Below are positions 1 through 64,000 of a stretch of 64,000 nt of DNA, piece after piece (the first letter of the stretch is position 1; each line of letters opens with the position of its first letter). Location: NCBI RefSeq assembly GCF_017357825.1, contig NZ_CP046072.1, positions 496,001 to 560,000 of the forward strand. Reading direction: 5' to 3'. The translations under genes and the position numbers were made by a program. This DNA comes from Sulfurimonas aquatica. GTDB lineage: Bacteria > Campylobacterota > Campylobacteria > Campylobacterales > Sulfurimonadaceae. The notes beneath the pieces are model-generated. The model searched no databases. It was not told where the DNA came from and saw nothing but the letters and a program-made list of their open reading frames with translations.

Positions 1-1094
1 GGTACTCCACCCGGGTAAACAATATCTGCATCAATTAAGTTATTTGCATAGTAGTATTGTGTTGCAAATGCATATTGACCATTGTCATATGGAACAAAGA
101 TAAGACCTCCAAGGTCTATATCACCAAGATCATCTGGTTGAGTAGCATATGGAGCACCAGTTTGAACAACAGAACCATTTTGAGGATTTACAGCAAAGAA
201 TTTTGGATTTGCATTTGTTCCACCACGACCTGCACAAAACTTAACATACATACCTTCAATGCCAGTTAAATCTTCAAATGAAAACTTTGAACTTATCCCA
301 TCAAATTCAACATTAATAGTATGACCCATAGGTGAAGCAGCACCATCATCATCTCTTAGATTAATTAAATGACCATTTGTTGATGGACGGCGACCTATAC
401 TAAATGTCCATGGAATTTCTGTGCCCATAAATGTATCATTCTTATAAAGAAAATAAGCTGAACGAACTCTTAGTAGATCATCATAGGCATTTTCATTGGT
501 AACCCAGTCGAATGTTTCCATGCCTGGTATATTTGAATTCCAACCACTTCTGTGACCAAAAGCTTTATTGTAAGCAAGTTGACCAGAGAAACTTAGATTG
601 TCAGTTGCCTTCCAATCCATGTTTATCCATAATCTATTTGTCATAAATGCATCATTACCTGCATCACTTCCATCTGCCATTTTATATTGCATGTTATCAA
701 TAGCAAATCTATAATCAGCACCAAGCTTGAGTTTGTTACCATTTGTAGCTTTATTTAGTTCAAAAATACTCTCATTAATCTCTTCTATCTCTTCTTGAGC
801 ATTAAACTCTTCTTCCTCATCATCTTCTTCTTCGCCATCATCTGAATCAGCTTCTTCTACTGTACTCTTTGTCTCGTCTTCGCTATCTTCTTCATCTGAC
901 TCTTCTTCACTTTCATCATTTGCACTTTCATCATCGGATTTTTCATCTCCTGAAGCTCTGAGAGTTGAAATCTCATCTTGCATCTTTTTTATGTTAAGTT
1001 CCATAGACTGTATACGTTCATACATGGATTGTGCATTTAAACTTGTAGCTAGGATTGTTGCTGCTGCGAGTGAAATTAATAGAGGCTTATTCAT
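1..1094 (-). CDS. DUF3373-family porin-like outer-membrane protein (partial)
   Basis: Only the N-terminal ~364 residues are present; the frame runs off the left edge of the window. It opens with ATG at 1092-1094 and has a signal peptide (hydrophobic residues 4-18, probable cleavage after SLNA near residue 21). Next come a short heptad-like segment (about 22-45, YERIQSMELNIKKMQ), a strikingly acidic stretch (about 47-95, rich in D/E/S) and then aromatic, alternating sequence typical of an outer-membrane beta-barrel (LGADYRFAIDN, LWINMDWKATDN, WTFSIGRRPSTNGH). This layout matches the Campylobacterota proteins annotated DUF3373, thought to be porin-like. Family assignment is by recognition; substrate unknown. 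It is transcribed away from rpsB. Confidence 0.75.
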   Translation of the reverse strand, partial: MNKPLLISLAAATILATSLNAQSMYERIQSMELNIKKMQDEISTLRASGDEKSDDESANDESEEESDEEDSEDETKSTVEEADSDDGEEEDDEEEEFNAQEEIEEINESIFELNKATNGNKLKLGADYRFAIDNMQYKMADGSDAGNDAFMTNRLWINMDWKATDNLSFSGQLAYNKAFGHRSGWNSNIPGMETFDWVTNENAYDDLLRVRSAYFLYKNDTFMGTEIPWTFSIGRRPSTNGHLINLRDDDGAASPMGHTINVEFDGISSKFSFEDLTGIEGMYVKFCAGRGGTNANPKFFAVNPQNGSVVQTGAPYATQPDDLGDIDLGGLIFVPYDNGQYAFATQYYYANNLIDADIVYPGGV

Positions 1095-1412
1095 TTTTTC
1101 CCTTTTTTTTCTAAATAATAATGTTAGTACTATACATCATCTATTATAAAGATACTTTTAAATGAACTAGAATTGCTATAATTAATTATTATACCCTCAC
1201 TCTATATTTTATAAACTTCTCCTATCTAAAAGCTATATTTAAATTATATTTTTGTATAATTCGCCGATTTTTCTTCTCTAATGTAGTTGAAAATATTAAC
1301 AGGTATGTGTCAAAAGTTAGTGCAACTTCCTCTTTAGGGAGTCAATGTCCGACATTACCAAAGAATAACTAACAAATTTCTGGCTTGAAAATATAGCCCT
1401 TAAGGATTACCT
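1095..1412. other. Divergent intergenic region with rpsB leader
   Basis: This 318-base gap separates the porin-like gene (minus) from rpsB (plus). The rpsB side holds a -10 box at 1255-1260, giving a leader of about 146 nt if transcription starts near 1267. Inside the leader a small perfect hairpin is visible (AATGT at 1344-1348, loop CCG, ACATT at 1352-1356). A good Shine-Dalgarno (AAGGA, 1402-1406) precedes ATG 1413. No open frame of note was found. Leader-mediated autoregulation by S2, known in E. coli, is possible but only inferred. Confidence 0.5.
1255..1260 (+). promoter_or_regulatory. -10 box of the rpsB-tsf operon
   Basis: Perfect TATAAT preceded by TTTTTG in an AT-rich stretch. Campylobacterota housekeeping promoters typically have a strong extended -10 and weak -35, which fits. 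Start of transcription would be near 1267. Confidence 0.6.
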
Positions 1413-2180
1413 ATGGTAACTATGAAAGACCTTTTAGAATGTGGTGTACACTTTGGACACCAAACTCGTCGTTGGAACCCGAAAATGAAAAAATATATTT
1501 TTGGTGTTCGTAAAAATATCTATATTATTGATTTACAAAAGACTTTACGTTATTTCCGTAACACATACACAATCGTTATGGATGCAGCTGCTGAAGGGCA
1601 AACTGTATTATTCGTTGGTACTAAAAAACAAGCTCGTAACTCTGTAAGAGATGCAGCTATCGCTTGTAATATGCCATATGTAGATAACAGATGGTTAGGT
1701 GGTATGCTTACTAACTTCCCAACTATTCAAAAGTCTATCCGTAAACTAGATGTTATTTCTGAGATGCAAGAAAATGGTCAAATTGATCTTTTAACGAAAA
1801 AAGAAGCTTTAATGCTTACTCGTAAAAAAGTTAAACTTGAGCAGTATTTCGGTGGTATCCGTAATATGAAAAAACTTCCAGATATGCTATTTGTAGTAGA
1901 TGCAGTTAAAGAGCATATTGCTGTTTTAGAAGCAAGATGTCTTGGTATCCCAGTTGTAGCTCCTCTAGATACTAACTGTGATCCAGATCTTATCACTTAC
2001 CCAATTCCTGGTAATGATGATGCAATTCGTTCAATTCAGCTTTTCTGTCGTGAAATGACTGCAGCTATTAATGAAGGTAAAGCTCTTCGTGATGCACCTG
2101 CTGAAGAAGAACAAACTGAAGAAGAAGTAGCTACTGAAGCTCCTGCAACTGAAGAAGTTGCACCAACAGAGGAAGTATAA
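1413..2180 (+). CDS. rpsB: 30S ribosomal protein S2
   Basis: Structural protein of the small ribosomal subunit, needed for S1 docking. The sequence opens with the family hallmark ([20 protein letters not shown]), followed by [23 protein letters not shown] and the C-terminal [17 protein letters not shown] block. At 255 aa it is slightly longer than most S2 because of an acidic, Glu-rich tail (about residues 228-255, [18 protein letters not shown]). The start ATG has AAGGA six bases upstream. tsf follows after two bases, so the pair is one operon as in nearly all bacteria. Identification is secure. Confidence 0.98.
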
Positions 2181-2182
2181 TC

Positions 2183-3235
2183 ATGGCAGCAGTTACAGCA
2201 GCAATGGTAAAAGAGTTGCGTTCAGCAACTGATGCACCTATGATGGATTGTAAAAAAGTTCTTGTTGAAGCTGATGGAGACATGGCTAAGGCAACAGAAC
2301 TTTTAAAAGAACGTGGTATAGCAAAAGCTGCTAAAAAAGCTGATAGAGTAGCTGCAGAAGGTCTTGCAGGAATCGTTATAGCTGATGATTTTTCAAAAGC
2401 TTCTGTTATTGAGATTAACTCTGAGACTGACTTTGTTGCTCAAAACGAAGGCTTTCAAAAACTTGTTAAAGATTCTGCATCTGAAGTTTTCAACAACCAG
2501 CCTGCTGATGTTGCTGCTTTTATGGCAAGTCCATTTGGTGCTGAATTTACAGCTGCTGTTATCAAAATCGGTGAAAAAATCGAAGTGAGACGTTTCAGTA
2601 CTTTAACAGCTGATGCAACTACTTCTTTAAATGGGTATATTCACTCTAACAATCGTATAGCAGTTATTGTTTCTGCTAAATGTGATAGTGAAAAAACTGC
2701 TGAAGGTATGAGACCATTTCTTAAGCAAGTTGCTATGCATGCATCTGCAATGAAACCAACTACTCTTTCTTATAAAGATTTCGATGCTTCTTATGTAGCT
2801 AGCGAAACTGTTGGAAGAATCGAAGTTATCAAAAAAGAGAATGAAGAGTTAGCACGTTTAGGTAAAACACTTAAAAATGTTCCAACTTACATCTCTATGA
2901 GTCAATTAACTGATGAAGTTTTAGCACAAGCTGAAGCTGATATCAAAGCTGATTTAGCTGCTCAAGGTAAACCAGAAAAAATCTGGGACAAAATTGTTCC
3001 TGGGTCTTTAGCTCGTTTTATCTCTGATAATACTACTTTAGATAAAGAGCAGTGTTTACTAGATCAAAACTTTGTTCTAGATGAGAAGTTAACAGTTGCT
3101 CAAGCTGTTGAAAAAGCTGCTAAAGAACTTGGTGGTACTGCTGAAATTACAGAATTTGTTCGCCTAGAAGTTGGTGAAGGAATTGAAAAAGCTGAAGATG
3201 ATTTTGCTGCGGAAGTTGCTGCACAAATGGGTTAA
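2183..3235 (+). CDS. tsf: Translation elongation factor Ts
   Basis: Nucleotide-exchange factor that releases GDP from EF-Tu. Visible hallmarks are the N-terminal UBA-like helix bundle ([19 protein letters not shown]), the [16 protein letters not shown] segment, and the EF-Tu-contacting motif [12 protein letters not shown] (about residues 80-91), followed by the core subdomains ([18 protein letters not shown]). At 350 aa it is longer than E. coli EF-Ts (283 aa), as usual for this phylum. It starts two bases after the rpsB stop, and a strong terminator follows, closing the operon. Confidence 0.98.
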
Positions 3236-3268
3236 TCCTTAGGGATTAATTTCTTCTCTTTTTTATTC

Positions 3269-3301
3269 AAGGCTAGGACTTAGGTCTTAGCCTTTTTTTT
3301 T
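3269..3301 (+). terminator. Rho-independent terminator of rpsB-tsf
   Basis: An 11-bp stem with one G-U pair (AAGGCTAGGAC at 3269-3279, GTCTTAGCCTT at 3284-3294), loop TTAG, then an unbroken T run to 3301. A second weaker hairpin (TTAATCC/GGATTAA, 3232-3249) spans the tsf stop codon just upstream. Confidence 0.9.
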
Positions 3302-3324
3302 GCCAAATTTTTAGTAAGATTTGC

Positions 3325-3330
3325 TATAAT
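3325..3330 (+). promoter_or_regulatory. -10 box, apparently for a leaderless ABC-ATPase mRNA
   Basis: Perfect TATAAT lying directly after the tsf terminator. Its last base is seven bases before the ATG at 3337, so the expected transcription start coincides with the start codon. There is no Shine-Dalgarno-like sequence in between. Confidence 0.6.
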
Positions 3331-3336
3331 CTTCAC

Positions 3337-3981
3337 ATGAATCTATTATCTGCACAAAATATATCACACACATTTGAATATGAACTTTTTTATGATGTAA
3401 CACTCGAACTTAAAGAAAAAGAGTCTATCGCTATTATTGGAATGAGCGGCAGTGGAAAGTCTACACTTTTACATATTCTCTCTACACTCTTAAAACCCCA
3501 AAACGGAAAAGTAGAGTTACTTGGAGAAGATATAGCAGGTATGGGCAAAAAACGACTTGAGAAGATTAAACGCTATGACTTGGGACTTATATTTCAGTCA
3601 CACTACCTATTTAATGGCTTTAGTGCTTACGAAAATTTAGAAGTAGCACAAATACTCTCAAATAACTCTATTGACGATGCCCTTTTACAAAGGTTAGATA
3701 TACATCATTGTATCAAGCAAAAAGTAACTGAACTCTCAGGTGGACAACAACAACGTGTCTCAATAGCAAGAGTTTTAACTAAAAAACCTAAAATAATTTT
3801 TGCGGATGAGCCCACAGGGAACTTAGATAAAGAGACTGCAGATGAAGTGATGAATCTTTTTTTTGAGTATTGCGTAGAAAATGATGCTGGTATGGTTTTA
3901 GTGACACATGACAATGAACTCGCTCATAAATGTGATAGAGTCTATAAACTAGAAGATAAAAAACTTCATCAGATAAAATGA
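3337..3981 (+). CDS. ABC transporter ATP-binding protein (LolD/MacB-like)
   Basis: Cytoplasmic ATPase of an ABC transporter, 214 aa, a single nucleotide-binding domain. Walker A is GMSGSGKST (about residue 35), Q-loop FQSHYLF, signature LSGGQQQR, Walker B IIFADEP, D-loop GNLDKET and H-loop VTHD. The overall pattern is that of the LolD/MacB/FtsE group, which drives extraction or export across the inner membrane rather than import. No permease gene is adjacent. The same orphan ATPase sits between tsf and fliR in Campylobacter jejuni, so the position is conserved. fliR begins 13 bases downstream, suggesting co-transcription. The start appears leaderless. Confidence 0.9.
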   Translation: MNLLSAQNISHTFEYELFYDVTLELKEKESIAIIGMSGSGKSTLLHILSTLLKPQNGKVELLGEDIAGMGKKRLEKIKRYDLGLIFQSHYLFNGFSAYENLEVAQILSNNSIDDALLQRLDIHHCIKQKVTELSGGQQQRVSIARVLTKKPKIIFADEPTGNLDKETADEVMNLFFEYCVENDAGMVLVTHDNELAHKCDRVYKLEDKKLHQIK

Positions 3982-3994
3982 GTGAAATCTAAAT

Positions 3995-4759
3995 ATGCAA
4001 TGGGCAGGAATATTTAATGAGGCTAACACAGTAGGGTTTATGCTTCTTTTTTTTAGATTTGCCGCACTGTTTCTAGCCGTACCCATCTTTTCACATCAAA
4101 ATATTCCTATGAATGTCAAAGCATCCATGGCATTTTTTTTCACCATTGTCTTTTACTCTTCTATGCCACCTTTAAATATTAGTATAGATGTCCCTACTAT
4201 TGCTCTAGCAATACTAAGCGAATTTATGTTTGGATTAGTTATTGGAATAGTCTTACTATTAGCTTACAATGTTATTACTTTTGCTGGTGGAATTATATCT
4301 TTCATGATGGGTTTTTCTATGGCTAGTGCTATAGATCCACAGACGGGTGTCTCGATGCCTATTATCTCACAGTTTTTATCTCTACTTGCACTAATGGTAC
4401 TTCTCGCACTTGATCTTCACCATTGGGTTTTACTCTTTGTGGATAACTCTTTAAAAACTGTTCCTCTTGGTGGGTTTGTTATGAGTGAAGATATCTTTAA
4501 CTATGTTATTCATGCTGCTTCAAATATGCTTGTAGTAGGATTTATGATAGCTTTTCCTATTATTGCACTTTCATTATTAGCCGATGTAATATTTGGAATG
4601 CTTATGAAAACAATGCCTCAATTTAATCTTTTAGTCATTGGTTTTCCTATAAAAATTATGGTTTCATTTGCTGTCTTAATTGCAACAATAACGGCAATAA
4701 TGCTCATACTGAAAAACCAAATGAGTGAAGCATTTAATGTCTTAGAGATATTTTTTTAG
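3995..4759 (+). CDS. fliR: Flagellar export apparatus protein FliR
   Basis: Inner-membrane component of the flagellar type III export gate (FliPQR). The 254-residue protein is strongly hydrophobic with about six membrane segments and carries recognisable FliR features: FFRFAALFLAVPIFSHQNIP near the N terminus, LALLSEF-like LAILSEFMFGLVIGIV, AGGIISFMMGFSMASAIDPQTG in the middle and FNLLVIGFPIKI near the C terminus. Length is typical of the family (about 250-260 aa). No other flagellar structural gene is adjacent; the placement beside gmk/tatA follows the Campylobacter order. Confidence 0.93.
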   Translation: MQWAGIFNEANTVGFMLLFFRFAALFLAVPIFSHQNIPMNVKASMAFFFTIVFYSSMPPLNISIDVPTIALAILSEFMFGLVIGIVLLLAYNVITFAGGIISFMMGFSMASAIDPQTGVSMPIISQFLSLLALMVLLALDLHHWVLLFVDNSLKTVPLGGFVMSEDIFNYVIHAASNMLVVGFMIAFPIIALSLLADVIFGMLMKTMPQFNLLVIGFPIKIMVSFAVLIATITAIMLILKNQMSEAFNVLEIFF

Positions 4760-4828
4760 TTTATTTAGATACAATAATGTTTAGATAGATTTGTAAATAT
4801 AATCTGAGACCCTGCTTAAGGAATATGC

Positions 4829-6661
4829 GTGAAAATATTACTCTTAAATGATAATCCAGTTGTAAATAAATTAGTCACATTGAGTGCCCACAAAACATCT
4901 GATGAACTTGAAGTTGTAAGTTCACCTTCAGAGATAGAGTCTACAAAGTATGATTTGTTAGTTGTAGATGATACACTTTTTAATGATGAACTCCTAGAAA
5001 CACTAAAATCTCAGATTAAATTTTCAAAATCATTATATATATGCTCTAGAGATGCTGCAGAAGTTGAAGCATTTACACATACACTAAAAAAGCCTTTTCT
5101 TCCTACTGACTTAGTAGAGATATTCGCAAAATTAGGCAATGAAATCAGTGAATCAGATCTTGATGAAGATGATTTAAGTGATGATATTGCTCTAGATACT
5201 CCAGTTGTCGATGATAGTTCGGATGAATTTGAAGAGATTGAAACTATTGAAGGCTTAGATGAACTAGAGGAACTTGAGGATTTAGATACTCTAGATGATG
5301 ATTTAGATCTTGAAGACGAACTCTTGTCCTTAGATGATGAGGAACTTAGTCTAGATGATGAAATTTCATTAGATGAAGAAGATGAACTCTCTCCAGAAGA
5401 TGATGATATCTCTTTTGATGATGAATCAGGAGAGAGTGTTTTAGACGATGAAGAAGCACAAAAAGTTAAAGATTTACTTGATGAAACAAGTGGCGAAGAT
5501 GATTTAGACTTAGAAGACGAGTTAGATTTTGATTTAGATGATGACTTAGGTCTTGATGATGAGTTGGATTCAGAAGATGCTCCTAAAGTTGCTCAAGAGA
5601 CAATAGCTGAGGATGATGAGCTTGGAGATGATTTAGATTTAGATGATGAATTAGATTTTAATTTGGATGATGATCTAGAGCTCGATACTGAGGATAATAG
5701 TGATGATATTCCTAACACTGTTGAGAGTTCTTTAGAAGATGATTTAGACTTAGAAGACGAGTTAGATTTTGATTTAGATGATGACTTAGGTCTTGATGAT
5801 GAGTTGGATTCAGAAGATGCTCCTAAAGTTGCTCAAGAGACAATAGCTGAGGATGATGAGCTTGGAGATGATTTAGATGATGATCTAAAACTCGATACGG
5901 AGGATATTCCTAACACTGTTGAGAGTTCTTTAGAAGATGATTTAGAGTTAGAAGATGAATTGGATTTTGATTTAGGCGATGATTTAAACCTTGATGATGA
6001 GTTAGATGCTGATGAAACCACTGAAGTAAGTGTAAGTGAAAATTCTGATGAGGATGAAGATGTTGAAGCAATTGATGACTTTGATTTAGAAGATGAGTTA
6101 AAGCTAGAAAATGATTTAGACTTAGATGAAGAGATGGATCTTGATAGTGACCTTGAAGATATCTCAAAAGAGCCTTCTGAAGAGTTAGATTTTGATGATG
6201 AGTTAGAACTTGAGGTTGATGATGAATTAGATATGGATGATGAAGTTGATTTAAGTGAAGAAATTTCTGAAAGTGAATCTCTTGAAGATGAGCTTGATTT
6301 AGAGTCTCAGATTGAAAGTGCTGTTGAGGAACTAAGTGAAGAAGATTTAGCTAGTGAAGTTGATGAAGAGACTCTCCTAAATATTGCATCTGTAAATATA
6401 GACTCACTTGATAATCTCACAAGTAGAGATCTGAAAATTGCTATGGGTGAAGAAGTTGATGAGATTAAAGACTCAGAAGATTTAGTTGAAGATGAAGTAA
6501 TCCATGATAAGCCTGATACAGAAGTTTTAGAAGATGATGTAGTGAAAAATGATGGCGTAGAGTCTTTGAAAAAATTACTTGTTGCTCTGAGTGACAAAGA
6601 TGTAGCCGCTTCGCTCAAAGGTATGAAAATAAGTATAAATATTACACTAGGAGATAATTAG
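4829..6661 (+). CDS. Highly acidic protein with N-terminal receiver-like domain
   Basis: 610-residue protein of unknown function, positional counterpart of the highly acidic Cj1178c in Campylobacter. Start is GTG 4829 with AAGGA eight bases upstream. Residues 1-105 look like a CheY-type receiver: ILLLNDN for the acidic pocket, YDLLVVDD for the phospho-acceptor strand, and KKPFLPTDLVEIF for the conserved Lys. Residues 110-530 are low complexity, almost entirely D, E, L, S (repeats such as DLDLEDELDFDLDDDLGLDD). The C-terminal 40 residues (VESLKKLLVALSDKDVAASL) appear folded. The DNA holds a 144-bp exact direct repeat. It overlaps gmk by one base, so translation is probably coupled. Confidence 0.8.
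   Translation: MKILLLNDNPVVNKLVTLSAHKTSDELEVVSSPSEIESTKYDLLVVDDTLFNDELLETLKSQIKFSKSLYICSRDAAEVEAFTHTLKKPFLPTDLVEIFAKLGNEISESDLDEDDLSDDIALDTPVVDDSSDEFEEIETIEGLDELEELEDLDTLDDDLDLEDELLSLDDEELSLDDEISLDEEDELSPEDDDISFDDESGESVLDDEEAQKVKDLLDETSGEDDLDLEDELDFDLDDDLGLDDELDSEDAPKVAQETIAEDDELGDDLDLDDELDFNLDDDLELDTEDNSDDIPNTVESSLEDDLDLEDELDFDLDDDLGLDDELDSEDAPKVAQETIAEDDELGDDLDDDLKLDTEDIPNTVESSLEDDLELEDELDFDLGDDLNLDDELDADETTEVSVSENSDEDEDVEAIDDFDLEDELKLENDLDLDEEMDLDSDLEDISKEPSEELDFDDELELEVDDELDMDDEVDLSEEISESESLEDELDLESQIESAVEELSEEDLASEVDEETLLNIASVNIDSLDNLTSRDLKIAMGEEVDEIKDSEDLVEDEVIHDKPDTEVLEDDVVKNDGVESLKKLLVALSDKDVAASLKGMKISINITLGDN
5495..5878 (+). repeat. 144-bp exact direct repeat inside the acidic gene
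   Basis: Bases 5495-5638 recur without a mismatch at 5735-5878, a period of 240 bp (80 codons, frame preserved). A further partial repeat (GATATTCCTAACACTG and the following ~25 bases) occurs at 5705 and 5903, 198 bp apart. Perfect identity at synonymous positions points to a recent in-frame duplication. Confidence 0.93.
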
Positions 6662-7281
6662 TGGTTGAAAAGAATGGTGTTGTATTAGTTCTCTCTGGCC
6701 CAAGTGGAGCTGGCAAAAGTTCACTGATAAACAGAATAGCAGATGACATTGGTGATTACTACTTCTCTATATCTACTACAACAAGAGAGATAAGAGATGG
6801 TGAAGTTGATGGTGTTCATTACCACTTTGTGGATAAAGAAGAGTTTGAGCAAGATATAAAAGATGACTATTTTTTAGAGTATGCTACAGTACATGGTAAC
6901 CATTACGGTACATCTATAAAACCTGTAAAAGAGGCACTTAGCAAAGGTAAACTCGTTATATTTGACATCGATGTACAAGGTAATACAGCGATTAACAATA
7001 GACTAGGTGATATTACAACTTCTGTATTTATAACACCACCTAGTTTATCTGAATTAAGAAGGCGTTTAGTAAGTCGTTCTACGGACAGTGACGAAGTGAT
7101 AGATAAACGCTTAAAGATGGCAAAAAGAGAGATTCAAAGAACTTCAGAGTATGATTTTTTAATCATTAATGATGATTTGGATGTAGCGGCTGAAGTTTTA
7201 AAACAAATTGCTATAACAGCAAGGTTGAAAATACCCACAGATAGGATAAATAGTTTTGTCCAAAAGTGGGAAAATATCTAG
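6661..7281 (+). CDS. gmk: Guanylate kinase
   Basis: Phosphorylates GMP to GDP in the cytosol. The protein (206 aa, usual length) has the P-loop SGPSGAGKSS (about residues 11-20), the GMP-binding STTTREIRDGEVDGVHYHFV block and the lid region HGNHYGTS, then VIFDIDVQGN. The start is GTG 6661, which overlaps the stop of the acidic gene (TAGTG) and has a good AGGAG (6649-6653) seven bases upstream. It is followed by tatA behind its own promoter. Confidence 0.97.
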   Translation: MVEKNGVVLVLSGPSGAGKSSLINRIADDIGDYYFSISTTTREIRDGEVDGVHYHFVDKEEFEQDIKDDYFLEYATVHGNHYGTSIKPVKEALSKGKLVIFDIDVQGNTAINNRLGDITTSVFITPPSLSELRRRLVSRSTDSDEVIDKRLKMAKREIQRTSEYDFLIINDDLDVAAEVLKQIAITARLKIPTDRINSFVQKWENI

Positions 7282-7313
7282 TAATGATAAGAGAATTTAC
7301 AGCAAATAGCTGA

Positions 7314-7319
7314 TATAAT
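7314..7319 (+). promoter_or_regulatory. -10 box for tatA-argS
   Basis: Perfect TATAAT in context TGATATAATTCG, 31 bases before the tatA start, with AAAAGGAAA as Shine-Dalgarno. Confidence 0.6.
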
Positions 7320-7349
7320 TCGACAATTAATTTTAAAAGGAAATATACT

Positions 7350-7580
7350 ATGGGAATGCCTAGCGGAACAGAATTACTGATAATCTTTGGAATTATCGTT
7401 TTATTATTTGGTGCAAAAAAGATACCTGACTTAGCAAAAGGTTTTGGTAAAGGAATCAAAAACTTTAAAGCTGAAATGAAAGATGTTGAAGAAGAGATAG
7501 CAGCAGATGAGCCTAAGAAAGTTGAAAAAACTGAAGAAGTTGCATCAGCTGAAGCTCCAAAAACTACTACACAAGCATAA
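7350..7580 (+). CDS. tatA: Sec-independent translocase protein TatA
   Basis: Pore-forming subunit of the twin-arginine translocase. The 76-residue protein has one N-terminal membrane helix ([20 protein letters not shown]) followed by the amphipathic-helix motif [17 protein letters not shown], with the conserved FG and KxPxL features, and a Glu/Lys-rich tail. Length and layout match TatA/E rather than TatB. argS starts four bases after the stop. Confidence 0.95.
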
Positions 7581-7583
7581 CTT

Positions 7584-9185
7584 TTGAAACAACGAGTATC
7601 GGCGTTATTACGCGAAAAACTAGGTCGTGAAGTTGTTCTTGAAAAACCTCGTGACCGTTCTTTCGGTCACTTTGCTACCCCAATAGCATTCTCACTAGCT
7701 AAAGAACTTAGAAAATCACCAATGGTAATTGCTGAAGATTTAGCTTCTTCTTTCGGTGAGTATGTAGAGTTTTCTAGCGTAGAGTCAGTGAAAGGGTATC
7801 TAAACTTTAGACTAAGTGAAAACTTCTTAGCAGAGTATGCTTCTTGGGCATTAGATAATCCTTCTGAATTTGCTACACAAGAGAAAAATCAAAAAATACT
7901 TTTAGAATTCGTAAGTGCTAACCCGACAGGTCCTCTTCATATAGGTCATGCTCGTGGAGCTGTTTATGGTGATACTCTTTATCGTCTAGCTAAACATTTA
8001 GGTTACGACATAACAGCAGAGTACTATGTAAATGACGCAGGTAATCAGATAGATCTATTGGGTCTTTCGATTCAGCTTTACGCACGTGAAAATATTTTAA
8101 AAGAAAAAAATGTTGAGTATCCTGAGTCTTACTATAGAGGTGAATACCTTGAATCTCTATCTATTGGAGCAAAAGAGCACTTCGGCATAGAAATCCTTTC
8201 TGATGAGTCTCGTCAAAAAGAACTTGCAATGTGGGCTAAAGACAAAGTAATGGAAATTGTTGTTGACACTTTAGCGGATACTAACATTCACTTTGATACT
8301 TTTGTAAATGAGTCTGGTCTTTATGAGGACTGGGACAGAGTTATGAAGAAGATGGGCGATAATGTTTATGAAAAAGAGTCTAAACTCTGGATAAAATCTG
8401 AGTCAAAGGGCGATGATCACGATAGAGTGGTGGTTCGTGATGATAGCCGTCCAACCTACTTAGCTGGTGACATTGTTTACCATAACCAGAAATTTGAACG
8501 CCAGTACGACCATTATATTAACATTTGGGGAGCTGACCATCATGGTTACATCCCAAGAGTAAACGCAGCCATTGAATTTCTTGGGTATGACTCAAAGAAA
8601 CTTGAAGTTCTTCTTGCTCAAATGGTTTCACTTCTTAAAGATGGCGAGCCTTACAAGATGAGTAAACGCGCTGGTAACGTAATACTGATGAGTGACATAG
8701 TTGATGAGATAGGAAGCGACGCTTTGCGTTTTATCTTCGCTTCAAAGAAGTCTGATACTGCGTTAGAGTTTGATTTGGCTGAGTTTAAAAAACAAGATAG
8801 TTCAAACCCTATCTTTTATATCCAGTATGCTCATGCTCGTATTCAGACGCTACTCTCTAAAGCTACAGTTTCAAGAGAAGATATAAACGCAGCTTCACTT
8901 AAAAATCTTGGTGAAAATGCAGACATACTTCTTTTTGACGCGCTGCTTTTACCTGAGATAGTTGAAGACGCGTTTAACTCTCGTCAAGTGCAGAAGTTAC
9001 CTGAATATCTAAAATCGCTCGCAGCATCATTACATAAGTTCTACTATGATGTGCGAATGATAGGTACGGAGGATGAAGCAAAACTACTAAAACTTCTTTT
9101 AGTAGTGGCGTTGAGTATTAAAACTGGACTCTCTTTGATGGGCATAGAAGCTAAAGATAGAATGGAAAAAGAAGAGGAGGCATAA
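7584..9185 (+). CDS. argS: Arginyl-tRNA synthetase
   Basis: Class I aminoacyl-tRNA synthetase charging tRNA-Arg. Features in order: N-terminal Add-1 domain (DRSFGHFATPIAFSLAKEL), HIGH-type motif SANPTGPLHIGHARGA, the YYVNDAGNQ segment, the KMSK-like signature KMSKRAGNVI, and the C-terminal DALR anticodon-binding domain (IQYAHARIQTL). At 533 aa it is typical for the phylum. The start is TTG 7584, four bases after tatA, with only a weak ribosome-binding site; no ATG fits. Identification secure, start moderately so. Confidence 0.97.
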   Translation: MKQRVSALLREKLGREVVLEKPRDRSFGHFATPIAFSLAKELRKSPMVIAEDLASSFGEYVEFSSVESVKGYLNFRLSENFLAEYASWALDNPSEFATQEKNQKILLEFVSANPTGPLHIGHARGAVYGDTLYRLAKHLGYDITAEYYVNDAGNQIDLLGLSIQLYARENILKEKNVEYPESYYRGEYLESLSIGAKEHFGIEILSDESRQKELAMWAKDKVMEIVVDTLADTNIHFDTFVNESGLYEDWDRVMKKMGDNVYEKESKLWIKSESKGDDHDRVVVRDDSRPTYLAGDIVYHNQKFERQYDHYINIWGADHHGYIPRVNAAIEFLGYDSKKLEVLLAQMVSLLKDGEPYKMSKRAGNVILMSDIVDEIGSDALRFIFASKKSDTALEFDLAEFKKQDSSNPIFYIQYAHARIQTLLSKATVSREDINAASLKNLGENADILLFDALLLPEIVEDAFNSRQVQKLPEYLKSLAASLHKFYYDVRMIGTEDEAKLLKLLLVVALSIKTGLSLMGIEAKDRMEKEEEA

Positions 9186-9186
9186 G

Positions 9187-9507
9187 ATGTTTGTTATACC
9201 AGATGATAGAACAGGTTTTTCTATGAAAATAGATGGCGTTCGTCTTACTCGTCCCGACTTACATATACTTGCAGCTGACTTAGGCATTAAAACTAAGGAT
9301 GTACTTGTAGAAAATGGTGTGCTTACTATTTTTAATACATCAGATGAGTGTCAAGAGATTATAGATGATAATGCTCTTGTATCTTTTGTTGCGATGACTC
9401 TTAGTATTTCACCTGATGATATTAGTGAATTAACAGCAGTTAAAGCGATACCAAAGGTTATAGAGAAAGCTTCGTACGAACTCGAAGATGACGATGATGA
9501 GGACTAG
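9187..9507 (+). CDS. Conserved hypothetical protein, acidic C-terminus
   Basis: 106 residues, no recognised domain. It starts one base after the argS stop, so it is probably co-translated with argS. The N-terminal half contains SMKIDGVRLTRPDLHILAAD and LVENGVLTIFNT; the C terminus ends in an acidic tract (ELEDDDDED). No signal peptide or membrane helix, so probably cytosolic. Its 3' end overlaps the convergent L,D-transpeptidase gene by four bases. Function unknown. Confidence 0.7.
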   Translation: MFVIPDDRTGFSMKIDGVRLTRPDLHILAADLGIKTKDVLVENGVLTIFNTSDECQEIIDDNALVSFVAMTLSISPDDISELTAVKAIPKVIEKASYELEDDDDED

Positions 9508-10205
9508 AGTTCTCTTTTAAGTAGTTCTGAATTTTTTAGTTGAGGATATACTTGGAGTATCTCCTCTCTAGAACTTTTTGGAATTTGAATTAAAATAGGA
9601 TTTTTCTCTTTTTTAAGCCAGTGTGTTATTTTTTTAAGATCTTTTAGCTTCATTGATGTACATCCAGCTGTGCCTTCATTATCTCCTTTTTGAACATGTA
9701 AAAATATACAAGAACCGTGTTTAGGTATTGCCTGATTGTTATGTGCTACCACTACACCCAACTCATACTGGGCATCACTGCGTTTCATATACTCAAAACT
9801 TTTTTCATCTCCTTGCATCTCTACTATTTGGTTATAAAAAGGAGAGTCACTGTCGTCAACACATATAAGATTTTTCGATGTAAAAAGATAAGGAAGAGAA
9901 TAGTTAGAGCCATGGCTATATCCAAAAATATCTGTCAATTTAAAAATACCGGCAGGTGCCTTTTTATCACCTTCCATTTTGATAGGTTCATTGTTTACCT
10001 TATGTAATGATTCCTTACCTATCCCCCATCCTAAGCCATTTTTTCCGATATTAACATCTATAATTGGAAACATTGTTTTATTATTTTCAAAGCATTCAAG
10101 CTTTGCTTTTGAGCTATTAAAATCATTTGAAACTACAAGTACTATTTGTTGTGATGAATATAGTGAAATTGTTAAACTTACTGTAATTAATATACTTTTT
10201 ATCAT
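9504..10205 (-). CDS. L,D-transpeptidase (YkuD-type catalytic domain), exported
   Basis: Probable periplasmic peptidoglycan-modifying enzyme. The 233-residue protein begins with a signal peptide (SILITVSLTISLYS). The catalytic core follows the YkuD pattern: a conserved His in KHGSCIFLHVQK and, downstream, GTAGCTSM, containing the expected catalytic Cys. The region GKNGLGWGIGKE and the PAGIFKLTDIFGY block match the stand-alone periplasmic YkuD-like family. Whether it makes 3-3 crosslinks, attaches lipoprotein, or acts as an L,D-carboxypeptidase (as Csd6/Pgp2 do in helical relatives) cannot be told from sequence. It converges on the preceding gene. Confidence 0.82.
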   Translation of the reverse strand: MIKSILITVSLTISLYSSQQIVLVVSNDFNSSKAKLECFENNKTMFPIIDVNIGKNGLGWGIGKESLHKVNNEPIKMEGDKKAPAGIFKLTDIFGYSHGSNYSLPYLFTSKNLICVDDSDSPFYNQIVEMQGDEKSFEYMKRSDAQYELGVVVAHNNQAIPKHGSCIFLHVQKGDNEGTAGCTSMKLKDLKKITHWLKKEKNPILIQIPKSSREEILQVYPQLKNSELLKREL

Positions 10206-10256
10206 AAAGTATGGTACTATTACTCTTATATGATATAAATTAATTTATGGATAAAT

Positions 10257-10880
10257 ATGATGAGTATTAAAATTAGAAAAGCAATAGCTGAAGATAGTCC
10301 TTTTTTAGCTCAAATGATATTGCAAAGTACACGTGCTGGGAAAAAAGATGGCTTATTTGATCTTCTTTTTCAAACTAACGATAATAAAATTGTTTTGAGT
10401 AAATTAGAAGAGTTAACTAAGGCTCAAGCTAAAAGTCATTGTAGTTTCTCTAATTTTTTAATCGCAGAACTCGATGGAAAAAGCGTTGGAACTCTTTGTA
10501 GCTTTGAACCTAGAATAGCGACGAAAGAGACATTTGAAGAGGCACTCATCGAGATTGGATGCAGAGATTTTGAAGATCAACTTGAAGTTATCTATAATTG
10601 TAAATTTGATTTAAACAAGAGAACGTTAATGTTTGATTTTCTTGAAGAAGTTGAAGGTCTTATAGATGTTGGAATTTTAAAAGAGCTTATGCAAAAAAGT
10701 CTTTTAACAGCAAGACTTAAAGGCTATAGAATAGCTCAAACAATCATAGAAATTGGCTCACTTGAGACAGAACTTTTTTATAAAAAATTAGGGTTTAAAG
10801 AAGTAGCACAAAGTCAATGTGAACTTTATAAAGAGAGATTTGGCCGTTCTGGTCTTATGCTTCTAGCTATAGAATTTTAG
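10257..10880 (+). CDS. GNAT-family N-acetyltransferase
   Basis: Cytosolic acetyltransferase-like protein of 207 aa. The N terminus (IKIRKAIAEDSPFLAQMIL) is the usual first strand/helix of a GNAT fold, LIAELDGKSVGTLCSF is the beta-2/3 hairpin, and the C-terminal TAQTIIEIGS-like region plus YKKLGFKEVAQSQ is the GNAT motif near the fold's end. The acetyl-CoA loop is poorly conserved (LTARLKGYRIAQTI), so the substrate is unknown. The NhaC-type antiporter gene begins about ten bases downstream, so the two are probably co-transcribed. Confidence 0.78.
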   Translation: MMSIKIRKAIAEDSPFLAQMILQSTRAGKKDGLFDLLFQTNDNKIVLSKLEELTKAQAKSHCSFSNFLIAELDGKSVGTLCSFEPRIATKETFEEALIEIGCRDFEDQLEVIYNCKFDLNKRTLMFDFLEEVEGLIDVGILKELMQKSLLTARLKGYRIAQTIIEIGSLETELFYKKLGFKEVAQSQCELYKERFGRSGLMLLAIEF

Positions 10881-10890
10881 GGGTAAACTT

Positions 10891-12258
10891 ATAGAACTCT
10901 CTGCCCTCTCTTTAGTCCCTTCACTTCTAGCTATAGTCTTAGCCCTTTATACAAAAAATGTAATATTATCTCTTTTTACTGGAACCATATTAGGCCTGCT
11001 GATACTAAATGAGTTCTCATTTATGAGCACTCTTGAAGCAGCATATGAGCTCTATTTAACAATTTTAACTACCGGATGGATTCTTAATACATTAGCATTT
11101 GTTGTCCTCCTTGGAAGTATTATGGCTGTTATTGAAAAGAGTGGTGGAGTAGGTGGCTTTGTTGACTTTGCTCTTCATAAAAAACCTTTTGTAAAATCTA
11201 AACGCTCAGCACTACTCCTAAGTTATATAATTGGAGTTGTCGTATTTATTGAAACGTCTATAACGGCATTAGTATCTGGAGCTGTAGGTAAGCCATTTTG
11301 TGATAAGTATAAAATTCCATATGCAAAGCTTGCTTATGTGTGTGACTCTACAGCAGCGCCGATAGGCTCTTTAATAGTTATTAATGGATATGGTGCTTTA
11401 CTGCTGGGGCTTATCTCAACTCAGATTGATAACGGCGTATTAACTGGCAACGCTTTAGATATTCTCCTTGATTCAATCGTATTTAATTTTTACGCGATAT
11501 CTGCATTAATAGTAACTTTTTTAGTGATATGGTTTAGTATAGATATAGGACCAATGAAGTATGCAAAGTACTCTAAAGGTCACTCAATTAAGAATAATAA
11601 AATTAATAGTATGTACTTAATGCTATTACCAATTTTTATAATGTTAATATTTATATTTGTATTTTTATATATCACAGGTGATGGAAATATATTAAATGGA
11701 AGTGGCTCTAATTCTATACTCTACACCGTTTTAACAACCCTCTTTTTTACGCTTTTTTACTATGTTGCAACTAAAAATATGACTCCTAGTGTTTGGCTTA
11801 AAATATCATTGCATGGTGCGAAAAGATTTTTTGCAATTGCTATGATATTAATTTTTGCTTTTTCAATTGGTAACGTAACGGTTGAGCTTAAAACGGGTGA
11901 GTATCTAGCGTCTTTAGCAAACGAAAACTTAAATGTTATATTTTTAGCGGGAACTATTTTTCTTTTAGGGAGTATTATTTCATTTTCTACGGGTACGTCT
12001 TGGGGTACGTTTAGCATTATGATTCCTATTGCTATTCCGATGGCAGTAGGCATGGATGCAAATATAGCTTTGTGCATAGGTGCGGTTATCTCAGGTGGTA
12101 TTTTTGGAGACCACTGCTCACCAATCTCTGATACTACGATTATCTCGTCTATGGCAGCTGATTGTGATGTTGTAGAGCATGTAAAAACACAATTGCCTTA
12201 TGCCTTAGTAAGTGGGGCTATCGCATTTAGTCTGTTTATTGGGTTGAGTATAATTTAA
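10891..12258 (+). CDS. NhaC-family Na+/H+ antiporter, putative AUA start
   Basis: Inner-membrane antiporter of the NhaC (PF03553-type) family: about ten hydrophobic helices and the diagnostic STGTSWGTFSIMIPIAIPMA and GGIFGDHCSPISDTTIIS segments near the C terminus. The first ATG (11023) would cut off the first membrane helix (LVPSLLAIVLALYTKNVILS), which is encoded upstream in the same frame. That upstream frame has no ATG, GTG or TTG before the stop at 10870; the best start is ATA 10891, seven bases after AGGGG (10879-10883). With that start the protein is 455 aa, normal for the family. Family call secure; start inferred. Confidence 0.85.
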   Translation: MELSALSLVPSLLAIVLALYTKNVILSLFTGTILGLLILNEFSFMSTLEAAYELYLTILTTGWILNTLAFVVLLGSIMAVIEKSGGVGGFVDFALHKKPFVKSKRSALLLSYIIGVVVFIETSITALVSGAVGKPFCDKYKIPYAKLAYVCDSTAAPIGSLIVINGYGALLLGLISTQIDNGVLTGNALDILLDSIVFNFYAISALIVTFLVIWFSIDIGPMKYAKYSKGHSIKNNKINSMYLMLLPIFIMLIFIFVFLYITGDGNILNGSGSNSILYTVLTTLFFTLFYYVATKNMTPSVWLKISLHGAKRFFAIAMILIFAFSIGNVTVELKTGEYLASLANENLNVIFLAGTIFLLGSIISFSTGTSWGTFSIMIPIAIPMAVGMDANIALCIGAVISGGIFGDHCSPISDTTIISSMAADCDVVEHVKTQLPYALVSGAIAFSLFIGLSII

Positions 12259-12284
12259 TTGAAGAGAAATTGAGGGAATATAGT

Positions 12285-12311
12285 GGCTTTTTATAAAGAG
12301 TATAAAAAGCC
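12285..12311. terminator. Bidirectional terminator between antiporter and hpf
   Basis: Perfect 11-bp stem (GGCTTTTTATA at 12285-12295, TATAAAAAGCC at 12301-12311) with loop AAGAG, located between two convergent genes. U-rich sequence is within the stem on either strand rather than after it. Confidence 0.65.
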
Positions 12312-12318
12312 AAAACTA

Positions 12319-12852
12319 TTAATAGAGTCCGAATTTACCATCGCTGCGTTTATATAAAACACGAGTTTTATCTTCATGGTCTATAAAGATTTCAAATGTT
12401 TTGTCACCCTCTTTGAGGTCGTTTAATACATCTTCAACTTCACGGGGCTTGTAAAGCGTAAGTTCCATAGGAACTATTTCATCTTCCATAGCTTCTGTCA
12501 CTTCTTTTACATCTACACTCTCAGCTTTTACTTCGTTAAGTCCAACTTTACCATGCCCAACTTCTTTGTCATGCATACGGCGAAGCGCTTTTTGTGCACG
12601 AGAGATTGCTATGTCTATAGCTGCATATAAGTCATCATCGTTTTGTTTAATGATTACAGAGTTTTTATGAGCAAGATTAATAACAAACTCAACAACTGAG
12701 TGTTCTTTACCTTTTTTTGTCTGAGCAGACGCAACTACATTTACTGAGATAATGTCCATATTAAATTTATTAAGTGTGTCTATAGATGTATTGATATGTG
12801 CTTTGATAGCATCTGTGAGTTCTAAATGTCTTCCTGTTAAAGAGATATTCAT
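12319..12852 (-). CDS. hpf: Ribosome hibernation promoting factor, long form
   Basis: Binds the 30S decoding region and dimerises ribosomes into inactive 100S particles. Residues 1-100 are the S30AE/RaiA domain (MNISLTGRHLELTDAIKAHI, DDDLYAAIDIAISRAQKALR). Residues 120-177 form the dimerisation domain of long HPF (VPMELTLYKPREVEDVLNDL, FIDHEDKTRVLYKRSDGKFG). The two-domain length of 177 aa makes it long-form HPF. It has AAAAGGA upstream and a promoter whose -10 lies within an inverted repeat. Confidence 0.94.
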   Translation of the reverse strand: MNISLTGRHLELTDAIKAHINTSIDTLNKFNMDIISVNVVASAQTKKGKEHSVVEFVINLAHKNSVIIKQNDDDLYAAIDIAISRAQKALRRMHDKEVGHGKVGLNEVKAESVDVKEVTEAMEDEIVPMELTLYKPREVEDVLNDLKEGDKTFEIFIDHEDKTRVLYKRSDGKFGLY

Positions 12853-12870
12853 AATAAAATCCTTTTGTTG

Positions 12871-12893
12871 TAATGTTAATGATTATAACATTA
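12871..12893 (-). promoter_or_regulatory. hpf promoter -10 embedded in inverted repeat
   Basis: A perfect inverted repeat, TAATGTTA-N7-TAACATTA, spans 12871-12893. On the minus strand it overlaps TATAAT (12887-12882), the probable hpf -10 box, about 30 bases before the start codon. This arrangement is typical of a repressor operator; the regulator is unknown. Confidence 0.5.
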
Positions 12894-12917
12894 AAAGGTT
12901 TACAAAAAATTATTTAC

Positions 12918-13379
12918 CTATAATTTTTGAATACTTCTTCTAAAAAATGTGATAGGTTCATTTGTTATATTGGTATCATTTATACTTACGGTGACATCAA
13001 GTAGAACAGACCCATCTTGTTCTGGTGTTTGTATATTTGAGATATAGTCACTGCATGCTGTTGGAGCAGTGCCAATATATTTTATATCTATAGTTATATC
13101 ATAGATAGAGTCAATGGTAAATGGAGCTATTGTATTTAAACATCCATTATTTTGAGAGATTCTAAGTAGTGCATACTCTGTTGCACTTTTTGACATAAGT
13201 ACAGACTGCTCATAGAGGTATAAGTCTGTTGTACGCTTAGTTGTTTGTGCTGTCATAGATAAAGAAAGAGCCATAATGGTAGCCACAATAACTATGACGG
13301 TAATGGCCATAATCATAGCGATACCGCTACGTGAGTTTTTATACTTAGAGGTTTTTAGAAAATAGTTTTTTCTTTGCAT
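12918..13379 (-). CDS. Type IV pilus/T2SS minor pseudopilin-like protein (PilX/GspK-like)
   Basis: 153 residues. After a short basic leader (SKYKNSRSG) there is a single N-terminal hydrophobic helix (IAMIMAITVIVIVATIMALS), the shape of a prepilin or PilX/GspK-type minor pseudopilin that lacks the canonical Glu5. The rest is a small soluble domain with two Cys (NNGCLNTI, PTACSDY) that could form a disulphide. It is the last gene of the minus-strand surface locus and overlaps the preceding pseudopilin gene by 25 bases. Exact pilin class is uncertain. Confidence 0.65.
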   Translation of the reverse strand: MQRKNYFLKTSKYKNSRSGIAMIMAITVIVIVATIMALSLSMTAQTTKRTTDLYLYEQSVLMSKSATEYALLRISQNNGCLNTIAPFTIDSIYDITIDIKYIGTAPTACSDYISNIQTPEQDGSVLLDVTVSINDTNITNEPITFFRRSIQKL

Positions 13380-14251
13380 ATTGAATACTCCTCCGTTGTA
13401 ATTAAGTCACTCTTGACACAAACTTGAACTTTCATAATTGAACCTATTGACATAAACTGAAAAGCACTTACATTTTCCATTAGAACTGAAGCTGTTCCAT
13501 CAGTTAAAAAATTGTCCCCATTCCATGGCTGATAATCATAATAAAGAGTTAAAGTACCTTTACCATTAGTTCCAGCAGTATAAACTAAGGCATAAGCAGT
13601 CCATACAAGTTTATAATATTCGTAAATATCAACTCCTGCAAAGGTAATTCCTGGAGAAAATTCATCACTATTTGCTCCAAAATCTATAGGATGTAGTGTC
13701 TGGTTTTGATCTGTGATAGCTCCACTCCAGCCATATCCATTAATGTTACTGTTTGAACCTATAAAGTAAAGTGCAGCATCTGCTATAGTTTTATCGCCAT
13801 AAGAGAGAGTATTTATTAGCGAACTAACTTTTGCTGTATCAGTTCCAGGGGAGACTAAACCTGCAGCATTTCCTGGGACTAAGTCGATGACACCACTCCA
13901 GTTTGGAAAATTATCTGTCGCTACATTATCTGAGTTACCGCGAAAGCCATCAATATCTGAAGAGATCCATTCTAATACACTATAAGTATTACCTACAGCA
14001 TTAAAAAGAGCTATGGGAGGTGCCCCCGCTCCCGTTCTGGCTATAACGGAATCTTTTATTCTATCTCTTAGTCTTGCAGATATAAACTCAACTGTACTGG
14101 CACTGTCGGACTGAAGTTGATTATTTATATTTGAGAAGATAAAACTTTTTGAAGCCTGTGCTAGAAATTCTGTACCAAACTTTCCAATTATTCCCATGAT
14201 AACAATTACAAATATTAGCTCCAACATGGTAAAGGCACTACGATATTTCAT
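13355..14251 (-). CDS. Prepilin-type N-terminal methylation protein (PilW/GspJ-like)
   Basis: 298-residue pseudopilin. The class III leader and cleavage motif are clear: KYRSA followed by FTMLELIFVIVIMGIIGKFG, with Glu at position 5 of the mature protein. The remainder (ISARLRDRIKDSVIA and a long, Gly/Asp/Asn-rich domain) resembles large minor pseudopilins. ATG 14251 overlaps the upstream pseudopilin stop by one base, so translation is coupled. No assembly ATPase or prepilin peptidase lies in the window, so the machinery must be encoded elsewhere. Confidence 0.78.
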   Translation of the reverse strand: MKYRSAFTMLELIFVIVIMGIIGKFGTEFLAQASKSFIFSNINNQLQSDSASTVEFISARLRDRIKDSVIARTGAGAPPIALFNAVGNTYSVLEWISSDIDGFRGNSDNVATDNFPNWSGVIDLVPGNAAGLVSPGTDTAKVSSLINTLSYGDKTIADAALYFIGSNSNINGYGWSGAITDQNQTLHPIDFGANSDEFSPGITFAGVDIYEYYKLVWTAYALVYTAGTNGKGTLTLYYDYQPWNGDNFLTDGTASVLMENVSAFQFMSIGSIMKVQVCVKSDLITTEEYSICKEKTIF

Positions 14252-14871
14252 TAGTAGCTCCTCTTATAGTAATCAACTTCACCAATGTTAGCACTATATG
14301 CACTTAATCGTGTCACTAAGCCACCTGCATCAGATATAGAGATGGTTATTTTTTTCATATTCTGACTGGCGGCTGTAGTAGTGCCAAAGTCCGCATAAGC
14401 GACAGATATACTACTATTATAATCTTGTTTATATCCCTCGGCTGTTCCAGGGGTCGTACCTGTTAAAATACTTGAGGGAGAGTGAATCGTGTCATCTATG
14501 TCATCAGAATCTCCAGCATCTGGACCAAGGTTAGCAGTAGCTGTTACTGTTACAGTTGTATCTTCTAAGCATCTTCTATGAAGAGGTTGGTTGATATGTC
14601 CAGGTCTTAGTTTTGTTGTTGCATTACAGTCACCTGTATTTATAACCCTAGAAAGAGAGTTAGGGTCAGTTAGCTCTAGAGAGTTTTCATCCCATCTATA
14701 TGTGATAGTCTCTGTAAGTTCAGTAGTTGCTGCAAAAATAGCTTCTTGAACAATATTTTCATCTATACCTTTTGCAGTAACCTGAGTCATCATTGGTAAT
14801 GATACAACGGTAATCCCGATTACAACAATAGCAAAGATAAGTTCAATAAGCGTAAACGCAAATCTTACCAC
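14251..14871 (-). CDS. Prepilin-type N-terminal methylation protein (PilV/GspI-like)
   Basis: 206-residue pseudopilin. Leader MVRFA is followed by FTLIELIFAIVVIGITVVSL, a textbook prepilin peptidase site with Glu5. The globular part contains Cys residues (TGDCNATT, HRRCLEDT). The start is GTG 14871, which overlaps the MshQ-like gene's stop codon; the GGAGAAG just upstream lies in that gene's last codons. Together with the next two genes it forms a set of minor pseudopilins. Confidence 0.8.
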   Translation of the reverse strand: MVRFAFTLIELIFAIVVIGITVVSLPMMTQVTAKGIDENIVQEAIFAATTELTETITYRWDENSLELTDPNSLSRVINTGDCNATTKLRPGHINQPLHRRCLEDTTVTVTATANLGPDAGDSDDIDDTIHSPSSILTGTTPGTAEGYKQDYNSSISVAYADFGTTTAASQNMKKITISISDAGGLVTRLSAYSANIGEVDYYKRSY

Positions 14872-17800
14872 ATACTTCTCCTGTTAGTTTTACTCGCGGC
14901 ACTATTTTTTGTTTTCGTATTACTCTCTTCATGTTGACCTGCCCATGAGCTTGTACCACCAACAAACTCTACTTCAAATTCATTTGCTGTTGCAGTGTTG
15001 TCATATCTATTATATATGAGCCATGAAGAAGAATTGTGTTCCATAGTAGCCTTATATGGTAAGTTTGCACCGGTGTAAGTCAATGGAACTTCCGTTGGCG
15101 TTACATTATTTATAATTCCTACTCCGACATTAGCGGCAGAGCCTTTTTGTGAAACTACTCCAACTGTGCCCGATGTAGTTGATGCATTGTGAAGAGTGTT
15201 TCTAAACCAACGCGGATCATTTGTACTTTGAGATGCTACTCCATCTGGTAGAAGTGCTTTATCACAGACTACACCATTTGCATCTGTACCATCACAAAAT
15301 GACTCATAGTATATCAGTGTAGTTCCAGTTGTTCCTTCAAAAATATGTCTTGGAGCATTTGTTCTTCCATAAATAAATGTTGCATTTGAAGTTGCAGGAT
15401 CCGCGAAACTTGTAACAGGGACGACTGTTCCTGAGTCTGAATATATAGAAGTTGCATTAAGTGTTACATCAGCAGCATTAACAACAAAAGGATTAAGTGT
15501 ATTATTTACAGTTCTATCAAAGTTAAAGAAGATATTTTTACTATTATTTGTGTCAGCTGTAGTAATTAAAATTTGACCATTCGTAAAACCTAAGTTAAGG
15601 TTCTGATTAATATCATTTATATTAACTGTCGGTGTATTTACTGTTGTCACAGCTAAAATCACATCAACAGGGTTTTCCCATGAACCTGAGTTGAAGTTTT
15701 GAGTAGTCGCTCCAAGGGAATTTTTAGCGGATACTATAGTTGCAATATGTGCTGACATGTTTATATCATTAGGAGTACTAGAAATATAGGTAAAAGTAGC
15801 AGCACTTTGGTTAGATAGTACAGTATTATTTAAATCAAAATGGTCAGGTATAAATGTAGCATTGATCTCTCCACAGATATATCTTCCAGCTAAAGAACAA
15901 TCGCCAGGTGTATCATCGCTATCCACACTGGACCAATTGATATCTTGAAGTTGGATAGTTACTTTTCCGACATCGCTAAAGTTCATATTCAGTGCATTTA
16001 CTGCATTACCATTTAACATATTAAAGGTTGTGCCAAAATTTGCTATACCAGTTAGAGTATTATCAAGAGTGACCGTATCTGGTGCATACATTGCTGTTTT
16101 TTGTATATCTAAGATAGTTTCTGCAGCGGTAATATTGTAACGAAATGTAGGTGTTGTTATATTATATTGACTGGCAACAAGAGGAAAGTCATAGTTAGTA
16201 CCTGATGTTAGAAGGTTTATATTTTGTCCCGTAGGTACTGAAATATCAAACTTTTCAGGACGGATGGCAAAGTTGTCTGTACTATCAGCTTCTTTATAAA
16301 TATATCCACTCGCACCACTTGCACAAAGACCCAACTGAGCTAGTTCATCATTAAGTTGATTTTCACAATATCTAAACCTGACACGAACATCTTTGTATGC
16401 ACCCGAAGTTATAGTAAAGTTCTCAACTACAGAACCCGAAGTGAGATTAAAGTCAGCGTAGTTTGTTACATCAGATGAAGTGTCATTATCGTAGAGTTTA
16501 TATTCTATCACCATATTTGGCACTGCTTGAAGAGAAGTGCTATCTGCACTCAGACTAGCAAGTGTAAGAGAAAATGGTTTGTTAACTATTTTAGTAGTAA
16601 TATTTCTATCGCTTATGCTAGTTTCCCATGCGTCTAAACTACTTAAAATAGAAGGGTTTGCATTGTATACTCTACAAACTCCATCAAGTTTTAAGTTGTC
16701 TATTTCGTGAACTGCATTAAGTCCACCAGTACTACCAGTGATAGCAAGTCTTACATAGGCAGGAGGAGTTCCTTGCTGTGAAATTGCATCAAACTGACTA
16801 ATTATGGTGCTCTCATATGTGCCATCGATAGCTGCATCTCGTTCAAGTGATATATATAAATGTGCTGGATCACGTGAATCCACAGTCATTTTAAAACGAC
16901 CACTTGTATAGTTTGAAGATGAACTCCATAAAACAGGGTTAAGCGAGTTTGTACCAGCTAAGTATTCATAGCCGCTTTGTCCACTTCCTTTACCTCTAAG
17001 ACTTACGGCATGTTTTCTAAAACCTGGTCCACCTATTCGACCTTCACTTGGGTTAGAATAGTTTCCATACTCATCTAAACCAAGTCCCAGCCATCCACCT
17101 TCAAAACCAGGTGTTTCACCAGCATCACTGGCCGCATTTTTTTGAGCATAACCAAGGGAACCACCAAAAGCACCTGGATTTGGTGAATCACCGACATTAG
17201 TGTCATATAGAACGACTGTAAACCCATCTGCTCCATTGCCACTATGAGCATAAGCATCAAACTCAAGTATTATGAGGTTATGTGCAGCTTGAAACTCATA
17301 ATCTTTTGTAACAGCAGTTGCAATTTGCCCCTGTGCAGGCGTCATTCGTAGTCTTCCATTTACTATAGTAGGGATAAAGCTTCCATTACTATAAAGTGTT
17401 CTCCAGGTATCATCTAAGGTACCTGTGAATTCATCTTCATAACAGTTTTGAACTGTTGTTTGAGTATTTATTATAACCTCAGTTGGATTGACACCAAATA
17501 TTATAGATCCATCATTTGGAGAGATATTGCTTAAGTCTATAAAAAAGTTCTCTTCAAGCTCAACATCAACATCATGGCGGATGAAAATTTCTATAGTTAC
17601 TGAAGTGTCGCCAGCAGGGATAATGACTGTTTTAGTTGCTGATACATAGTCAACATCGGCAACGGCAGTTCCATTACGTGTTGCATACACCACTGAAGTG
17701 TCAGTCGGAGAAGGACTAGATAGGACTATATTCACTGGCATTGCCTCTAACAAATCATCAGCTAAGTTGATATTTTCTGAAACAGTATAAGTAGCTTGCT

Positions 17801-19466
17801 CAAATCCGATAGTAATCTCACACTCACCAAATCCAAGAGCATTTGCACCAGCTTCATCGTATGTGAAATTTACATTATTTCCAGGAATATTTATATTACC
17901 TTCTGCAGCAAATCCTCCATATAAATCAGATTGGCTATTCCAATTTATTAGCAGATTGCCTTCAGTGTATACAAACATGTTTAATAAGCTATTTCCTCCA
18001 CCATTTCCAGTAAAGTCGGTGTCACCTAATACATATATGAAAATTGAGCCAGTTCCATATGAAACGGCACTATTTCCTCCAAATATAAAGTTCTCTTTAA
18101 TATATATACGTACATCCCCATTTACCACAATATTAGCTGTATTTCCAGCCATATTCCAAGAGTTAAAGTAGTAGTCCCCTTCTTCAAAGGTGATAGTTTG
18201 ACCATTTTTTGAATTAGTTATATCTCCTAAAAGCATCACTCTTCTTGTTGAATTATTATATGTTTCTTGAGGTTCAAAATATATTTTTTGATTATTGCCA
18301 TTAAATTCATAGCTTCCATATTCTAAGTCAGTAAATGTTATGTCACTACCTGTTACAGTGACAGGAGTAAGGGGAAAACTTGTTGAAATATGAGTATGGT
18401 CGTAGCTGTTTTCAGGTTCTGGAATAAGTTCACAGCTTCCATTATCGCTACAGTAAGCACCAGTACAGACACATTCAGGAGTATGAATATTTGGTCCTTC
18501 ATAACATGTTAGTGCTGTGTTTCCTGAAGTGGCTTCATTAAAGCTACCAATAGGAGTAGAAACTGTACATTGATTAAATATATCATTTTGTGAGGTCGTT
18601 AAAGATGTATAAGAAGCAAGCACACTTGGAAAAATACCACATACTGATGTGTCAGCAATAGGTTCATCAGGAGCAGGTTGTGTTGTTGACGAGCTACATA
18701 TTGATTCTCCACTTATTGTAGCATCTCCTGTGTTAATAGTTGTAGCAGTTATAGCACCGGAAAAATTTGTAGTGGCATTAAATGTTAAATCACCATCAGA
18801 GTACAATGCTGCCGTAAAGTCATTATCACTATCTGTGGTGAGTTTAGTTTTTGCTAGCATTGCAAATTCATGAGCAGCATGCGATGACGTGGTCTTAAAG
18901 CCAGAGCCAGTTTGAATTACATCTGCATATATTGTAAGTGAAGCCCCCGGATTTATATTTATTTGATTATCAGATCCAAAGAGAACCTTATTTGCATATA
19001 TGACGACATCACCAGTGATATTTATCACATCATCACTACCAAGGAGAAATTCGCTCACAACTTTTATAGTAGTGCTTTCAAATGTTAGAGTTCTATTTCC
19101 TCTTAACTCTAATTTACTGTACTCTTTTGGTGTTGATATAGTTGTAGAATTTAATTTGACCTCTCCATCACTACCGCTACCTGTATCAAGTGTAAAACTA
19201 TAAGGGGATACTTCTGTACCTGTTAGCATACATGGACTTATACCATCACATGTCTCTCCATTGCCGTTATTTATATTAGTACTTATTACTTGACCTATGG
19301 GGGAAGTTCCAGTTACTGTAGCGGCACCAAAGGTTATGCTACCGCCAGGCAGAGAGTTTAAAGGCCCTTCAAATGTATTTGTACACGGATCAAATACGGC
19401 TGCATTAAGCGACAAAGGCAAGAAAAAAATATTAAAAAGTAAAAAAAGTGTGTAAAAAGACTTCAT
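14865..19466 (-). CDS. MshQ-like surface protein with Calx-beta and L-type lectin domains
   Basis: Very large exported protein (1533 aa). Signal peptide at residues 1-22 (FLLFNIFFLPLSLNA). Residues ~30-550 are rich in beta-strand sequence with repeated Gly/Asn/Thr blocks, including two polysaccharide-like modules. Residues ~550-665 form a Calx-beta domain (TYTVSENINLADD, NGTAVADVDYVSATKTVIIP). Residues ~675-930 resemble a legume/L-type lectin (LIILEFDAYAHSGNGADGFT, GGSLGYAQKNA, GWLGLGLDEYGNY). The rest (~930-1500) resembles the C-terminal domain of MSHA biogenesis protein MshQ (DUF6701). Followed by three overlapping pseudopilins, suggesting a pilus-linked adhesin. Substrate unknown. Confidence 0.78.
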   Translation of the reverse strand: MKSFYTLFLLFNIFFLPLSLNAAVFDPCTNTFEGPLNSLPGGSITFGAATVTGTSPIGQVISTNINNGNGETCDGISPCMLTGTEVSPYSFTLDTGSGSDGEVKLNSTTISTPKEYSKLELRGNRTLTFESTTIKVVSEFLLGSDDVINITGDVVIYANKVLFGSDNQININPGASLTIYADVIQTGSGFKTTSSHAAHEFAMLAKTKLTTDSDNDFTAALYSDGDLTFNATTNFSGAITATTINTGDATISGESICSSSTTQPAPDEPIADTSVCGIFPSVLASYTSLTTSQNDIFNQCTVSTPIGSFNEATSGNTALTCYEGPNIHTPECVCTGAYCSDNGSCELIPEPENSYDHTHISTSFPLTPVTVTGSDITFTDLEYGSYEFNGNNQKIYFEPQETYNNSTRRVMLLGDITNSKNGQTITFEEGDYYFNSWNMAGNTANIVVNGDVRIYIKENFIFGGNSAVSYGTGSIFIYVLGDTDFTGNGGGNSLLNMFVYTEGNLLINWNSQSDLYGGFAAEGNINIPGNNVNFTYDEAGANALGFGECEITIGFEQATYTVSENINLADDLLEAMPVNIVLSSPSPTDTSVVYATRNGTAVADVDYVSATKTVIIPAGDTSVTIEIFIRHDVDVELEENFFIDLSNISPNDGSIIFGVNPTEVIINTQTTVQNCYEDEFTGTLDDTWRTLYSNGSFIPTIVNGRLRMTPAQGQIATAVTKDYEFQAAHNLIILEFDAYAHSGNGADGFTVVLYDTNVGDSPNPGAFGGSLGYAQKNAASDAGETPGFEGGWLGLGLDEYGNYSNPSEGRIGGPGFRKHAVSLRGKGSGQSGYEYLAGTNSLNPVLWSSSSNYTSGRFKMTVDSRDPAHLYISLERDAAIDGTYESTIISQFDAISQQGTPPAYVRLAITGSTGGLNAVHEIDNLKLDGVCRVYNANPSILSSLDAWETSISDRNITTKIVNKPFSLTLASLSADSTSLQAVPNMVIEYKLYDNDTSSDVTNYADFNLTSGSVVENFTITSGAYKDVRVRFRYCENQLNDELAQLGLCASGASGYIYKEADSTDNFAIRPEKFDISVPTGQNINLLTSGTNYDFPLVASQYNITTPTFRYNITAAETILDIQKTAMYAPDTVTLDNTLTGIANFGTTFNMLNGNAVNALNMNFSDVGKVTIQLQDINWSSVDSDDTPGDCSLAGRYICGEINATFIPDHFDLNNTVLSNQSAATFTYISSTPNDINMSAHIATIVSAKNSLGATTQNFNSGSWENPVDVILAVTTVNTPTVNINDINQNLNLGFTNGQILITTADTNNSKNIFFNFDRTVNNTLNPFVVNAADVTLNATSIYSDSGTVVPVTSFADPATSNATFIYGRTNAPRHIFEGTTGTTLIYYESFCDGTDANGVVCDKALLPDGVASQSTNDPRWFRNTLHNASTTSGTVGVVSQKGSAANVGVGIINNVTPTEVPLTYTGANLPYKATMEHNSSSWLIYNRYDNTATANEFEVEFVGGTSSWAGQHEESNTKTKNSAASKTNRRSMW

Positions 19467-19628
19467 GGTGGACTCCTATAAAAGAGTAAAAATTACAGCA
19501 CAAAACAACGGGGCTCAGTAGTAATTATTACTTATAATATTACATTATCTTCCCGATTAGCTTTGAAAAAGCTTAAAATAAGCTATTTTATCTATAAAGT
19601 ATCTAATTATAAAAGTAGTATTAAATTA

Positions 19629-20012
19629 TTATTCTTTATTTAAAAAATCAGAAATCTTTTCAGCAACGCCATACTCTTTTGAGTCGGCTAGAATGATTTG
19701 TGCGGCTTTGTTATTATCCGTATTATAAATTACAGGGCCTATGAAATTGACTATAGAATCTTCTATTGGCGTTTGTATAAGTACAATGTTTAAGATAAGA
19801 AGGTTTGATTTTTCTGAGATATCTAGTAGTGTTTTGATATTTTGGGGAACTTCAAAGTCATACTCTCTTAAAACAAAAGGATTTATCATAGTAAAAGATA
19901 TATTTTCATCTTTACAAGATACCATTTTCATAAAGATATCATCAATCTTTTGTAGTTCAACTTCTTTTACATCTTCGAAACCTAAAAGAGGTACTGATAT
20001 ATCAAATTTCAT
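19629..20012 (-). CDS. fliW: Flagellar assembly factor FliW
   Basis: Cytosolic antagonist of CsrA and partner of flagellin, linking flagellin level to translation. The 127-residue protein shows the family pattern: an N-terminal beta strand (FDISVPLLGFEDVKEVEL), FTMINPFVLREYDFEVP in the middle, and NFIGPVIYNTDNNKAAQIIL near the C terminus. Length is typical. It lies divergent to bamD-lon, as in Campylobacter (Cj1075 beside Cj1074c-Cj1073c). Confidence 0.9.
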   Translation of the reverse strand: MKFDISVPLLGFEDVKEVELQKIDDIFMKMVSCKDENISFTMINPFVLREYDFEVPQNIKTLLDISEKSNLLILNIVLIQTPIEDSIVNFIGPVIYNTDNNKAAQIILADSKEYGVAEKISDFLNKE

Positions 20013-20136
20013 TTAAAACCCTTGTGCATAATGTTTGTATTAAACTTAATAAAGCATAATTTGTACCTACTTTAAAGAGATATATAACTCTTTTAGATAA
20101 AATAACAACTTATATAAAATACAGGAATACTTTTTT

Positions 20137-20874
20137 ATGATAATACAAAAAAAATTAATACTTACTTTTTTTACAATACTAATTTTGTTTAGTGGCTGTG
20201 CAAAAGAAGTAGATGAGTATAATAAGCCAGCTCTATTTTGGTATGCAAAGATAATTGAAGCTATATCAGATGGAACTATTGACAAAGCAGATAACTATTA
20301 TTCCTCACTTCAAGGAGAGCATATAGGCTCACCTCTTTTACCAGAGGCAACTATGATACTTGCTATCGCACATATGCAGTATGAAGAGTATCTCTTAAGT
20401 GAGCATTTTTTAAATGAGTATATTAAACGCTATGCAAATCCTAATGAGAAAGAGTTTGCGGAGTTTTTAAAGATAAAAGCAAAATATTTGGCTCTGCCAA
20501 ATCCAAGACGTGATCAAGTTCTGATAAACGATGCAATTCTTGAAGCAAAGCAGTTTAGATATAACTACTCTAACTCTATGTACTTGAGCTCTATCGACAG
20601 CATGATTACGAACCTTTATATGGCTGATGCAGCACTCAATGAGAGTATTGCATCTCTATATGGTAGACTTGATAAACCTAAAAGTGAACAGTACTATCGT
20701 GATATAAAGCCTCAACCATGGATAGAATGGAATAATATTGATAGAGCAGATACACCATGGTATAGAGAGTGGTTTGAAGGTGATGGCACATCTAGTTGGT
20801 ATGAGTATCTAATACCTGAGACACAGAGTGTAGTTTCACGCAACTCTGTAAAAGAAACAAATACAACAAAATAA
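20137..20874 (+). CDS. bamD: Outer-membrane assembly lipoprotein BamD
   Basis: Periplasmic-side lipoprotein of the beta-barrel assembly machine. The signal peptide ends in a lipobox (LILFSGC, Cys about residue 22). The body is alpha-helical, TPR-like (DKADNYYSSLQGEHIGSPL, ATMILAIAHMQYEEYLLSEHFL, EFLKIKAKYLALPNPRRDQ), matching YfiO/ComL. At 245 aa it has normal length. ATG 20137 follows AGGAA about 12 bases upstream. lon starts 18 bases after the stop, giving the bamD-lon pair seen in Campylobacter. Confidence 0.87.
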   Translation: MIIQKKLILTFFTILILFSGCAKEVDEYNKPALFWYAKIIEAISDGTIDKADNYYSSLQGEHIGSPLLPEATMILAIAHMQYEEYLLSEHFLNEYIKRYANPNEKEFAEFLKIKAKYLALPNPRRDQVLINDAILEAKQFRYNYSNSMYLSSIDSMITNLYMADAALNESIASLYGRLDKPKSEQYYRDIKPQPWIEWNNIDRADTPWYREWFEGDGTSSWYEYLIPETQSVVSRNSVKETNTTK

Positions 20875-20891
20875 ATATAAGGTGATAATGT

Positions 20892-23309
20892 ATGCAACTA
20901 AGTAATTATGGAGAGTTTCCAGCAGATATACCAGTAATAGCTGAGGATGAACTTTTTTTATACCCCTTTATGATTTCACCACTTTTCTTAAGTGATGAAG
21001 AGAATATTAGTGCAGCAACTAAGGCTATAGAAGAGAACTCTTTAGTTATAGTTTGTACGACTAAGCCATCGCATTCTGGTAAACGTGACTTTGAGTCTCT
21101 GTATGATGCTGGTGTTATTGGCTCTATAATGAGAAAAGTAGCCCTTCCTGATGGTAGAGTAAAAGTTCTTTTTCAAGGTCTGGCTCGTGCAAAATCTATG
21201 TATGAAGTTTCAGCAAACCCGCTTATAGCTCATGTTTCGGTAATGGAACCAACTGAAGTACATTCACTTAAAGTTGATGCAATTCTTGAAGTACTTAGAG
21301 AAAAGGTGAGAACTCTCTCCGGCGTTAGTAATTACTTCCCACCCGATTTACTTAAAACTATAGAAGAAAATCATGACCATAATCGCATTATAGATTTAAT
21401 ATGCTCAACTGTAAAATTGAAAAAAGAACAAGCATACAACCTTTTTGTAGAACTTGATACTGAAAAAAGATTTTTAGATCTTATAGATTACCTAATAGAT
21501 GAAATAGAAGCAAATAAACTTCAAAAAGAGATACGTTCAAAGGTACATACTCATATAGAAAAAGTGAATAAAGAGTACTTTTTAAAAGAGCAACTAAAAC
21601 AGATTCAAAAAGAGCTTGGAACAGACAACTCTAGAGATGAAGAGATAGAAGAGTATAGAAAAAAACTTGAAGCTAAAAAAGAGAAGATGACTAAAGATGC
21701 TTATAAAGAGATAAATAAGCAACTCGAGCGTTACTCACGAATGCATCCAGATTCATCAGACTCTTCAATGACTCAGACTTATCTTGAGTGGGTTTTAGAT
21801 ATCCCTTTTGGTGAGATTTCTAAAAAATCACTCCATATAGATAATGTAGAAGCTCAACTTGATAAAGATCACTTTTCACTTGAAAAACCTAAAAAACGTA
21901 TAGTTGAGTATTTTGCGGTTAAAGAGTTACTTGAACTTCGTGGGATCAATAATAAAAAGAGTGCAGGGGCTATCCTCTGTTTTTCAGGACCTCCAGGTGT
22001 AGGTAAAACTTCACTTGCTAACTCTATAGCTACTGCGTTAAAGCGCCCACTTATTCGTATAGCTCTTGGTGGACTTGAAGATGTAAATGAGCTTCGTGGA
22101 CATCGTCGTACTTATGTTGGAGCAATGCCTGGACGCATAACGCAAGGTTTAATAGACGCTAAGAAAATGAATCCGGTTATCGTTCTTGATGAGATAGATA
22201 AGGTTTCTCGTTCACAACGTGGTGATCCAACTGCGGCACTTTTAGAGATTTTAGACCCAGAACAAAACAATGAATTTCGAGATTATTATTTAAATTTTGA
22301 TTTGGACTTAAGCAACGTAATATTTATAGCTACGGCAAACGATGTTGGCCGTATACCAGCTCCACTTCGTGATAGAATGGAGTTTATATCTGTAAGCTCA
22401 TATACTCCTCAGGAGAAGTTTGAAATAGCTTCGCGTTATCTACTTCCTCAAGAGATAAAAAAACATGGTCTTAAAAAGTCAGAGCTTAATATTTCAAAAC
22501 CAGCTTTAAAAGAGTTGATACATAGCTACACGAGAGAAGCGGGCGTTCGTAACCTTCGTCGCCGTTTAGCCGACTTAAGTAGAAAAGTTGCAAAAGAGAT
22601 ACTGCAACATAGCGATGTTAAAAAAGTTTCGGTGACACTAAAGAATTTAAAAGAGTTCTTTGATAAAAGTGTTTTTGAAATTGAAAAAACTGACAAAGTT
22701 GCAGTTGTTGGTGTTGTTAATGGTCTTGCATGGACTGCAGTTGGTGGAGATGTCTTAAAAATTGAAAGCATACGTATCAAAGGCAAAGGTGGCATGCAAC
22801 TTACAGGTAGTCTTGGCGAAGTTATGAAAGAGTCAGCTCGTATTGCTATGAGTGTTGTTAAAACATTAATAGACACGAAAAAGCTTAAAATTTCTACTGA
22901 TAATCTACCTATGACATTTAAAGAAAAAGAAGATGGTATTGTTATTGACCCTAGTGAAGTGTATAAACGCTACGATCTTCATATTCATGTTCCAGATGGT
23001 GCAACACCAAAAGATGGTCCAAGTGCAGGTATAGCAATGGTGAGTGTTATATCGTCAATCCTGAGCTCTAAAAAGATACGTTCAGAAGTTGCTATGACTG
23101 GTGAAGTGTCTTTAAGCGGAGATGTACTTCCGATCGGTGGATTAAAAGAGAAGCTTATTGCTGCTCATAAAGCCGGGATGACAAAAGTTTTAATTCCTGC
23201 AAAAAATTATGAGAGAGATCTAGAAGATATTCCTAAAGAAGTTCAAGATAGTATTGAGATTATTGGTGTAACTAGAGTAGAAGAAGTTTTAAAACAAGTC
23301 CTTATATAG
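20892..23309 (+). CDS. lon: ATP-dependent protease Lon
   Basis: Hexameric cytosolic AAA+ protease for damaged and regulatory proteins. Features in order: N-terminal LON substrate domain (LFLYPFMISPLFL), coiled-coil helices (LKEQLKQIQKELG), AAA+ module with Walker A GPPGVGKTS and Walker B VIVLDEIDKV, and a C-terminal serine protease domain with the catalytic Ser711 in KDGPSAGIAM and Lys754 in GLKEKLIAAHKAG, 43 residues apart as in E. coli Lon. Length 805 aa is standard. A terminator overlaps its last codons. Confidence 0.98.
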   Translation: MQLSNYGEFPADIPVIAEDELFLYPFMISPLFLSDEENISAATKAIEENSLVIVCTTKPSHSGKRDFESLYDAGVIGSIMRKVALPDGRVKVLFQGLARAKSMYEVSANPLIAHVSVMEPTEVHSLKVDAILEVLREKVRTLSGVSNYFPPDLLKTIEENHDHNRIIDLICSTVKLKKEQAYNLFVELDTEKRFLDLIDYLIDEIEANKLQKEIRSKVHTHIEKVNKEYFLKEQLKQIQKELGTDNSRDEEIEEYRKKLEAKKEKMTKDAYKEINKQLERYSRMHPDSSDSSMTQTYLEWVLDIPFGEISKKSLHIDNVEAQLDKDHFSLEKPKKRIVEYFAVKELLELRGINNKKSAGAILCFSGPPGVGKTSLANSIATALKRPLIRIALGGLEDVNELRGHRRTYVGAMPGRITQGLIDAKKMNPVIVLDEIDKVSRSQRGDPTAALLEILDPEQNNEFRDYYLNFDLDLSNVIFIATANDVGRIPAPLRDRMEFISVSSYTPQEKFEIASRYLLPQEIKKHGLKKSELNISKPALKELIHSYTREAGVRNLRRRLADLSRKVAKEILQHSDVKKVSVTLKNLKEFFDKSVFEIEKTDKVAVVGVVNGLAWTAVGGDVLKIESIRIKGKGGMQLTGSLGEVMKESARIAMSVVKTLIDTKKLKISTDNLPMTFKEKEDGIVIDPSEVYKRYDLHIHVPDGATPKDGPSAGIAMVSVISSILSSKKIRSEVAMTGEVSLSGDVLPIGGLKEKLIAAHKAGMTKVLIPAKNYERDLEDIPKEVQDSIEIIGVTRVEEVLKQVLI

Positions 23310-23321
23310 GCTTGTTTTAAA
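23288..23321. terminator. Bidirectional terminator overlapping the lon stop codon
   Basis: Arms TTTAAAACAAG (23288-23298) and CTTGTTTTAAA (23311-23321) pair over 11 bp with an additional CC/GG after a bulged T. The 5' arm lies within the last lon codons (KQVLI), so the terminator is part of the coding region. It separates the convergent lon and response-regulator genes. Confidence 0.75.
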
Positions 23322-23329
23322 GATAATAT

Positions 23330-23707
23330 TTAAACGATTACCGTCGATATTTTTTTCAGAAGATCATCATTTCTTATAGGTTTCATTAAAAAGCCATTTG
23401 CTCCACACTCCAAAGCTTCCACTTTTTTTGTCTCATCAGTTGTTAGTACTATGATTGGCAGTTGACGAAGATTATCATCAGCTCGTACTACTTTAAGCAT
23501 ATCTATCCCACCCATTATAGGCATGATGATATCGAGTAAAATAAGGTCAATATCATCACGACTCTTTAGCTGGCCAATAGCATCAGAACCATTCTTTGCC
23601 TCTATTACTTCTTTTACATTTCCACTTTTCATAAGCATTGATTTTAGTAGTTTTAAGTTGATCATATCATCATCAACTGCTAAAACTACCATATTCTCTT
23701 TAATCAT
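23330..23707 (-). CDS. CheY-like single-domain response regulator
   Basis: 125-residue stand-alone receiver. It has the acidic pair in AVDDDMIN, the phospho-acceptor Asp59 in LILLDIIMPIMGG, the Thr switch in VLTTDETKK and the Lys in FLMKPIRNDD. No output domain, so it probably acts by protein contact, for example at the flagellar motor or as a relay shuttle. It is the last gene of a four-gene minus-strand signalling operon (PAS, Hpt, hybrid kinase, regulator); eleven bases separate it from the kinase gene. Confidence 0.92.
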   Translation of the reverse strand: MIKENMVVLAVDDDMINLKLLKSMLMKSGNVKEVIEAKNGSDAIGQLKSRDDIDLILLDIIMPIMGGIDMLKVVRADDNLRQLPIIVLTTDETKKVEALECGANGFLMKPIRNDDLLKKISTVIV

Positions 23708-23718
23708 CTACAGGGTCC

Positions 23719-26700
23719 TTAAATAAATTTTTCTATTAGTAGTCGTAATAAATCTTTGTTAACAACATTTTTTATATTTTCATCTACATAAAGTGCATCA
23801 TCTGGATCTTCAGGCATTGCTGGATCTGTAAGAAGTAAAATATTTGATTTTAACTTTATGAGCTCATTAGAAGCTTTAACAAGCTGTGAAAAGTCTTTGA
23901 GATCTAATCCACTACACTCTTTATCTATCAAAATAAGCTTATAAGCATTTTCTTGAATCATGATATTTAATTCATCAGTTGATTTTGCTATCTCATAGCT
24001 ATAACCTAGTAGATCTAAAATTTTTGTAAATAGTTTTGTTTCGAATGAACTCTTTTTAGAGAGTAAAATATCAGCTTTATACTCTGGGATTGACTCTTCT
24101 ACAATCTCTTCTATCTCTTCAATCTCAACTGGAGCTTCTTTAACAGGAACAGGAATCTCCTCGATAATAACTTCTTGTTCTATATCTTCATTATCAATTA
24201 CAATCTCATCTAAAACTGCTAACTCTTCAATAGCTGGAGGTGTCTCCTTCACTACAACTTCAGGAACCTCTTCTACGATTAGAGGAATCTCTTCTGGAGT
24301 CTTCTCTTGTATAGTTTCAACAACTTCTTCAGGTTCTTTAGCAGCCATTACCTCTTTTTTAACAGGTTCGGCTTTAACTGCTGGTGTAGTCTCTGCAGTA
24401 GGTTTTCTCTGTGGAGGAGTAGAAGTGTCTACAATATAATCAGCTAGAAAGTGATTTAAAAGTGAAACAATCTCTGAACGCACAAGAGGTTTTGTTGTAT
24501 ACTCGTCTAATCCAGCTTCTAAGAATCTCTCTCTATCACCTTTGAGTGCATTAGCTGTTAATGCTAAGATAGGTACGTGAGGCTGATTATAAACCTCTTC
24601 ATACTCTAGTATCTCTTTTGTAGACTCCATTCCATCTAAGAAAGGCATCTGTATATCCATGAAGATAAGATCAAAGTTTCCATCTTTTCTCTTTTGGAAA
24701 GCTTCAAGACCATTAGATGCGATGGTAATTGTAAGACCAATATCCTCTAGGGTTCTTTTAATCAACTTTTGATTAATTATATTATCTTCAGCTACTAAAA
24801 CATTTGCATTAAATTTTGACGTTTCAGCATTAAACTTTGTTCTATTTATCTTCTTTGCTTTTTTAGCATTAAAGTTTTCACTATGGTAATTCTCTAGTGC
24901 TTGCTTTATTTTAGAGTTATTAAGAGGTTCATAAACAGTTTTAAATATCTCTAAATTCATAGTGTCGATTTTCTTCATGAAGTACGATTTAGTAAGTAAA
25001 ATTAACTCTTGAGATACGTCGCTATATGCTTTAAGTGAAGATTCGTCGGCATAATCATAATCTACAAAAAGTAGGTCATAACTTACTTGTCTCTCTAATG
25101 TTTTAAGCTCGTTTAGATCTTTAAACGATGTATAGCTTACTCCGTAAAAGTCAAGATATTCACGAAGGTAAGTCTCTTGGCGTTTAGTTTTATGAGATGA
25201 CTCTAGAACTAGTGCATTTATACTTGAGAATGATCCTTTAATACTTTCATTAAGTGTTTCTATCTCTTCAAAATCAATAGTAAAGAAGAATGTAGTTCCC
25301 TCTCCTGGTTCACTGTGAAGATCAAGTTGTCCACCCATAAGCTCAATAAATCTACTAGAAATTGTAAGACCAAGTCCAGTACCACCATATTTACGAGTAA
25401 TTGATGTATCTGCTTGGGAAAATGCATCAAATATTCTTGCTTTTTGCTCACTAGTTACACCGATTCCACTATCTTGTACTTCAAATCTAACTCTTGTTAT
25501 ACCTTCTGTATCGCATGCTACTTTTCTAATGTCAACATTTATAGCACCAGAGCTACTTGTAAACTTAACAGCATTAGATAAAAGATTAATGATAACCTCT
25601 TTAATCTTAGTTGGATCACCTTTAATAGGATGCTCAAGCTGAGGATCAATAAAACAACCGAGGTCAATATGTTTTTCACTTGCTCGAACTGCATAAACAT
25701 CAACAGCACTTTCAAACTCTTCACTCGGGTTAAAGGCGATATCTTCGATTTCAAGCTTATTACTTTCAATTTTTGAAAGGTCAAGAATATTATTGATAAT
25801 CTCAAGAAGATTTTCAGAACTTTTTTCAATGATTTCAACAAACTCAGATTGCTCTTCTTCGAGTCCTGTATCTTTTAGAAGTTCAGTAAAACCAACAATA
25901 CCATTAAGTGGAGTACGAATCTCATGAGACATATTTGCGAGGAACATAGATTTTGCTTCACTTGCTTCTTGAGCAGACTCTTTATCAAGTCTAGTTTGCT
26001 CAATAATTCGCTCGAGGAGCTCATAGGCTTCAAGTGTTCCTTTTGCAGTATGGAGGTTAATATCTACGCTTCCTCCACTTTCATTTGTATCTTTTGCAAC
26101 CCTTTTTAAGACATCTTCAAGGTTTTTAATATTTGTTGCAATCTCATTAGATAGTAAGTAACCAAGTATTGCAAGAAGTGTAGATACAATCCAAACAGTT
26201 AATGTAATTGTAAGGAACTGGAGAGCTTCTTCTTGTACTGTAATAGCTCTATTATCCATTGCTGTTAGAACAATCTCTTCAGCACTAGAGATACTATTCA
26301 TTTTTTCAGATAGCATAGTAAACCAGATACCAGAAGTTGTCTCAAAGTCACCACTAACGGCAGCAGATAAAATAGCCGTTCTTTCAGTGTTGATGTCTTC
26401 AAATAACTCTAAAGTATCTTCATTTTTAAAGATAGCGTTTAGTTGAGTGACAAGCTCTCTATTTTTTAAAGTATCATAGGTAAATGCATCCGCTTTAGCA
26501 ATTAGTGAGATCCAACTGTTTACTTCTCCCTCTTCAAACTCAGAACCACGCGCAATAGCAAATGAGATAAAGTCACGCTCTGCAGAAGTAAACTCAGCAG
26601 CACGTACTAGAGAAATATACTCAGTTGCATACGCATTAATCTCTGAGTCTAGCTGGTTTGATGTAATCTCTTCAAGTCTTGATATAGCCTTATGTTGGGC

Positions 26701-27162
26701 TGCACCATATACAGTTTTGTAAACATCTTCAAAGTTTGTAGCATGTTCATCAACTAGAAGTCGTGTCTCTTTTATCTGGCTGAGAGACTCACTAAGTGCT
26801 TCTATACTTTGACAAGTCGAGCAGTTGACCATGCCTTCTGAATGATCATGAAGTGCTTCATTGTTTTTGATATTACTCATATAGAGTGCTTCTTTTTCAT
26901 TAACAACTTTTCTTTGTTTGATAAGTGACTTGAGTGTGTTTTTAGATGAATTACCTAAATACATAACGGTCATACCACGTTCTCTTGAAATGTTATTTAC
27001 TAAAATATTAAGTTCTCTATTCTCAGAAAGTTTATCCTGGAGTATTTGTGCAGCTCTATAATTTTCATAAGAGTTATAAACAAAGTAACTTGTGATGACA
27101 AATAAAATAATAATTGGAAGTAAACTTATAAGTCTTAGTCTATTTTTAAGTCCTAATTGCAT
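23719..27162 (-). CDS. Hybrid sensor histidine kinase with NIT-type periplasmic sensor
   Basis: 1147 aa membrane kinase. Residues ~13-32 are the first membrane helix; ~40-300 form a periplasmic helical domain with SRERGMTVMYLGNSS, the signature of the nitrate/nitrite-sensing NIT domain, plus a CXXC pair (NCSTCQS, ~115). A second membrane helix lies at ~318-340. HisKA carries His413 (MSHEIRTPLNG), followed by HATPase (GTGLGLTISSRF). Then come a degenerate receiver (~655-770), a complete receiver with Asp836 (LIFMDIQMPFLDG), a Pro/Glu/Val-rich linker (~930-1025) and a degenerate C-terminal receiver-like domain. The ligand is inferred only. Confidence 0.88.
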   Translation of the reverse strand: MQLGLKNRLRLISLLPIIILFVITSYFVYNSYENYRAAQILQDKLSENRELNILVNNISRERGMTVMYLGNSSKNTLKSLIKQRKVVNEKEALYMSNIKNNEALHDHSEGMVNCSTCQSIEALSESLSQIKETRLLVDEHATNFEDVYKTVYGAAQHKAISRLEEITSNQLDSEINAYATEYISLVRAAEFTSAERDFISFAIARGSEFEEGEVNSWISLIAKADAFTYDTLKNRELVTQLNAIFKNEDTLELFEDINTERTAILSAAVSGDFETTSGIWFTMLSEKMNSISSAEEIVLTAMDNRAITVQEEALQFLTITLTVWIVSTLLAILGYLLSNEIATNIKNLEDVLKRVAKDTNESGGSVDINLHTAKGTLEAYELLERIIEQTRLDKESAQEASEAKSMFLANMSHEIRTPLNGIVGFTELLKDTGLEEEQSEFVEIIEKSSENLLEIINNILDLSKIESNKLEIEDIAFNPSEEFESAVDVYAVRASEKHIDLGCFIDPQLEHPIKGDPTKIKEVIINLLSNAVKFTSSSGAINVDIRKVACDTEGITRVRFEVQDSGIGVTSEQKARIFDAFSQADTSITRKYGGTGLGLTISSRFIELMGGQLDLHSEPGEGTTFFFTIDFEEIETLNESIKGSFSSINALVLESSHKTKRQETYLREYLDFYGVSYTSFKDLNELKTLERQVSYDLLFVDYDYADESSLKAYSDVSQELILLTKSYFMKKIDTMNLEIFKTVYEPLNNSKIKQALENYHSENFNAKKAKKINRTKFNAETSKFNANVLVAEDNIINQKLIKRTLEDIGLTITIASNGLEAFQKRKDGNFDLIFMDIQMPFLDGMESTKEILEYEEVYNQPHVPILALTANALKGDRERFLEAGLDEYTTKPLVRSEIVSLLNHFLADYIVDTSTPPQRKPTAETTPAVKAEPVKKEVMAAKEPEEVVETIQEKTPEEIPLIVEEVPEVVVKETPPAIEELAVLDEIVIDNEDIEQEVIIEEIPVPVKEAPVEIEEIEEIVEESIPEYKADILLSKKSSFETKLFTKILDLLGYSYEIAKSTDELNIMIQENAYKLILIDKECSGLDLKDFSQLVKASNELIKLKSNILLLTDPAMPEDPDDALYVDENIKNVVNKDLLRLLIEKFI

Positions 27163-27165
27163 CCT

Positions 27166-29115
27166 TTAAGCTCCTTTTTTCATGTATGCAATGGTTGCAT
27201 CAATTTTGCTAATAGCATTGGATATCTCTTTTTCATCTGATGAGTGGATAAGAGTCTCAAGCTCTGTTGTAAAAGAAGTCATTCTCATATTGTCGCTCAT
27301 CCCTTTTAATTTTAGTGCTTGTTGTTTTATTGCTTTTATCTCTGAGTTTTCTAGATCTCTTTGCATTGCTTGCAACATCTCTTTAGCTTCATTAAAATAA
27401 TCTTCTAATAGTTCATTAAAACTATCTAAATCTAAGCCTATTTCATTTGCGATACTCTCTTTTTTATAATCAACAGCTATTGCTTCTTCTGGAGACTCTT
27501 CTTCTATTTCTATTAGATCTTCATCAGTATGAAGTTCTGAGTCGTCAGTTAAAATTATCTCTACTCCATTATCATCTTCTTCAACCAATAACTCATTCTC
27601 TTCTACAGATACTATTTCATCTGTGAATAGATTGTCTTCAGCTTCAATCTCTACTGGAGTATCATCACTGTATACATCATCTGCTAGTTCAGCAACATCT
27701 ATTTTTTGGGGTACTTCTGAATCAACAATATCAATAGTCTCATTTTCTAATAGATCTTCTTCATCTTTAAAATCAATAGTGAGTTCATCTGTATCTATTT
27801 TAATCTCTTCTTGGGATTCTTTAGAGTCTACTATATCAATAGTCTCTTTTTCAAATAGATCCTCTTCATCTTTAAAGTCAATAGTGAGTTCATCTGCATC
27901 TATTTTAATCTCTTCTTCGGGTTCTTTAGAATCTACTATATCAATAGTCTCTTCTTCATCCTTGAAATCAATCGTAAGTTCATCGGTATCTATATTGATT
28001 TCTTCTTCTGGCTCATCAATATGGGGCTCATCATCGGTTTCTATTACATGCTGTACTTCGATACTTTCACCGGCCAATTTTGCAATAATTTTATATAGGG
28101 TGTCTAGGTTTTCTTTTATAACAGTAACATTTGCGTTGGTATTGATGATTGCAAGAACTTCAAAAGCATCTTCAATTCTCAAGTTCGCAGCAACACCTTT
28201 TAATTTGTGTGAGAGTATTTTTACATTATCTAAATCAGATTCTCTGAGTGAGTTATATAGAGCCTCTTTAAACTCTTTAGCCTGTGCTATAAAGTCTTCT
28301 ATAAACTCTTCAATAAGGTCAATAGGAAGACCAAGTTCATTTGATGCTACATGTGGATCATAAATGTAGCCATTATCATAAGTTTCAGAAGAGACTTCAA
28401 CTCTTGTTTTTGGTTGTTTTGGTGCAACTACCTCTGGCTTTTCTTCTTCAAGTTCAGGAAAATCATCCATAGCAACATCTAGACTAAGGTCATTTATATC
28501 CATCATTTGTGCTTCATCTGAACTCTTAGCACTTTGCGGAGCCTCTTGGATACGAGTAGGTTTCACTTCTTCTGGTACTAATGAAATATCATCCTGTATG
28601 TCCATATCAGAACCCATGTCAACATCAAGTGGTATTTCATATGGGTCTGATGTTAGGGATGAAGATTTTACTTGTGGCTGTGCATAGTCTTCAAATTCAG
28701 GTGTGTTGAAAATCTCTTTTGGGCTTTCGTTGTGGATCTGCGGTCGCTCAACTATATCGCCTGATATTCTTTTACTATCATCTAGGCTCAACTCATGAAT
28801 ATTATTTAGGTTTATTAAAAATGCTTTTTGTGATGGACTATCAACTAGGTAAGCAGTTGTAATTGTAATAGTAGATCTGTAGTTTTTTGAGTTAACATTA
28901 ATGATAACTTTTGATTCTTCGTTTGATTCAGCACATGTAATAAAGTCTATCCAATGTACATGTTTAAAATTATGTATATATCCTGGTGTTTTTACAAACA
29001 GGTCTGCAAAATCTGAAACTTCAGTTTTTAGTTGTGCAAGATTATTAAAACCGAGTAGTCTTAAATCTCTTTCATCAATTCCTAAAAACTCTTTTTGGTA
29101 ATTATAAATTAACAT
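27166..29115 (-). CDS. Dual Hpt-domain protein with acidic repeat linker
   Basis: 649 aa, no membrane helix. Residues 1-120 look like a small sensory or binding domain (ERDLRLLGFNNLAQLK). Residues ~250-345 form an Hpt domain with His303 (LSHKLKGVAANLR). Residues ~360-480 are three acidic repeats of 30, 35 and 35 aa containing DELTIDFKDEE. Residues ~555-649 form a second Hpt-like domain (ALKLKGMSDNMR) in which the phospho-accepting His is Leu601. It lies immediately before the hybrid kinase gene (3 bases apart) and should be its relay partner. It resembles no named protein I know. Confidence 0.8.
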   Translation of the reverse strand: MLIYNYQKEFLGIDERDLRLLGFNNLAQLKTEVSDFADLFVKTPGYIHNFKHVHWIDFITCAESNEESKVIINVNSKNYRSTITITTAYLVDSPSQKAFLINLNNIHELSLDDSKRISGDIVERPQIHNESPKEIFNTPEFEDYAQPQVKSSSLTSDPYEIPLDVDMGSDMDIQDDISLVPEEVKPTRIQEAPQSAKSSDEAQMMDINDLSLDVAMDDFPELEEEKPEVVAPKQPKTRVEVSSETYDNGYIYDPHVASNELGLPIDLIEEFIEDFIAQAKEFKEALYNSLRESDLDNVKILSHKLKGVAANLRIEDAFEVLAIINTNANVTVIKENLDTLYKIIAKLAGESIEVQHVIETDDEPHIDEPEEEINIDTDELTIDFKDEEETIDIVDSKEPEEEIKIDADELTIDFKDEEDLFEKETIDIVDSKESQEEIKIDTDELTIDFKDEEDLLENETIDIVDSEVPQKIDVAELADDVYSDDTPVEIEAEDNLFTDEIVSVEENELLVEEDDNGVEIILTDDSELHTDEDLIEIEEESPEEAIAVDYKKESIANEIGLDLDSFNELLEDYFNEAKEMLQAMQRDLENSEIKAIKQQALKLKGMSDNMRMTSFTTELETLIHSSDEKEISNAISKIDATIAYMKKGA

Positions 29116-29129
29116 ATATCTTTACCCCT

Positions 29130-29543
29130 TTACTCTTGAGTATCGAGCATTTTACTGTATGCTTCTTTATTCTCATTAATATCTTTTCTTGAGGCAATTT
29201 TTCTTGCAGCTATATAACCTGTAATCTCTTCATCAGAATTTTTTATAGGAAGTATTTCTGTGTCAACCCAATAGTAAAGCCCATCTTTTCGAAGGTTTTT
29301 GATAAGGCCATTCCAAACTTGACCACCTTTGATTGTTTCCCACATTCTTGAAAACAGAACTTTTGGCATATCTGGGTGTCTGACAATATTATGAGAAGTT
29401 CCCACTAATTCATCTACCTTATATCCTGATACTTCACAAAATGCCTTGTTTGCATATGTAATAATACCTTTAGCATCTGTTTGACTAATGATGACATTAG
29501 CTTCAAAAATATGCTCTTTATTAACCGGTGTTACTTTATTCAT
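29130..29543 (-). CDS. PAS-domain protein (Aer/CetB-like)
   Basis: 137 residues, essentially one PAS domain of the Aer type: ITYANKAFCEVSGYKVDELVG, HNIVRHPDMPKVLF, WNGLIKNLRKDGLYYWVDTE. Such PAS modules bind FAD in Aer and, in Campylobacter, CetB works with a separate membrane transducer in energy taxis. There is no methyl-accepting domain here. It is the first gene of the four-gene signalling operon, and could report redox status to the hybrid kinase, but that partnership is inferred from position. Confidence 0.85.
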   Translation of the reverse strand: MNKVTPVNKEHIFEANVIISQTDAKGIITYANKAFCEVSGYKVDELVGTSHNIVRHPDMPKVLFSRMWETIKGGQVWNGLIKNLRKDGLYYWVDTEILPIKNSDEEITGYIAARKIASRKDINENKEAYSKMLDTQE

Positions 29544-29612
29544 TAAAAATACCTTGTGTTAAGTAAAAACTAGAATCCTCATAAATATAACATAATCAAG
29601 TGAAAAAAAAAC

Positions 29613-31412
29613 TTATTTATAATATTCTTTTATAGTTTTTGCATCTTTTACATTTAAAACAGTACTTATTTCCTCAATACTTAGGTTTTTAAGCTCGTTG
29701 AATGTTCCAAAGTGTTGCAGGAGCTTTTTGACTTTTGCCTCTGATATGCCATACATATTAAGAAGCTTGCTCTCTTGGTCAAGTTTTAATTTTGTTTTTT
29801 TATGAAAGGTTATAGCCGACCTATGTGCTTCATCTCGTAAATTTTGAACCCATTGTAGTCTTTTATCGCTATTTTTTAATCTAAAAAGGTCATCTTTTGT
29901 ATAAATGATGTCGTTTGCTTTGCCTTTTGCTCGATGAGCTTTTGCATCAACTTTTTCTTTTGAAATGGCTATAACATCTATAAAGACAGAAGATGAGTTT
30001 AGTATTTCAATAGCTAGCTTTAAAAGGGTAGCCCCACCATCGAGAATCCATAAATCTGGAGGAGAACTCTTAGTAAAACTATTGACTCGCTTTGTGAGTG
30101 TTTCTCTCATCTGTGCATACTCATCTTTGGCTTCTAAGTGATAAGTCCTATAAGACTTTTTGTCAAACTTGGAGTTTTCATACACTATCATAGCCCCTAC
30201 AGTTGCAACTCCTGACATATGTGAGTTGTCAAAGACTTCAACACGACTTGGAAGTTTCTCTAGACTACATAACTCTTGAATCTCATGGAGGATTTTTGTG
30301 TTGTTTACATTTTTATCTCTGTTTAAAAGTTCATCGGCATTTAGTATAGCCAGCTCTATAAGATCTTTTCTTTTTCCTCTTAAGGGCCTCGATATAGATG
30401 CTTTACGTTCAAAAATCCTACTTAGATGCTCTTGCAGTAGGTTAAGTTCTTCTAAATCTTTAGAGATGAGTATGGGAGCTATGATTGGGGGTTTTATATC
30501 CTTGTAGAAATCTAGTAGAGCTCTAAATAGAAGCTCATTTTCATCAAAACCTTCATTAATATTAATATAATCATGAGAGGAGGATATGATTTTACCTGAA
30601 CGCATAAATATTCTCACAACCACTGCTTTAGAAGAGGTGTTTCTTACCGCAAAAATATCATAATCTTCATTAGTGGCAAAGTCAATATCGCTAGTAATTT
30701 CTGACCTACTTATCTTTTGTACTCTATCACGCAGCTCTGCTGCCTCTTCAAAACGCATCTCATCTGCATAAAACTCCATCTTTTCTTGGAGTTTATGTAT
30801 TAATGTCTTTTTATTTTTTATATATGAGGTGGCTTTATCTATCTCTTCTTGGTACCTCTCTTTTGTAACTGGAAGCTCGCAGGGACCAAGGCACTTATCT
30901 ATTTGATGGTATAAACATAGTTTTTTTGATTTCAGGCACCCTTTTTTTTGTACAAGTTTTGTGAGTTCATATACAGAGTCTAAAATATCTCTAGCTCCAA
31001 TAGAGTAGGGGCCATAATAGAGTATGTCTTTTGAATTAATGATTTTTCGTGTTATATCGAAACGCGGGTACTTTTGAGATTTATCTAAATATATGTATGG
31101 ATAGGTTTTATCATCACGGAGTAAAATATTGTATTTTGGATTTAACTGCTTAATGAGTGAGTTTTCTAGTATGAGCGCATCATGTTCAGAGTTAACAACT
31201 ATATAGTTCATAGAAACAGTCTGTTCTATCATCTTTTTTATTCTCAGAGATAGATTCGAATTAGCACAAAGGGTAGGCGTAAATTGCCAATAACTCTTCA
31301 CGCGATTTGAAAGATTCTTTGCCTTACCAATATAGAGTAGACGACTGTTTTTGTCAAAATATTGATAAATACCAGGGGATGATGGAAGTTGTTTTATAGT
31401 TTGTTCAAGAAT
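29613..31412 (-). CDS. uvrC: Excinuclease ABC subunit C, putative AUU start
   Basis: Dual-incision nuclease of nucleotide excision repair. The full protein needs the GIY-YIG domain, encoded upstream of the first canonical codon (GTG 31301): [20 protein letters not shown] then GKAKNLSNR. No ATG, GTG or TTG exists in that frame before an in-frame stop; the best start is ATT 31412-31410, seven bases after AAAAGG. This gives 599 aa, normal UvrC length. Further features are the UVR domain ([18 protein letters not shown]), the endonuclease domain ([22 protein letters not shown]) and C-terminal HhH motifs. It overlaps the DUF721 gene by eight bases. Confidence 0.93.
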
Positions 31413-31848
31413 TGTGATGCCTTTTGATTATCTCTTGTATACTTTTTGCTAGAGCTCTTAGTTTTTCATCTTTTATGTTTACTTCAATATCACCACTTGC
31501 TCTTTCACTATATAATTGTAACTCTTTTGGCTCAATATCTAATTTTATATCTGGAGTGTGTGTTACAAATGCTTTAATCTCTTTTATAGGAGTTTCTTTA
31601 CATTCGTCTGGTGTGTGAAAATTTAAAGCACTTTTAATATTTTGTATATTATTATCGAACTCTTGCTTAGCACCCGGGTGATTTAAAACAAAAAATAGTG
31701 TATCATTCTTTATATATGCGAATTTTATCATTTTTTGAAGAGCGGGTACAAAGATTGATTGGATTTTTTTAATGCATTTGAATTTAGCGAGTTTTGTAAA
31801 TTGAGGTTTATCTTGAATGGAATTAATAATTTGAGCAGCATTTTTCAT
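31405..31848 (-). CDS. DUF721 (DciA-like) protein
   Basis: 147 residues, cytosolic. The middle ([20 protein letters not shown]) matches the conserved strand-helix of DUF721 proteins, a family that includes DciA, the DnaB helicase loader of many bacteria. The C-terminal part is unrelated charged sequence. Function in this phylum is not established, so only the family is suggested. It lies directly upstream of uvrC with overlapping ends and divergent from a small lipoprotein gene whose 5' end overlaps its own. Confidence 0.55.
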
Positions 31849-32001
31849 CTGCTTATTATAACAATCTTTTTATTAAGTATTAGTGCTTGTGGCTATAAAG
31901 CTTCTCCCTATTATGAAGATAAAATATATGAAAATAATGAAAATATAAGTTTTACAATAAAAAAAAGTGACGAAAATTTAACTAGTGAGAAGTGTGATTA
32001 A
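31831..32001 (+). CDS. Small lipoprotein (LptM/YifL-like layout)
   Basis: A 56-residue lipoprotein if it starts at TTG 31831 (GGA nine bases upstream). Signal peptide LLIITIFLLSISAC ends in a lipobox with Cys, then GYKASPYYEDK, the short CGxK-type N terminus seen in LptM/YifL-like lipoproteins. The remainder is hydrophilic and acidic. The frame stays open upstream to 31759, but that part lies antisense to the DUF721 gene start and is less likely coding. Its stop overlaps the nadB ATG (TAATG). The exact start is uncertain. Confidence 0.6.
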   Translation: MSSIFHLLIITIFLLSISACGYKASPYYEDKIYENNENISFTIKKSDENLTSEKCD

Positions 32002-33449
32002 TGTTTAGATACGACGTAATTATAATTGGAGCGGGCATTGCGGGTTTATACGCTGCTATGAAGCTACCAAAGAATAAAAAAGTTTTAATAATAAATAAAC
32101 GCGAAACGTTTAAGTGTAATACCTTTTACGCGCAAGGCGGCGTAGCTTTGGCTAGAGATGAAGCGGATATCCCATCACATATAAAAGATACATTAGAGGC
32201 TGGTTCAGGACTATGCGATAGTGAAGCTGTTGATATTTTGAGTAAAAATTCTCTTTTGGAGATAGAAAATCTCATCCACCTTGGTTTTGAGTTTGATAAA
32301 AGTGAAGATGGGGAGTTGCTTTATACCAAAGAAGCGGCACACTCATGTGAGAGAATACTTCATGCTGGAGGTGATGCGACAGGAAGATATATTCACTATT
32401 TTTTACTTGAGAGAAATCCTCACGCTATGCTTGGTGACGCTAGAGTAGTTGATCTACTCATAAAAGATGGCGTTTGTCATGGCGTTACAGTCTTAGATCA
32501 CAGAGAGAGTAGAAATATCTATGCCAAGGATATTATCATTGCGAGTGGAGGACTAGGGTCACTTTATGAGTATCACACAAACGCACCATGTATTAGTGCT
32601 GACATTCAAGGACTTTGCGTTGTAAAAGGCATAGAGCTTGATAGAATGGAGATGTTACAGTTTCATCCAACTGTATTTGTAAAAAGTGACAATGCTCAAA
32701 AAATGCTTTTAACAGAAGCACTGCGTGGAGAAGGCGCGACTATAGAAGATGAAAATGGTAGAAGATTTTTGTTTGATTATGATGAACGTGGGGAGTTGGC
32801 GTCTCGAGATATTGTAAGTAAAGCTATCTACCTTTATAAGAAGAAGACTGGCATGCAGGTTTATTTGGCGTTTGATAAGTTTAGTGATGAGTATTTTGCT
32901 CATAGATTTCCAAATATATGTGAAAATTTAAGAGGCTTAGGTTTTAAAGTGCCTTCCCAAAGAGTTCCAATATCTCCGGCATTTCATTATGCAATTGGGG
33001 GTATCCGAAGCGATTTAAATGCGAGAGTTCCAAGTGTAAAAAACCTTTATGCAATAGGTGAAGTTGCTTCTACCAGAGTGCATGGAGCAAATAGACTTGC
33101 ATCAAACTCTTTACTTGAAGGCTTGGTATTTGCTAAAAGAGCCGTTGAAGATATATTGAGCAGGGATGAAGACAAAGAACTAGTAGAGTTTGACGTAACG
33201 GATGAAGTTATGAGTCTAAAAGATGATAAGGCTAAGAAAAATCAACTACGAAAAATTATGTGGGAGAATGTTTCCATAATAAGAACAAAATCAGGATTAA
33301 ATGATGCATTGGAACAAATTAATGCACTTTTAAATGAAAATATTGGTACACTACTTAAATTTCGTTTATTGACAGCGAGAGAGATAGTTTTAGGGGCACT
33401 CTCACGTGATAAATCAATTGGCGTTCATACAATACAAGAGGAGATATAA
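32001..33449 (+). CDS. nadB: L-aspartate oxidase
   Basis: FAD enzyme oxidising L-aspartate to iminoaspartate, first step of de novo NAD synthesis. The Rossmann FAD motif IIGAGIAGLYAA is at residues ~8-19, then TFYAQGGVALA, HEAAHSCERIL-like KEAAHSCERILHAGGDATG, FHPTVF, REASRI-like ALRGEGATIEDENGRRF and HGANRLASNSLLEGLVFAKR near the C terminus. 482 aa is slightly short but within the family range. nhaD starts on the last base of its stop codon, indicating a transcriptional unit with the small lipoprotein gene. Confidence 0.94.
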   Translation: MFRYDVIIIGAGIAGLYAAMKLPKNKKVLIINKRETFKCNTFYAQGGVALARDEADIPSHIKDTLEAGSGLCDSEAVDILSKNSLLEIENLIHLGFEFDKSEDGELLYTKEAAHSCERILHAGGDATGRYIHYFLLERNPHAMLGDARVVDLLIKDGVCHGVTVLDHRESRNIYAKDIIIASGGLGSLYEYHTNAPCISADIQGLCVVKGIELDRMEMLQFHPTVFVKSDNAQKMLLTEALRGEGATIEDENGRRFLFDYDERGELASRDIVSKAIYLYKKKTGMQVYLAFDKFSDEYFAHRFPNICENLRGLGFKVPSQRVPISPAFHYAIGGIRSDLNARVPSVKNLYAIGEVASTRVHGANRLASNSLLEGLVFAKRAVEDILSRDEDKELVEFDVTDEVMSLKDDKAKKNQLRKIMWENVSIIRTKSGLNDALEQINALLNENIGTLLKFRLLTAREIVLGALSRDKSIGVHTIQEEI

Positions 33450-34789
33450 TGGAACATGGTTCAGTAGTTGAAGGTGTAGCTCAAGCAGTTACACATGTAA
33501 GTCTAGCAACAGAATGGGTGGGTTGGTTAAGTTTAGCTGTTTTTATAATAGCTTATTATTTTATTGCGACAGAGGATAAATACGAGGTAAACAAAGCAAA
33601 ACCTGCTCTTTTTGCTGGTACATTTATGTTTATGCTTATTGGTATTTATCATGCCATAAATGGTATGAATCCTGATGCTCTTCATGATGAGTTAGAGCTT
33701 CTTATCTTAGAAATTGCGGAGATATTTTTCTTCTTACTTGTTGCAATGACTTTCATTGAAACACTGATAGAACGTGGTGTATTTGACTTGATGAAGTATA
33801 AGCTTGTTTCAAAAGGGTACACATATAAAAAGCTTTTCTGGCTTACAGGTCTTTTAGCATTTTTTATCTCACCAGTTGCAGATAACTTAACTACGGCACT
33901 TATCCTCTCTACTGTACTTTTTACGATTGATAAGAAAAATCTTGCATTCTTAGTTCCTGGTGCTATAAACATTGTTGTTGCTGCAAATGCTGGTGGTGCA
34001 TGGTCTCCATTTGGTGACATTACAACACTAATGGCATGGACTGCTGGAAAGGGTGAGTTTGTTGACTTCTTATACCTTTTTCCTGCTTCTGTAGTTGGAT
34101 GGGTTATTACTGCATTTTTACTTAGTATGTCTATTCCAAGTGGACAGCCACCTTTTGATGCTTCAACTGAAGAGAAACCAGTAGTTTGTGATGGTGGAAT
34201 GGTGGTTGCATATCTTGGTGTGGCTACAATAGCAATGGCTGTTTTAGGTCACCAGTTTTTCCATTTCCCTGCAATGTGGGGTATGATGTTTGGTATGGCT
34301 ATACTTAAGCTCTACTCAGTTCAGCTTACGAAAACAGGAAGAAATAGCTTTAATATTTATGTAAATATGCAAAAAGTTGAAAATGATACACTCCTTTTCT
34401 TCTTTGGTATATTATCAGCTGTTGGGGCACTACACTTTTTAGGATTCTTACACTATATTCACAATTTATATGAATCATTTGGTCCAACTGTATCAAATAT
34501 AGGTGTAGGTTTTCTTTCTGCTATAGTTGATAATGTTCCAGTTATGAGTGCAATTTTAAAATCGTCTCCTAGTATGGGACTTGACCAATGGCTACTTGTA
34601 ACACTAACAGCAGGTATTGGTGGTAGTTTAATCTCTTTTGGTTCAGCTGCAGGTGTAGGTGTAATGGGTAGACTTCACGGTATCTATACATTTGGTGCAC
34701 ATATGAAACATTCATGGACAATTTTAGTTGGCTATATTGCTTCTATTGCTGTATGGTATGTTCAATTTGAAGTTTTAGGTCTTTACTAA
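33449..34789 (+). CDS. nhaD: Na+/H+ antiporter NhaD
   Basis: Inner-membrane sodium/proton antiporter of the IT-superfamily NhaD family. 446 residues with about eleven hydrophobic helices; conserved features include LLVAMTFIETLIERGVFD, FFISPVADNLTTALILSTV, NAGGAWSPFGDITTLMAW, NVPVMSAIL and GGSLISFGSAAGVGVMG. NhaD antiporters are typical of marine and alkaline bacteria. It is translationally coupled to nadB. A hairpin lies shortly after the gene. Confidence 0.93.
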   Translation: MEHGSVVEGVAQAVTHVSLATEWVGWLSLAVFIIAYYFIATEDKYEVNKAKPALFAGTFMFMLIGIYHAINGMNPDALHDELELLILEIAEIFFFLLVAMTFIETLIERGVFDLMKYKLVSKGYTYKKLFWLTGLLAFFISPVADNLTTALILSTVLFTIDKKNLAFLVPGAINIVVAANAGGAWSPFGDITTLMAWTAGKGEFVDFLYLFPASVVGWVITAFLLSMSIPSGQPPFDASTEEKPVVCDGGMVVAYLGVATIAMAVLGHQFFHFPAMWGMMFGMAILKLYSVQLTKTGRNSFNIYVNMQKVENDTLLFFFGILSAVGALHFLGFLHYIHNLYESFGPTVSNIGVGFLSAIVDNVPVMSAILKSSPSMGLDQWLLVTLTAGIGGSLISFGSAAGVGVMGRLHGIYTFGAHMKHSWTILVGYIASIAVWYVQFEVLGLY

Positions 34790-34801
34790 AAAACTCTTTA
34801 A

Positions 34802-34829
34802 TGTCGCGTTTAATTATATAAATGCGACA
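34802..34829. terminator. Hairpin between nhaD and guaA
   Basis: 11-bp stem with one G-U pair: TGTCGCGTTTA (34802-34812) and TAAATGCGACA (34819-34829), loop ATTATA. No T run follows on the plus strand, so it may be a weak terminator or an RNA-processing structure ahead of guaA. Confidence 0.5.
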
Positions 34830-34910
34830 CCCTTCTCGTAAATCAAAAATTAATCTTGTTTTTGGTATCCTTTCATAATTAATTACCTCATTACTATTAA
34901 AGGCATCAAC

Positions 34911-36449
34911 ATGACAAATGTAAGCATTATTGTTCTAGATTTCGGTTCTCAATACACACAACTTATAGCTCGTCGTCTTCGTGAAGATAAAATTTATTGT
35001 GAAATTCTTCCATATCATACTTCAGTAGAAGATATTAAGGTTAAAAATCCTAAAGGTATTATTTTAAGTGGTGGCCCCTCTTCTGTTTATAACGCAGATG
35101 CTTATGAGGTTGATCAAGGTGTATACTCTATGGGTATACCCGTTCTTGGTATTTGTTACGGTATGCAAAGAATTGCCGTAGATTTTGGTGGTTCTGTGAT
35201 TCGCTCTTCTCATCATGAGTATGGAAAAGCAGAATTAAAATTAGAAACTGCTTCTCCACTTTTAGCTGATTGTGATGATGGGAGAATCGTTTGGATGAGT
35301 CACTCTGATAAAGTAGATGTTCTTCCAGAGGGTTTCGCACCAATAGCAACTTCAGATAATTCTCCATATGCAGCAATCGCTAATGAAGAAAAACGTGTTT
35401 ATGCTATGCAGTTTCATCCGGAAGTTCAGCACTCAGAAGAGGGTTACCTCATGCTTCGCAACTTTGCAAAAAATATTTGTGGCGTTACAGAAAAATGGAA
35501 AATGGAACACTTCTTAAAAGAGCAAATCAAAATAATTCGTGAAAAAGTGGGAACTGGTAAAGTACTTTGTGGACTAAGTGGTGGGGTTGATAGTTCAGTT
35601 GTTGCGGCTATGCTTTATGAAGCTATTGGCGATCAACTTATTCCAGTGTTCGTAGATAACGGATTGCTCAGAAAAGGTGAACGTGAACAAGTTGAAGAAG
35701 TATTCAAGATAAATTTAAAAACACCACTGATTACTGTTGATGCAGTAGATAACTTTCTTGGTAAACTAGAAGGTATATCTGATCCTGAACAAAAACGTAA
35801 GATAATAGGGCACACATTCATAGAAGAATTTGAAAAAGAGGCTAAAAAACATGATGGTATTAAGTTTTTAGCACAAGGTACTCTGTATCCTGATGTCATT
35901 GAGTCTATCTCTGTAAATGGCCCATCTGAAGTAATCAAGTCTCACCACAATGTTGGGGGATTACCTGACTGGATGGATTTCGAACTTATAGAACCACTTC
36001 GCGAATTATTTAAAGATGAGGTACGTAAAATTGGATTAGAACTTGGGTTACCAGAGTCTATGATTAATCGTCATCCATTTCCTGGTCCTGGCCTTGCCAT
36101 TAGAATAATGGGTGATGTTAATGTTCCTGATTTGACTATTTTACGTGAGGCTGACGTAATTTTACTCGATGAGTTAAAAGCTAGTGGGTACTATGCTAAA
36201 ACATGGCAAGCATTTGCAGTTTTACTGAATGTAAAATCAGTTGGCGTTATGGGTGATAATCGTACGTATGATAACACAGTATGTGTAAGAGTTGTTGAAG
36301 CGGTTGATGGAATGACTGCTACATTCGCACACCTTCCACATGATCTACTTGAGAGAATCTCTCGTCGTATTATTAATGAAGTAGATGGAATAAATAGAGT
36401 TGTTTATGACATCTCCTCTAAGCCACCTGCAACAATAGAGTGGGAATAG
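34911..36449 (+). CDS. guaA: GMP synthase (glutamine-hydrolysing)
   Basis: Converts XMP to GMP with glutamine and ATP. The N-terminal class I amidotransferase has nucleophile Cys82 in LGICYGMQ and the His-Glu part of its triad in [11 protein letters not shown]. The ATP pyrophosphatase P-loop is [10 protein letters not shown] (about residue 222), followed by the C-terminal dimerisation domain ([29 protein letters not shown]). 512 aa is the usual length. hemD follows 22 bases after the stop. Confidence 0.98.
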
Positions 36450-36471
36450 GACGTAAAACTCCTATCTATTC

Positions 36472-37101
36472 ATGCAAAAAAAAGTTTACCTTTTTTCTAC
36501 CTCTTCACATGCAGATGCCATTAGCATAAACTCTCTTGATATAAAACTTCTAAAACCAGAGATCGACTTTTCAAAATATGATTATTTAATTATCACGTCC
36601 AAGCAAGTCTCTAATGCACTCTCTCAATATGAAAGAGCAGAATATATAGAAAAAAAAGCACTCTGTATTTCAACCCAAAGTGCAAAAAGCTTTGAAGAAC
36701 TAGGTGGAAAAGTTTTAAGCTTAGGTAGTGGCTATGGGGATAACCTTTCATCTATAATAAAGAGTCACCCTAAAGATATAAAATGGCTCTACTTAAGAGC
36801 CAAGGTGGTAGCATCTGACTTTACTAAAGAGTGCTTGAGTGATGGATATAATATTGATGAAGTTATAGTTTATGAGAGTGAGTGTTCTCAAGATATAAAA
36901 AATGTTTGTGTATCACAAAATGATACTTTAATATTTACATCACCATCAAGCATAAAATGCTTTTTAAAATATCATAAGATTTCTAAAACAAACGATGTGA
37001 TAGTGATTGGAAGAAGCAGTGCTAAAGCTATACCAAAGCATATAGAATATAAAATATCCCAAGAAACAACTATAAAGAGTTGCATGGAACTACTGCATTG
37101 A
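36472..37101 (+). CDS. hemD: Uroporphyrinogen-III synthase
   Basis: Closes the tetrapyrrole ring with D-ring inversion in haem, sirohaem and cobalamin synthesis. HemD sequences diverge strongly; the call rests on the two-domain layout and conserved spots: YDYLIITSKQVSNAL near the N terminus, IKWLYLRAKVVASDF, the Tyr-containing VIVYES hinge, LIFTSPSSIKCFL and VIGRSSAKAI. 209 aa is normal. It lies 22 bases after guaA and 31 bases before a hybrid kinase gene. Confidence 0.88.
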   Translation: MQKKVYLFSTSSHADAISINSLDIKLLKPEIDFSKYDYLIITSKQVSNALSQYERAEYIEKKALCISTQSAKSFEELGGKVLSLGSGYGDNLSSIIKSHPKDIKWLYLRAKVVASDFTKECLSDGYNIDEVIVYESECSQDIKNVCVSQNDTLIFTSPSSIKCFLKYHKISKTNDVIVIGRSSAKAIPKHIEYKISQETTIKSCMELLH

Positions 37102-37132
37102 TATAGTAATACCAATTTTTTTAAGGTTATTG

Positions 37133-39781
37133 ATGAAATATATATCATTATTTATACTATTTACCCTCTTTTCAACTATTTTAAATGCTTCGTATATACG
37201 TAGTATTAGAATAGGTTCATTTCCAACTCAAAAACATGCCGAAGACTCTTTAGCAAAAATCAATGAATTTGTTTTGAATAATAATACATTAGTTGATTTG
37301 CAAGCTGAGAACTATTTTGAATTTAAAACGAGAAGATCAGGTAAGTATTATATTACCCTTGTTGAGCCCTTTACTCAGAGACCTGTTCTACAAAAAGTAC
37401 TTGATATCTTACGTACCGAGTATGAAGGTATATATGTTAGTAAATTAAAATCTTTACCTGAGGATATGCAAGAGTTAGAAGAGTTTAGCGAACCTGTCAC
37501 TCCTGTTGTTCCCAACTATAAAACACAAAAGATAGAAAAAAAACCTATAGAAATTAAAGAAAATGTAGATGATAGCGAAGATGAAGAGTATATTCATACA
37601 GATGAAAAAGAAGATGAAGTTCTTAGTCAAAATAGTACATCTACCACAGTAGATAAAGTTGAAAAATATAATGAAATTGATAAGCCTCAAGGAGATAACT
37701 CCCTTCTATTTCAAATTCTCTCTTTTGCATTGTTTATAATACTTTTACTGATTGTAAGGGTGTTGGTAAAACAAAAAAAAGATCTTGAATCATATGTAAA
37801 TCAAGATATGATAAATGTTGAGAAATTTAATCAAGTTAATCAAGAGATAAGTAAAAAAGATAAAATAATGGCACATGTAAGTCATGAACTGAGAAGTCCT
37901 GTGACTGCAATTATGGGCTTAACTCACTTGGTTTTGGAGACAGGGTTAACAAAGGTACAAAAAGATTATATTACAAAGATTGAAAGCTCATCAGAACATC
38001 TTTTAAACCTACTTAATGATATTTTAGATGTCTCAAAAATAGAAGCAGGCGAATTAAAAATTGAGAAATCCGAGTTTAATATTAATGATATACTTAATTA
38101 TGTAATCAGTGTAAACACAATAGGTGCACAGAAAAATAATACAAATATTTCATTAGATATCGCACATGATGTTCCATCGAGAGTCATTGGGGACTCTTTA
38201 CGTTTAGGTCAAGTTCTGATAAATCTTCTTGGTAACTCAGTCAAGTTCACACATGATGGTGAGATAGCATTAGAGGTGAAGAAGATATCTGAGTATTCTG
38301 AGAATTTGCGATTAGAATTTTCTATCTCCGACACAGGAATAGGGATGAGCGATGAGGAGTTAAATAAAGTTTTTACATCTTACTTTCAAGCAGATGACTC
38401 AACATCAAGAGAGTTTGGGGGAACTGGATTAGGACTTTCTATATCAAAACAACTTATAGAGATGATGCATGGAGAGATAAAAGTTCAAAGTAAAAAAGGT
38501 ATAGGGACAACTTTTACATTTAATATACAGTTTAAACTCAAAGACTCTCAGAATCAACGCCAATATCGATTGCCATCATCAAAAATGCTTAACAAAAAAG
38601 TATTAATAGTTGATCCATCCAATAAAAATGTTATTCCTATAATAAAATCATTAGGCTATTTTAACTATAGAACTACTTCAATATCTTCTTTTGAGGAGGC
38701 TGTATTAGAAAAAGATGTACATTTTGACATTGTTATCATTAATCAAGAGAGATTGACTAAAGTAGCAATAGAGAAAATACAGACAATGCAAAATATAGAT
38801 AAAGGTATGAAAGTAGTAACTCTTAATGGATTAAGTGGGATAAACAATAATATTAACAACCTAGTACAAGACTTAAAAGTAGATGCATATTTAAATATGC
38901 CATGTACACAAAACAGTATCTTAAATCTTATGATTGACCTCTATGTCGTAAAGAAACTTGACCAAAGATCTCGTAAAATTGAATCAAATGATAAATTTAA
39001 AAAGCTAGTGGGAAAAAAGATGCTTGTTGCTGAAGACAATGAGCTAAACCATAAGGTTATCTCTGGACTATTAGCTAAAACAGGGATAGAGATTATTTTT
39101 GTAAGAAATGGGCAAGAAGCTGTAGACTTAATAAGAAAAGATATTGATTTTGACATAGTTCTTATGGATATTAATATGCCACTTCTCAATGGATATGAAG
39201 CAACTAGAGAGATACGTAAAAGTATCAAATATAACTCTCTTCCAATCTTAGCATTAACAGCAGATGTAATGGATGAATCTATCACAAAAGCATATGAGTC
39301 GGGAATGCAAGGGCACATTGCAAAACCAATCATTGTAGATATTTTTTACAAAAAAATAATAGATACCCTAAGTCATCCTGCTGTAGTCCGTAAAGAGATA
39401 AATCAAAGTACTAATGCTCTAAAAAAAGAGTTAGGTGAGTTAGAAGAACTCTCAGTTATGATAGGCCTTGGTAGGTGTAATAATGATGTTGACTTTTATA
39501 AATCCATACTGAATGATTTTAAAAGTATGTATGCAAACTCTAGTGATAAACTTAAGAGCCTATGTGAAGATGATAACTTTAAACAAGCAAGGCGAATGGC
39601 TATGGATATTAAAGACGTAGCTCTTAATATCGGGGCGTATAACTTATGCGAAAGTGCTGCTACGATGGAGTATGAGTTTGAAAAAGGTTCACGTAGCAAC
39701 TGGAAAGATTTTATAGAGTTTTATAGTGGGGTTTTAGAAAAATTACTTAAAGATATAGATACTTATTTAACTAAATCTTAA
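37133..39781 (+). CDS. Hybrid histidine kinase with SPOR-like periplasmic domain and degenerate Hpt
   Basis: 882 aa. Signal-anchor residues 1-18; residues ~20-110 resemble a SPOR domain (SIRIGSFPTQKHAEDSLAKI, RSGKYYITLVEPF), a fold known to bind denuded peptidoglycan glycan. An acidic linker precedes a membrane helix (~195-215). HisKA has His251 (VSHELRSPVTAIM), then HATPase (GTGLGLSISKQL). A degenerate receiver (~490-610) is followed by a complete one with Asp679 (IVLMDINMPLLNG). The C-terminal Hpt-like domain has Met824 where His is expected (AMDIKD). I take ATG 37133 as start (AAGG six bases upstream). The sensory ligand is inferred. Confidence 0.85.
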   Translation: MKYISLFILFTLFSTILNASYIRSIRIGSFPTQKHAEDSLAKINEFVLNNNTLVDLQAENYFEFKTRRSGKYYITLVEPFTQRPVLQKVLDILRTEYEGIYVSKLKSLPEDMQELEEFSEPVTPVVPNYKTQKIEKKPIEIKENVDDSEDEEYIHTDEKEDEVLSQNSTSTTVDKVEKYNEIDKPQGDNSLLFQILSFALFIILLLIVRVLVKQKKDLESYVNQDMINVEKFNQVNQEISKKDKIMAHVSHELRSPVTAIMGLTHLVLETGLTKVQKDYITKIESSSEHLLNLLNDILDVSKIEAGELKIEKSEFNINDILNYVISVNTIGAQKNNTNISLDIAHDVPSRVIGDSLRLGQVLINLLGNSVKFTHDGEIALEVKKISEYSENLRLEFSISDTGIGMSDEELNKVFTSYFQADDSTSREFGGTGLGLSISKQLIEMMHGEIKVQSKKGIGTTFTFNIQFKLKDSQNQRQYRLPSSKMLNKKVLIVDPSNKNVIPIIKSLGYFNYRTTSISSFEEAVLEKDVHFDIVIINQERLTKVAIEKIQTMQNIDKGMKVVTLNGLSGINNNINNLVQDLKVDAYLNMPCTQNSILNLMIDLYVVKKLDQRSRKIESNDKFKKLVGKKMLVAEDNELNHKVISGLLAKTGIEIIFVRNGQEAVDLIRKDIDFDIVLMDINMPLLNGYEATREIRKSIKYNSLPILALTADVMDESITKAYESGMQGHIAKPIIVDIFYKKIIDTLSHPAVVRKEINQSTNALKKELGELEELSVMIGLGRCNNDVDFYKSILNDFKSMYANSSDKLKSLCEDDNFKQARRMAMDIKDVALNIGAYNLCESAATMEYEFEKGSRSNWKDFIEFYSGVLEKLLKDIDTYLTKS

Positions 39782-39788
39782 AGCTTAT

Positions 39789-40607
39789 TTAATCAAAATA
39801 TTTATGTTGAATTCTCTTAACAGCTCTTTTAAATGAGTCTATATTTAAAGAGTGTTTTTTTACGAGTACTAGAGCACTGTTTATGGACTCTTCACTTAAC
39901 TGCTCTTCCATATTTATAGCTAAACGTACAACTTGAAGTGCTGTGACCATCTCTTTCATATGCGATGGTATTTCTACCTCATTATCTAAGTATTTCATAC
40001 ATTCATAGAAGGTGTCATTAAGATTTAAATGTTCAAAAATTAAAGCATTTATCTGAGCAGTTGTCATCATAGTATGAATAGTCTCAACATAAGATATATT
40101 TTTATACTTTAAGATATCTGATAAAAACTCTTCTACTTTATTCGTCTCAATAATCTCTTTAGATATTAATATTTTTCCAGTTTCCATCAAAAATGCTATA
40201 GGTGTTAGATTTCTCGCTAAATCTATATCTATACTCATATACCACTGAAAAATCAATTCACTCTGCATTGCACTTATTTTTGCAAACTCAGCCGTTGAAA
40301 TATTATAAGGAGACAAATCTACATCAAATGTTCGTTTTATACTTGAAGCAAGTACAATAGAACGTATCTTGCTTGATCCAAAAAGTGTAACGGCCTGCAA
40401 GATAGAAATAATACTCTTTGAAAAACCATAATAGGGAGCATTAACCTGTGAGAGTATATTTGCAGTAAGTGAGGGGTCCTTCTCAATAACCTTTACAATA
40501 TCTTCAATATCTGGATCCCCCTTAGCAAAAAGAGTTTCAATTTTAACAACAGACTCTGGCAGGGGCGGGAGAGAGTCTATTCTAGCTATTAATGGGATAT
40601 ATGACAT
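39789..40607 (-). CDS. HDOD-domain protein
   Basis: 272-residue cytosolic protein with a single HDOD domain: IDSLPPLPESVVKIETLF, DIVKVIEKDPSLTANILSQVN and YGFSKSIISILQAVTLFGSSKIRSI, the usual helical pattern without metal-binding HD residues. HDOD proteins act as signalling scaffolds, often in motility or c-di-GMP networks; target unknown. It converges on the hybrid kinase gene with an eight-base gap. Confidence 0.85.
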   Translation of the reverse strand: MSYIPLIARIDSLPPLPESVVKIETLFAKGDPDIEDIVKVIEKDPSLTANILSQVNAPYYGFSKSIISILQAVTLFGSSKIRSIVLASSIKRTFDVDLSPYNISTAEFAKISAMQSELIFQWYMSIDIDLARNLTPIAFLMETGKILISKEIIETNKVEEFLSDILKYKNISYVETIHTMMTTAQINALIFEHLNLNDTFYECMKYLDNEVEIPSHMKEMVTALQVVRLAINMEEQLSEESINSALVLVKKHSLNIDSFKRAVKRIQHKYFD

Positions 40608-40681
40608 ATAAAGAAACCTTGGATAATTTGATTTTGTATTATATACGAATAAAGCTAAAATTAAATCAAGTAAGATTCTTG

Positions 40682-40687
40682 TATAAT
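40682..40687 (+). promoter_or_regulatory. -10 box of 6S RNA
   Basis: Perfect TATAAT in context CTTGTATAATTTT, placing transcription start near 40694, at the foot of the closing stem of the RNA. Confidence 0.65.
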
Positions 40688-40691
40688 TTTA

Positions 40692-40901
40692 ATAGATGAT
40701 CTGGGTAGTTCGACACATCGCACATATGAGGGTTCTACATATACATTTTGAGAACTAGTAGGTTTTTTGTGTGTTGGTGTTTTCGTTTGAGCTCAGTTAA
40801 TTCTAGCGAGAAAATGTCACCGTTAGAGAATCCTCTCTTCTCCCAAATACGGCTTTTAGAACCGAGCCAATTGCGAGACGGCTATTTGGGTCATCTTATT
40901 C
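40692..40901 (+). ncRNA. ssrS: 6S RNA (purD-motif RNA)
   Basis: About 205-nt rod-like RNA between the HDOD gene and purD. Collinear stems are visible: closing stem of 14 pairs with G-U wobbles (40695-40708 with 40882-40895), TCGCA/TGCGA (40718-40722 with 40872-40876), GGTTCTA/TAGAACC (40731-40737 with 40857-40863), then a large internal bubble, and an apical arm (GGTG with TTTTC, 40776-40784, pairing with GAAAA and CACC, 40810-40821). A long hairpin with a big central bubble is the hallmark of 6S RNA, which sequesters RNA polymerase holoenzyme. A conserved RNA upstream of purD is known in this phylum and has been equated with 6S RNA; that link is from memory. Confidence 0.82.
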
Positions 40902-40974
40902 ATCTATCCAGAGTCTTTATCTAAGAGATTGTTAATGTTTTAGTTAAATATTTTAAAAATAATATGGAGTGTAA

Positions 40975-42240
40975 ATGAAAATTTTAATCTTAGGTAGTGG
41001 TGGTAGAGAGTACTCAATCGCTCGTGCAATTTTGAATGAAGATGAAGAGCATGAACTCTTTTTTCAACCAGGAAATGGTGCTACAAGTGATTTAGGGACA
41101 AACTTAAGTATTAAAGATTATTACGAATTAGCTTCATTTGCAAAAGAGAATGAAATCGAGTTAACAATAGTTGGGCCAGAAGCACCACTAGTTGATGGTG
41201 TAGTCGATATTTTCAAAAAAGAAAACTTAACGATATTTGGTCCGAGTAAAGAGGCTGCTCAGCTTGAGGGATCAAAAGTTTATATGAAAAACTTTTTAGC
41301 AAAATACAGTATTCCAACAGCTCGTTATATCGAAACGGCTTCCATTGAAGATGCTTTTAAATTTGCAGATACATTAACTGCTCCAATAGTTGTAAAAGCA
41401 GATGGTCTTTGTGGTGGCAAGGGTGTGATAATCGCACAAAATCATGATGAAGCAAAAGTTGCAATTTCAGAGATGTTAAGCGGAAAGAGTTTTGGAGATG
41501 CTGGACTTAAGGTAATTGTCGAAGAGTTTCTAGATGGGTATGAGCTTTCAATGTTTGCAGTGTGTGATGGTAAGGATTATATACTTCTTCCAGCTGCACA
41601 GGATCATAAACGCCTTTTAAATAATGATGAGGGACCAAACACTGGAGGGATGGGTGCTTATGCTCCAACACCGCTAGTTGATGAGGAGCTTTATCAAAAA
41701 GTAAAAGATAGAATCATTCGCCCAACATTAGATGGTATGCAAAAAGAGGGTAGTCCTTTTGAGGGCGTACTGTTTATCGGTATTATGGTTGTTAATGGTG
41801 AACCTATTACTCTGGAGTTTAACGTTCGTTTTGGAGATCCAGAGTGTGAAATTCTTATGCCGCTGATGACATCAAGTGTAAGTAGTATGTTTTATAAAGC
41901 TGCAACAAATCGCTTAGCTGAGATTAAAGTTGAGTTTTCTTCTCAGTATGCTGTCGGAGTTGTTATGGCAAGCGAAAATTACCCATATTCAAGTTCTACT
42001 CCTGCTGAAATTATTGTTGATAAAGTGCATCACGAAGAGATAAATAAATTTACACACATCTCATATGCTGGTGTTAGCAAAGAGGATGGTGTTCTCTATG
42101 CTGATGGAGGAAGAGTACTTGTTTGTGTAGGCCTAGGTGATAGTATAAAAGAAGCTAGGGATAGAGCATATCTTAGATGTGGTCAAGTACACTTTGTTGG
42201 TAAAAAGATACGTACTGATATAGCATATCAAGCACTGTAG
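40975..42240 (+). CDS. purD: Phosphoribosylamine-glycine ligase
   Basis: Second committed step of purine synthesis, joining phosphoribosylamine and glycine with ATP. Start [19 protein letters not shown] is the family's N-terminal signature; then [15 protein letters not shown], the ATP-grasp region [13 protein letters not shown], and the PurD signature [17 protein letters not shown]. 421 aa, normal length. It leads a run purD-RDD-lptD-PRT-pnp with short gaps or overlaps, downstream of the 6S RNA. Confidence 0.97.
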
Positions 42241-42251
42241 AGAAGTACATA

Positions 42252-42701
42252 TTGAATGATGAGATAGAGACTATACTTCACAGAGAAGATATTACGTTAG
42301 CTCCAATAAGAAAACGATCACTTGCATTTTTTATTGATGAGATACTTCTTTCATTTTTATTAATATTTGCACTTTGGGATTCATTTACCAGTGCACAGAC
42401 CATGGAAGAGGTGATCTCTTTAACAAATAGTTTTGTTTTAGAGTATATGGCTATAAAAATAATCTATCAAGCTTTTTTTATTATGCAATATGGTGCATCG
42501 CTTGGTAAGCTTGCTATGAAGATTAGGGTTATTGAAGTGAAAACTCTACAAAACCCTAATGTCCTCTCTTCACTTAATCGTGCAATATTTAGAGTGATTA
42601 GTGAGATGTTTTTCTACTTAGGTTTTTTGTGGGGAATGATGGATCCATCACGCCAAACTTGGCACGACAAAACAGCAAAAACTTTGGTTGTAAATGCTTA
42701 A
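42252..42701 (+). CDS. RDD-family membrane protein
   Basis: 149-residue inner-membrane protein with three hydrophobic helices (ILLSFLLIFALWDSF, IIYQAFFIMQYGASLGKLA, FRVISEMFFYLGFLWGM) and the ending WHDKTAKTLVV, all characteristic of RDD-family proteins, here in short form. Function of the family is poorly defined; some are implicated in ion transport. Start is TTG 42252 because the two nearby ATGs are out of frame. Its 3' end overlaps lptD by eight bases. Confidence 0.85.
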   Translation: MNDEIETILHREDITLAPIRKRSLAFFIDEILLSFLLIFALWDSFTSAQTMEEVISLTNSFVLEYMAIKIIYQAFFIMQYGASLGKLAMKIRVIEVKTLQNPNVLSSLNRAIFRVISEMFFYLGFLWGMMDPSRQTWHDKTAKTLVVNA

Positions 42702-44856
42702 AATCCTCGTCATTTTTATTCTTGTCGCGTTAAGAATAAATGCAAGCGATAAAGTAGAAATATATGCGGCTACTATAGAGTCGTATGATAATTATATTGA
42801 AGCAACTGGTGGTGTGACTGTTGTATATAAAGATTATTTTTTAGTTGCAAATAGAGCAAAGTATAATAGAGAAAGTGGTGACTTAGAACTTTTTGATAAG
42901 ATAAGACTTAATCAAGGTGGAGAGTATAAACTACTAGGGAAGTATGCAAAGTTAAATATTGAAAAAAAAGAAAAATTCTTTGAGCCATTTTATATGTCTG
43001 AAATTAAATCAAAAGTTTGGATTAGTGCAGGAGAAGGTAAAAGTACAGCCGATAATATAGAAATAAACTCTGGCTCAATTAGTGGCTGTGATCCAGTCAA
43101 TCCTCTCTGGAAACTAGAATTTTCTTCTTCAGATTATGATTCTGAGTCAAAGTGGATGAATATATATAATGCGAGACTCTATATATATGATATTCCTGTT
43201 CTTTATACACCCTATTTTGGTTACTCTTTAGATACTAAACGCAGAAGTGGCTTGCTGATGCCATCACTTGGTTACTCAGGTGAGGAGGGTTTTTTTTATG
43301 AACAACCTCTCTATATTGCTGAACAAAGCTGGTGGGACTTAGAGATAAAACCACAGTTAAGATCACAACGTGGGCAGGGTATATATCAAACTTTTAGATT
43401 TGTAGATTCTAAGTACTCACATGGAGAGTTTGAAGCAGGTTACTTTAAAGAGTCAGGTGAATACTTTGAGAGTAGTAATCTTAAAAATAATTCTCATTAT
43501 GGGTTTAAATTTAATTATGATAATAATGATTTTATTAATCAGTGGTTTGGGTTGAGTTTAGAAGGTCAAACAGGTTTATATGTTGATGCTCATAGCATGA
43601 ATGATGTTGATTATATCAATCTTGCATCTAATGACACTTTTAATAACTCAACTGCTACACAACTACTCTCTAGAGCAAATATGTTTTATAATAGTGATAA
43701 GAACTACATAGGTTCTTATTTTAAATACTACCAGGATCTTACCCTTACTAGTAATGATGCTACATTGCAGAAATTACCTACAATTCAGTATCACCGCTAT
43801 TTAGATACATTTTTAAAAGATCATCTATTATATTCACTTGATGTGCAAACAAACAATATTGAGAGGCTAGTAAATAAAAAGGTTATACAAACTGATATAA
43901 GTCTTCCAATTGTGTTAAGAACTACTCTGTTTGATGAGTATTTAGATCTCTCATATAAAGCAAACGCTTATATGCAATACTCAAGGTTTTCAGGGACAGA
44001 AGATAGTGCCGTAACAAATTTTCTATATAGAGATGGTTACTTACTTAGAAATTATCACACACTTTCAGCCTCTTCACAACTAACGCGAAAGTATGAGGAG
44101 TATTCTCATGTAGTAGGTTTTGGGCTCTCTTATAATAAATCTGGCACTGAATCTAAAAATGGTTACTACTCTGATACTTCAGTTTTTTGTGCAGACCAGT
44201 TAAATAAAGAGGCTCCTGAGTGTGAATTTTATAATATTTCCGATGTTCAGGATGAAACGCTTATTGATTTTACACAATATGTTTACAATCAATCTGCTGA
44301 GCAAGTTTTGTATCATAGAATGGCCCAAAAAATCTCTTTTTTAAATAATAAAGATCAGTTTGGAGAGCTAGAGAATGAACTCGACTATAAGTTTTCAAGC
44401 TCTTTTTCATACTATAATAATATGTTTTTTAATTATGAAAAAGGACTTTTCTCAAAAGTATTTAATCAAATAGCATTTAAAAAATATGGTCTTGATACGG
44501 CATTTTCTCATCTTTACAAAGATACATTCAATGATACATCTTTGATTAATAATAGGCATACAAGTTATTTAACATCTTCGCTGAGCTATACTTATAACAA
44601 TCATTACTCATTTAGTGGTCGGTATAATTATGATCTTCAAACGCGAGATACAAAAAGTATTGAAGCAGGGTTTATGTATAAAAAAAGATGTTGGGACTTT
44701 GGAATAAAATATAGTGAAAACAACAGACCTATTCTAATAGCGAGTGGGGAATCATCTATTTATGATAAATATATCTACCTCACAATAGTACTTAAACCAT
44801 TGATGCAGTCAGATGGATCTTCATTTTTGACATATCAACTTCCAAATAAAGATTAG
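42694..44856 (+). CDS. lptD: LPS-assembly outer-membrane protein LptD
   Basis: Beta-barrel that inserts lipopolysaccharide into the outer leaflet. Signal peptide at 1-17 (ILVIFILVALRINA). Residues ~20-130 are the OstA-like jellyroll (YIEATGGVTVVYKDYFLVAN); the rest is a large barrel with frequent aromatic strands (YIYDIPVLYTPYFGYSLDTKR, GLLMPSLGYSGEEGFFY), matching the conserved LptD core. At 720 aa it has typical length for this phylum. Few Cys are present, so the E. coli disulphide pattern is not evident. Confidence 0.9.
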   Translation: MLKILVIFILVALRINASDKVEIYAATIESYDNYIEATGGVTVVYKDYFLVANRAKYNRESGDLELFDKIRLNQGGEYKLLGKYAKLNIEKKEKFFEPFYMSEIKSKVWISAGEGKSTADNIEINSGSISGCDPVNPLWKLEFSSSDYDSESKWMNIYNARLYIYDIPVLYTPYFGYSLDTKRRSGLLMPSLGYSGEEGFFYEQPLYIAEQSWWDLEIKPQLRSQRGQGIYQTFRFVDSKYSHGEFEAGYFKESGEYFESSNLKNNSHYGFKFNYDNNDFINQWFGLSLEGQTGLYVDAHSMNDVDYINLASNDTFNNSTATQLLSRANMFYNSDKNYIGSYFKYYQDLTLTSNDATLQKLPTIQYHRYLDTFLKDHLLYSLDVQTNNIERLVNKKVIQTDISLPIVLRTTLFDEYLDLSYKANAYMQYSRFSGTEDSAVTNFLYRDGYLLRNYHTLSASSQLTRKYEEYSHVVGFGLSYNKSGTESKNGYYSDTSVFCADQLNKEAPECEFYNISDVQDETLIDFTQYVYNQSAEQVLYHRMAQKISFLNNKDQFGELENELDYKFSSSFSYYNNMFFNYEKGLFSKVFNQIAFKKYGLDTAFSHLYKDTFNDTSLINNRHTSYLTSSLSYTYNNHYSFSGRYNYDLQTRDTKSIEAGFMYKKRCWDFGIKYSENNRPILIASGESSIYDKYIYLTIVLKPLMQSDGSSFLTYQLPNKD

Positions 44857-44870
44857 GTAGAGATAGTAAT

Positions 44871-45527
44871 ATGAAAAGATATAAAAATATACTTATAGAC
44901 AGAGAAGACGCAGGTAAGAAACTACTTGATGTTGTTCCTCTTGCAAAATTAAAAGAAGAGTCTTGGAAGATAGTAGCAGTCTCTAAGGGTGGATTGGCGT
45001 TAGGGGCCGCTATACGAAAAAAATTGAATAACTCTTTAGAAATTCTCTTTAGCGCGCCGATAATGGCACCTAATAATAGTGAATGTGAAGTAGCACGAGT
45101 AAGTGAAACGGAAGAGATAGTCATTAATGAAGCACTTGTAAAAGCTTTTGAAATACAGTATGACTACATATATGGCGAGGCGCACCGTAAACATGAAGAG
45201 AATATTTTAGGTAATATCTATAAGTATAGAAAAGGTCACCCATTCCCATCTATGTATAATGAAGTTGTTCTTTTAATTGATGAGGGGAGCGAAACGGGGA
45301 GTAAGTTTATGACAGCGCTAAAGACTATACTTAATCAAAAACCTAAAGCAGTTTATATAGCCGTTCCTATACTGCCAAGTGATGTTTTAGAAGTGTTAGA
45401 GCCGTTCGTAGATGATATATACTTTCTTTATAATGTAGATGATTATGTTGAAACAGATTTATATTATGAAAATTTAGAGATGATAGACGATAGTGAAATA
45501 TTAAAATTATTAGAGGAAAACAAATGA
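44871..45527 (+). CDS. Phosphoribosyltransferase-family protein
   Basis: 218-residue cytosolic protein. The PRPP-binding loop is VVLLIDEGSETGSKF (about residues 135-149), a DE-type variant of the usual DDxxxTG. VAVSKGGLALGAAIRKKL near the N terminus is the flavoring start of the type I PRT fold. In Campylobacter a similar gene lies near lptD/pnp. The substrate is unknown; similar genes are often annotated as nucleoside PRTases. pnp overlaps its stop by four bases, so translation is coupled. Confidence 0.8.
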   Translation: MKRYKNILIDREDAGKKLLDVVPLAKLKEESWKIVAVSKGGLALGAAIRKKLNNSLEILFSAPIMAPNNSECEVARVSETEEIVINEALVKAFEIQYDYIYGEAHRKHEENILGNIYKYRKGHPFPSMYNEVVLLIDEGSETGSKFMTALKTILNQKPKAVYIAVPILPSDVLEVLEPFVDDIYFLYNVDDYVETDLYYENLEMIDDSEILKLLEENK

Positions 45528-47704
45528 AATATGATGTCAATTTAGAATTAAAAAATAAAGAAGAGTCTTACTCTTTTGGAGATGTAGCAAAACAAGCAAA
45601 TGGTTCGGCTTGGGTTAAATCAGGTGATAGTGTAATTTTAGCTACGGTAGTAATAGATGAGACAGAAGTAGTTAAAGATGATTTTCTCCCTTTGACTGTA
45701 CAGTATATAGAAAAAACATATGCAGCGGGTAAGATTCCAGGTGGATTTTTTAAACGCGAAACTAAGCCTAGTGATTTTGAAACTCTTACATCCCGTATAG
45801 TTGACCGTTCTCTTCGCCCACTTTTCCCTAAAGGGTTTGGACATCCTACGCAGATAACAATTATGGTATTTAGTGCAGATAGCGAGTCAGACTTACAGCT
45901 TTTAGCACTCAATGCGGCTTCAGCAGCACTTTATACGTCAGATATAGAGATAAACACATCGGTAAGTGCAGTACGCGCAGCTAAAATTGATGGAGAATTA
46001 GTGTTAAATCCTACTCTCAGCGAGCTAAAATTATCAACGCTTGATTTATACTTATCTGGAACAAAAGACGATCTTTTGATGATAGAGATGAGAACTATAG
46101 GCGGAGAGAAGATAGATGTTCAAGATATGGTAATTGATCCTATGATTGATCCAACAATGAGCCCTGTTATGATGAGTTCACACATCTCAAATGCTATGAA
46201 TGAGAGTGAGCTTATAGAAGTACTTGAGAAGACTCAAGATGTCCTTTTTGAGTCCAATACAAAATATGAAGAAGCTTTTAAACCATTTCAAAAAGCTACA
46301 CAAGCACTTGACTTAAAAGCACATGCAATAAATGAAGAGATGGTTTCTTATGTTAAAGAGAATCATCATTCAGATATTACAAATGCTATGCAACAAATGG
46401 CAAAATCTGAACGCTCAACCGCACTTAGATCATTAAGAAAAAGTATTATTAATCTAAAGCAAGAGTGGAACACTATTGAAAAAGAGTTAGAACTAAAAGA
46501 TGCAATTGAAAAAGTAAAAAAAGAGCAAGTGCGTTCACAAATACTTAATGATAAAGTTCGTGCGGATGGTCGCGCTCTTACAGAGGTAAGACCAATTAGC
46601 ATTGATACAAATGTTTTACCAAAAGCACACTCTTCATGTCTTTTTACTCGTGGGCAAACACAGGCTTTAGTAGTCCTAACTATGGGTGGACCTAAGGATG
46701 CACAGATGTTCGAGAGTTTAACGGATGATGGGACTCAAAATGAGAATTTTATGGTTCACTATAACTTTCCAGGTTTCTCTGTTGGTGAAGCGTCTCCAGT
46801 CATGGGAACAAAGAGACGTGAACTTGGGCATGGCAATTTAGCTAAACGTGCACTTGAACCTGTAACAAATCTTGATGGTCAAACCGTGCGTTTAGTGTCT
46901 GAAATATTAGAGTCAAATGGTTCTTCATCTATGGCTACCGTATGTGGTGGATATATGGCACTTAAAGCTGCTGATATTGAAACAAGTGACGTAGTGGCGG
47001 GTATTGCGATGGGTATGGTGAGTGAAGGTGACAACTATGCCATCCTCTCAGACATTATGGGATTAGAAGATCATGATGGCGATATGGACTTCAAAGTAAC
47101 TGGATCAAAAGATGGCATAACTGCAATGCAGATGGATATCAAACTCGGTGGAATATCATTAAATGTTTTAAAAGAGGCACTCTACCAAGCAAAAGAGGGA
47201 AGAAGTCATATTATAGATATTATGATTGAAGCTGAGGAAAATATAGAATTTAATGACGGTGTTTTACCAAGTGTCGATCTCTTTCATATAGACCCTAGTT
47301 TTATTGGTGAAATAATTGGTCAGGCTGGAAAAACAATTCGTGAAATGATTGAGAAGTTTGAAGTTGCCATTGATATTGATAAAAAAGATGGAAAAGTTAA
47401 AATCACTGGTAAAAATAAATCTGGCGTTGCAGGCGCACGCGGACATATTGAAAACATAGTAAACACTCCTAAGGTATCAAAAATAAAATATGAAGTAGGC
47501 GATAAGTACGAAGGGACGGTTAAACGCATAGTTGACTTTGGTGCGTTTATTGAACTGCCAGATGGAACGGATGGTTTGCTCCATATTTCTAAAATTTCTG
47601 ATCAAAGAGTTGAAAAAGTCTCTGACGTAGTGAGTGAAGGCGATAAAATTTCTGTTGAAATATTAGAGTTTAAAGGGAATAAAATTTCCCTTGGACGCGC
47701 ATAA
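45524..47704 (+). CDS. pnp: Polyribonucleotide nucleotidyltransferase
   Basis: Phosphorolytic 3'-5' exoribonuclease of mRNA decay. Two RNase PH-like domains (about 10-140 and 320-545; RSLRPLFPKGFGHPTQI, SLFTRGQTQALVVLTMGG, GFSVGEASPVMGTKRRELGH), a KH domain with GxxG loop (FIGEIIGQAGKTIREM) and a C-terminal S1 domain (GTVKRIVDFGAFIEL, DGLLHISKI). 726 aa. Last gene of the purD-pnp run. A small stem (AGGGAA/TTCCCT) lies in its final codons. Confidence 0.97.
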   Translation: MKYDVNLELKNKEESYSFGDVAKQANGSAWVKSGDSVILATVVIDETEVVKDDFLPLTVQYIEKTYAAGKIPGGFFKRETKPSDFETLTSRIVDRSLRPLFPKGFGHPTQITIMVFSADSESDLQLLALNAASAALYTSDIEINTSVSAVRAAKIDGELVLNPTLSELKLSTLDLYLSGTKDDLLMIEMRTIGGEKIDVQDMVIDPMIDPTMSPVMMSSHISNAMNESELIEVLEKTQDVLFESNTKYEEAFKPFQKATQALDLKAHAINEEMVSYVKENHHSDITNAMQQMAKSERSTALRSLRKSIINLKQEWNTIEKELELKDAIEKVKKEQVRSQILNDKVRADGRALTEVRPISIDTNVLPKAHSSCLFTRGQTQALVVLTMGGPKDAQMFESLTDDGTQNENFMVHYNFPGFSVGEASPVMGTKRRELGHGNLAKRALEPVTNLDGQTVRLVSEILESNGSSSMATVCGGYMALKAADIETSDVVAGIAMGMVSEGDNYAILSDIMGLEDHDGDMDFKVTGSKDGITAMQMDIKLGGISLNVLKEALYQAKEGRSHIIDIMIEAEENIEFNDGVLPSVDLFHIDPSFIGEIIGQAGKTIREMIEKFEVAIDIDKKDGKVKITGKNKSGVAGARGHIENIVNTPKVSKIKYEVGDKYEGTVKRIVDFGAFIELPDGTDGLLHISKISDQRVEKVSDVVSEGDKISVEILEFKGNKISLGRA

Positions 47705-47748
47705 GTAGCTCCTTTTTTAATTTAAACTTATATTTAGTAGTGAAGCGG

Positions 47749-47754
47749 TATAAT
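47749..47754 (+). promoter_or_regulatory. -10 box for atpE
   Basis: Perfect TATAAT in context GCGGTATAATCCC, about 110 bases upstream of atpE, giving a leader of roughly 105 nt with no other gene in it. Confidence 0.6.
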
Positions 47755-47866
47755 CCCACATCAATTTTTAGTAGGGAAATCCTTGCATTTATGTATGGGT
47801 TGCTTCATTTAACGATGAGGTTACGCTATCCGAACGACTTTGTAATAATATTATATGGAGAAACTT

Positions 47867-48181
47867 ATGAAAAAAGTTCTATTTTTAATGCTAGCTCTTG
47901 CAACTGCTGCAATGGCATCTGACGGAGAGGTTGCTAACCAAACTCTTAAAGCTTACTCAATGATCGCTGCTGGTCTTGGTCTTGGTCTTGCTGCTCTTGG
48001 TGGTGCTATCGGTATGGGTCATACTGCTGCTGCGACTATCGCTGGTACTGCACGTAACCCAGGTTTAGGCGCTAAGCTTATGACTACAATGTTCATCGCT
48101 CTTGCAATGATTGAAGCACAAGTTATTTATGCACTAGTAATTGCTCTTATAGCACTTTACGCTAATCCATATTTAGGATAG
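47867..48181 (+). CDS. atpE: F1Fo ATP synthase subunit c
   Basis: Ring-forming subunit of the proton-translocating Fo motor. I take ATG 47867, preceded by GGAGAAA, rather than ATG 47855; the product is 104 aa. The N terminus (KKVLFLMLALATAAMA) looks like a signal peptide before the two-helix hairpin. The hairpin has a Gly-rich first helix (GLGLGLAALGGAIGMGH), loop ARNPG and second helix with the ion-binding Glu in MIEAQVIYALV. The Na+-type Gln signature in helix 1 is absent, so H+ coupling is likely. A strong terminator follows. Confidence 0.96.
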   Translation: MKKVLFLMLALATAAMASDGEVANQTLKAYSMIAAGLGLGLAALGGAIGMGHTAAATIAGTARNPGLGAKLMTTMFIALAMIEAQVIYALVIALIALYANPYLG

Positions 48182-48208
48182 TCTTTAGACTAATCTAGAT
48201 ACCCTCTT

Positions 48209-48248
48209 AAAAGCTTTAACTCTTTGTAGTTAAAGCTTTTTTCTTTTT
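48209..48248 (+). terminator. Rho-independent terminator of atpE
   Basis: Perfect 13-bp stem (AAAAGCTTTAACT at 48209-48221, AGTTAAAGCTTTT at 48228-48240), loop CTTTGT, followed by T-rich sequence. Confidence 0.92.
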
Positions 48249-48256
48249 AAAAAAAT

Positions 48257-48340
48257 GCGATCGTGGTGGAACGGTAGACACGCGGGCTTGAGGGGCTCGT
48301 GCCTAACGGTGTGAGGGTTCAAATCCCTCCGATCGCACCA
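48257..48340 (+). tRNA. tRNA-Leu (anticodon GAG)
   Basis: Class II tRNA with acceptor stem GCGATCG/CGATCGC, D-loop GGTGGAACGGTAGACA, anticodon stem CGGGC/GCTCG, loop TTGAGGG with GAG at 48290-48292, a long variable arm, T-loop GGTTCAAATCC and encoded CCA at 48338-48340. Located just after the atpE terminator. Confidence 0.96.
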
Positions 48341-48426
48341 TCTTTATGCCCAACTTAAGGGTTTTCAAAACAAAATCAAATATAATCAAAAATAGTTTAA
48401 CTTAAGAATATTACTAAGGATAAAGT

Positions 48427-49074
48427 ATGCAAACAATGACAGAAGAGTTAAAAGAGAATACATACAAAGATGAAAATGAAAATTTAATAGAATATTTTGT
48501 GGATACAGTAGCGTTTCAAAAGAGTGATAAAGAGTTTTATACATACTTACCTGATCCAGATTTTCTAAATAGTGGACGATATACACCGCCAAAAGGCCAT
48601 GAAGGTTTTGATATTAATAAGTTTATTGCAAGTGGTGATGTTGATAAAATAGAAGAGTACCTAACTGCAGTGATGAAAGATAGTAGTATGAAAGAGCAAC
48701 TAGAAAGAATATATAAGGCTCAAGCGGATATTACAACTATAGTGCTTGTAAGAGATTCCAACAATAATAAAATAGTTGTAAGTATCGACTCTCATGAGTT
48801 TTGTACAGTTCCTGATGCAATTCAAAAGCTTCAAACTTTAAAAGAGTGTACGAATTGTATTAACTCAACTGACTCTATAGACGCACATAATTGCATTAGC
48901 TGTCATAAAGTGTATAAAGCAAGTAATTGCATAGGTGTAAACGACAGTATAAATATAGAAAATATAAGTTTTATAGATACAGTAGTAGATAATGAAATAG
49001 ACCTAAGTGTAAATTATGAAGAAGATGACATAGAAGATTTAGCAAAGGATATGTTTCCTCGTTATTTCTCTTAG
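48427..49074 (+). CDS. Hypothetical protein with Cys-rich repeat segment
   Basis: 215 residues, no signal peptide or membrane helix. ATG 48427 follows AAGGA. The first half is helical and acidic; residues ~135-185 carry a Cys-rich stretch with spacing CTNC, NCISC and ASNCIG, which also repeats a short pattern (N-C-I, D-S-I) suggestive of stacked beta-coils or a metal/Fe-S site. The C terminus is acidic. Not recognised as any named family. It stands alone before a MOSC gene. Confidence 0.7.
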   Translation: MQTMTEELKENTYKDENENLIEYFVDTVAFQKSDKEFYTYLPDPDFLNSGRYTPPKGHEGFDINKFIASGDVDKIEEYLTAVMKDSSMKEQLERIYKAQADITTIVLVRDSNNNKIVVSIDSHEFCTVPDAIQKLQTLKECTNCINSTDSIDAHNCISCHKVYKASNCIGVNDSINIENISFIDTVVDNEIDLSVNYEEDDIEDLAKDMFPRYFS

Positions 49075-49171
49075 GATTATTATTTTATCTATCTAATTTA
49101 AAAGAGTAAAAAAGATATAGGTTAATTATGCTATTATCCCAAAAAATTAGTGATACAACAAAGGACAATAA

Positions 49172-49624
49172 ATGACAAGTGGAAAAGTATTAACATTATA
49201 TATGACAATGCCTGATATGATGCGTGCTGGTCACCGTATGCGAGTCGAAGACTTTGACTGTGATGAAAATGGTATTGTAGGTAGTAGAGATTATGATAAT
49301 GGTGACGATAAGCCATTGGTTTTGATTTCAAAAAAGAGTTATGACATCATAGAAGAGGCTGAACTTGTTCTTGAAAAAGGTGTTCTAATGGAAGATATAT
49401 ATGTTGATATTGACCTTTATCATTTAAAAACTGGATCAATCATTGAGATAGGAGAAGTACTGTTTAAAGTAACGGGGCCATGTTTAGATTATCGCTATCT
49501 ATATGCATTCGCACCTGAATTACCTGAACTCCTTCATGGAAACCGTGGTCTGTTTATTACTCCTATTGATTATGGCGGTATCCAAGTCGGTGACGAAGTA
49601 AAGATAATAGAAGAAGCATCTTAA
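49172..49624 (+). CDS. MOSC-domain protein
   Basis: 150-residue stand-alone MOSC domain, the fold shared by molybdenum cofactor sulphurases and related Moco-binding proteins. Recognisable are YVDIDLYHLKTGSIIEIG, VLFKVTGPCLDYRYLYAF with the conserved Cys, and HGNRGLFITPIDYGG near the C terminus. The Cys is the usual sulphur carrier or Mo ligand. Substrate unknown. ATG 49172 follows AAAGGACA. Confidence 0.85.
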   Translation: MTSGKVLTLYMTMPDMMRAGHRMRVEDFDCDENGIVGSRDYDNGDDKPLVLISKKSYDIIEEAELVLEKGVLMEDIYVDIDLYHLKTGSIIEIGEVLFKVTGPCLDYRYLYAFAPELPELLHGNRGLFITPIDYGGIQVGDEVKIIEEAS

Positions 49625-49720
49625 GTTTAAGTATAAAAATAACAATTTAAATAAACTACTATTGCATGTCTTAAAATAATGTTTTAAAGAAGGCATGCTC
49701 TTTAAAAGAGAGTACTAAAC

Positions 49721-50188
49721 ATGAAAAAAATAGGTATTGGAATAGATTATAGTAATATCTGTAAAGACTATAATACATCATATTTAGACAGGGATAATAC
49801 AGACCCTGCAACAAAAAAGTGCATGAAACAAATACTAACTTGGAGTAATGAATTTTTGTCTGATTTCATGAAAAGCTTTGAGTATAAAATATATCACTTA
49901 CATTCATCTACTACAGTTAAGATAGATGAAGTCGCTTCTAAAAGATTTCTTTTTTATTCTCTAGAAAAAGAGATAACCTTACAAAGTTATGTACTACAAA
50001 AAGAGTATGTAGAGTATGATTCTTTAGTATCTTGGCAAGAGAATAATAATGAGGGAATACTTATTAGCAATGATGAAGATGGAGAAGGCATTTTTTTATA
50101 TCTTGCAGAAAACTCCAAAGAGTATCAATGGATAGTCAGTAAACTTAATGATTTATCTTTAGAAGAAGTTCCCTTTCCTACAAAGTAA
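49721..50188 (+). CDS. Hypothetical protein
   Basis: 155 residues, no recognised domain, signal or membrane helix. It opens KKIGIGIDYSNICKDYNTSY and has a mixed, acidic composition; the ribosome-binding site is weak. Possible relationship to the neighbouring Cys-rich and 112-aa orphans is only positional. It converges with the 112-aa gene over a hairpin. Confidence 0.65.
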   Translation: MKKIGIGIDYSNICKDYNTSYLDRDNTDPATKKCMKQILTWSNEFLSDFMKSFEYKIYHLHSSTTVKIDEVASKRFLFYSLEKEITLQSYVLQKEYVEYDSLVSWQENNNEGILISNDEDGEGIFLYLAENSKEYQWIVSKLNDLSLEEVPFPTK

Positions 50189-50203
50189 GAGTTGATAGGA
50201 TTA

Positions 50204-50241
50204 AGTGTTAGAGTGATGAGTTGTCATCGGAAACTAACACT
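50204..50241. terminator. Hairpin between convergent orphan genes
   Basis: Outer arms AGTGTTAG (50204-50211) and CTAACACT (50234-50241), inner arms GATGA (50215-50219) and TCATC (50224-50228), giving 13 pairs with small internal loops. A second hairpin (TAAAAG/CTTTTA) follows at once. Placement suggests a two-way terminator; no long T run is present. Confidence 0.55.
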
Positions 50242-50256
50242 ATAAAAGCACTTTTA

Positions 50257-50595
50257 TTAATCTTGGATTTTTACATCCGAAGCGACTATGTATAATGGCG
50301 CGTTAAGTACGTAAAGCATAGTAGTTGCGTTTCCTACAGCAAAACCATAAAGATCATGTTCTTTTATTATGCTGATACCACTCATCATATCAAGAAATGA
50401 AAGTACGCCATTTTCAAGAATTCTTGAATCATTTATATTATTAAATTCTATCTTTACACTTTCAAGGTCTTCTCCGTCATCATCTTGTATTACTATAGTC
50501 AGAAGTTTTGAAGTGTCAGAAAGTGGTTGAATTGAGCGAAGTTGAGCACCTATAAAGTTATCATACTTTTGCAGTAGAGCGTTTATTTGTTCCAT
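50257..50595 (-). CDS. Hypothetical protein
   Basis: 112 residues, cytosolic, no known domain. Sequence features: a heptad-like start (EQINALLQKYDNFIG), an acidic turn (QDDDGEDLESVKIEF) and a C-terminal hydrophobic region (ATTMLYVLNAPLYIVA) too short and polar to be a clear membrane anchor. Start codon ATG with GGAAAAC upstream. Function unknown. Confidence 0.65.
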   Translation of the reverse strand: MEQINALLQKYDNFIGAQLRSIQPLSDTSKLLTIVIQDDDGEDLESVKIEFNNINDSRILENGVLSFLDMMSGISIIKEHDLYGFAVGNATTMLYVLNAPLYIVASDVKIQD

Positions 50596-50691
50596 TGTTT
50601 TCCTTTGAAAATTATTGTGACATATTAGCGATAAAAGACTTTCTTAACCCTTTGCTAGTTAGAGTAAGATTCTCTTTAATCTAATTGAAAT

Positions 50692-51654
50692 TTAACTAAC
50701 TCTGCTTAAGCCTTCATCAACAATTATCTTCACTAGATTTTCATAGCTTAGTTTATGCTCATCTGTAAAAACTTGAAGAAAACTACTAGTTGTATTGGTT
50801 ATTTCAGGGCTTAGGTTTACTTGCATGAAAAAACACTGACCATTCGTATTCATTTTTATATTTATCTCTCCATAGTCTCTAATGTCAAGGTCTATATATG
50901 CATCTATGGCAAGATTTTCAACCTTGTTTTTAATGAATTTGTCTTCTATGGGAATAGTTTTACTTTTAATATCTGTTTTTATCTCTTTATTAATATTCAT
51001 CATGTTTTTTTCTGATTTAAGCGTTATTATCTCAATTGATGAAACTAGCATATTCTCATCTTCTGCTTTAATGATAGAAACTTTAAAATCGCGTCCATCC
51101 AAATACTCTTCAACCAAAGTAGGAGTTTTAGATAGGGCATAAAGATCACAAACTCTAGTCTCAAATTCATTGAAATTATTTACAAAAGGCAAGATCTCTT
51201 TATGAGGTATAGTTGCAGAAGATAGAGGCTGTAAAAAAAGAGGATAGTTGATTGGTATGTCATAATCGCGTTTATATTCACCAGGAACTGCTGTAAAGTA
51301 TCTAGGTGTACGAATACCTTTATCTTCCAAGTAGGACTTTGCAAGAGCCTTATTGGAGCCAAATAGTAATGCTTCTTTAGAAGAACCAGAAAAATTAATA
51401 TTATTATCTGTAAAAAAATCTGATAGTAAAACAGTTGAACCGTCTTCTGTTATTAAACTTTGGATATCTAGGATTAGTAAGTCTGGTTTTCTTTTTACTA
51501 TATCGGTTAGGTCTGTTTGTGTATTACATATGCTTAACGCTACATCATAACCTGCTTTTTTAACTGCTTCTAATACATTAGTGTAAGATTTTTCTTTTGC
51601 TAAAGCACTCTCATTTGAGCAGGTGTTTTGCATTGTAATTATTTCTATATTCAA
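50692..51654 (-). CDS. D-Ala-D-Ala-ligase-like ATP-grasp protein, altered metal site
   Basis: 320 residues with the Ddl/ATP-grasp layout: SSKEALLFGSNKALAKSYLE (the usual substrate and ATP entrance), LVEEYLDGRDFKVSI (ATP-grasp core), and IRDYGEINIKMN followed by CFFMQVNLSPEITN where Ddl has its Mg2+ site. The two Mg-binding acids, Asp257 and Glu270 of E. coli DdlB, align with Asn265 and Gln278, with spacing 13 retained and the following Asn (N280) conserved. There is no mur/fts neighbour. It may be an inactive or altered-function relative. Confidence 0.75.
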   Translation of the reverse strand: MNIEIITMQNTCSNESALAKEKSYTNVLEAVKKAGYDVALSICNTQTDLTDIVKRKPDLLILDIQSLITEDGSTVLLSDFFTDNNINFSGSSKEALLFGSNKALAKSYLEDKGIRTPRYFTAVPGEYKRDYDIPINYPLFLQPLSSATIPHKEILPFVNNFNEFETRVCDLYALSKTPTLVEEYLDGRDFKVSIIKAEDENMLVSSIEIITLKSEKNMMNINKEIKTDIKSKTIPIEDKFIKNKVENLAIDAYIDLDIRDYGEINIKMNTNGQCFFMQVNLSPEITNTTSSFLQVFTDEHKLSYENLVKIIVDEGLSRVS

Positions 51655-51873
51655 TAGTAGATATCCTTCAATAAATGTACTGTTAGTAAGTAAAAGTACA
51701 TGAAAAAGCCCGAAAAAAATATGTTTACATTAAATTTTGCTAGATCTAGGCTTTTAGTGTGGCTATGGTGTTTTTAAATAATTATAAAAACGAAGTCATA
51801 TACAGATCAAGTATAATGAAATTGCCTACAGTATAGCATAATTATGGGGAGTTGTTAGGAGGTATTTTATAAT
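51655..51873. other. Intergenic region, no gene seen
   Basis: 219 bases between the ATP-grasp gene and tRNA-fMet. It contains one inverted repeat (ATGTACT at 51675-51681, AGTACAT at 51695-51701) and AT-rich sequence. No open frame or clear promoter was found. Confidence 0.5.
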
Positions 51874-51950
<77 letters not shown>

Positions 51951-51974
51951 ACATTTGGGTAGTAAAAAATCTAA

Positions 51975-52006
51975 ATTAAAAAGTTCAAGCAGCCTAAGCT
52001 ACTTGA
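51975..52006 (-). terminator. Terminator of the cold-shock gene
   Basis: On the minus strand: TCAAGTAGC, loop TTAG, GCTGCTTGA (one G-U), followed by ACTTTTTAATTT. It sits just downstream of the cold-shock gene stop. Confidence 0.75.
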
Positions 52007-52013
52007 GACGATA

Positions 52014-52232
52014 CTATAAACCAGTAACGTTTTCTGCTTGTGGGCCTTTTTCGCCTTCACCAACTTCGTATGTTACTCTTTGACCTTCGTCAAGAGATAC
52101 ACGACTTTGTCCATTACTATTTACTTGACGAAAATGTACAAATACATCTTTCCCGCCATCTTCTTGTTCGATAAAACCGAAACCTTTTTCAGAGTTGAAC
52201 CATTTAACTGTTCCATTTAATAATGTTGCCAT
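52014..52232 (-). CDS. Cold-shock protein
   Basis: 72-residue single-stranded nucleic-acid-binding OB-fold. RNP1 KGFGFI and RNP2 VFVHF are intact, start [16 protein letters not shown] choose ATG 52232 ([12 protein letters not shown]) with AAGGA six bases upstream; the in-frame codon at 52262 lacks a ribosome site. Cytosolic RNA chaperone/antiterminator, CspA group. Confidence 0.95.
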
Positions 52233-52516
52233 TTTAAATCCTTGTTTGTTTGAGTACACCATATCTCTAAGGTGATAAAAATCTAATATAAAGTTTTCTT
52301 TTAGGGTGAATGTACTGTAAACAAGAAGTTAGCAATATAAAGCAGACTAAAGATGTAACTTGAATCATCTTTTCTTGGTCACAGTATATCTGAATAAAAT
52401 ACAAAGTACAAGGGGTACTTAAAAGCTTGTAATAAGTAAGGTGAATCTTTTATGGAGTTTTCATCTTTGAGCTAATCTGATATAATCAGTTTATCATTAT
52501 ACGAAATGGAGTTCCT
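52233..52516. other. Divergent region between cold-shock and dynamin-like genes
   Basis: About 284 bases. The plus-strand side carries TATAAT (52481-52486) and GGAG (52508-52511) for the dynamin-like operon. A 21-codon out-of-frame ATG ORF (52506-52571) lies here but has no ribosome site. The remainder is AT-rich with no clear structure. Confidence 0.5.
52481..52486 (+). promoter_or_regulatory. -10 box for the dynamin-like operon
   Basis: Perfect TATAAT in context CTGATATAATCAG, predicting transcription start near 52493, only about 24 bases before the proposed ATC start. Confidence 0.55.
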
Positions 52517-54826
52517 ATCAGCTTATCAAGTAACTATTTTTTACTTTATCATGGTCTTAGTTTTGAAGTAGATGAAATAAAAGAATTGGATGAAAAAATA
52601 GATGATGAGACTTTTTTTGAAGTCTCAGCTCTTCTCCTCTCTTTAAACAGAAAAACTTTGGAGACTTTTTTAAATCTGAAGAGTTTTTCTCCACTTATGA
52701 GTACTCTTACTGATGAAAAAGTAAAAAACATAGACTCCCTCTACAGCCTACAAAATTCCATAATAAAACATTTTGATAAGCATAGCAGTAAAAATAATAT
52801 TCATCATTTACACTCTGCATTTAACTATTTAAAAGAGGAGTCACTGCTTGATAGTCTCTCTTACGAAAAGCTTATCTCGCTCTTTGATCCATCACTTTTA
52901 AACAAAAAAAATAGAAGTGAAAAAGAGTCACATGTGTATGAAAATTTTCATACGGATAAAAAGGATATTTTAGTCACTATCGAGGAGTTGAAAAAACTTT
53001 TTAGTGTTTCAAAAAAACTAGACTCTATAGAAGAGTACTTGAACTCTCAAACATTTTCTATAGGAATTACGGGCGTTATGAACGCAGGTAAATCTACTAT
53101 GTTAAATGCCCTTATGGGCAAAGAGATACTTGGAACAAGCGTAGTTCCTGAAACTGCCAATCTTACTGTCGTGAAGTACTCACAAACGCCATCTGCAAAA
53201 GTACTCTATTGGAATGAGCAGGAGTGGGGCTCTATTGTAAAGAGCGCTCGGAGTATAAAGGCGATGAGTAGATATGTGAGTGAGACAGAGAACTATTTTA
53301 AAGATATGTTGGACGAATACATACTAAAAGAGACTCGAGTTGATGATATATCAATAGAGAGTCTTAGTGAGTATACTTCTGCAAATGACAAAAAATCAAA
53401 CCTTGTTAAGTCTGTGCAACTAGAAACGTCTTTAGAGTTTTTGCAAGAGGGCATTGAAATCGTAGATACTCCTGGTTTGGATGACACGGTAATTCAAAGA
53501 GAGCAGATCACCAAGGAGTATCTATCAAAGTGTGACGTAATGCTTCATCTTATGAACGTAAGTCAGAGCGCAACTCTTAAAGACATAGAGTTTATCATTG
53601 ATGCTGTTTTATACCAAAACGTCTCCAAGGTCCTTATAGTTATAACTCGCGTTGACATGGTCTCTAAAGAGGATGTGTCTGAGGTTATTGAGTATACTAA
53701 AAGTTCTATCGCAAGAAGACTTTATGAGCAAAATGAAGACGCCAAACTTGATTATATTTTACAAACGCTGCACTTTATTGCACTCTCTGGAAAAATGGCC
53801 CTTCTTCATAAGACGCAAAAAAGTCAAGAGGCAATAAACGCAGGCTATAGCTTAGAACAAACGGGTATACTGGAGATAGAAGATTATATCAAAGAGACTC
53901 TTTTTGGAAAAAAGAACTCTCGTAGTTCACTTATAATCCACTCTGCAAAAAGTCGTTTAAAAGAGAGTATAAATAAAGAGCTAGAAGCACTCAAATATGA
54001 GAACTCGCTACTATTTAAAAGCGAAGATGAGATAGATGAAGAGTTAAATGAACTACAAACAAAAAAAGTCAAACAGCAAGAGAGTTTTGAGTTGCTTAAG
54101 CAGCAGATTAGTGGTTATGAAGTAGAACTTTCAAATTATCTTACAAGACTACAAATCTTCTTAGAAAATGAGTTGAAATCACTCCAGAACGTTCTTAGAC
54201 AACGTTTAATTGATGAGACAAAGTACACACTGCAAAAACAAAAGGCGACACCAGAGCTAAAAGATATTCAAAGAATTATTCAGAGTGCACTTAAGCATGG
54301 TTTGATGGATATCATTAGAGAATACCGTTATAAGTTTGTTAAAAAATCAACAGAAATTTCGGAGATAATTAGACTACAGTATGATGAGATAGATGAAATG
54401 AAAGAGGGTAGTTTTAGTGCATTTGAACATCAAGAAATATTTGCTGAATCTTACGAGAATGGCTTCTTAACTTCTAACTATGAAGTTTTACTACAAAGAG
54501 TCTCAAAACTTTTAGGCATTGCCTCTATGAAAAAACTACTAAACGTGGATGAAGAGTTAGCTCTTATAATTAAAGATGAGTTTATCTCTATTGAGAGTGA
54601 GATAAAAGTAAAGGCGAAAACATTAAGCAAAGAGTTACTCAATGAGTTGATATTAACTATTAATAGACCAATAACTGAACTTCAAGAGGGCCTATTAGAA
54701 AGTGAAAATATGCTAAATAATCATATAAAACTACTTAAAGAAAATGTAAATTCAAAAGAGCTCAAGTCTTTAGAAATTTATGAAAAAATAAAAAATATAG
54801 AGCTTATTTTGCAGAGGTACTCTTAA
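52517..54826 (+). CDS. Bacterial dynamin-like GTPase, first of pair, putative AUC start
   Basis: 769 aa (from 52517), dynamin-like. GTPase motifs: G1 GVMNAGKST near residue 186, G3 DTPG, G4 TRVD. Flanking helical regions form the neck/trunk; the C-terminal third is long coiled-coil. With its neighbour it matches the paired DLP1/DLP2 of Campylobacter jejuni (Cj0411/Cj0412), which assemble on membranes. Canonical TTG 52586 lacks a ribosome site and cuts open frame; ATC 52517 has GGAG five bases upstream and adds SLSSNYFLLYHGLSFEV. Gene call strong, start tentative. ATG of the next gene overlaps its stop. Confidence 0.88.
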   Translation: MSLSSNYFLLYHGLSFEVDEIKELDEKIDDETFFEVSALLLSLNRKTLETFLNLKSFSPLMSTLTDEKVKNIDSLYSLQNSIIKHFDKHSSKNNIHHLHSAFNYLKEESLLDSLSYEKLISLFDPSLLNKKNRSEKESHVYENFHTDKKDILVTIEELKKLFSVSKKLDSIEEYLNSQTFSIGITGVMNAGKSTMLNALMGKEILGTSVVPETANLTVVKYSQTPSAKVLYWNEQEWGSIVKSARSIKAMSRYVSETENYFKDMLDEYILKETRVDDISIESLSEYTSANDKKSNLVKSVQLETSLEFLQEGIEIVDTPGLDDTVIQREQITKEYLSKCDVMLHLMNVSQSATLKDIEFIIDAVLYQNVSKVLIVITRVDMVSKEDVSEVIEYTKSSIARRLYEQNEDAKLDYILQTLHFIALSGKMALLHKTQKSQEAINAGYSLEQTGILEIEDYIKETLFGKKNSRSSLIIHSAKSRLKESINKELEALKYENSLLFKSEDEIDEELNELQTKKVKQQESFELLKQQISGYEVELSNYLTRLQIFLENELKSLQNVLRQRLIDETKYTLQKQKATPELKDIQRIIQSALKHGLMDIIREYRYKFVKKSTEISEIIRLQYDEIDEMKEGSFSAFEHQEIFAESYENGFLTSNYEVLLQRVSKLLGIASMKKLLNVDEELALIIKDEFISIESEIKVKAKTLSKELLNELILTINRPITELQEGLLESENMLNNHIKLLKENVNSKELKSLEIYEKIKNIELILQRYS

Positions 54827-56850
54827 TGAAGCATCTTCAAAATATAGTTAGAGAGTACAAAGAGACTTATCTTAATGAGGAACTTTTTGATGATACCATA
54901 AGCGGGGAGATTAAACACAAGCAGAAACTATTGCTTGATGAAAAATTTCTTCCATCAGTTGGACTAAAGTCTCTTTTTAACAAACTTCTTCGTCGTAGCA
55001 CATACCCTATGGAAGTCGCGATTGTTGGACAGTTCTCATCTGGAAAGTCAACATTTTTAAATGCGCTTCTCTCTAAAGACATTCTTCCAACGGGGATAAC
55101 TCCGGTAACCTCAAAAGTAAACTACATCAACTACTCAGATGAGTATAAACTCAAAGTGACCTACAATAACGGAGCAGATGAGTATCATCCCCTAGAGAGT
55201 ATTTCAAACTTTACTGATCAGCGATACTCTATGGAAGACGTAAAGTACATTACGCTTTACGCACCGATGGAAATTTTAAAAGATATATCTTTTGTTGATA
55301 CTCCAGGGCTAAATTCTCAATCACTCAGTGATACTCAGGTAACAAAAAAGATACTTAGAGACGTAGATGGTATTATTTGGCTTACGCTTCTAGATAACGC
55401 AGGTAAGGAGAGTGAATCGCAGGTACTCAGTGAGTATCTAGAAAACTTCAAAGATAAATCACTCTGCGTTTTAAACCAAAAAGATAAGTTTGATTCTAAG
55501 CAAGTAGAGACTACGGTTGGGTATATGCAGATGAATTTTAAAGATTTTTTTGTGCAAGTTATTCCTATATCCGCAAAGCAAGCACTTGACTCGCGCGTAA
55601 ATCAAAAAGATGTACTTATAAACAGCGCTCTCATTAGTATGCAAAAATCTTTTAACGAAACCAGTAAACTTTATAAAAACGAGGATGATTTATCCTTTTT
55701 TCAAAAAGAGTTTGAAATATACTCTGAAAATATTAAAGCTATACAAAACAAAGATAACTCCAAAGACAAAGAGCTTATGAAAGAGTCAAATATCTCTGAA
55801 GTACTTGATTTTATAGAAAATACGATTAGGCCACAGGCCAAGGCTTCTAAAGAGTACTCTATAAAAAAAGAGTTACAAGATATATGTGATATTCTCATTA
55901 AAGAGTATGAGAGCATACTTGGCGTTTATGAGAGTTTGGTAGAAATTTTAAAGAGTAAAGAGAGTGAAGTCTTAGTTGCTTTTGACTCTGTTACGCATAA
56001 ACACTCCAAGGCGCTTAGTCTCACATATAGGCAGATGGAGTCTATCGTTGAATCTGTAAGAGATGCTATATATGAAAATATAAAACAGAAGCAATCGAGC
56101 TATTATAAAGTAGAGAAGGGTATATTTGCACAAAGTAGCATTAAACGCTATGACTATGAGAGCACTTATGTTGATGGAGAAGCGATTATGAGCGCTCTTT
56201 TTTACAATAATCAATCTCTAGATAAGCAGATAAATAGTGCGCTTGCTTACTCTAAAAGTATAGAAAAACAGAGTAGTGAAGATCTTAAAGGCGTCTTTAG
56301 AATTCTAAAATATGCTATACAGTTATGGCAAGAGCCTTATGAACTAATAAAAAAACATAGAGAGATAGCCTCTGACTTAGAGTTTGCAAATACAAGGCAG
56401 TTCGTCTCGAAGGCTTATGAGAATATTATACTCCCTTACCATAGGCTTATTCTTACTAACATAACTTATTTGCAAAAAAACTTTGCATATTTCCATGGGG
56501 CGTTTGCTTTTTCATACAAGCAGGTAACGCAGGAGGCTATCTTTTTGATACAACAGAAGATAGATATACAAACTACCTCTTTTGAGAAGGACCCTCTAAA
56601 GTACTCACTAAGTACTCCAACTTCAGATGAGATAATGGAGATTGTAAAAGAGAGTTTTTCATTTGATAAGGTAGAGGCTTTTTTGACATCAAAAAGAAAC
56701 TATCTTTTTAAAACCATAGAGAGATCAAAAGAAGAATTCCTAGAGGTAAATACTCAGCAAATAGAGTATGTTACATCCAAAAAAGAGATATATGAACAGA
56801 AGATAAAAGAGCTTAAAGATATAAAACTTAACAAGGAAAGTAATGAGTAA
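54826..56850 (+). CDS. Bacterial dynamin-like GTPase, second of pair
   Basis: 674 aa dynamin-like protein. G1 is GQFSSGKST (residue ~68), G2 region TGITPVTSKVN, G3 DTPGLNSQ, G4 NQKD. The following helices (about 280-640) form the stalk. In Campylobacter the two neighbouring DLPs form an unusual hetero-oligomer that tethers membranes. It overlaps the first gene by one base and the pentapeptide gene by eight, so all three are co-translated. Confidence 0.92.
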   Translation: MKHLQNIVREYKETYLNEELFDDTISGEIKHKQKLLLDEKFLPSVGLKSLFNKLLRRSTYPMEVAIVGQFSSGKSTFLNALLSKDILPTGITPVTSKVNYINYSDEYKLKVTYNNGADEYHPLESISNFTDQRYSMEDVKYITLYAPMEILKDISFVDTPGLNSQSLSDTQVTKKILRDVDGIIWLTLLDNAGKESESQVLSEYLENFKDKSLCVLNQKDKFDSKQVETTVGYMQMNFKDFFVQVIPISAKQALDSRVNQKDVLINSALISMQKSFNETSKLYKNEDDLSFFQKEFEIYSENIKAIQNKDNSKDKELMKESNISEVLDFIENTIRPQAKASKEYSIKKELQDICDILIKEYESILGVYESLVEILKSKESEVLVAFDSVTHKHSKALSLTYRQMESIVESVRDAIYENIKQKQSSYYKVEKGIFAQSSIKRYDYESTYVDGEAIMSALFYNNQSLDKQINSALAYSKSIEKQSSEDLKGVFRILKYAIQLWQEPYELIKKHREIASDLEFANTRQFVSKAYENIILPYHRLILTNITYLQKNFAYFHGAFAFSYKQVTQEAIFLIQQKIDIQTTSFEKDPLKYSLSTPTSDEIMEIVKESFSFDKVEAFLTSKRNYLFKTIERSKEEFLEVNTQQIEYVTSKKEIYEQKIKELKDIKLNKESNE

Positions 56851-57454
56851 GAGTGCTGTGGTGATAGTAGATGGTTTGGACTGTTTTGCAGAAGATTTTG
56901 AAAAAATTGAGATCAGTGGTGAGAGCGTAAAAAGTGCAGAGTTTGAAGAGTGTAGTTTTATCTCATGCGATTTTAGTGAGACTCTATGGCGTTCATGTCG
57001 CTTTATTGATTGTCATTTTAAAAATTGTAACATGAGCGTAATGAGGCTTACTGACTCTAAGCTTAGTGGGTGTACTTTTGAGTCGTCTAAGATGTTGGGC
57101 ATTGACTGGACTATGTGTGATTGGAAAAGTCTTTTAACTAATGATCTGATGAAGTTTTACAAGTGTATACTCAACGATAGCAACTTTTATGGAATCTCGA
57201 TGGATGGCGTTGAGATGAAAGAGTGTAGTGCTAAAGAGCTTGACCTTCGTCTAGGATCGTTTAAAAACGCGGACTTTAGTGGGAGTGATTTTAAAGGCTC
57301 TCTTTTTGAAAACACTCATTTAGAGTACGCTAACTTTAGTGACGCTAGCAACACGCATATCGACCTTAAAAATAATTATCTTCAAGGCACTCGATTTAGT
57401 AGATATGAAGCTCTCTATTTACTAGAGAGTATGGGGATTGTTTTAGTTGACTAG
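56843..57454 (+). CDS. Pentapeptide-repeat protein
   Basis: 203 residues made mostly of five-residue repeats (CSFISCDFSE, CRFIDCHFKNCNMS, NADFSGSDFKGSLFENTHLEYANFS), forming a right-handed quadrilateral beta-helix. The general arrangement resembles Qnr/McbG-type proteins, some of which mimic DNA and protect gyrase. Cys-rich positions in the first half are notable. Overlap with the dynamin-like gene suggests a functional link that is not explained by the family. Confidence 0.88.
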   Translation: MSKSAVVIVDGLDCFAEDFEKIEISGESVKSAEFEECSFISCDFSETLWRSCRFIDCHFKNCNMSVMRLTDSKLSGCTFESSKMLGIDWTMCDWKSLLTNDLMKFYKCILNDSNFYGISMDGVEMKECSAKELDLRLGSFKNADFSGSDFKGSLFENTHLEYANFSDASNTHIDLKNNYLQGTRFSRYEALYLLESMGIVLVD

Positions 57455-57492
57455 TGTTCTTAGTTTAGTAGCTTAAGTGGTTTTATTCTAAC

Positions 57493-57936
57493 TTACTCAA
57501 TTATATGTGCGACATATTTACCCTTGTGGGATTGGGCAATGACATTTTGTTTTATCTTTGTAGATGAGGTTTGTGGATTATAACTAACTTGCATAATCTT
57601 TTTACCCTGTGCTTTTAGGTATTTTTCTACTGCGATATTATGAGGTTTATCTCCCCAGTCTTCTCCAATTACAAATATATCAATATTTTGCTCTTTACAG
57701 TTAGTCACATACTCAAGCTTGTCATAAGATACGACAGAGTCCACGCAGCTTAAAGCTTTTAGCATTTCCATTCTTTGGTTAAGTGGGATTACCGGTACGT
57801 TTCTTTTGTATGAGCCTACTACTTCATTAGACGCAACGCCAACTATCAACTTATCACCTAAAGTTTTACAGTACTCTAGTAAAGCTAAATGACCAACATG
57901 TAACAAATCGAAAGTGCCTACGGTATATACAATCAT
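57493..57936 (-). CDS. Cytidylyltransferase (TagD/HldE-C type)
   Basis: 147 aa nucleotidyltransferase. HxGH motif in FDLLHVGHLALLEY, the G-E-D stretch VIGEDWGD, and TSSTKIKQ (the ISSTxI signature). These identify the glycerol-3-phosphate/HldE cytidylyltransferase family, which activates sugar phosphates or glycerol-3-phosphate. Stand-alone single domain; the substrate cannot be assigned. It diverges from pssA. Confidence 0.85.
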   Translation of the reverse strand: MIVYTVGTFDLLHVGHLALLEYCKTLGDKLIVGVASNEVVGSYKRNVPVIPLNQRMEMLKALSCVDSVVSYDKLEYVTNCKEQNIDIFVIGEDWGDKPHNIAVEKYLKAQGKKIMQVSYNPQTSSTKIKQNVIAQSHKGKYVAHIIE

Positions 57937-57982
57937 TAATTTCCTTTAACGATAAGCCATCTTAATAATAAGTTATCTTAGT

Positions 57983-57988
57983 TATAAT
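57983..57988 (+). promoter_or_regulatory. -10 box for pssA
   Basis: TATAAT in context AGTTATAATAGC, about 80 bases before pssA; AAGGA precedes the start codon. Confidence 0.5.
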
Positions 57989-58066
57989 AGCTTTTTATAA
58001 TTAAGTCTTCGGTCGATTAAATTAATAATTTAAATACAACGCTTTCGCCACTTACAAGGACTTATA

Positions 58067-58717
58067 ATGTCAACAAGAAATTCTACATTGCCACAACCTA
58101 GTATTCTCTCTTACATAAAGGATATACCAAACCTTTTATCACTCGCAGGATTAGCCTGTACGCTACTTGCCATATATTATGCAATTTTAGAAAATTACTC
58201 CATCTCAATGATTGCAATGGTGTGGGCCGTCGCTTTTGATTGGGCTGATGGTCTAGTTGCTAGAAAACTCAAAGGAAGAACCTCTACCGATGCAAAATTT
58301 GGAGGACAACTTGACGTTTTAATAGACATAGTAAGTTATGGCGTTACTCCCGCAATTATACTTTTGAGTTATGGAAAGTTTGAGCCACTCTATTTAGTTG
58401 GAGCTTTTATTATGATAGCGGCTGCGGCAGTAAGATTAAGTTATTTTAGTACATACGGTCTAGCAGGCGGAACAAAATATACTGGACTCGCTCTTGACAA
58501 TAATAGTCTGATTTTAGTATTTGTATTTTTACTAGAGAGTTTTGTAAGTCATGATATGTTTACAATCATCTTATATCTTAGTGGAGTTGGACTTGCAGTT
58601 TTAAACGTATCAGAGATTAAAACGCCAAAACTCTCAGGCAACCCTAGAAACGTTTGGCTACTTGGCACTTACATTCTTACTATCACATTGATTTATGGGT
58701 CTAAACTTATTTTTTAA
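58067..58717 (+). CDS. CDP-alcohol phosphatidyltransferase (PssA-like)
   Basis: Integral-membrane enzyme of phospholipid synthesis, 216 aa with about six hydrophobic helices. The CDP-alcohol signature is complete: DWADGLVARKLKGR followed by GGQLDVLID, giving the D-x2-D-G-x2-A-R and G-x3-D-x3-D acids. Gly-rich C terminus (GNPRNVWLLGTYI). Most similar in layout to phosphatidylserine synthase, the usual enzyme of this kind here; substrate inferred. Its 3' end overlaps the rhodanese gene by eleven bases. Confidence 0.85.
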   Translation: MSTRNSTLPQPSILSYIKDIPNLLSLAGLACTLLAIYYAILENYSISMIAMVWAVAFDWADGLVARKLKGRTSTDAKFGGQLDVLIDIVSYGVTPAIILLSYGKFEPLYLVGAFIMIAAAAVRLSYFSTYGLAGGTKYTGLALDNNSLILVFVFLLESFVSHDMFTIILYLSGVGLAVLNVSEIKTPKLSGNPRNVWLLGTYILTITLIYGSKLIF

Positions 58718-59078
58718 CAGGCTCTTTGACTTCTCTATTGTAGTCGCTCTGCGTTGCAACATCATAAACCGTATATCCATTTTGATATAAGAGTTGTGCC
58801 GCTGCGCCACTCCTGCTTCCTGTTCTACAGTAGAGTACTAAAGCTTTGTTTTTAGGCACTCTGCTTAGAGTTTTAAAAAGCTCCTCCACAGGGATGTTTA
58901 TAGCGTTGGGTATATGTGAGCGTCTATACTCCTGATAGGTACGCACGTCGATAATTACTGCTCCATTTTCTACCGCTTTGCGAGCTGCTATTATGGTAGC
59001 ATCATCAACGCTGCTACAGCCTGTAAAATTACTAATGATGAAGAGTGAAAAGAGTATGTTTGTTAAAAGATATTTCAA
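58707..59078 (-). CDS. Rhodanese-domain lipoprotein
   Basis: 123-residue exported lipoprotein: signal peptide LLTNILFSLFIISNFTGC with lipobox Cys about residue 21, then one rhodanese domain (VIIDVRTYQEYRRSHIPNA) ending with the active-site loop YCRTGSRSG that keeps the catalytic Cys. A periplasmic or membrane-tethered sulphurtransferase is likely; sulphur-carrying roles are plausible in a sulphur-oxidising relative. Convergent overlap with pssA. Confidence 0.88.
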   Translation of the reverse strand: MKYLLTNILFSLFIISNFTGCSSVDDATIIAARKAVENGAVIIDVRTYQEYRRSHIPNAINIPVEELFKTLSRVPKNKALVLYCRTGSRSGAAAQLLYQNGYTVYDVATQSDYNREVKEPVKK

Positions 59079-59158
59079 AATTATGCCTTGAATTTGTATG
59101 GAAGCGTTTGTTCTTGTAATTATACTAAAATAGGAAAGTTATACCATTCAAGATACGC

Positions 59159-59401
59159 TTAATTTTTACTCTTTACTCTTTTCTTATAAGCTGAAGCGTT
59201 CAAATATTTGCCACTTGTATCATTGGTTCCCGAGTTTTCTTCTCTTATGATAGTATTGGCCTTTGGTTGGTACTGAGTAGCTTTAGCCTTTGGTTTGCCA
59301 TTGGTCTCAATTTCTAAAATCAAGCCCTCTTTTAAATTATTTAAAATCATAAGTATCGTTTCTAAGTTTTCATCATTTACTGATAGTTTTATCTGATTCA
59401 T
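59159..59401 (-). CDS. Small hypothetical protein
   Basis: 80 residues, no recognised domain. The first half is compact (IKLSVNDENLETILMILNNL), the second half basic and low complexity (KPKAKATQYQPKANTIIREE). Cytosolic, function unknown. Located between the rhodanese and truncated-globin genes. Confidence 0.55.
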   Translation of the reverse strand: MNQIKLSVNDENLETILMILNNLKEGLILEIETNGKPKAKATQYQPKANTIIREENSGTNDTSGKYLNASAYKKRVKSKN

Positions 59402-59430
59402 TGTATTCCAATATTTTGAGTGAAGTATAT

Positions 59431-59814
59431 CTAGCTAATATTTAAGTTACGGATAAAGTTACTTGCAATTTGTCTAGCTCGAGAGAGAAAACGCTGAGCG
59501 ATTTCAGGTTCATAAATCGTATTTAGCGTTTGGAAAAAAAGTTCCAACCATCGCTCAAAAGCTTTTACACTCAATCTATCTTCAAACTGCATGTGAGGAG
59601 CGAAAGGACTACCCGTATATGCAAAGTCGCCTAGACCTATAGAAGCCCAGAAATCAGTTAATAACTCAATATGCACTTTCCACTTTTCACTTTTTAAATC
59701 TTTACCTAGCACATCTATAAATATTGGCCCGATTAAATCATCTTTAACTACTTTTGCATAAAACTTCACGACTAATGTATTTAAATTTTCTTTTGTTATT
59801 TCATTGCTTAGCAT
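59431..59814 (-). CDS. Group III truncated haemoglobin
   Basis: 127-residue haem protein of the group III truncated globin family, related to Ctb of Campylobacter. The N-terminal helices contain LVVKFYAKVVKDDLIGPIF with the Phe and Tyr expected around the haem, then DFWASIGLGD, and FAPHMQF carrying the probable proximal His. Likely role in oxygen or nitric-oxide handling. The NssR-type palindrome lies 113 bases upstream. Confidence 0.88.
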   Translation of the reverse strand: MLSNEITKENLNTLVVKFYAKVVKDDLIGPIFIDVLGKDLKSEKWKVHIELLTDFWASIGLGDFAYTGSPFAPHMQFEDRLSVKAFERWLELFFQTLNTIYEPEIAQRFLSRARQIASNFIRNLNIS

Positions 59815-59917
59815 TCGTATCTTGAACCTTTAGTGACTAGTTATATAATTGTGAAAGTATATCTTTTATTTAATTTAGCACCTCTTTAATAGATGAGAAT
59901 CTATTTTATCATCAGAT

Positions 59918-59937
59918 TAATTAACAAACGTTAATTA
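59918..59937. promoter_or_regulatory. TTAAC-N4-GTTAA palindrome (NssR/FNR-type site)
   Basis: Perfect 8-bp inverted repeat TAATTAAC-AAAC-GTTAATTA, with the core TTAAC (59921-59925), four-base spacer and GTTAA (59930-59934). This is the consensus described for NssR, the nitrosative-stress regulator controlling cgb/ctb in Campylobacter. It lies between the divergent truncated globin and rubrerythrin genes. The position is 113 bases upstream of the globin start. Regulator assignment is inferred from the motif. Confidence 0.7.
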
Positions 59938-59947
59938 TTAAAAGCGT

Positions 59948-59953
59948 TATACT
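59948..59953 (+). promoter_or_regulatory. Probable -10 box for the rubrerythrin gene
   Basis: TATACT in context GCGTTATACTAAG, 24 bases before the start codon with AAGGAG downstream. Together with the palindrome around -32 it suggests regulated expression. Confidence 0.45.
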
Positions 59954-59976
59954 AAGCTAATAAAAAGGAGTTAATT

Positions 59977-60636
59977 ATGAGACAATATGAGACATATAGA
60001 TGTAATAAATGTGGAAATATAGTAGAAGTGCAGAGTGTTGGTGGAGGCGAGCTTCACTGTTGTGGAGAAGCTATGGAGATGATAACGGAGAACTTAACGT
60101 CAGTAAACTTGATGAAAGCCTTTGCTGGTGAATCCCAAGCTAGAAACAAATATGAATACTTTGCTAAAGTAGCGCAAAAAGAGGGTTATAGAGATATTGC
60201 CGAGCATTTCCAAAGAGCTGCAAATAACGAAAAAAAGCATGCAAAAATGGAGTTAGCGCTTAACAACAGAATGACAAGTGGCAGTGAAGATGAATTTGGA
60301 GATACAAAAGAGAACCTTCAGTTGGCAATAGATGGCGAGTCGTATGAAAATACTACTATGTATCCTGATTTTGCAAAGATTGCAGAGGATGAAGGGCATA
60401 AAGAAGCGGCAAGACTCTTTAGCGGGATAGGAAAAATTGAAATAGAGCATGAGAAAATGTTTCAAATGCTTTTAGAGAGACTTGAGAGTGGTTCTGAGTT
60501 TGTCAGTGAAGATGAAGAAGAAGCTTGGATATGCGAAGTGTGTGGACACGTTCACTACGGAAAAAAAGCTTTAAAAACTTGTCCGGTATGTAAACATCCC
60601 CAGGAGTATCAGTCGCGTTTAAATAGTAAAAAATAA
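59977..60636 (+). CDS. Desulforubrerythrin (three-domain rubrerythrin)
   Basis: 219-residue oxidative-stress protein reducing hydrogen peroxide with a diiron site. N-terminal desulforedoxin-like Fe(Cys)4 domain (CNKCGN ... LHCCGEAM, residues 9-28), then a four-helix diiron domain (FAGESQARNKYEYF, ANNEKKHAKM, EIEHEKMFQ) and a C-terminal rubredoxin domain with CEVCGH and CPVCKHP. This domain order is that of the Campylobacter protein Rrc. ATG with AAGGAG upstream. Confidence 0.94.
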   Translation: MRQYETYRCNKCGNIVEVQSVGGGELHCCGEAMEMITENLTSVNLMKAFAGESQARNKYEYFAKVAQKEGYRDIAEHFQRAANNEKKHAKMELALNNRMTSGSEDEFGDTKENLQLAIDGESYENTTMYPDFAKIAEDEGHKEAARLFSGIGKIEIEHEKMFQMLLERLESGSEFVSEDEEEAWICEVCGHVHYGKKALKTCPVCKHPQEYQSRLNSKK

Positions 60637-60673
60637 ATATTAGCGTTATAGTTTTGTATATAAAAGGGTCTCT

Positions 60674-61591
60674 ATGAAAGATTATGAAAGTTTAATTGGG
60701 CAAGTACTCGATGAGAGTCAAAAGATAATTATAGGTAAAGAGAAGCAGATTAAACTCTCTCTCGCCACTTTTTTATCTGGCTCGCACCTCTTAATAGAGG
60801 ATATTCCCGGCGTTGGAAAGACCACTCTAGCCAAGACTATCTCTCACGTTATGGGTTTAGAGTACTCCCGTATTCAGTTTACAAATGATCTCTTGCCCTC
60901 AGATATCATAGGCGTAAACTTTTATAATACAAAAGAGTCAACGTTTAGTTTTAAAAAAGGTCCTGTATTTTCTCAGTTTTTATTGGCGGATGAAATTAAC
61001 CGCGCTTCATCAAAAACTCAAAGCGCACTTTTAGAAGCGATGGAAGAGCAGCAGGTTAGTATAGATGGGGAGAGTTTTGATCTGCCTCGACCTTTTTTTG
61101 TTATAGCTACGAAAAACCCTTATGAAGAGATCGGTACATATATGCTTCCCTCATCTCAGCTAGATAGATTTGCAATATCATTCTCCTTGGGTTATCCCTC
61201 TTTTGACGCCGAGAGAGAGATTTTGTCTTCAAAAAATAGATATCGCATAGATGATTTAAAATCATTAAATATGCAAGAGATAGAGTTGCTTCAAAATAAG
61301 TTTGAAGAGATGTATGCAAATGAGGAGATCTTAGATATCATCCAAGAAATCTTAAAGTTTACTCGAGAGAGCTCGCTTTACGTAAAAGGACTCTCAACAA
61401 GAGCGGCAATAACGCTTTTAAAGATATCAAAGGCATGGGCTATGATATCTCTTAGAGACTATGTTTTGCCTTCTGACGTTTTAGAAGTCTTGCCATATAT
61501 TACTCATCATCGTCTAGAGTCAAAAGGTGATAAGAAGAGTCCAGTTGAGATTGTAGATGAAATCATTAAAAACTTACATATCGATATTTAG
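60674..61591 (+). CDS. MoxR-family AAA+ ATPase
   Basis: 305 aa chaperone-like ATPase. Walker A IEDIPGVGKTTLAK, Walker B LLADEINRAS, sensor-1 IATKNPYEEIG, arginine-finger region ISLQ-like SSQLDRFAISF. MoxR proteins typically work with von Willebrand factor A or DUF58 proteins to activate partners. Here it is the first gene of a moxR-DUF58-transglutaminase operon overlapping by 35 bases. Confidence 0.94.
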   Translation: MKDYESLIGQVLDESQKIIIGKEKQIKLSLATFLSGSHLLIEDIPGVGKTTLAKTISHVMGLEYSRIQFTNDLLPSDIIGVNFYNTKESTFSFKKGPVFSQFLLADEINRASSKTQSALLEAMEEQQVSIDGESFDLPRPFFVIATKNPYEEIGTYMLPSSQLDRFAISFSLGYPSFDAEREILSSKNRYRIDDLKSLNMQEIELLQNKFEEMYANEEILDIIQEILKFTRESSLYVKGLSTRAAITLLKISKAWAMISLRDYVLPSDVLEVLPYITHHRLESKGDKKSPVEIVDEIIKNLHIDI

Positions 61592-62429
61592 AAGCGTAAA
61601 CAACAAACCTACTAAGTACTTTCTTTTTCTTGTTGTCGCTATAGTAGGTCTGTTTTTACAAGCTTATATGCATAATTACAATATTGTATTTTTAGTTCTT
61701 TTCTTTCTAGTTGGCATAGCTGGAGCATCATCTATGTATGGCGTTTATAATATTTATCATATTAAAGGGAGACTCTTATCTTACGATAGATTTTTTGCGG
61801 GGAGTGCCTCGACTTATAAACTCTCAATCGTAAATGAGTATGAATATCCATCCTATGATATAACTCTTACAAGTAAGCAAAAAGAGATACATATAGAGTC
61901 CATAAAACCACACCATTTTCAGACCATATCATTAGAAGAAAAATTTGACACTAGAGGTAAGCACTCTCTATCAAACATAAAAATGCACTCTTTTTTTCCA
62001 CTCCCTCACGAGATTAAGTTCAAAGAGATTGAGATAAACAAAGAGGTAATCGTATATGCTAAGCCAGAAGGCATATCACTTTTTAAGTTTTATAATAAGA
62101 ACAACTCCATGAGTGGCGAAATAGATGAGTTTGATGGCGTTAAGAAGTTTAATCAAGGCGATAGCACATCCTATATTCATTGGGCATCTTTAGCAAAAAA
62201 TGACACCTTAATGGTAAAAAACTTTTTATATGAAGATGAGACTAAAAAGCTATATTTTGATTTTAAGACAATGACTGGAACTAATGAAGAGAGGCTTTCA
62301 CAACTAACTCTTTGGGTATTAGAGTGTGAAAAAAATAGATTTGATTTTACGATAAACTTAAATGGCGACATCTTAGAATCTAAAAAAATGAGTACAGATG
62401 AAATCCTTCAAGCAATTGCTCAGTTCTAG
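61557..62429 (+). CDS. DUF58-domain membrane protein
   Basis: 290 residues. Two N-terminal membrane helices (YFLFLVVAIVGLFLQAY, VFLVLFFLVGIAGASSM), then a cytosolic or periplasmic DUF58 domain with the signature FNQGDSTSYIHWASLAKNDT. DUF58 proteins usually pair with MoxR, as here. It starts 35 bases before the moxR stop and overlaps the transglutaminase gene by 32 bases. Confidence 0.9.
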   Translation: MKSLKTYISIFRSVNNKPTKYFLFLVVAIVGLFLQAYMHNYNIVFLVLFFLVGIAGASSMYGVYNIYHIKGRLLSYDRFFAGSASTYKLSIVNEYEYPSYDITLTSKQKEIHIESIKPHHFQTISLEEKFDTRGKHSLSNIKMHSFFPLPHEIKFKEIEINKEVIVYAKPEGISLFKFYNKNNSMSGEIDEFDGVKKFNQGDSTSYIHWASLAKNDTLMVKNFLYEDETKKLYFDFKTMTGTNEERLSQLTLWVLECEKNRFDFTINLNGDILESKKMSTDEILQAIAQF

Positions 62430-64000
62430 AGTGCCCTCATCATCTAAGCTTTTAGATATAGCTATAATCTTATCTATAGTTCCACATCTTTTTGTTATGA
62501 AATTTTTCATGATTTTGTATATATTTATAGCTCTTGTTGTTATTATGAAGAAACATAACTCTAGTAAAGATAAGTATATCTTGATGCTGACTGGTGCTAT
62601 TCTCATAGCACTCTCTTTTTTCAATGATTATAATTTCTCAAACTTCTCTAGAATGCAATTTTTTGTATCTTTAGTGAGTGCCTTACTCATTTATGCAGTA
62701 ACGCTTCAAAAAACTACAGGAGAAATTAATGTCTATTTAAAACTCTCTCCCGCGTTTTTAATGTTACTCAGTTTCTTCTTTTTTGAATCAATCACTATGT
62801 TACTCTATACAGTTTTCACGCTTTTTGTTTTTACTCTTTTAAACATTTGGAGTAGAATGAACACGACACTGCTTGACGTTATCAAACTTACTTCCCAACT
62901 CTTTGTCTTAGCACTTCCCATAGTTGTGATTTTGTTTTTAGTTTTTCCTCGTATCTCATTTCAAAAATCTGACTTTGGATTTCAAGCAGATAGCTATTTA
63001 TCGAGTGGATATAACGATGAGATGCATCTGTCCTCGGATGAAGTGCGACCATCAAACAGAGTAGTGATGGAAGTCTATTTTCAAGATGAAAATATATCTG
63101 ATGATAGTTTATACTTTAGAGGTGCGACACTTTACAAACAAAATGGAATCGATTGGCTTAAAGAGTCAAAAAACAGAGAAACCGATAGATTGATTAAAGC
63201 AAAAAATATCATTAACTACGACATTACACTCTATCCACATGCAAAAGAGTGGATATACCCACTAGATATGCCAACTAAAGCAGTTGAAAAAACAGTTCTA
63301 AAAAGCGACTATACACTCTCTTCCATAAAACCTATCTATAATAAAAAAAGATACAAACTAGATGCAGCCTTGTCTTATAAGTTAGTTTCAAAAGATTTAT
63401 CTAACACGCTTGACGTAGACGTAAGGAATAGCCCTCAAACATATAAAGCCTTAGAAGAGTTAAAAAACTCAAACTTAAGTGACATACAAAAGGCAGTAGG
63501 ATTAATGAACTTTTTTAAAAGGCAAAAAATACTCTATTCTCTAAAGCCAAAAAACATTGATTTAGACAACTTTATGGACTCATTTCTTTTTGATGCAAAA
63601 AATGGATACTGCATTCACTTTGCTTCTTCGTTTGCTATGAGTGCAAGATTGGTTGGGATTCCCTCTCGAATCGTTACAGGATTTAGACCTAGTAAGGAAA
63701 ACATGATAAAAAACTACCTCTTAGTCAAGAGCTCTGATGCACATGCTTGGGTTGAACTTTATGTAGATGATAGGGGCTGGATGAGGTTTGATCCTACTAC
63801 TACAGCTATGCAGAGTGCAAGGCAAGAAAGCCAATCTCAAGTAGTATCAAAAAACACTCTCTTTGAAACCATAAACCTGAACTTTATGTATGCAAAGTAT
63901 GTAATAGATAGTTGGATATTAGACTACAACAGAGCCAAGCAGCTGAGTATACTCAATAAACTTATGAACGACACCCTTTATGTTGCAAAATTTGTCGCAT
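62398..64000 (+). CDS. Transglutaminase-like (TgpA-type) membrane protein (partial)
   Basis: Runs off the right edge after 534 residues. Start is ATG 62398 (MKSFKQLLSSRVPSSS), overlapping the DUF58 gene. Residues ~20-190 form several membrane helices (IILSIVPHLFVMKFF, FVLALPIVVILFLVF), then a periplasmic region and a transglutaminase/papain-like core with catalytic Cys in KNGYCIHFASSFA, His in SSDAHAWVELYV and Asp in GWMRFDPTT. This is the TgpA-like layout, commonly with MoxR and DUF58. Confidence 0.88.
   Translation, partial: MKSFKQLLSSRVPSSSKLLDIAIILSIVPHLFVMKFFMILYIFIALVVIMKKHNSSKDKYILMLTGAILIALSFFNDYNFSNFSRMQFFVSLVSALLIYAVTLQKTTGEINVYLKLSPAFLMLLSFFFFESITMLLYTVFTLFVFTLLNIWSRMNTTLLDVIKLTSQLFVLALPIVVILFLVFPRISFQKSDFGFQADSYLSSGYNDEMHLSSDEVRPSNRVVMEVYFQDENISDDSLYFRGATLYKQNGIDWLKESKNRETDRLIKAKNIINYDITLYPHAKEWIYPLDMPTKAVEKTVLKSDYTLSSIKPIYNKKRYKLDAALSYKLVSKDLSNTLDVDVRNSPQTYKALEELKNSNLSDIQKAVGLMNFFKRQKILYSLKPKNIDLDNFMDSFLFDAKNGYCIHFASSFAMSARLVGIPSRIVTGFRPSKENMIKNYLLVKSSDAHAWVELYVDDRGWMRFDPTTTAMQSARQESQSQVVSKNTLFETINLNFMYAKYVIDSWILDYNRAKQLSILNKLMNDTLYVAKFVA

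Follow-up and report, generated by a model that had tools for sequence, protein, structure and literature searches.

A uvrC gene of Sulfurimonas aquatica that probably begins at AUU, in a genome that also appears to hold conserved near-cognate starts

Known near-cognate start codons

Two Escherichia coli genes, infC (PMC5472188) and pcnB, carry a native AUU start codon in an otherwise ordinary gene, and pcnB is reported to be translationally limited by its AUU. In Staphylococcus aureus, near-cognate starts preceded by a Shine-Dalgarno (SD) sequence are described for cvfC1 (AUU) and for ccpN and citZ (both AUA); these sites have extended SDs, their starts have been tested, and those of cvfC1 and ccpN are conserved (PMC13009471). 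By the same account, the S. aureus AUU and AUA sites give around 10% of the AUG yield in poor medium, and ccpN reaches up to 30% in rich medium. The sigR gene of Streptomyces starts at GTC, is repressed by IF3 and is the upstream member of a coupled pair, in which the functionally tested near-cognate codon limits one of the two genes (PMC5472188). Re-initiation close to an upstream stop codon in E. coli is described as being helped by an SD sequence and lowered by excess IF3 (PMC2268962). On an evolutionary scale, the published count of switches from AUG to AUU is 1 in 61,358 ancestral AUG starts (PMC5622118).

The gene considered here is the uvrC of Sulfurimonas aquatica, found in a 64,000-nucleotide stretch of its genome that is referred to below as the window. 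It resembles the E. coli genes in having what appears to be a native AUU start in an ordinary gene, the S. aureus genes in the presence of an SD sequence before a near-cognate codon, and sigR in that such a codon would limit one gene of a coupled pair. There are also differences. The infC and pcnB starts are characterised, whereas the AUU of uvrC is a proposed start found in one genome. In contrast to the S. aureus cases, uvrC has a moderate SD and a start site that its relatives do not share, and unlike sigR, it is the downstream gene of its pair.

The uvrC frame and its proposed start

The uvrC frame runs from stop to stop over 604 codons on the minus strand, at 29613-31427. The features that bear on its start are as follows.

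29613 to 31412, minus strand: uvrC from the proposed ATT start to the stop codon, 599 amino acids (frame, domain matches and TIGR00194)
31410 to 31412, minus strand: ATT, the proposed start codon (frame, SD energy and weakly structured RNA)
31413 to 31415, minus strand: ACA, the codon aligned with the ATG or GTG of 126 of 127 congeneric uvrC N-termini (alignment)
31416 to 31418, minus strand: ATC, a second near-cognate candidate, 1 base after AAAAGG (sequence)
31420 to 31425, minus strand: AAAAGG, Shine-Dalgarno-like, 7 bases before ATT (sequence and duplex energy)
31428 to 31430, minus strand: TAA that closes the uvrC frame upstream (sequence)
31299 to 31301, minus strand: GTG, the first canonical start of the frame, within the GIY-YIG domain (frame and domain match)
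31405 to 31848, minus strand: the upstream gene, 147 amino acids, weakly DciA-like, overlapping uvrC (DciA match with E 0.013, below cut-off)

The earliest canonical start is GTG 31301-31299, at codon 43, with no ATG, GTG or TTG before it. Read from ATT 31412-31410, the gene has 599 codons (29616-31412). Counted from the first base of this ATT, the TGA of the DciA-like gene (31407-31405) begins five bases on, the two frames overlap at 31412-31405, and the two genes are probably translationally coupled. An Rfam scan of the window gave three ordinary hits, a purD motif and two tRNAs, and none near uvrC.

The product is a UvrC by its full-length profile match and by its GIY-YIG, UVR and RNase H domains. 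When begun at ATT, it matches TIGR00194 (uvrC) from residue 3 of 599 and from profile position 2 of 574, with 519.8 bits (cut-off 285.45; E 9.6e-156). PF01541, PF02151, PF22920 and PF08459 all score over their cut-offs, with the GIY-YIG domain, the UVR motif and both RNase H-like parts present in the frame; the match to PF14520 (helix-hairpin-helix) lies below its cut-off. The GIY-YIG profile match covers residues 18-100 of the frame, which places GTG 31301 inside the domain, and a protein begun there is missing the first part of it. The earlier note had placed this domain upstream of the first canonical start, had found no such codon between that start and the upstream stop, and had pointed to the ATT seven bases past AAAAGG as the beginning of a 599-residue UvrC; its coordinates and counts are borne out throughout.

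Selection on the N-terminal codons

The codons that lie between ATT and GTG 31301 evolve as protein. Across 125 of the 127 N-termini, median pN and pS against the window are 0.152 and 0.741 for codons 5-37, similar to the 0.118 and 0.747 of codons 38-108, and the comparison of relatives with each other gives 0.158 and 0.708 for the first region and 0.140 and 0.735 for the second. This purifying selection argues that translation begins upstream of GTG 31301 and, as the region is kept as protein, the sequence has to be explained by a start that is not canonical or by an error in a base. Initiation at GTG 31301, which would yield a UvrC without the first part of its nuclease domain, is highly improbable: that codon has in its favour its place as the earliest canonical codon of the frame, but purifying selection acts on the 33 upstream codons that were tested, and the surrounding RNA has more structure (-9.7 kcal/mol), though not more than its shuffles.

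By comparison, the RNA that holds the SD sequence and the AUU is weakly structured, at -1.8 kcal/mol, and folds no better than shuffled versions. Pairing of AAAAGG with the 3' tail of the genome's own 16S rRNA, for which the four copies are identical and the mature 3' end was assumed, gives -3.8 kcal/mol with a 12-base tail, equalled or bettered in 6 of 126 congeners, and -2.6 kcal/mol with a 9-base tail, equalled or bettered in 29 of 126. This is a match of moderate strength, whose standing among the congeners shifts with the 3' end assumed for the 16S rRNA. The locus therefore shows the marks by which a gene with a near-cognate start was recognised here, namely a conserved and selected coding region with no in-frame ATG, GTG or TTG upstream of it, and an ATT at normal spacing from an SD sequence.

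The uvrC start across the genus

The comparison of uvrC starts that the earlier note had proposed was made over 135 genomes of the genus, 129 of which, the source genome included, have uvrC. N-termini were compared for 127 copies from 125 other genomes; three genomes were left out, with a contig-edge piece, a C-terminal piece and a weak hit. A canonical start is present in all 127 and absent only in the uvrC of the window. In 126 of them the start lies one codon upstream of the position of the window ATT, as ATG in 124 and GTG in two, and at this place the window has ACA, two changes away from ATG. A near-cognate codon at the uvrC start was found in 0 of the 127. Since all the congeneric N-termini read have a canonical start, and 126 have it where the window has ACA, the loss is specific to one lineage: the missing canonical start is a derived state, seen among the genomes read in the source genome only. 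The remaining copy, a divergent second uvrC (L207, G079:C9) that is 51% identical, has its ATG one codon downstream of the position of the window ATT; its genome is listed with 8% contamination, so that this copy is perhaps foreign.

The earlier note's interpretation is partly supported. For a start at AUU stand the lack of a canonical start, the selected N-terminus, the usable SD, the weak structure and the native-looking AUU and AUA starts described below; against a regulatory role of that start stands a state found in none of the other N-termini, nearly all of which start canonically one codon upstream. The earlier note had named a canonical codon, upstream and in frame in relatives, as grounds against AUU. 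Such a codon does occur in them as the note worded it, but the window has ACA there, which offers no canonical rescue.

Judged by eye, the end of the upstream gene appears to fall at the same place in many congeners, and the ungapped alignment is clear. In some of the closest congeners (L112, L113) the upstream gene appears to be slightly longer, which makes the ancestral codon behind the ATT uncertain. The window sequence forms a lone branch in a tree built from 31 UvrC proteins, beside a clade of 11, all of which start with ATG. The length of its branch, 0.16 changes per site, is like that of the other lone branches (0.15-0.25; the median of all end branches is 0.074), which gives no impression of a decaying gene.

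The genus comparison also bears on how ribosomes might enter the frame by other means. Frameshifting or read-through from the upstream gene, which would make a start codon unneeded, draws on the overlap of the two frames at 31412-31405; it was rejected, and may be regarded as barely credible, because many congeners pair a similar overlap with an ordinary ATG. The UCU-UGA at the site would, moreover, appear to give no slip that preserves pairing. An improbable alternative, though less so than frameshifting, is that translation starts at ATC 31418, or at several near-cognate codons, selected with little precision by ribosomes that re-initiate close to the upstream stop. This ATC is in frame two codons upstream of ATT, a gapped alignment made by eye could turn it into the relic of the lost ATG, and 12 bases ahead of it the sequence weakly matches the 16S tail; but at 1 base from AAAAGG it is too close to use that SD, from which ATT is 7 bases away.

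An assembly error and the start-codon survey

The most serious alternative is that the assembly holds a base error, and that the true sequence has a canonical start and an ordinary uvrC. A single wrong base, at 31410 or 31416, would suffice; changing the base at 31416 could produce ATG-ACA, which is a common start context in congeners, with one extra codon. The state is shown by one assembly only, listed with 4.22% contamination, and the published switch count from AUG to AUU (PMC5622118) is very low, an estimate that makes the switch a rare route just as base error is a rare one. Against an error, the assembly is nearly finished (two contigs, 99.99% complete), and the codon at the congeners' start, ACA, is two changes from ATG. 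A base error is thus unlikely, if the least so of the alternatives.

The quality of the assembly was also judged from a survey of the window and 20 further stretches of the same genome, in total 464 kb with 398 non-overlapping open reading frames of at least 100 codons. The survey sees only genes that run far before they reach a canonical start, and 2,769 bases were masked; the best 32 of the 398 were taken as candidates, and those of the 32 that are not named below were judged by eye from short prefixes. Two other genes without a canonical start were kept, and both have that state conserved in relatives, which gives no sign of a poor assembly in a scan that is blind to frameshifts. A generally poor assembly is accordingly unsupported by the 464-kb sample, which cannot detect frameshifts.

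Several candidates were set aside. In an HDOD gene (L276), an acetyltransferase-like gene (L277) and the dynamin-family gene at 52481-54826 (plus strand), the Pfam match begins downstream of the first canonical start; a HipA-like gene (L290) has a canonical GTG just before its domain; and two frames of L284 that were scanned had no Pfam match and were put aside with the other frames of L284 and L288. The dynamin-family gene reaches its first canonical start, a TTG, at codon 36, and the stretch before it is mildly coding-like.

The antiporter gene and its AUA

The first of the two kept genes lies within the window itself and belongs to a Na+/H+ antiporter family (PF03553).

10891 to 12258, plus strand: gene of the Na+/H+ antiporter family, counted from its proposed ATA start (PF03553 and conservation)
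10891 to 10893, plus strand: ATA, proposed antiporter start, conserved in 64 of 74 other genomes read (alignment)

Its first canonical start comes only at 11023. The sequence that leads to the proposed start reads AGGGG-TAAACTT-ATA, with AGGGG at 10879-10883, seven bases before the ATA at 10891, and the upstream stop TAG at 10878-10880. Besides the source genome, 114 genomes of the genus have a match to the gene, and this codon was read in 74 of them: 64 have ATA, one has ATC, eight have ATG one codon upstream and one has ATG at the same codon. Including the window, 66 of 75 genomes have an isoleucine codon here, and 62 of these 66 are without a canonical codon upstream in frame; in the other four (L293, L400, L437, L439) a TTG precedes it by three to nine codons. 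As ATA makes up 40% (896/2233) of the internal isoleucine codons of the same sequences, its use in 64 of 65 is not ordinary isoleucine usage, although the genomes are related and do not count as independent.

Two genomes from two other genera of the family (L300, L301) have ATC at the antiporter start. Two more from these two genera (L298, L299) have neither a canonical nor an isoleucine codon at the aligned place, and have ATA two codons on with no canonical codon upstream; a third genus (L302) has GTG two codons upstream. Among 18 genomes of other families, six (L303, L305, L306, L308, L310, L311) carry a canonical codon, ATG or TTG, at the aligned position and the remaining 12 have a canonical codon two codons upstream, or six in one genome. 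As other families are canonical here, the near-cognate start is a trait of the family, not of the order. The upstream stop, 4-13 bases away, lies in varying frames, which argues against frameshifting. A literature search, with subscription journals mostly outside its scope, found no antiporter with an AUA start codon.

The rnpA gene and its AUU

The second kept gene is rnpA, at L287:15744-16100 on the minus strand (G000:C1:2155744-2156100), identified by PF00825 and TIGR00188. Its frame, of 118 codons, opens where rpmH is still being read, in the 3' end of that gene, and lacks a canonical codon until codon 111; the second codon is ATT, nine bases after AAAGG. The arrangement recalls that of Thermus, where rnpA and rpmH likewise overlap and share initiation signals (PMC9841429), but there rpmH is nested in rnpA and the two starts are AUG, whereas here the rnpA ATT lies inside the 3' end of rpmH.

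ATT stands at this codon of rnpA in 30 of 30 loci of the genus, the source genome included, and in 29 of 29 further loci of the genus and order, the loci read being the best-scoring ones of the 129 and 118 genomes with a match. None of these 59 loci has a canonical codon upstream in frame, and the nearest downstream is at least six codons on. The L34 codons that overlap the site force part of this conservation. Of 20 genomes at a greater distance, eight have the ATT in frame, four have ACT with a TTG nearby, one opens later with a TTG, and the remaining seven frames were not placed by the motif used; a TTG close by in genomes that lack the ATT fits a role of ATT as the rnpA start in the others. 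A literature search, again with subscription journals mostly outside its scope, found no rnpA/rpmH or RNase P protein with an AUU start.

The RNA around the rnpA ATT (L287:16038-16128, minus strand) folds far better than its shuffles (-26.5 kcal/mol, z -4.97). Such structure could hide the weak start, or may only reflect the overlapping coding.

Autoregulation of AUU use through infC was considered for this genome and rejected, since TTG is found at the likely infC start in the source genome and in 27 of 28 congeners (L111, L214-L241; one was not located by the motif), unlike the AUU of E. coli. In the source genome the codon after this TTG is ATT.

Probable initiation of uvrC at AUU

Taken together, we consider it probable that uvrC lost the ATG of its congeners and is now translated from AUU 31412-31410 into a full-length UvrC of 599 residues, probably in smaller amounts. 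This ATT is the best start candidate of the gene and probably its initiating codon, a role made credible by the conserved AUU (rnpA) and AUA (antiporter) starts in the same genome. Ribosomes that finish the DciA-like gene would stop within a few bases of the AUU, or else bind at AAAAGG, and this sequence would keep the 30S subunit at the AUU. The initiator tRNA would then pair imperfectly and with reduced efficiency, and the product would be full-length UvrC, probably at a lower level.

Initiation at the AUU itself, coupling, reduced yield and sensitivity to IF3 are the parts of this explanation that we infer. A lower yield is expected because the near-cognate sites of S. aureus give about a tenth of the AUG yield in poor medium (PMC13009471). 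The earlier note's suggestion that AUU would cap UvrC synthesis is plausible, although the restriction of the state to one genome among those read counts against a regulatory role. Counting against AUU itself are its presence in one assembly, the great rarity of switches from AUG to AUU, the ATC two codons upstream, the moderate SD match and the lack of a universal rnpA ATT among the more distant genomes. A literature search for uvrC joined with an AUU start codon found none, with subscription journals mostly outside its scope, and nothing on topic came up for ATT starts in Sulfurimonas or for ribosome profiling in Campylobacter.

Near-cognate starts as a possible standing feature

Beyond uvrC, we lean towards a wider reading, with less assurance than for uvrC itself, in which near-cognate starts are standing and conserved in much of the order. 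The rnpA AUU would lie inside the end of rpmH across many families, and the antiporter AUA, or AUC in some genomes, would serve most of the family read, with uvrC having newly joined them in one lineage. Each of the three starts is found where an upstream gene ends, either at that end, inside it or just past it, so that weak starts would set the yield of the downstream gene in coupled pairs. Near-cognate starts are known as a class, and the more valuable result lies in the conserved rnpA AUU and antiporter AUA. Because most annotation takes ATG, GTG or TTG for granted as start codons, such genes are likely to be truncated or missed.

If the rnpA and antiporter starts are indeed conserved as such, the fidelity of IF3 would influence RNase P, ion transport and, in the source lineage, excision repair. 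In uvrC, a start codon would have been caught as it passed from ATG to AUU on one branch, while the relatives keep the old state. A DNA-repair gene of a sulfur-oxidising bacterium is here found without a normal start, and most likely begins at a rare and weak AUU.
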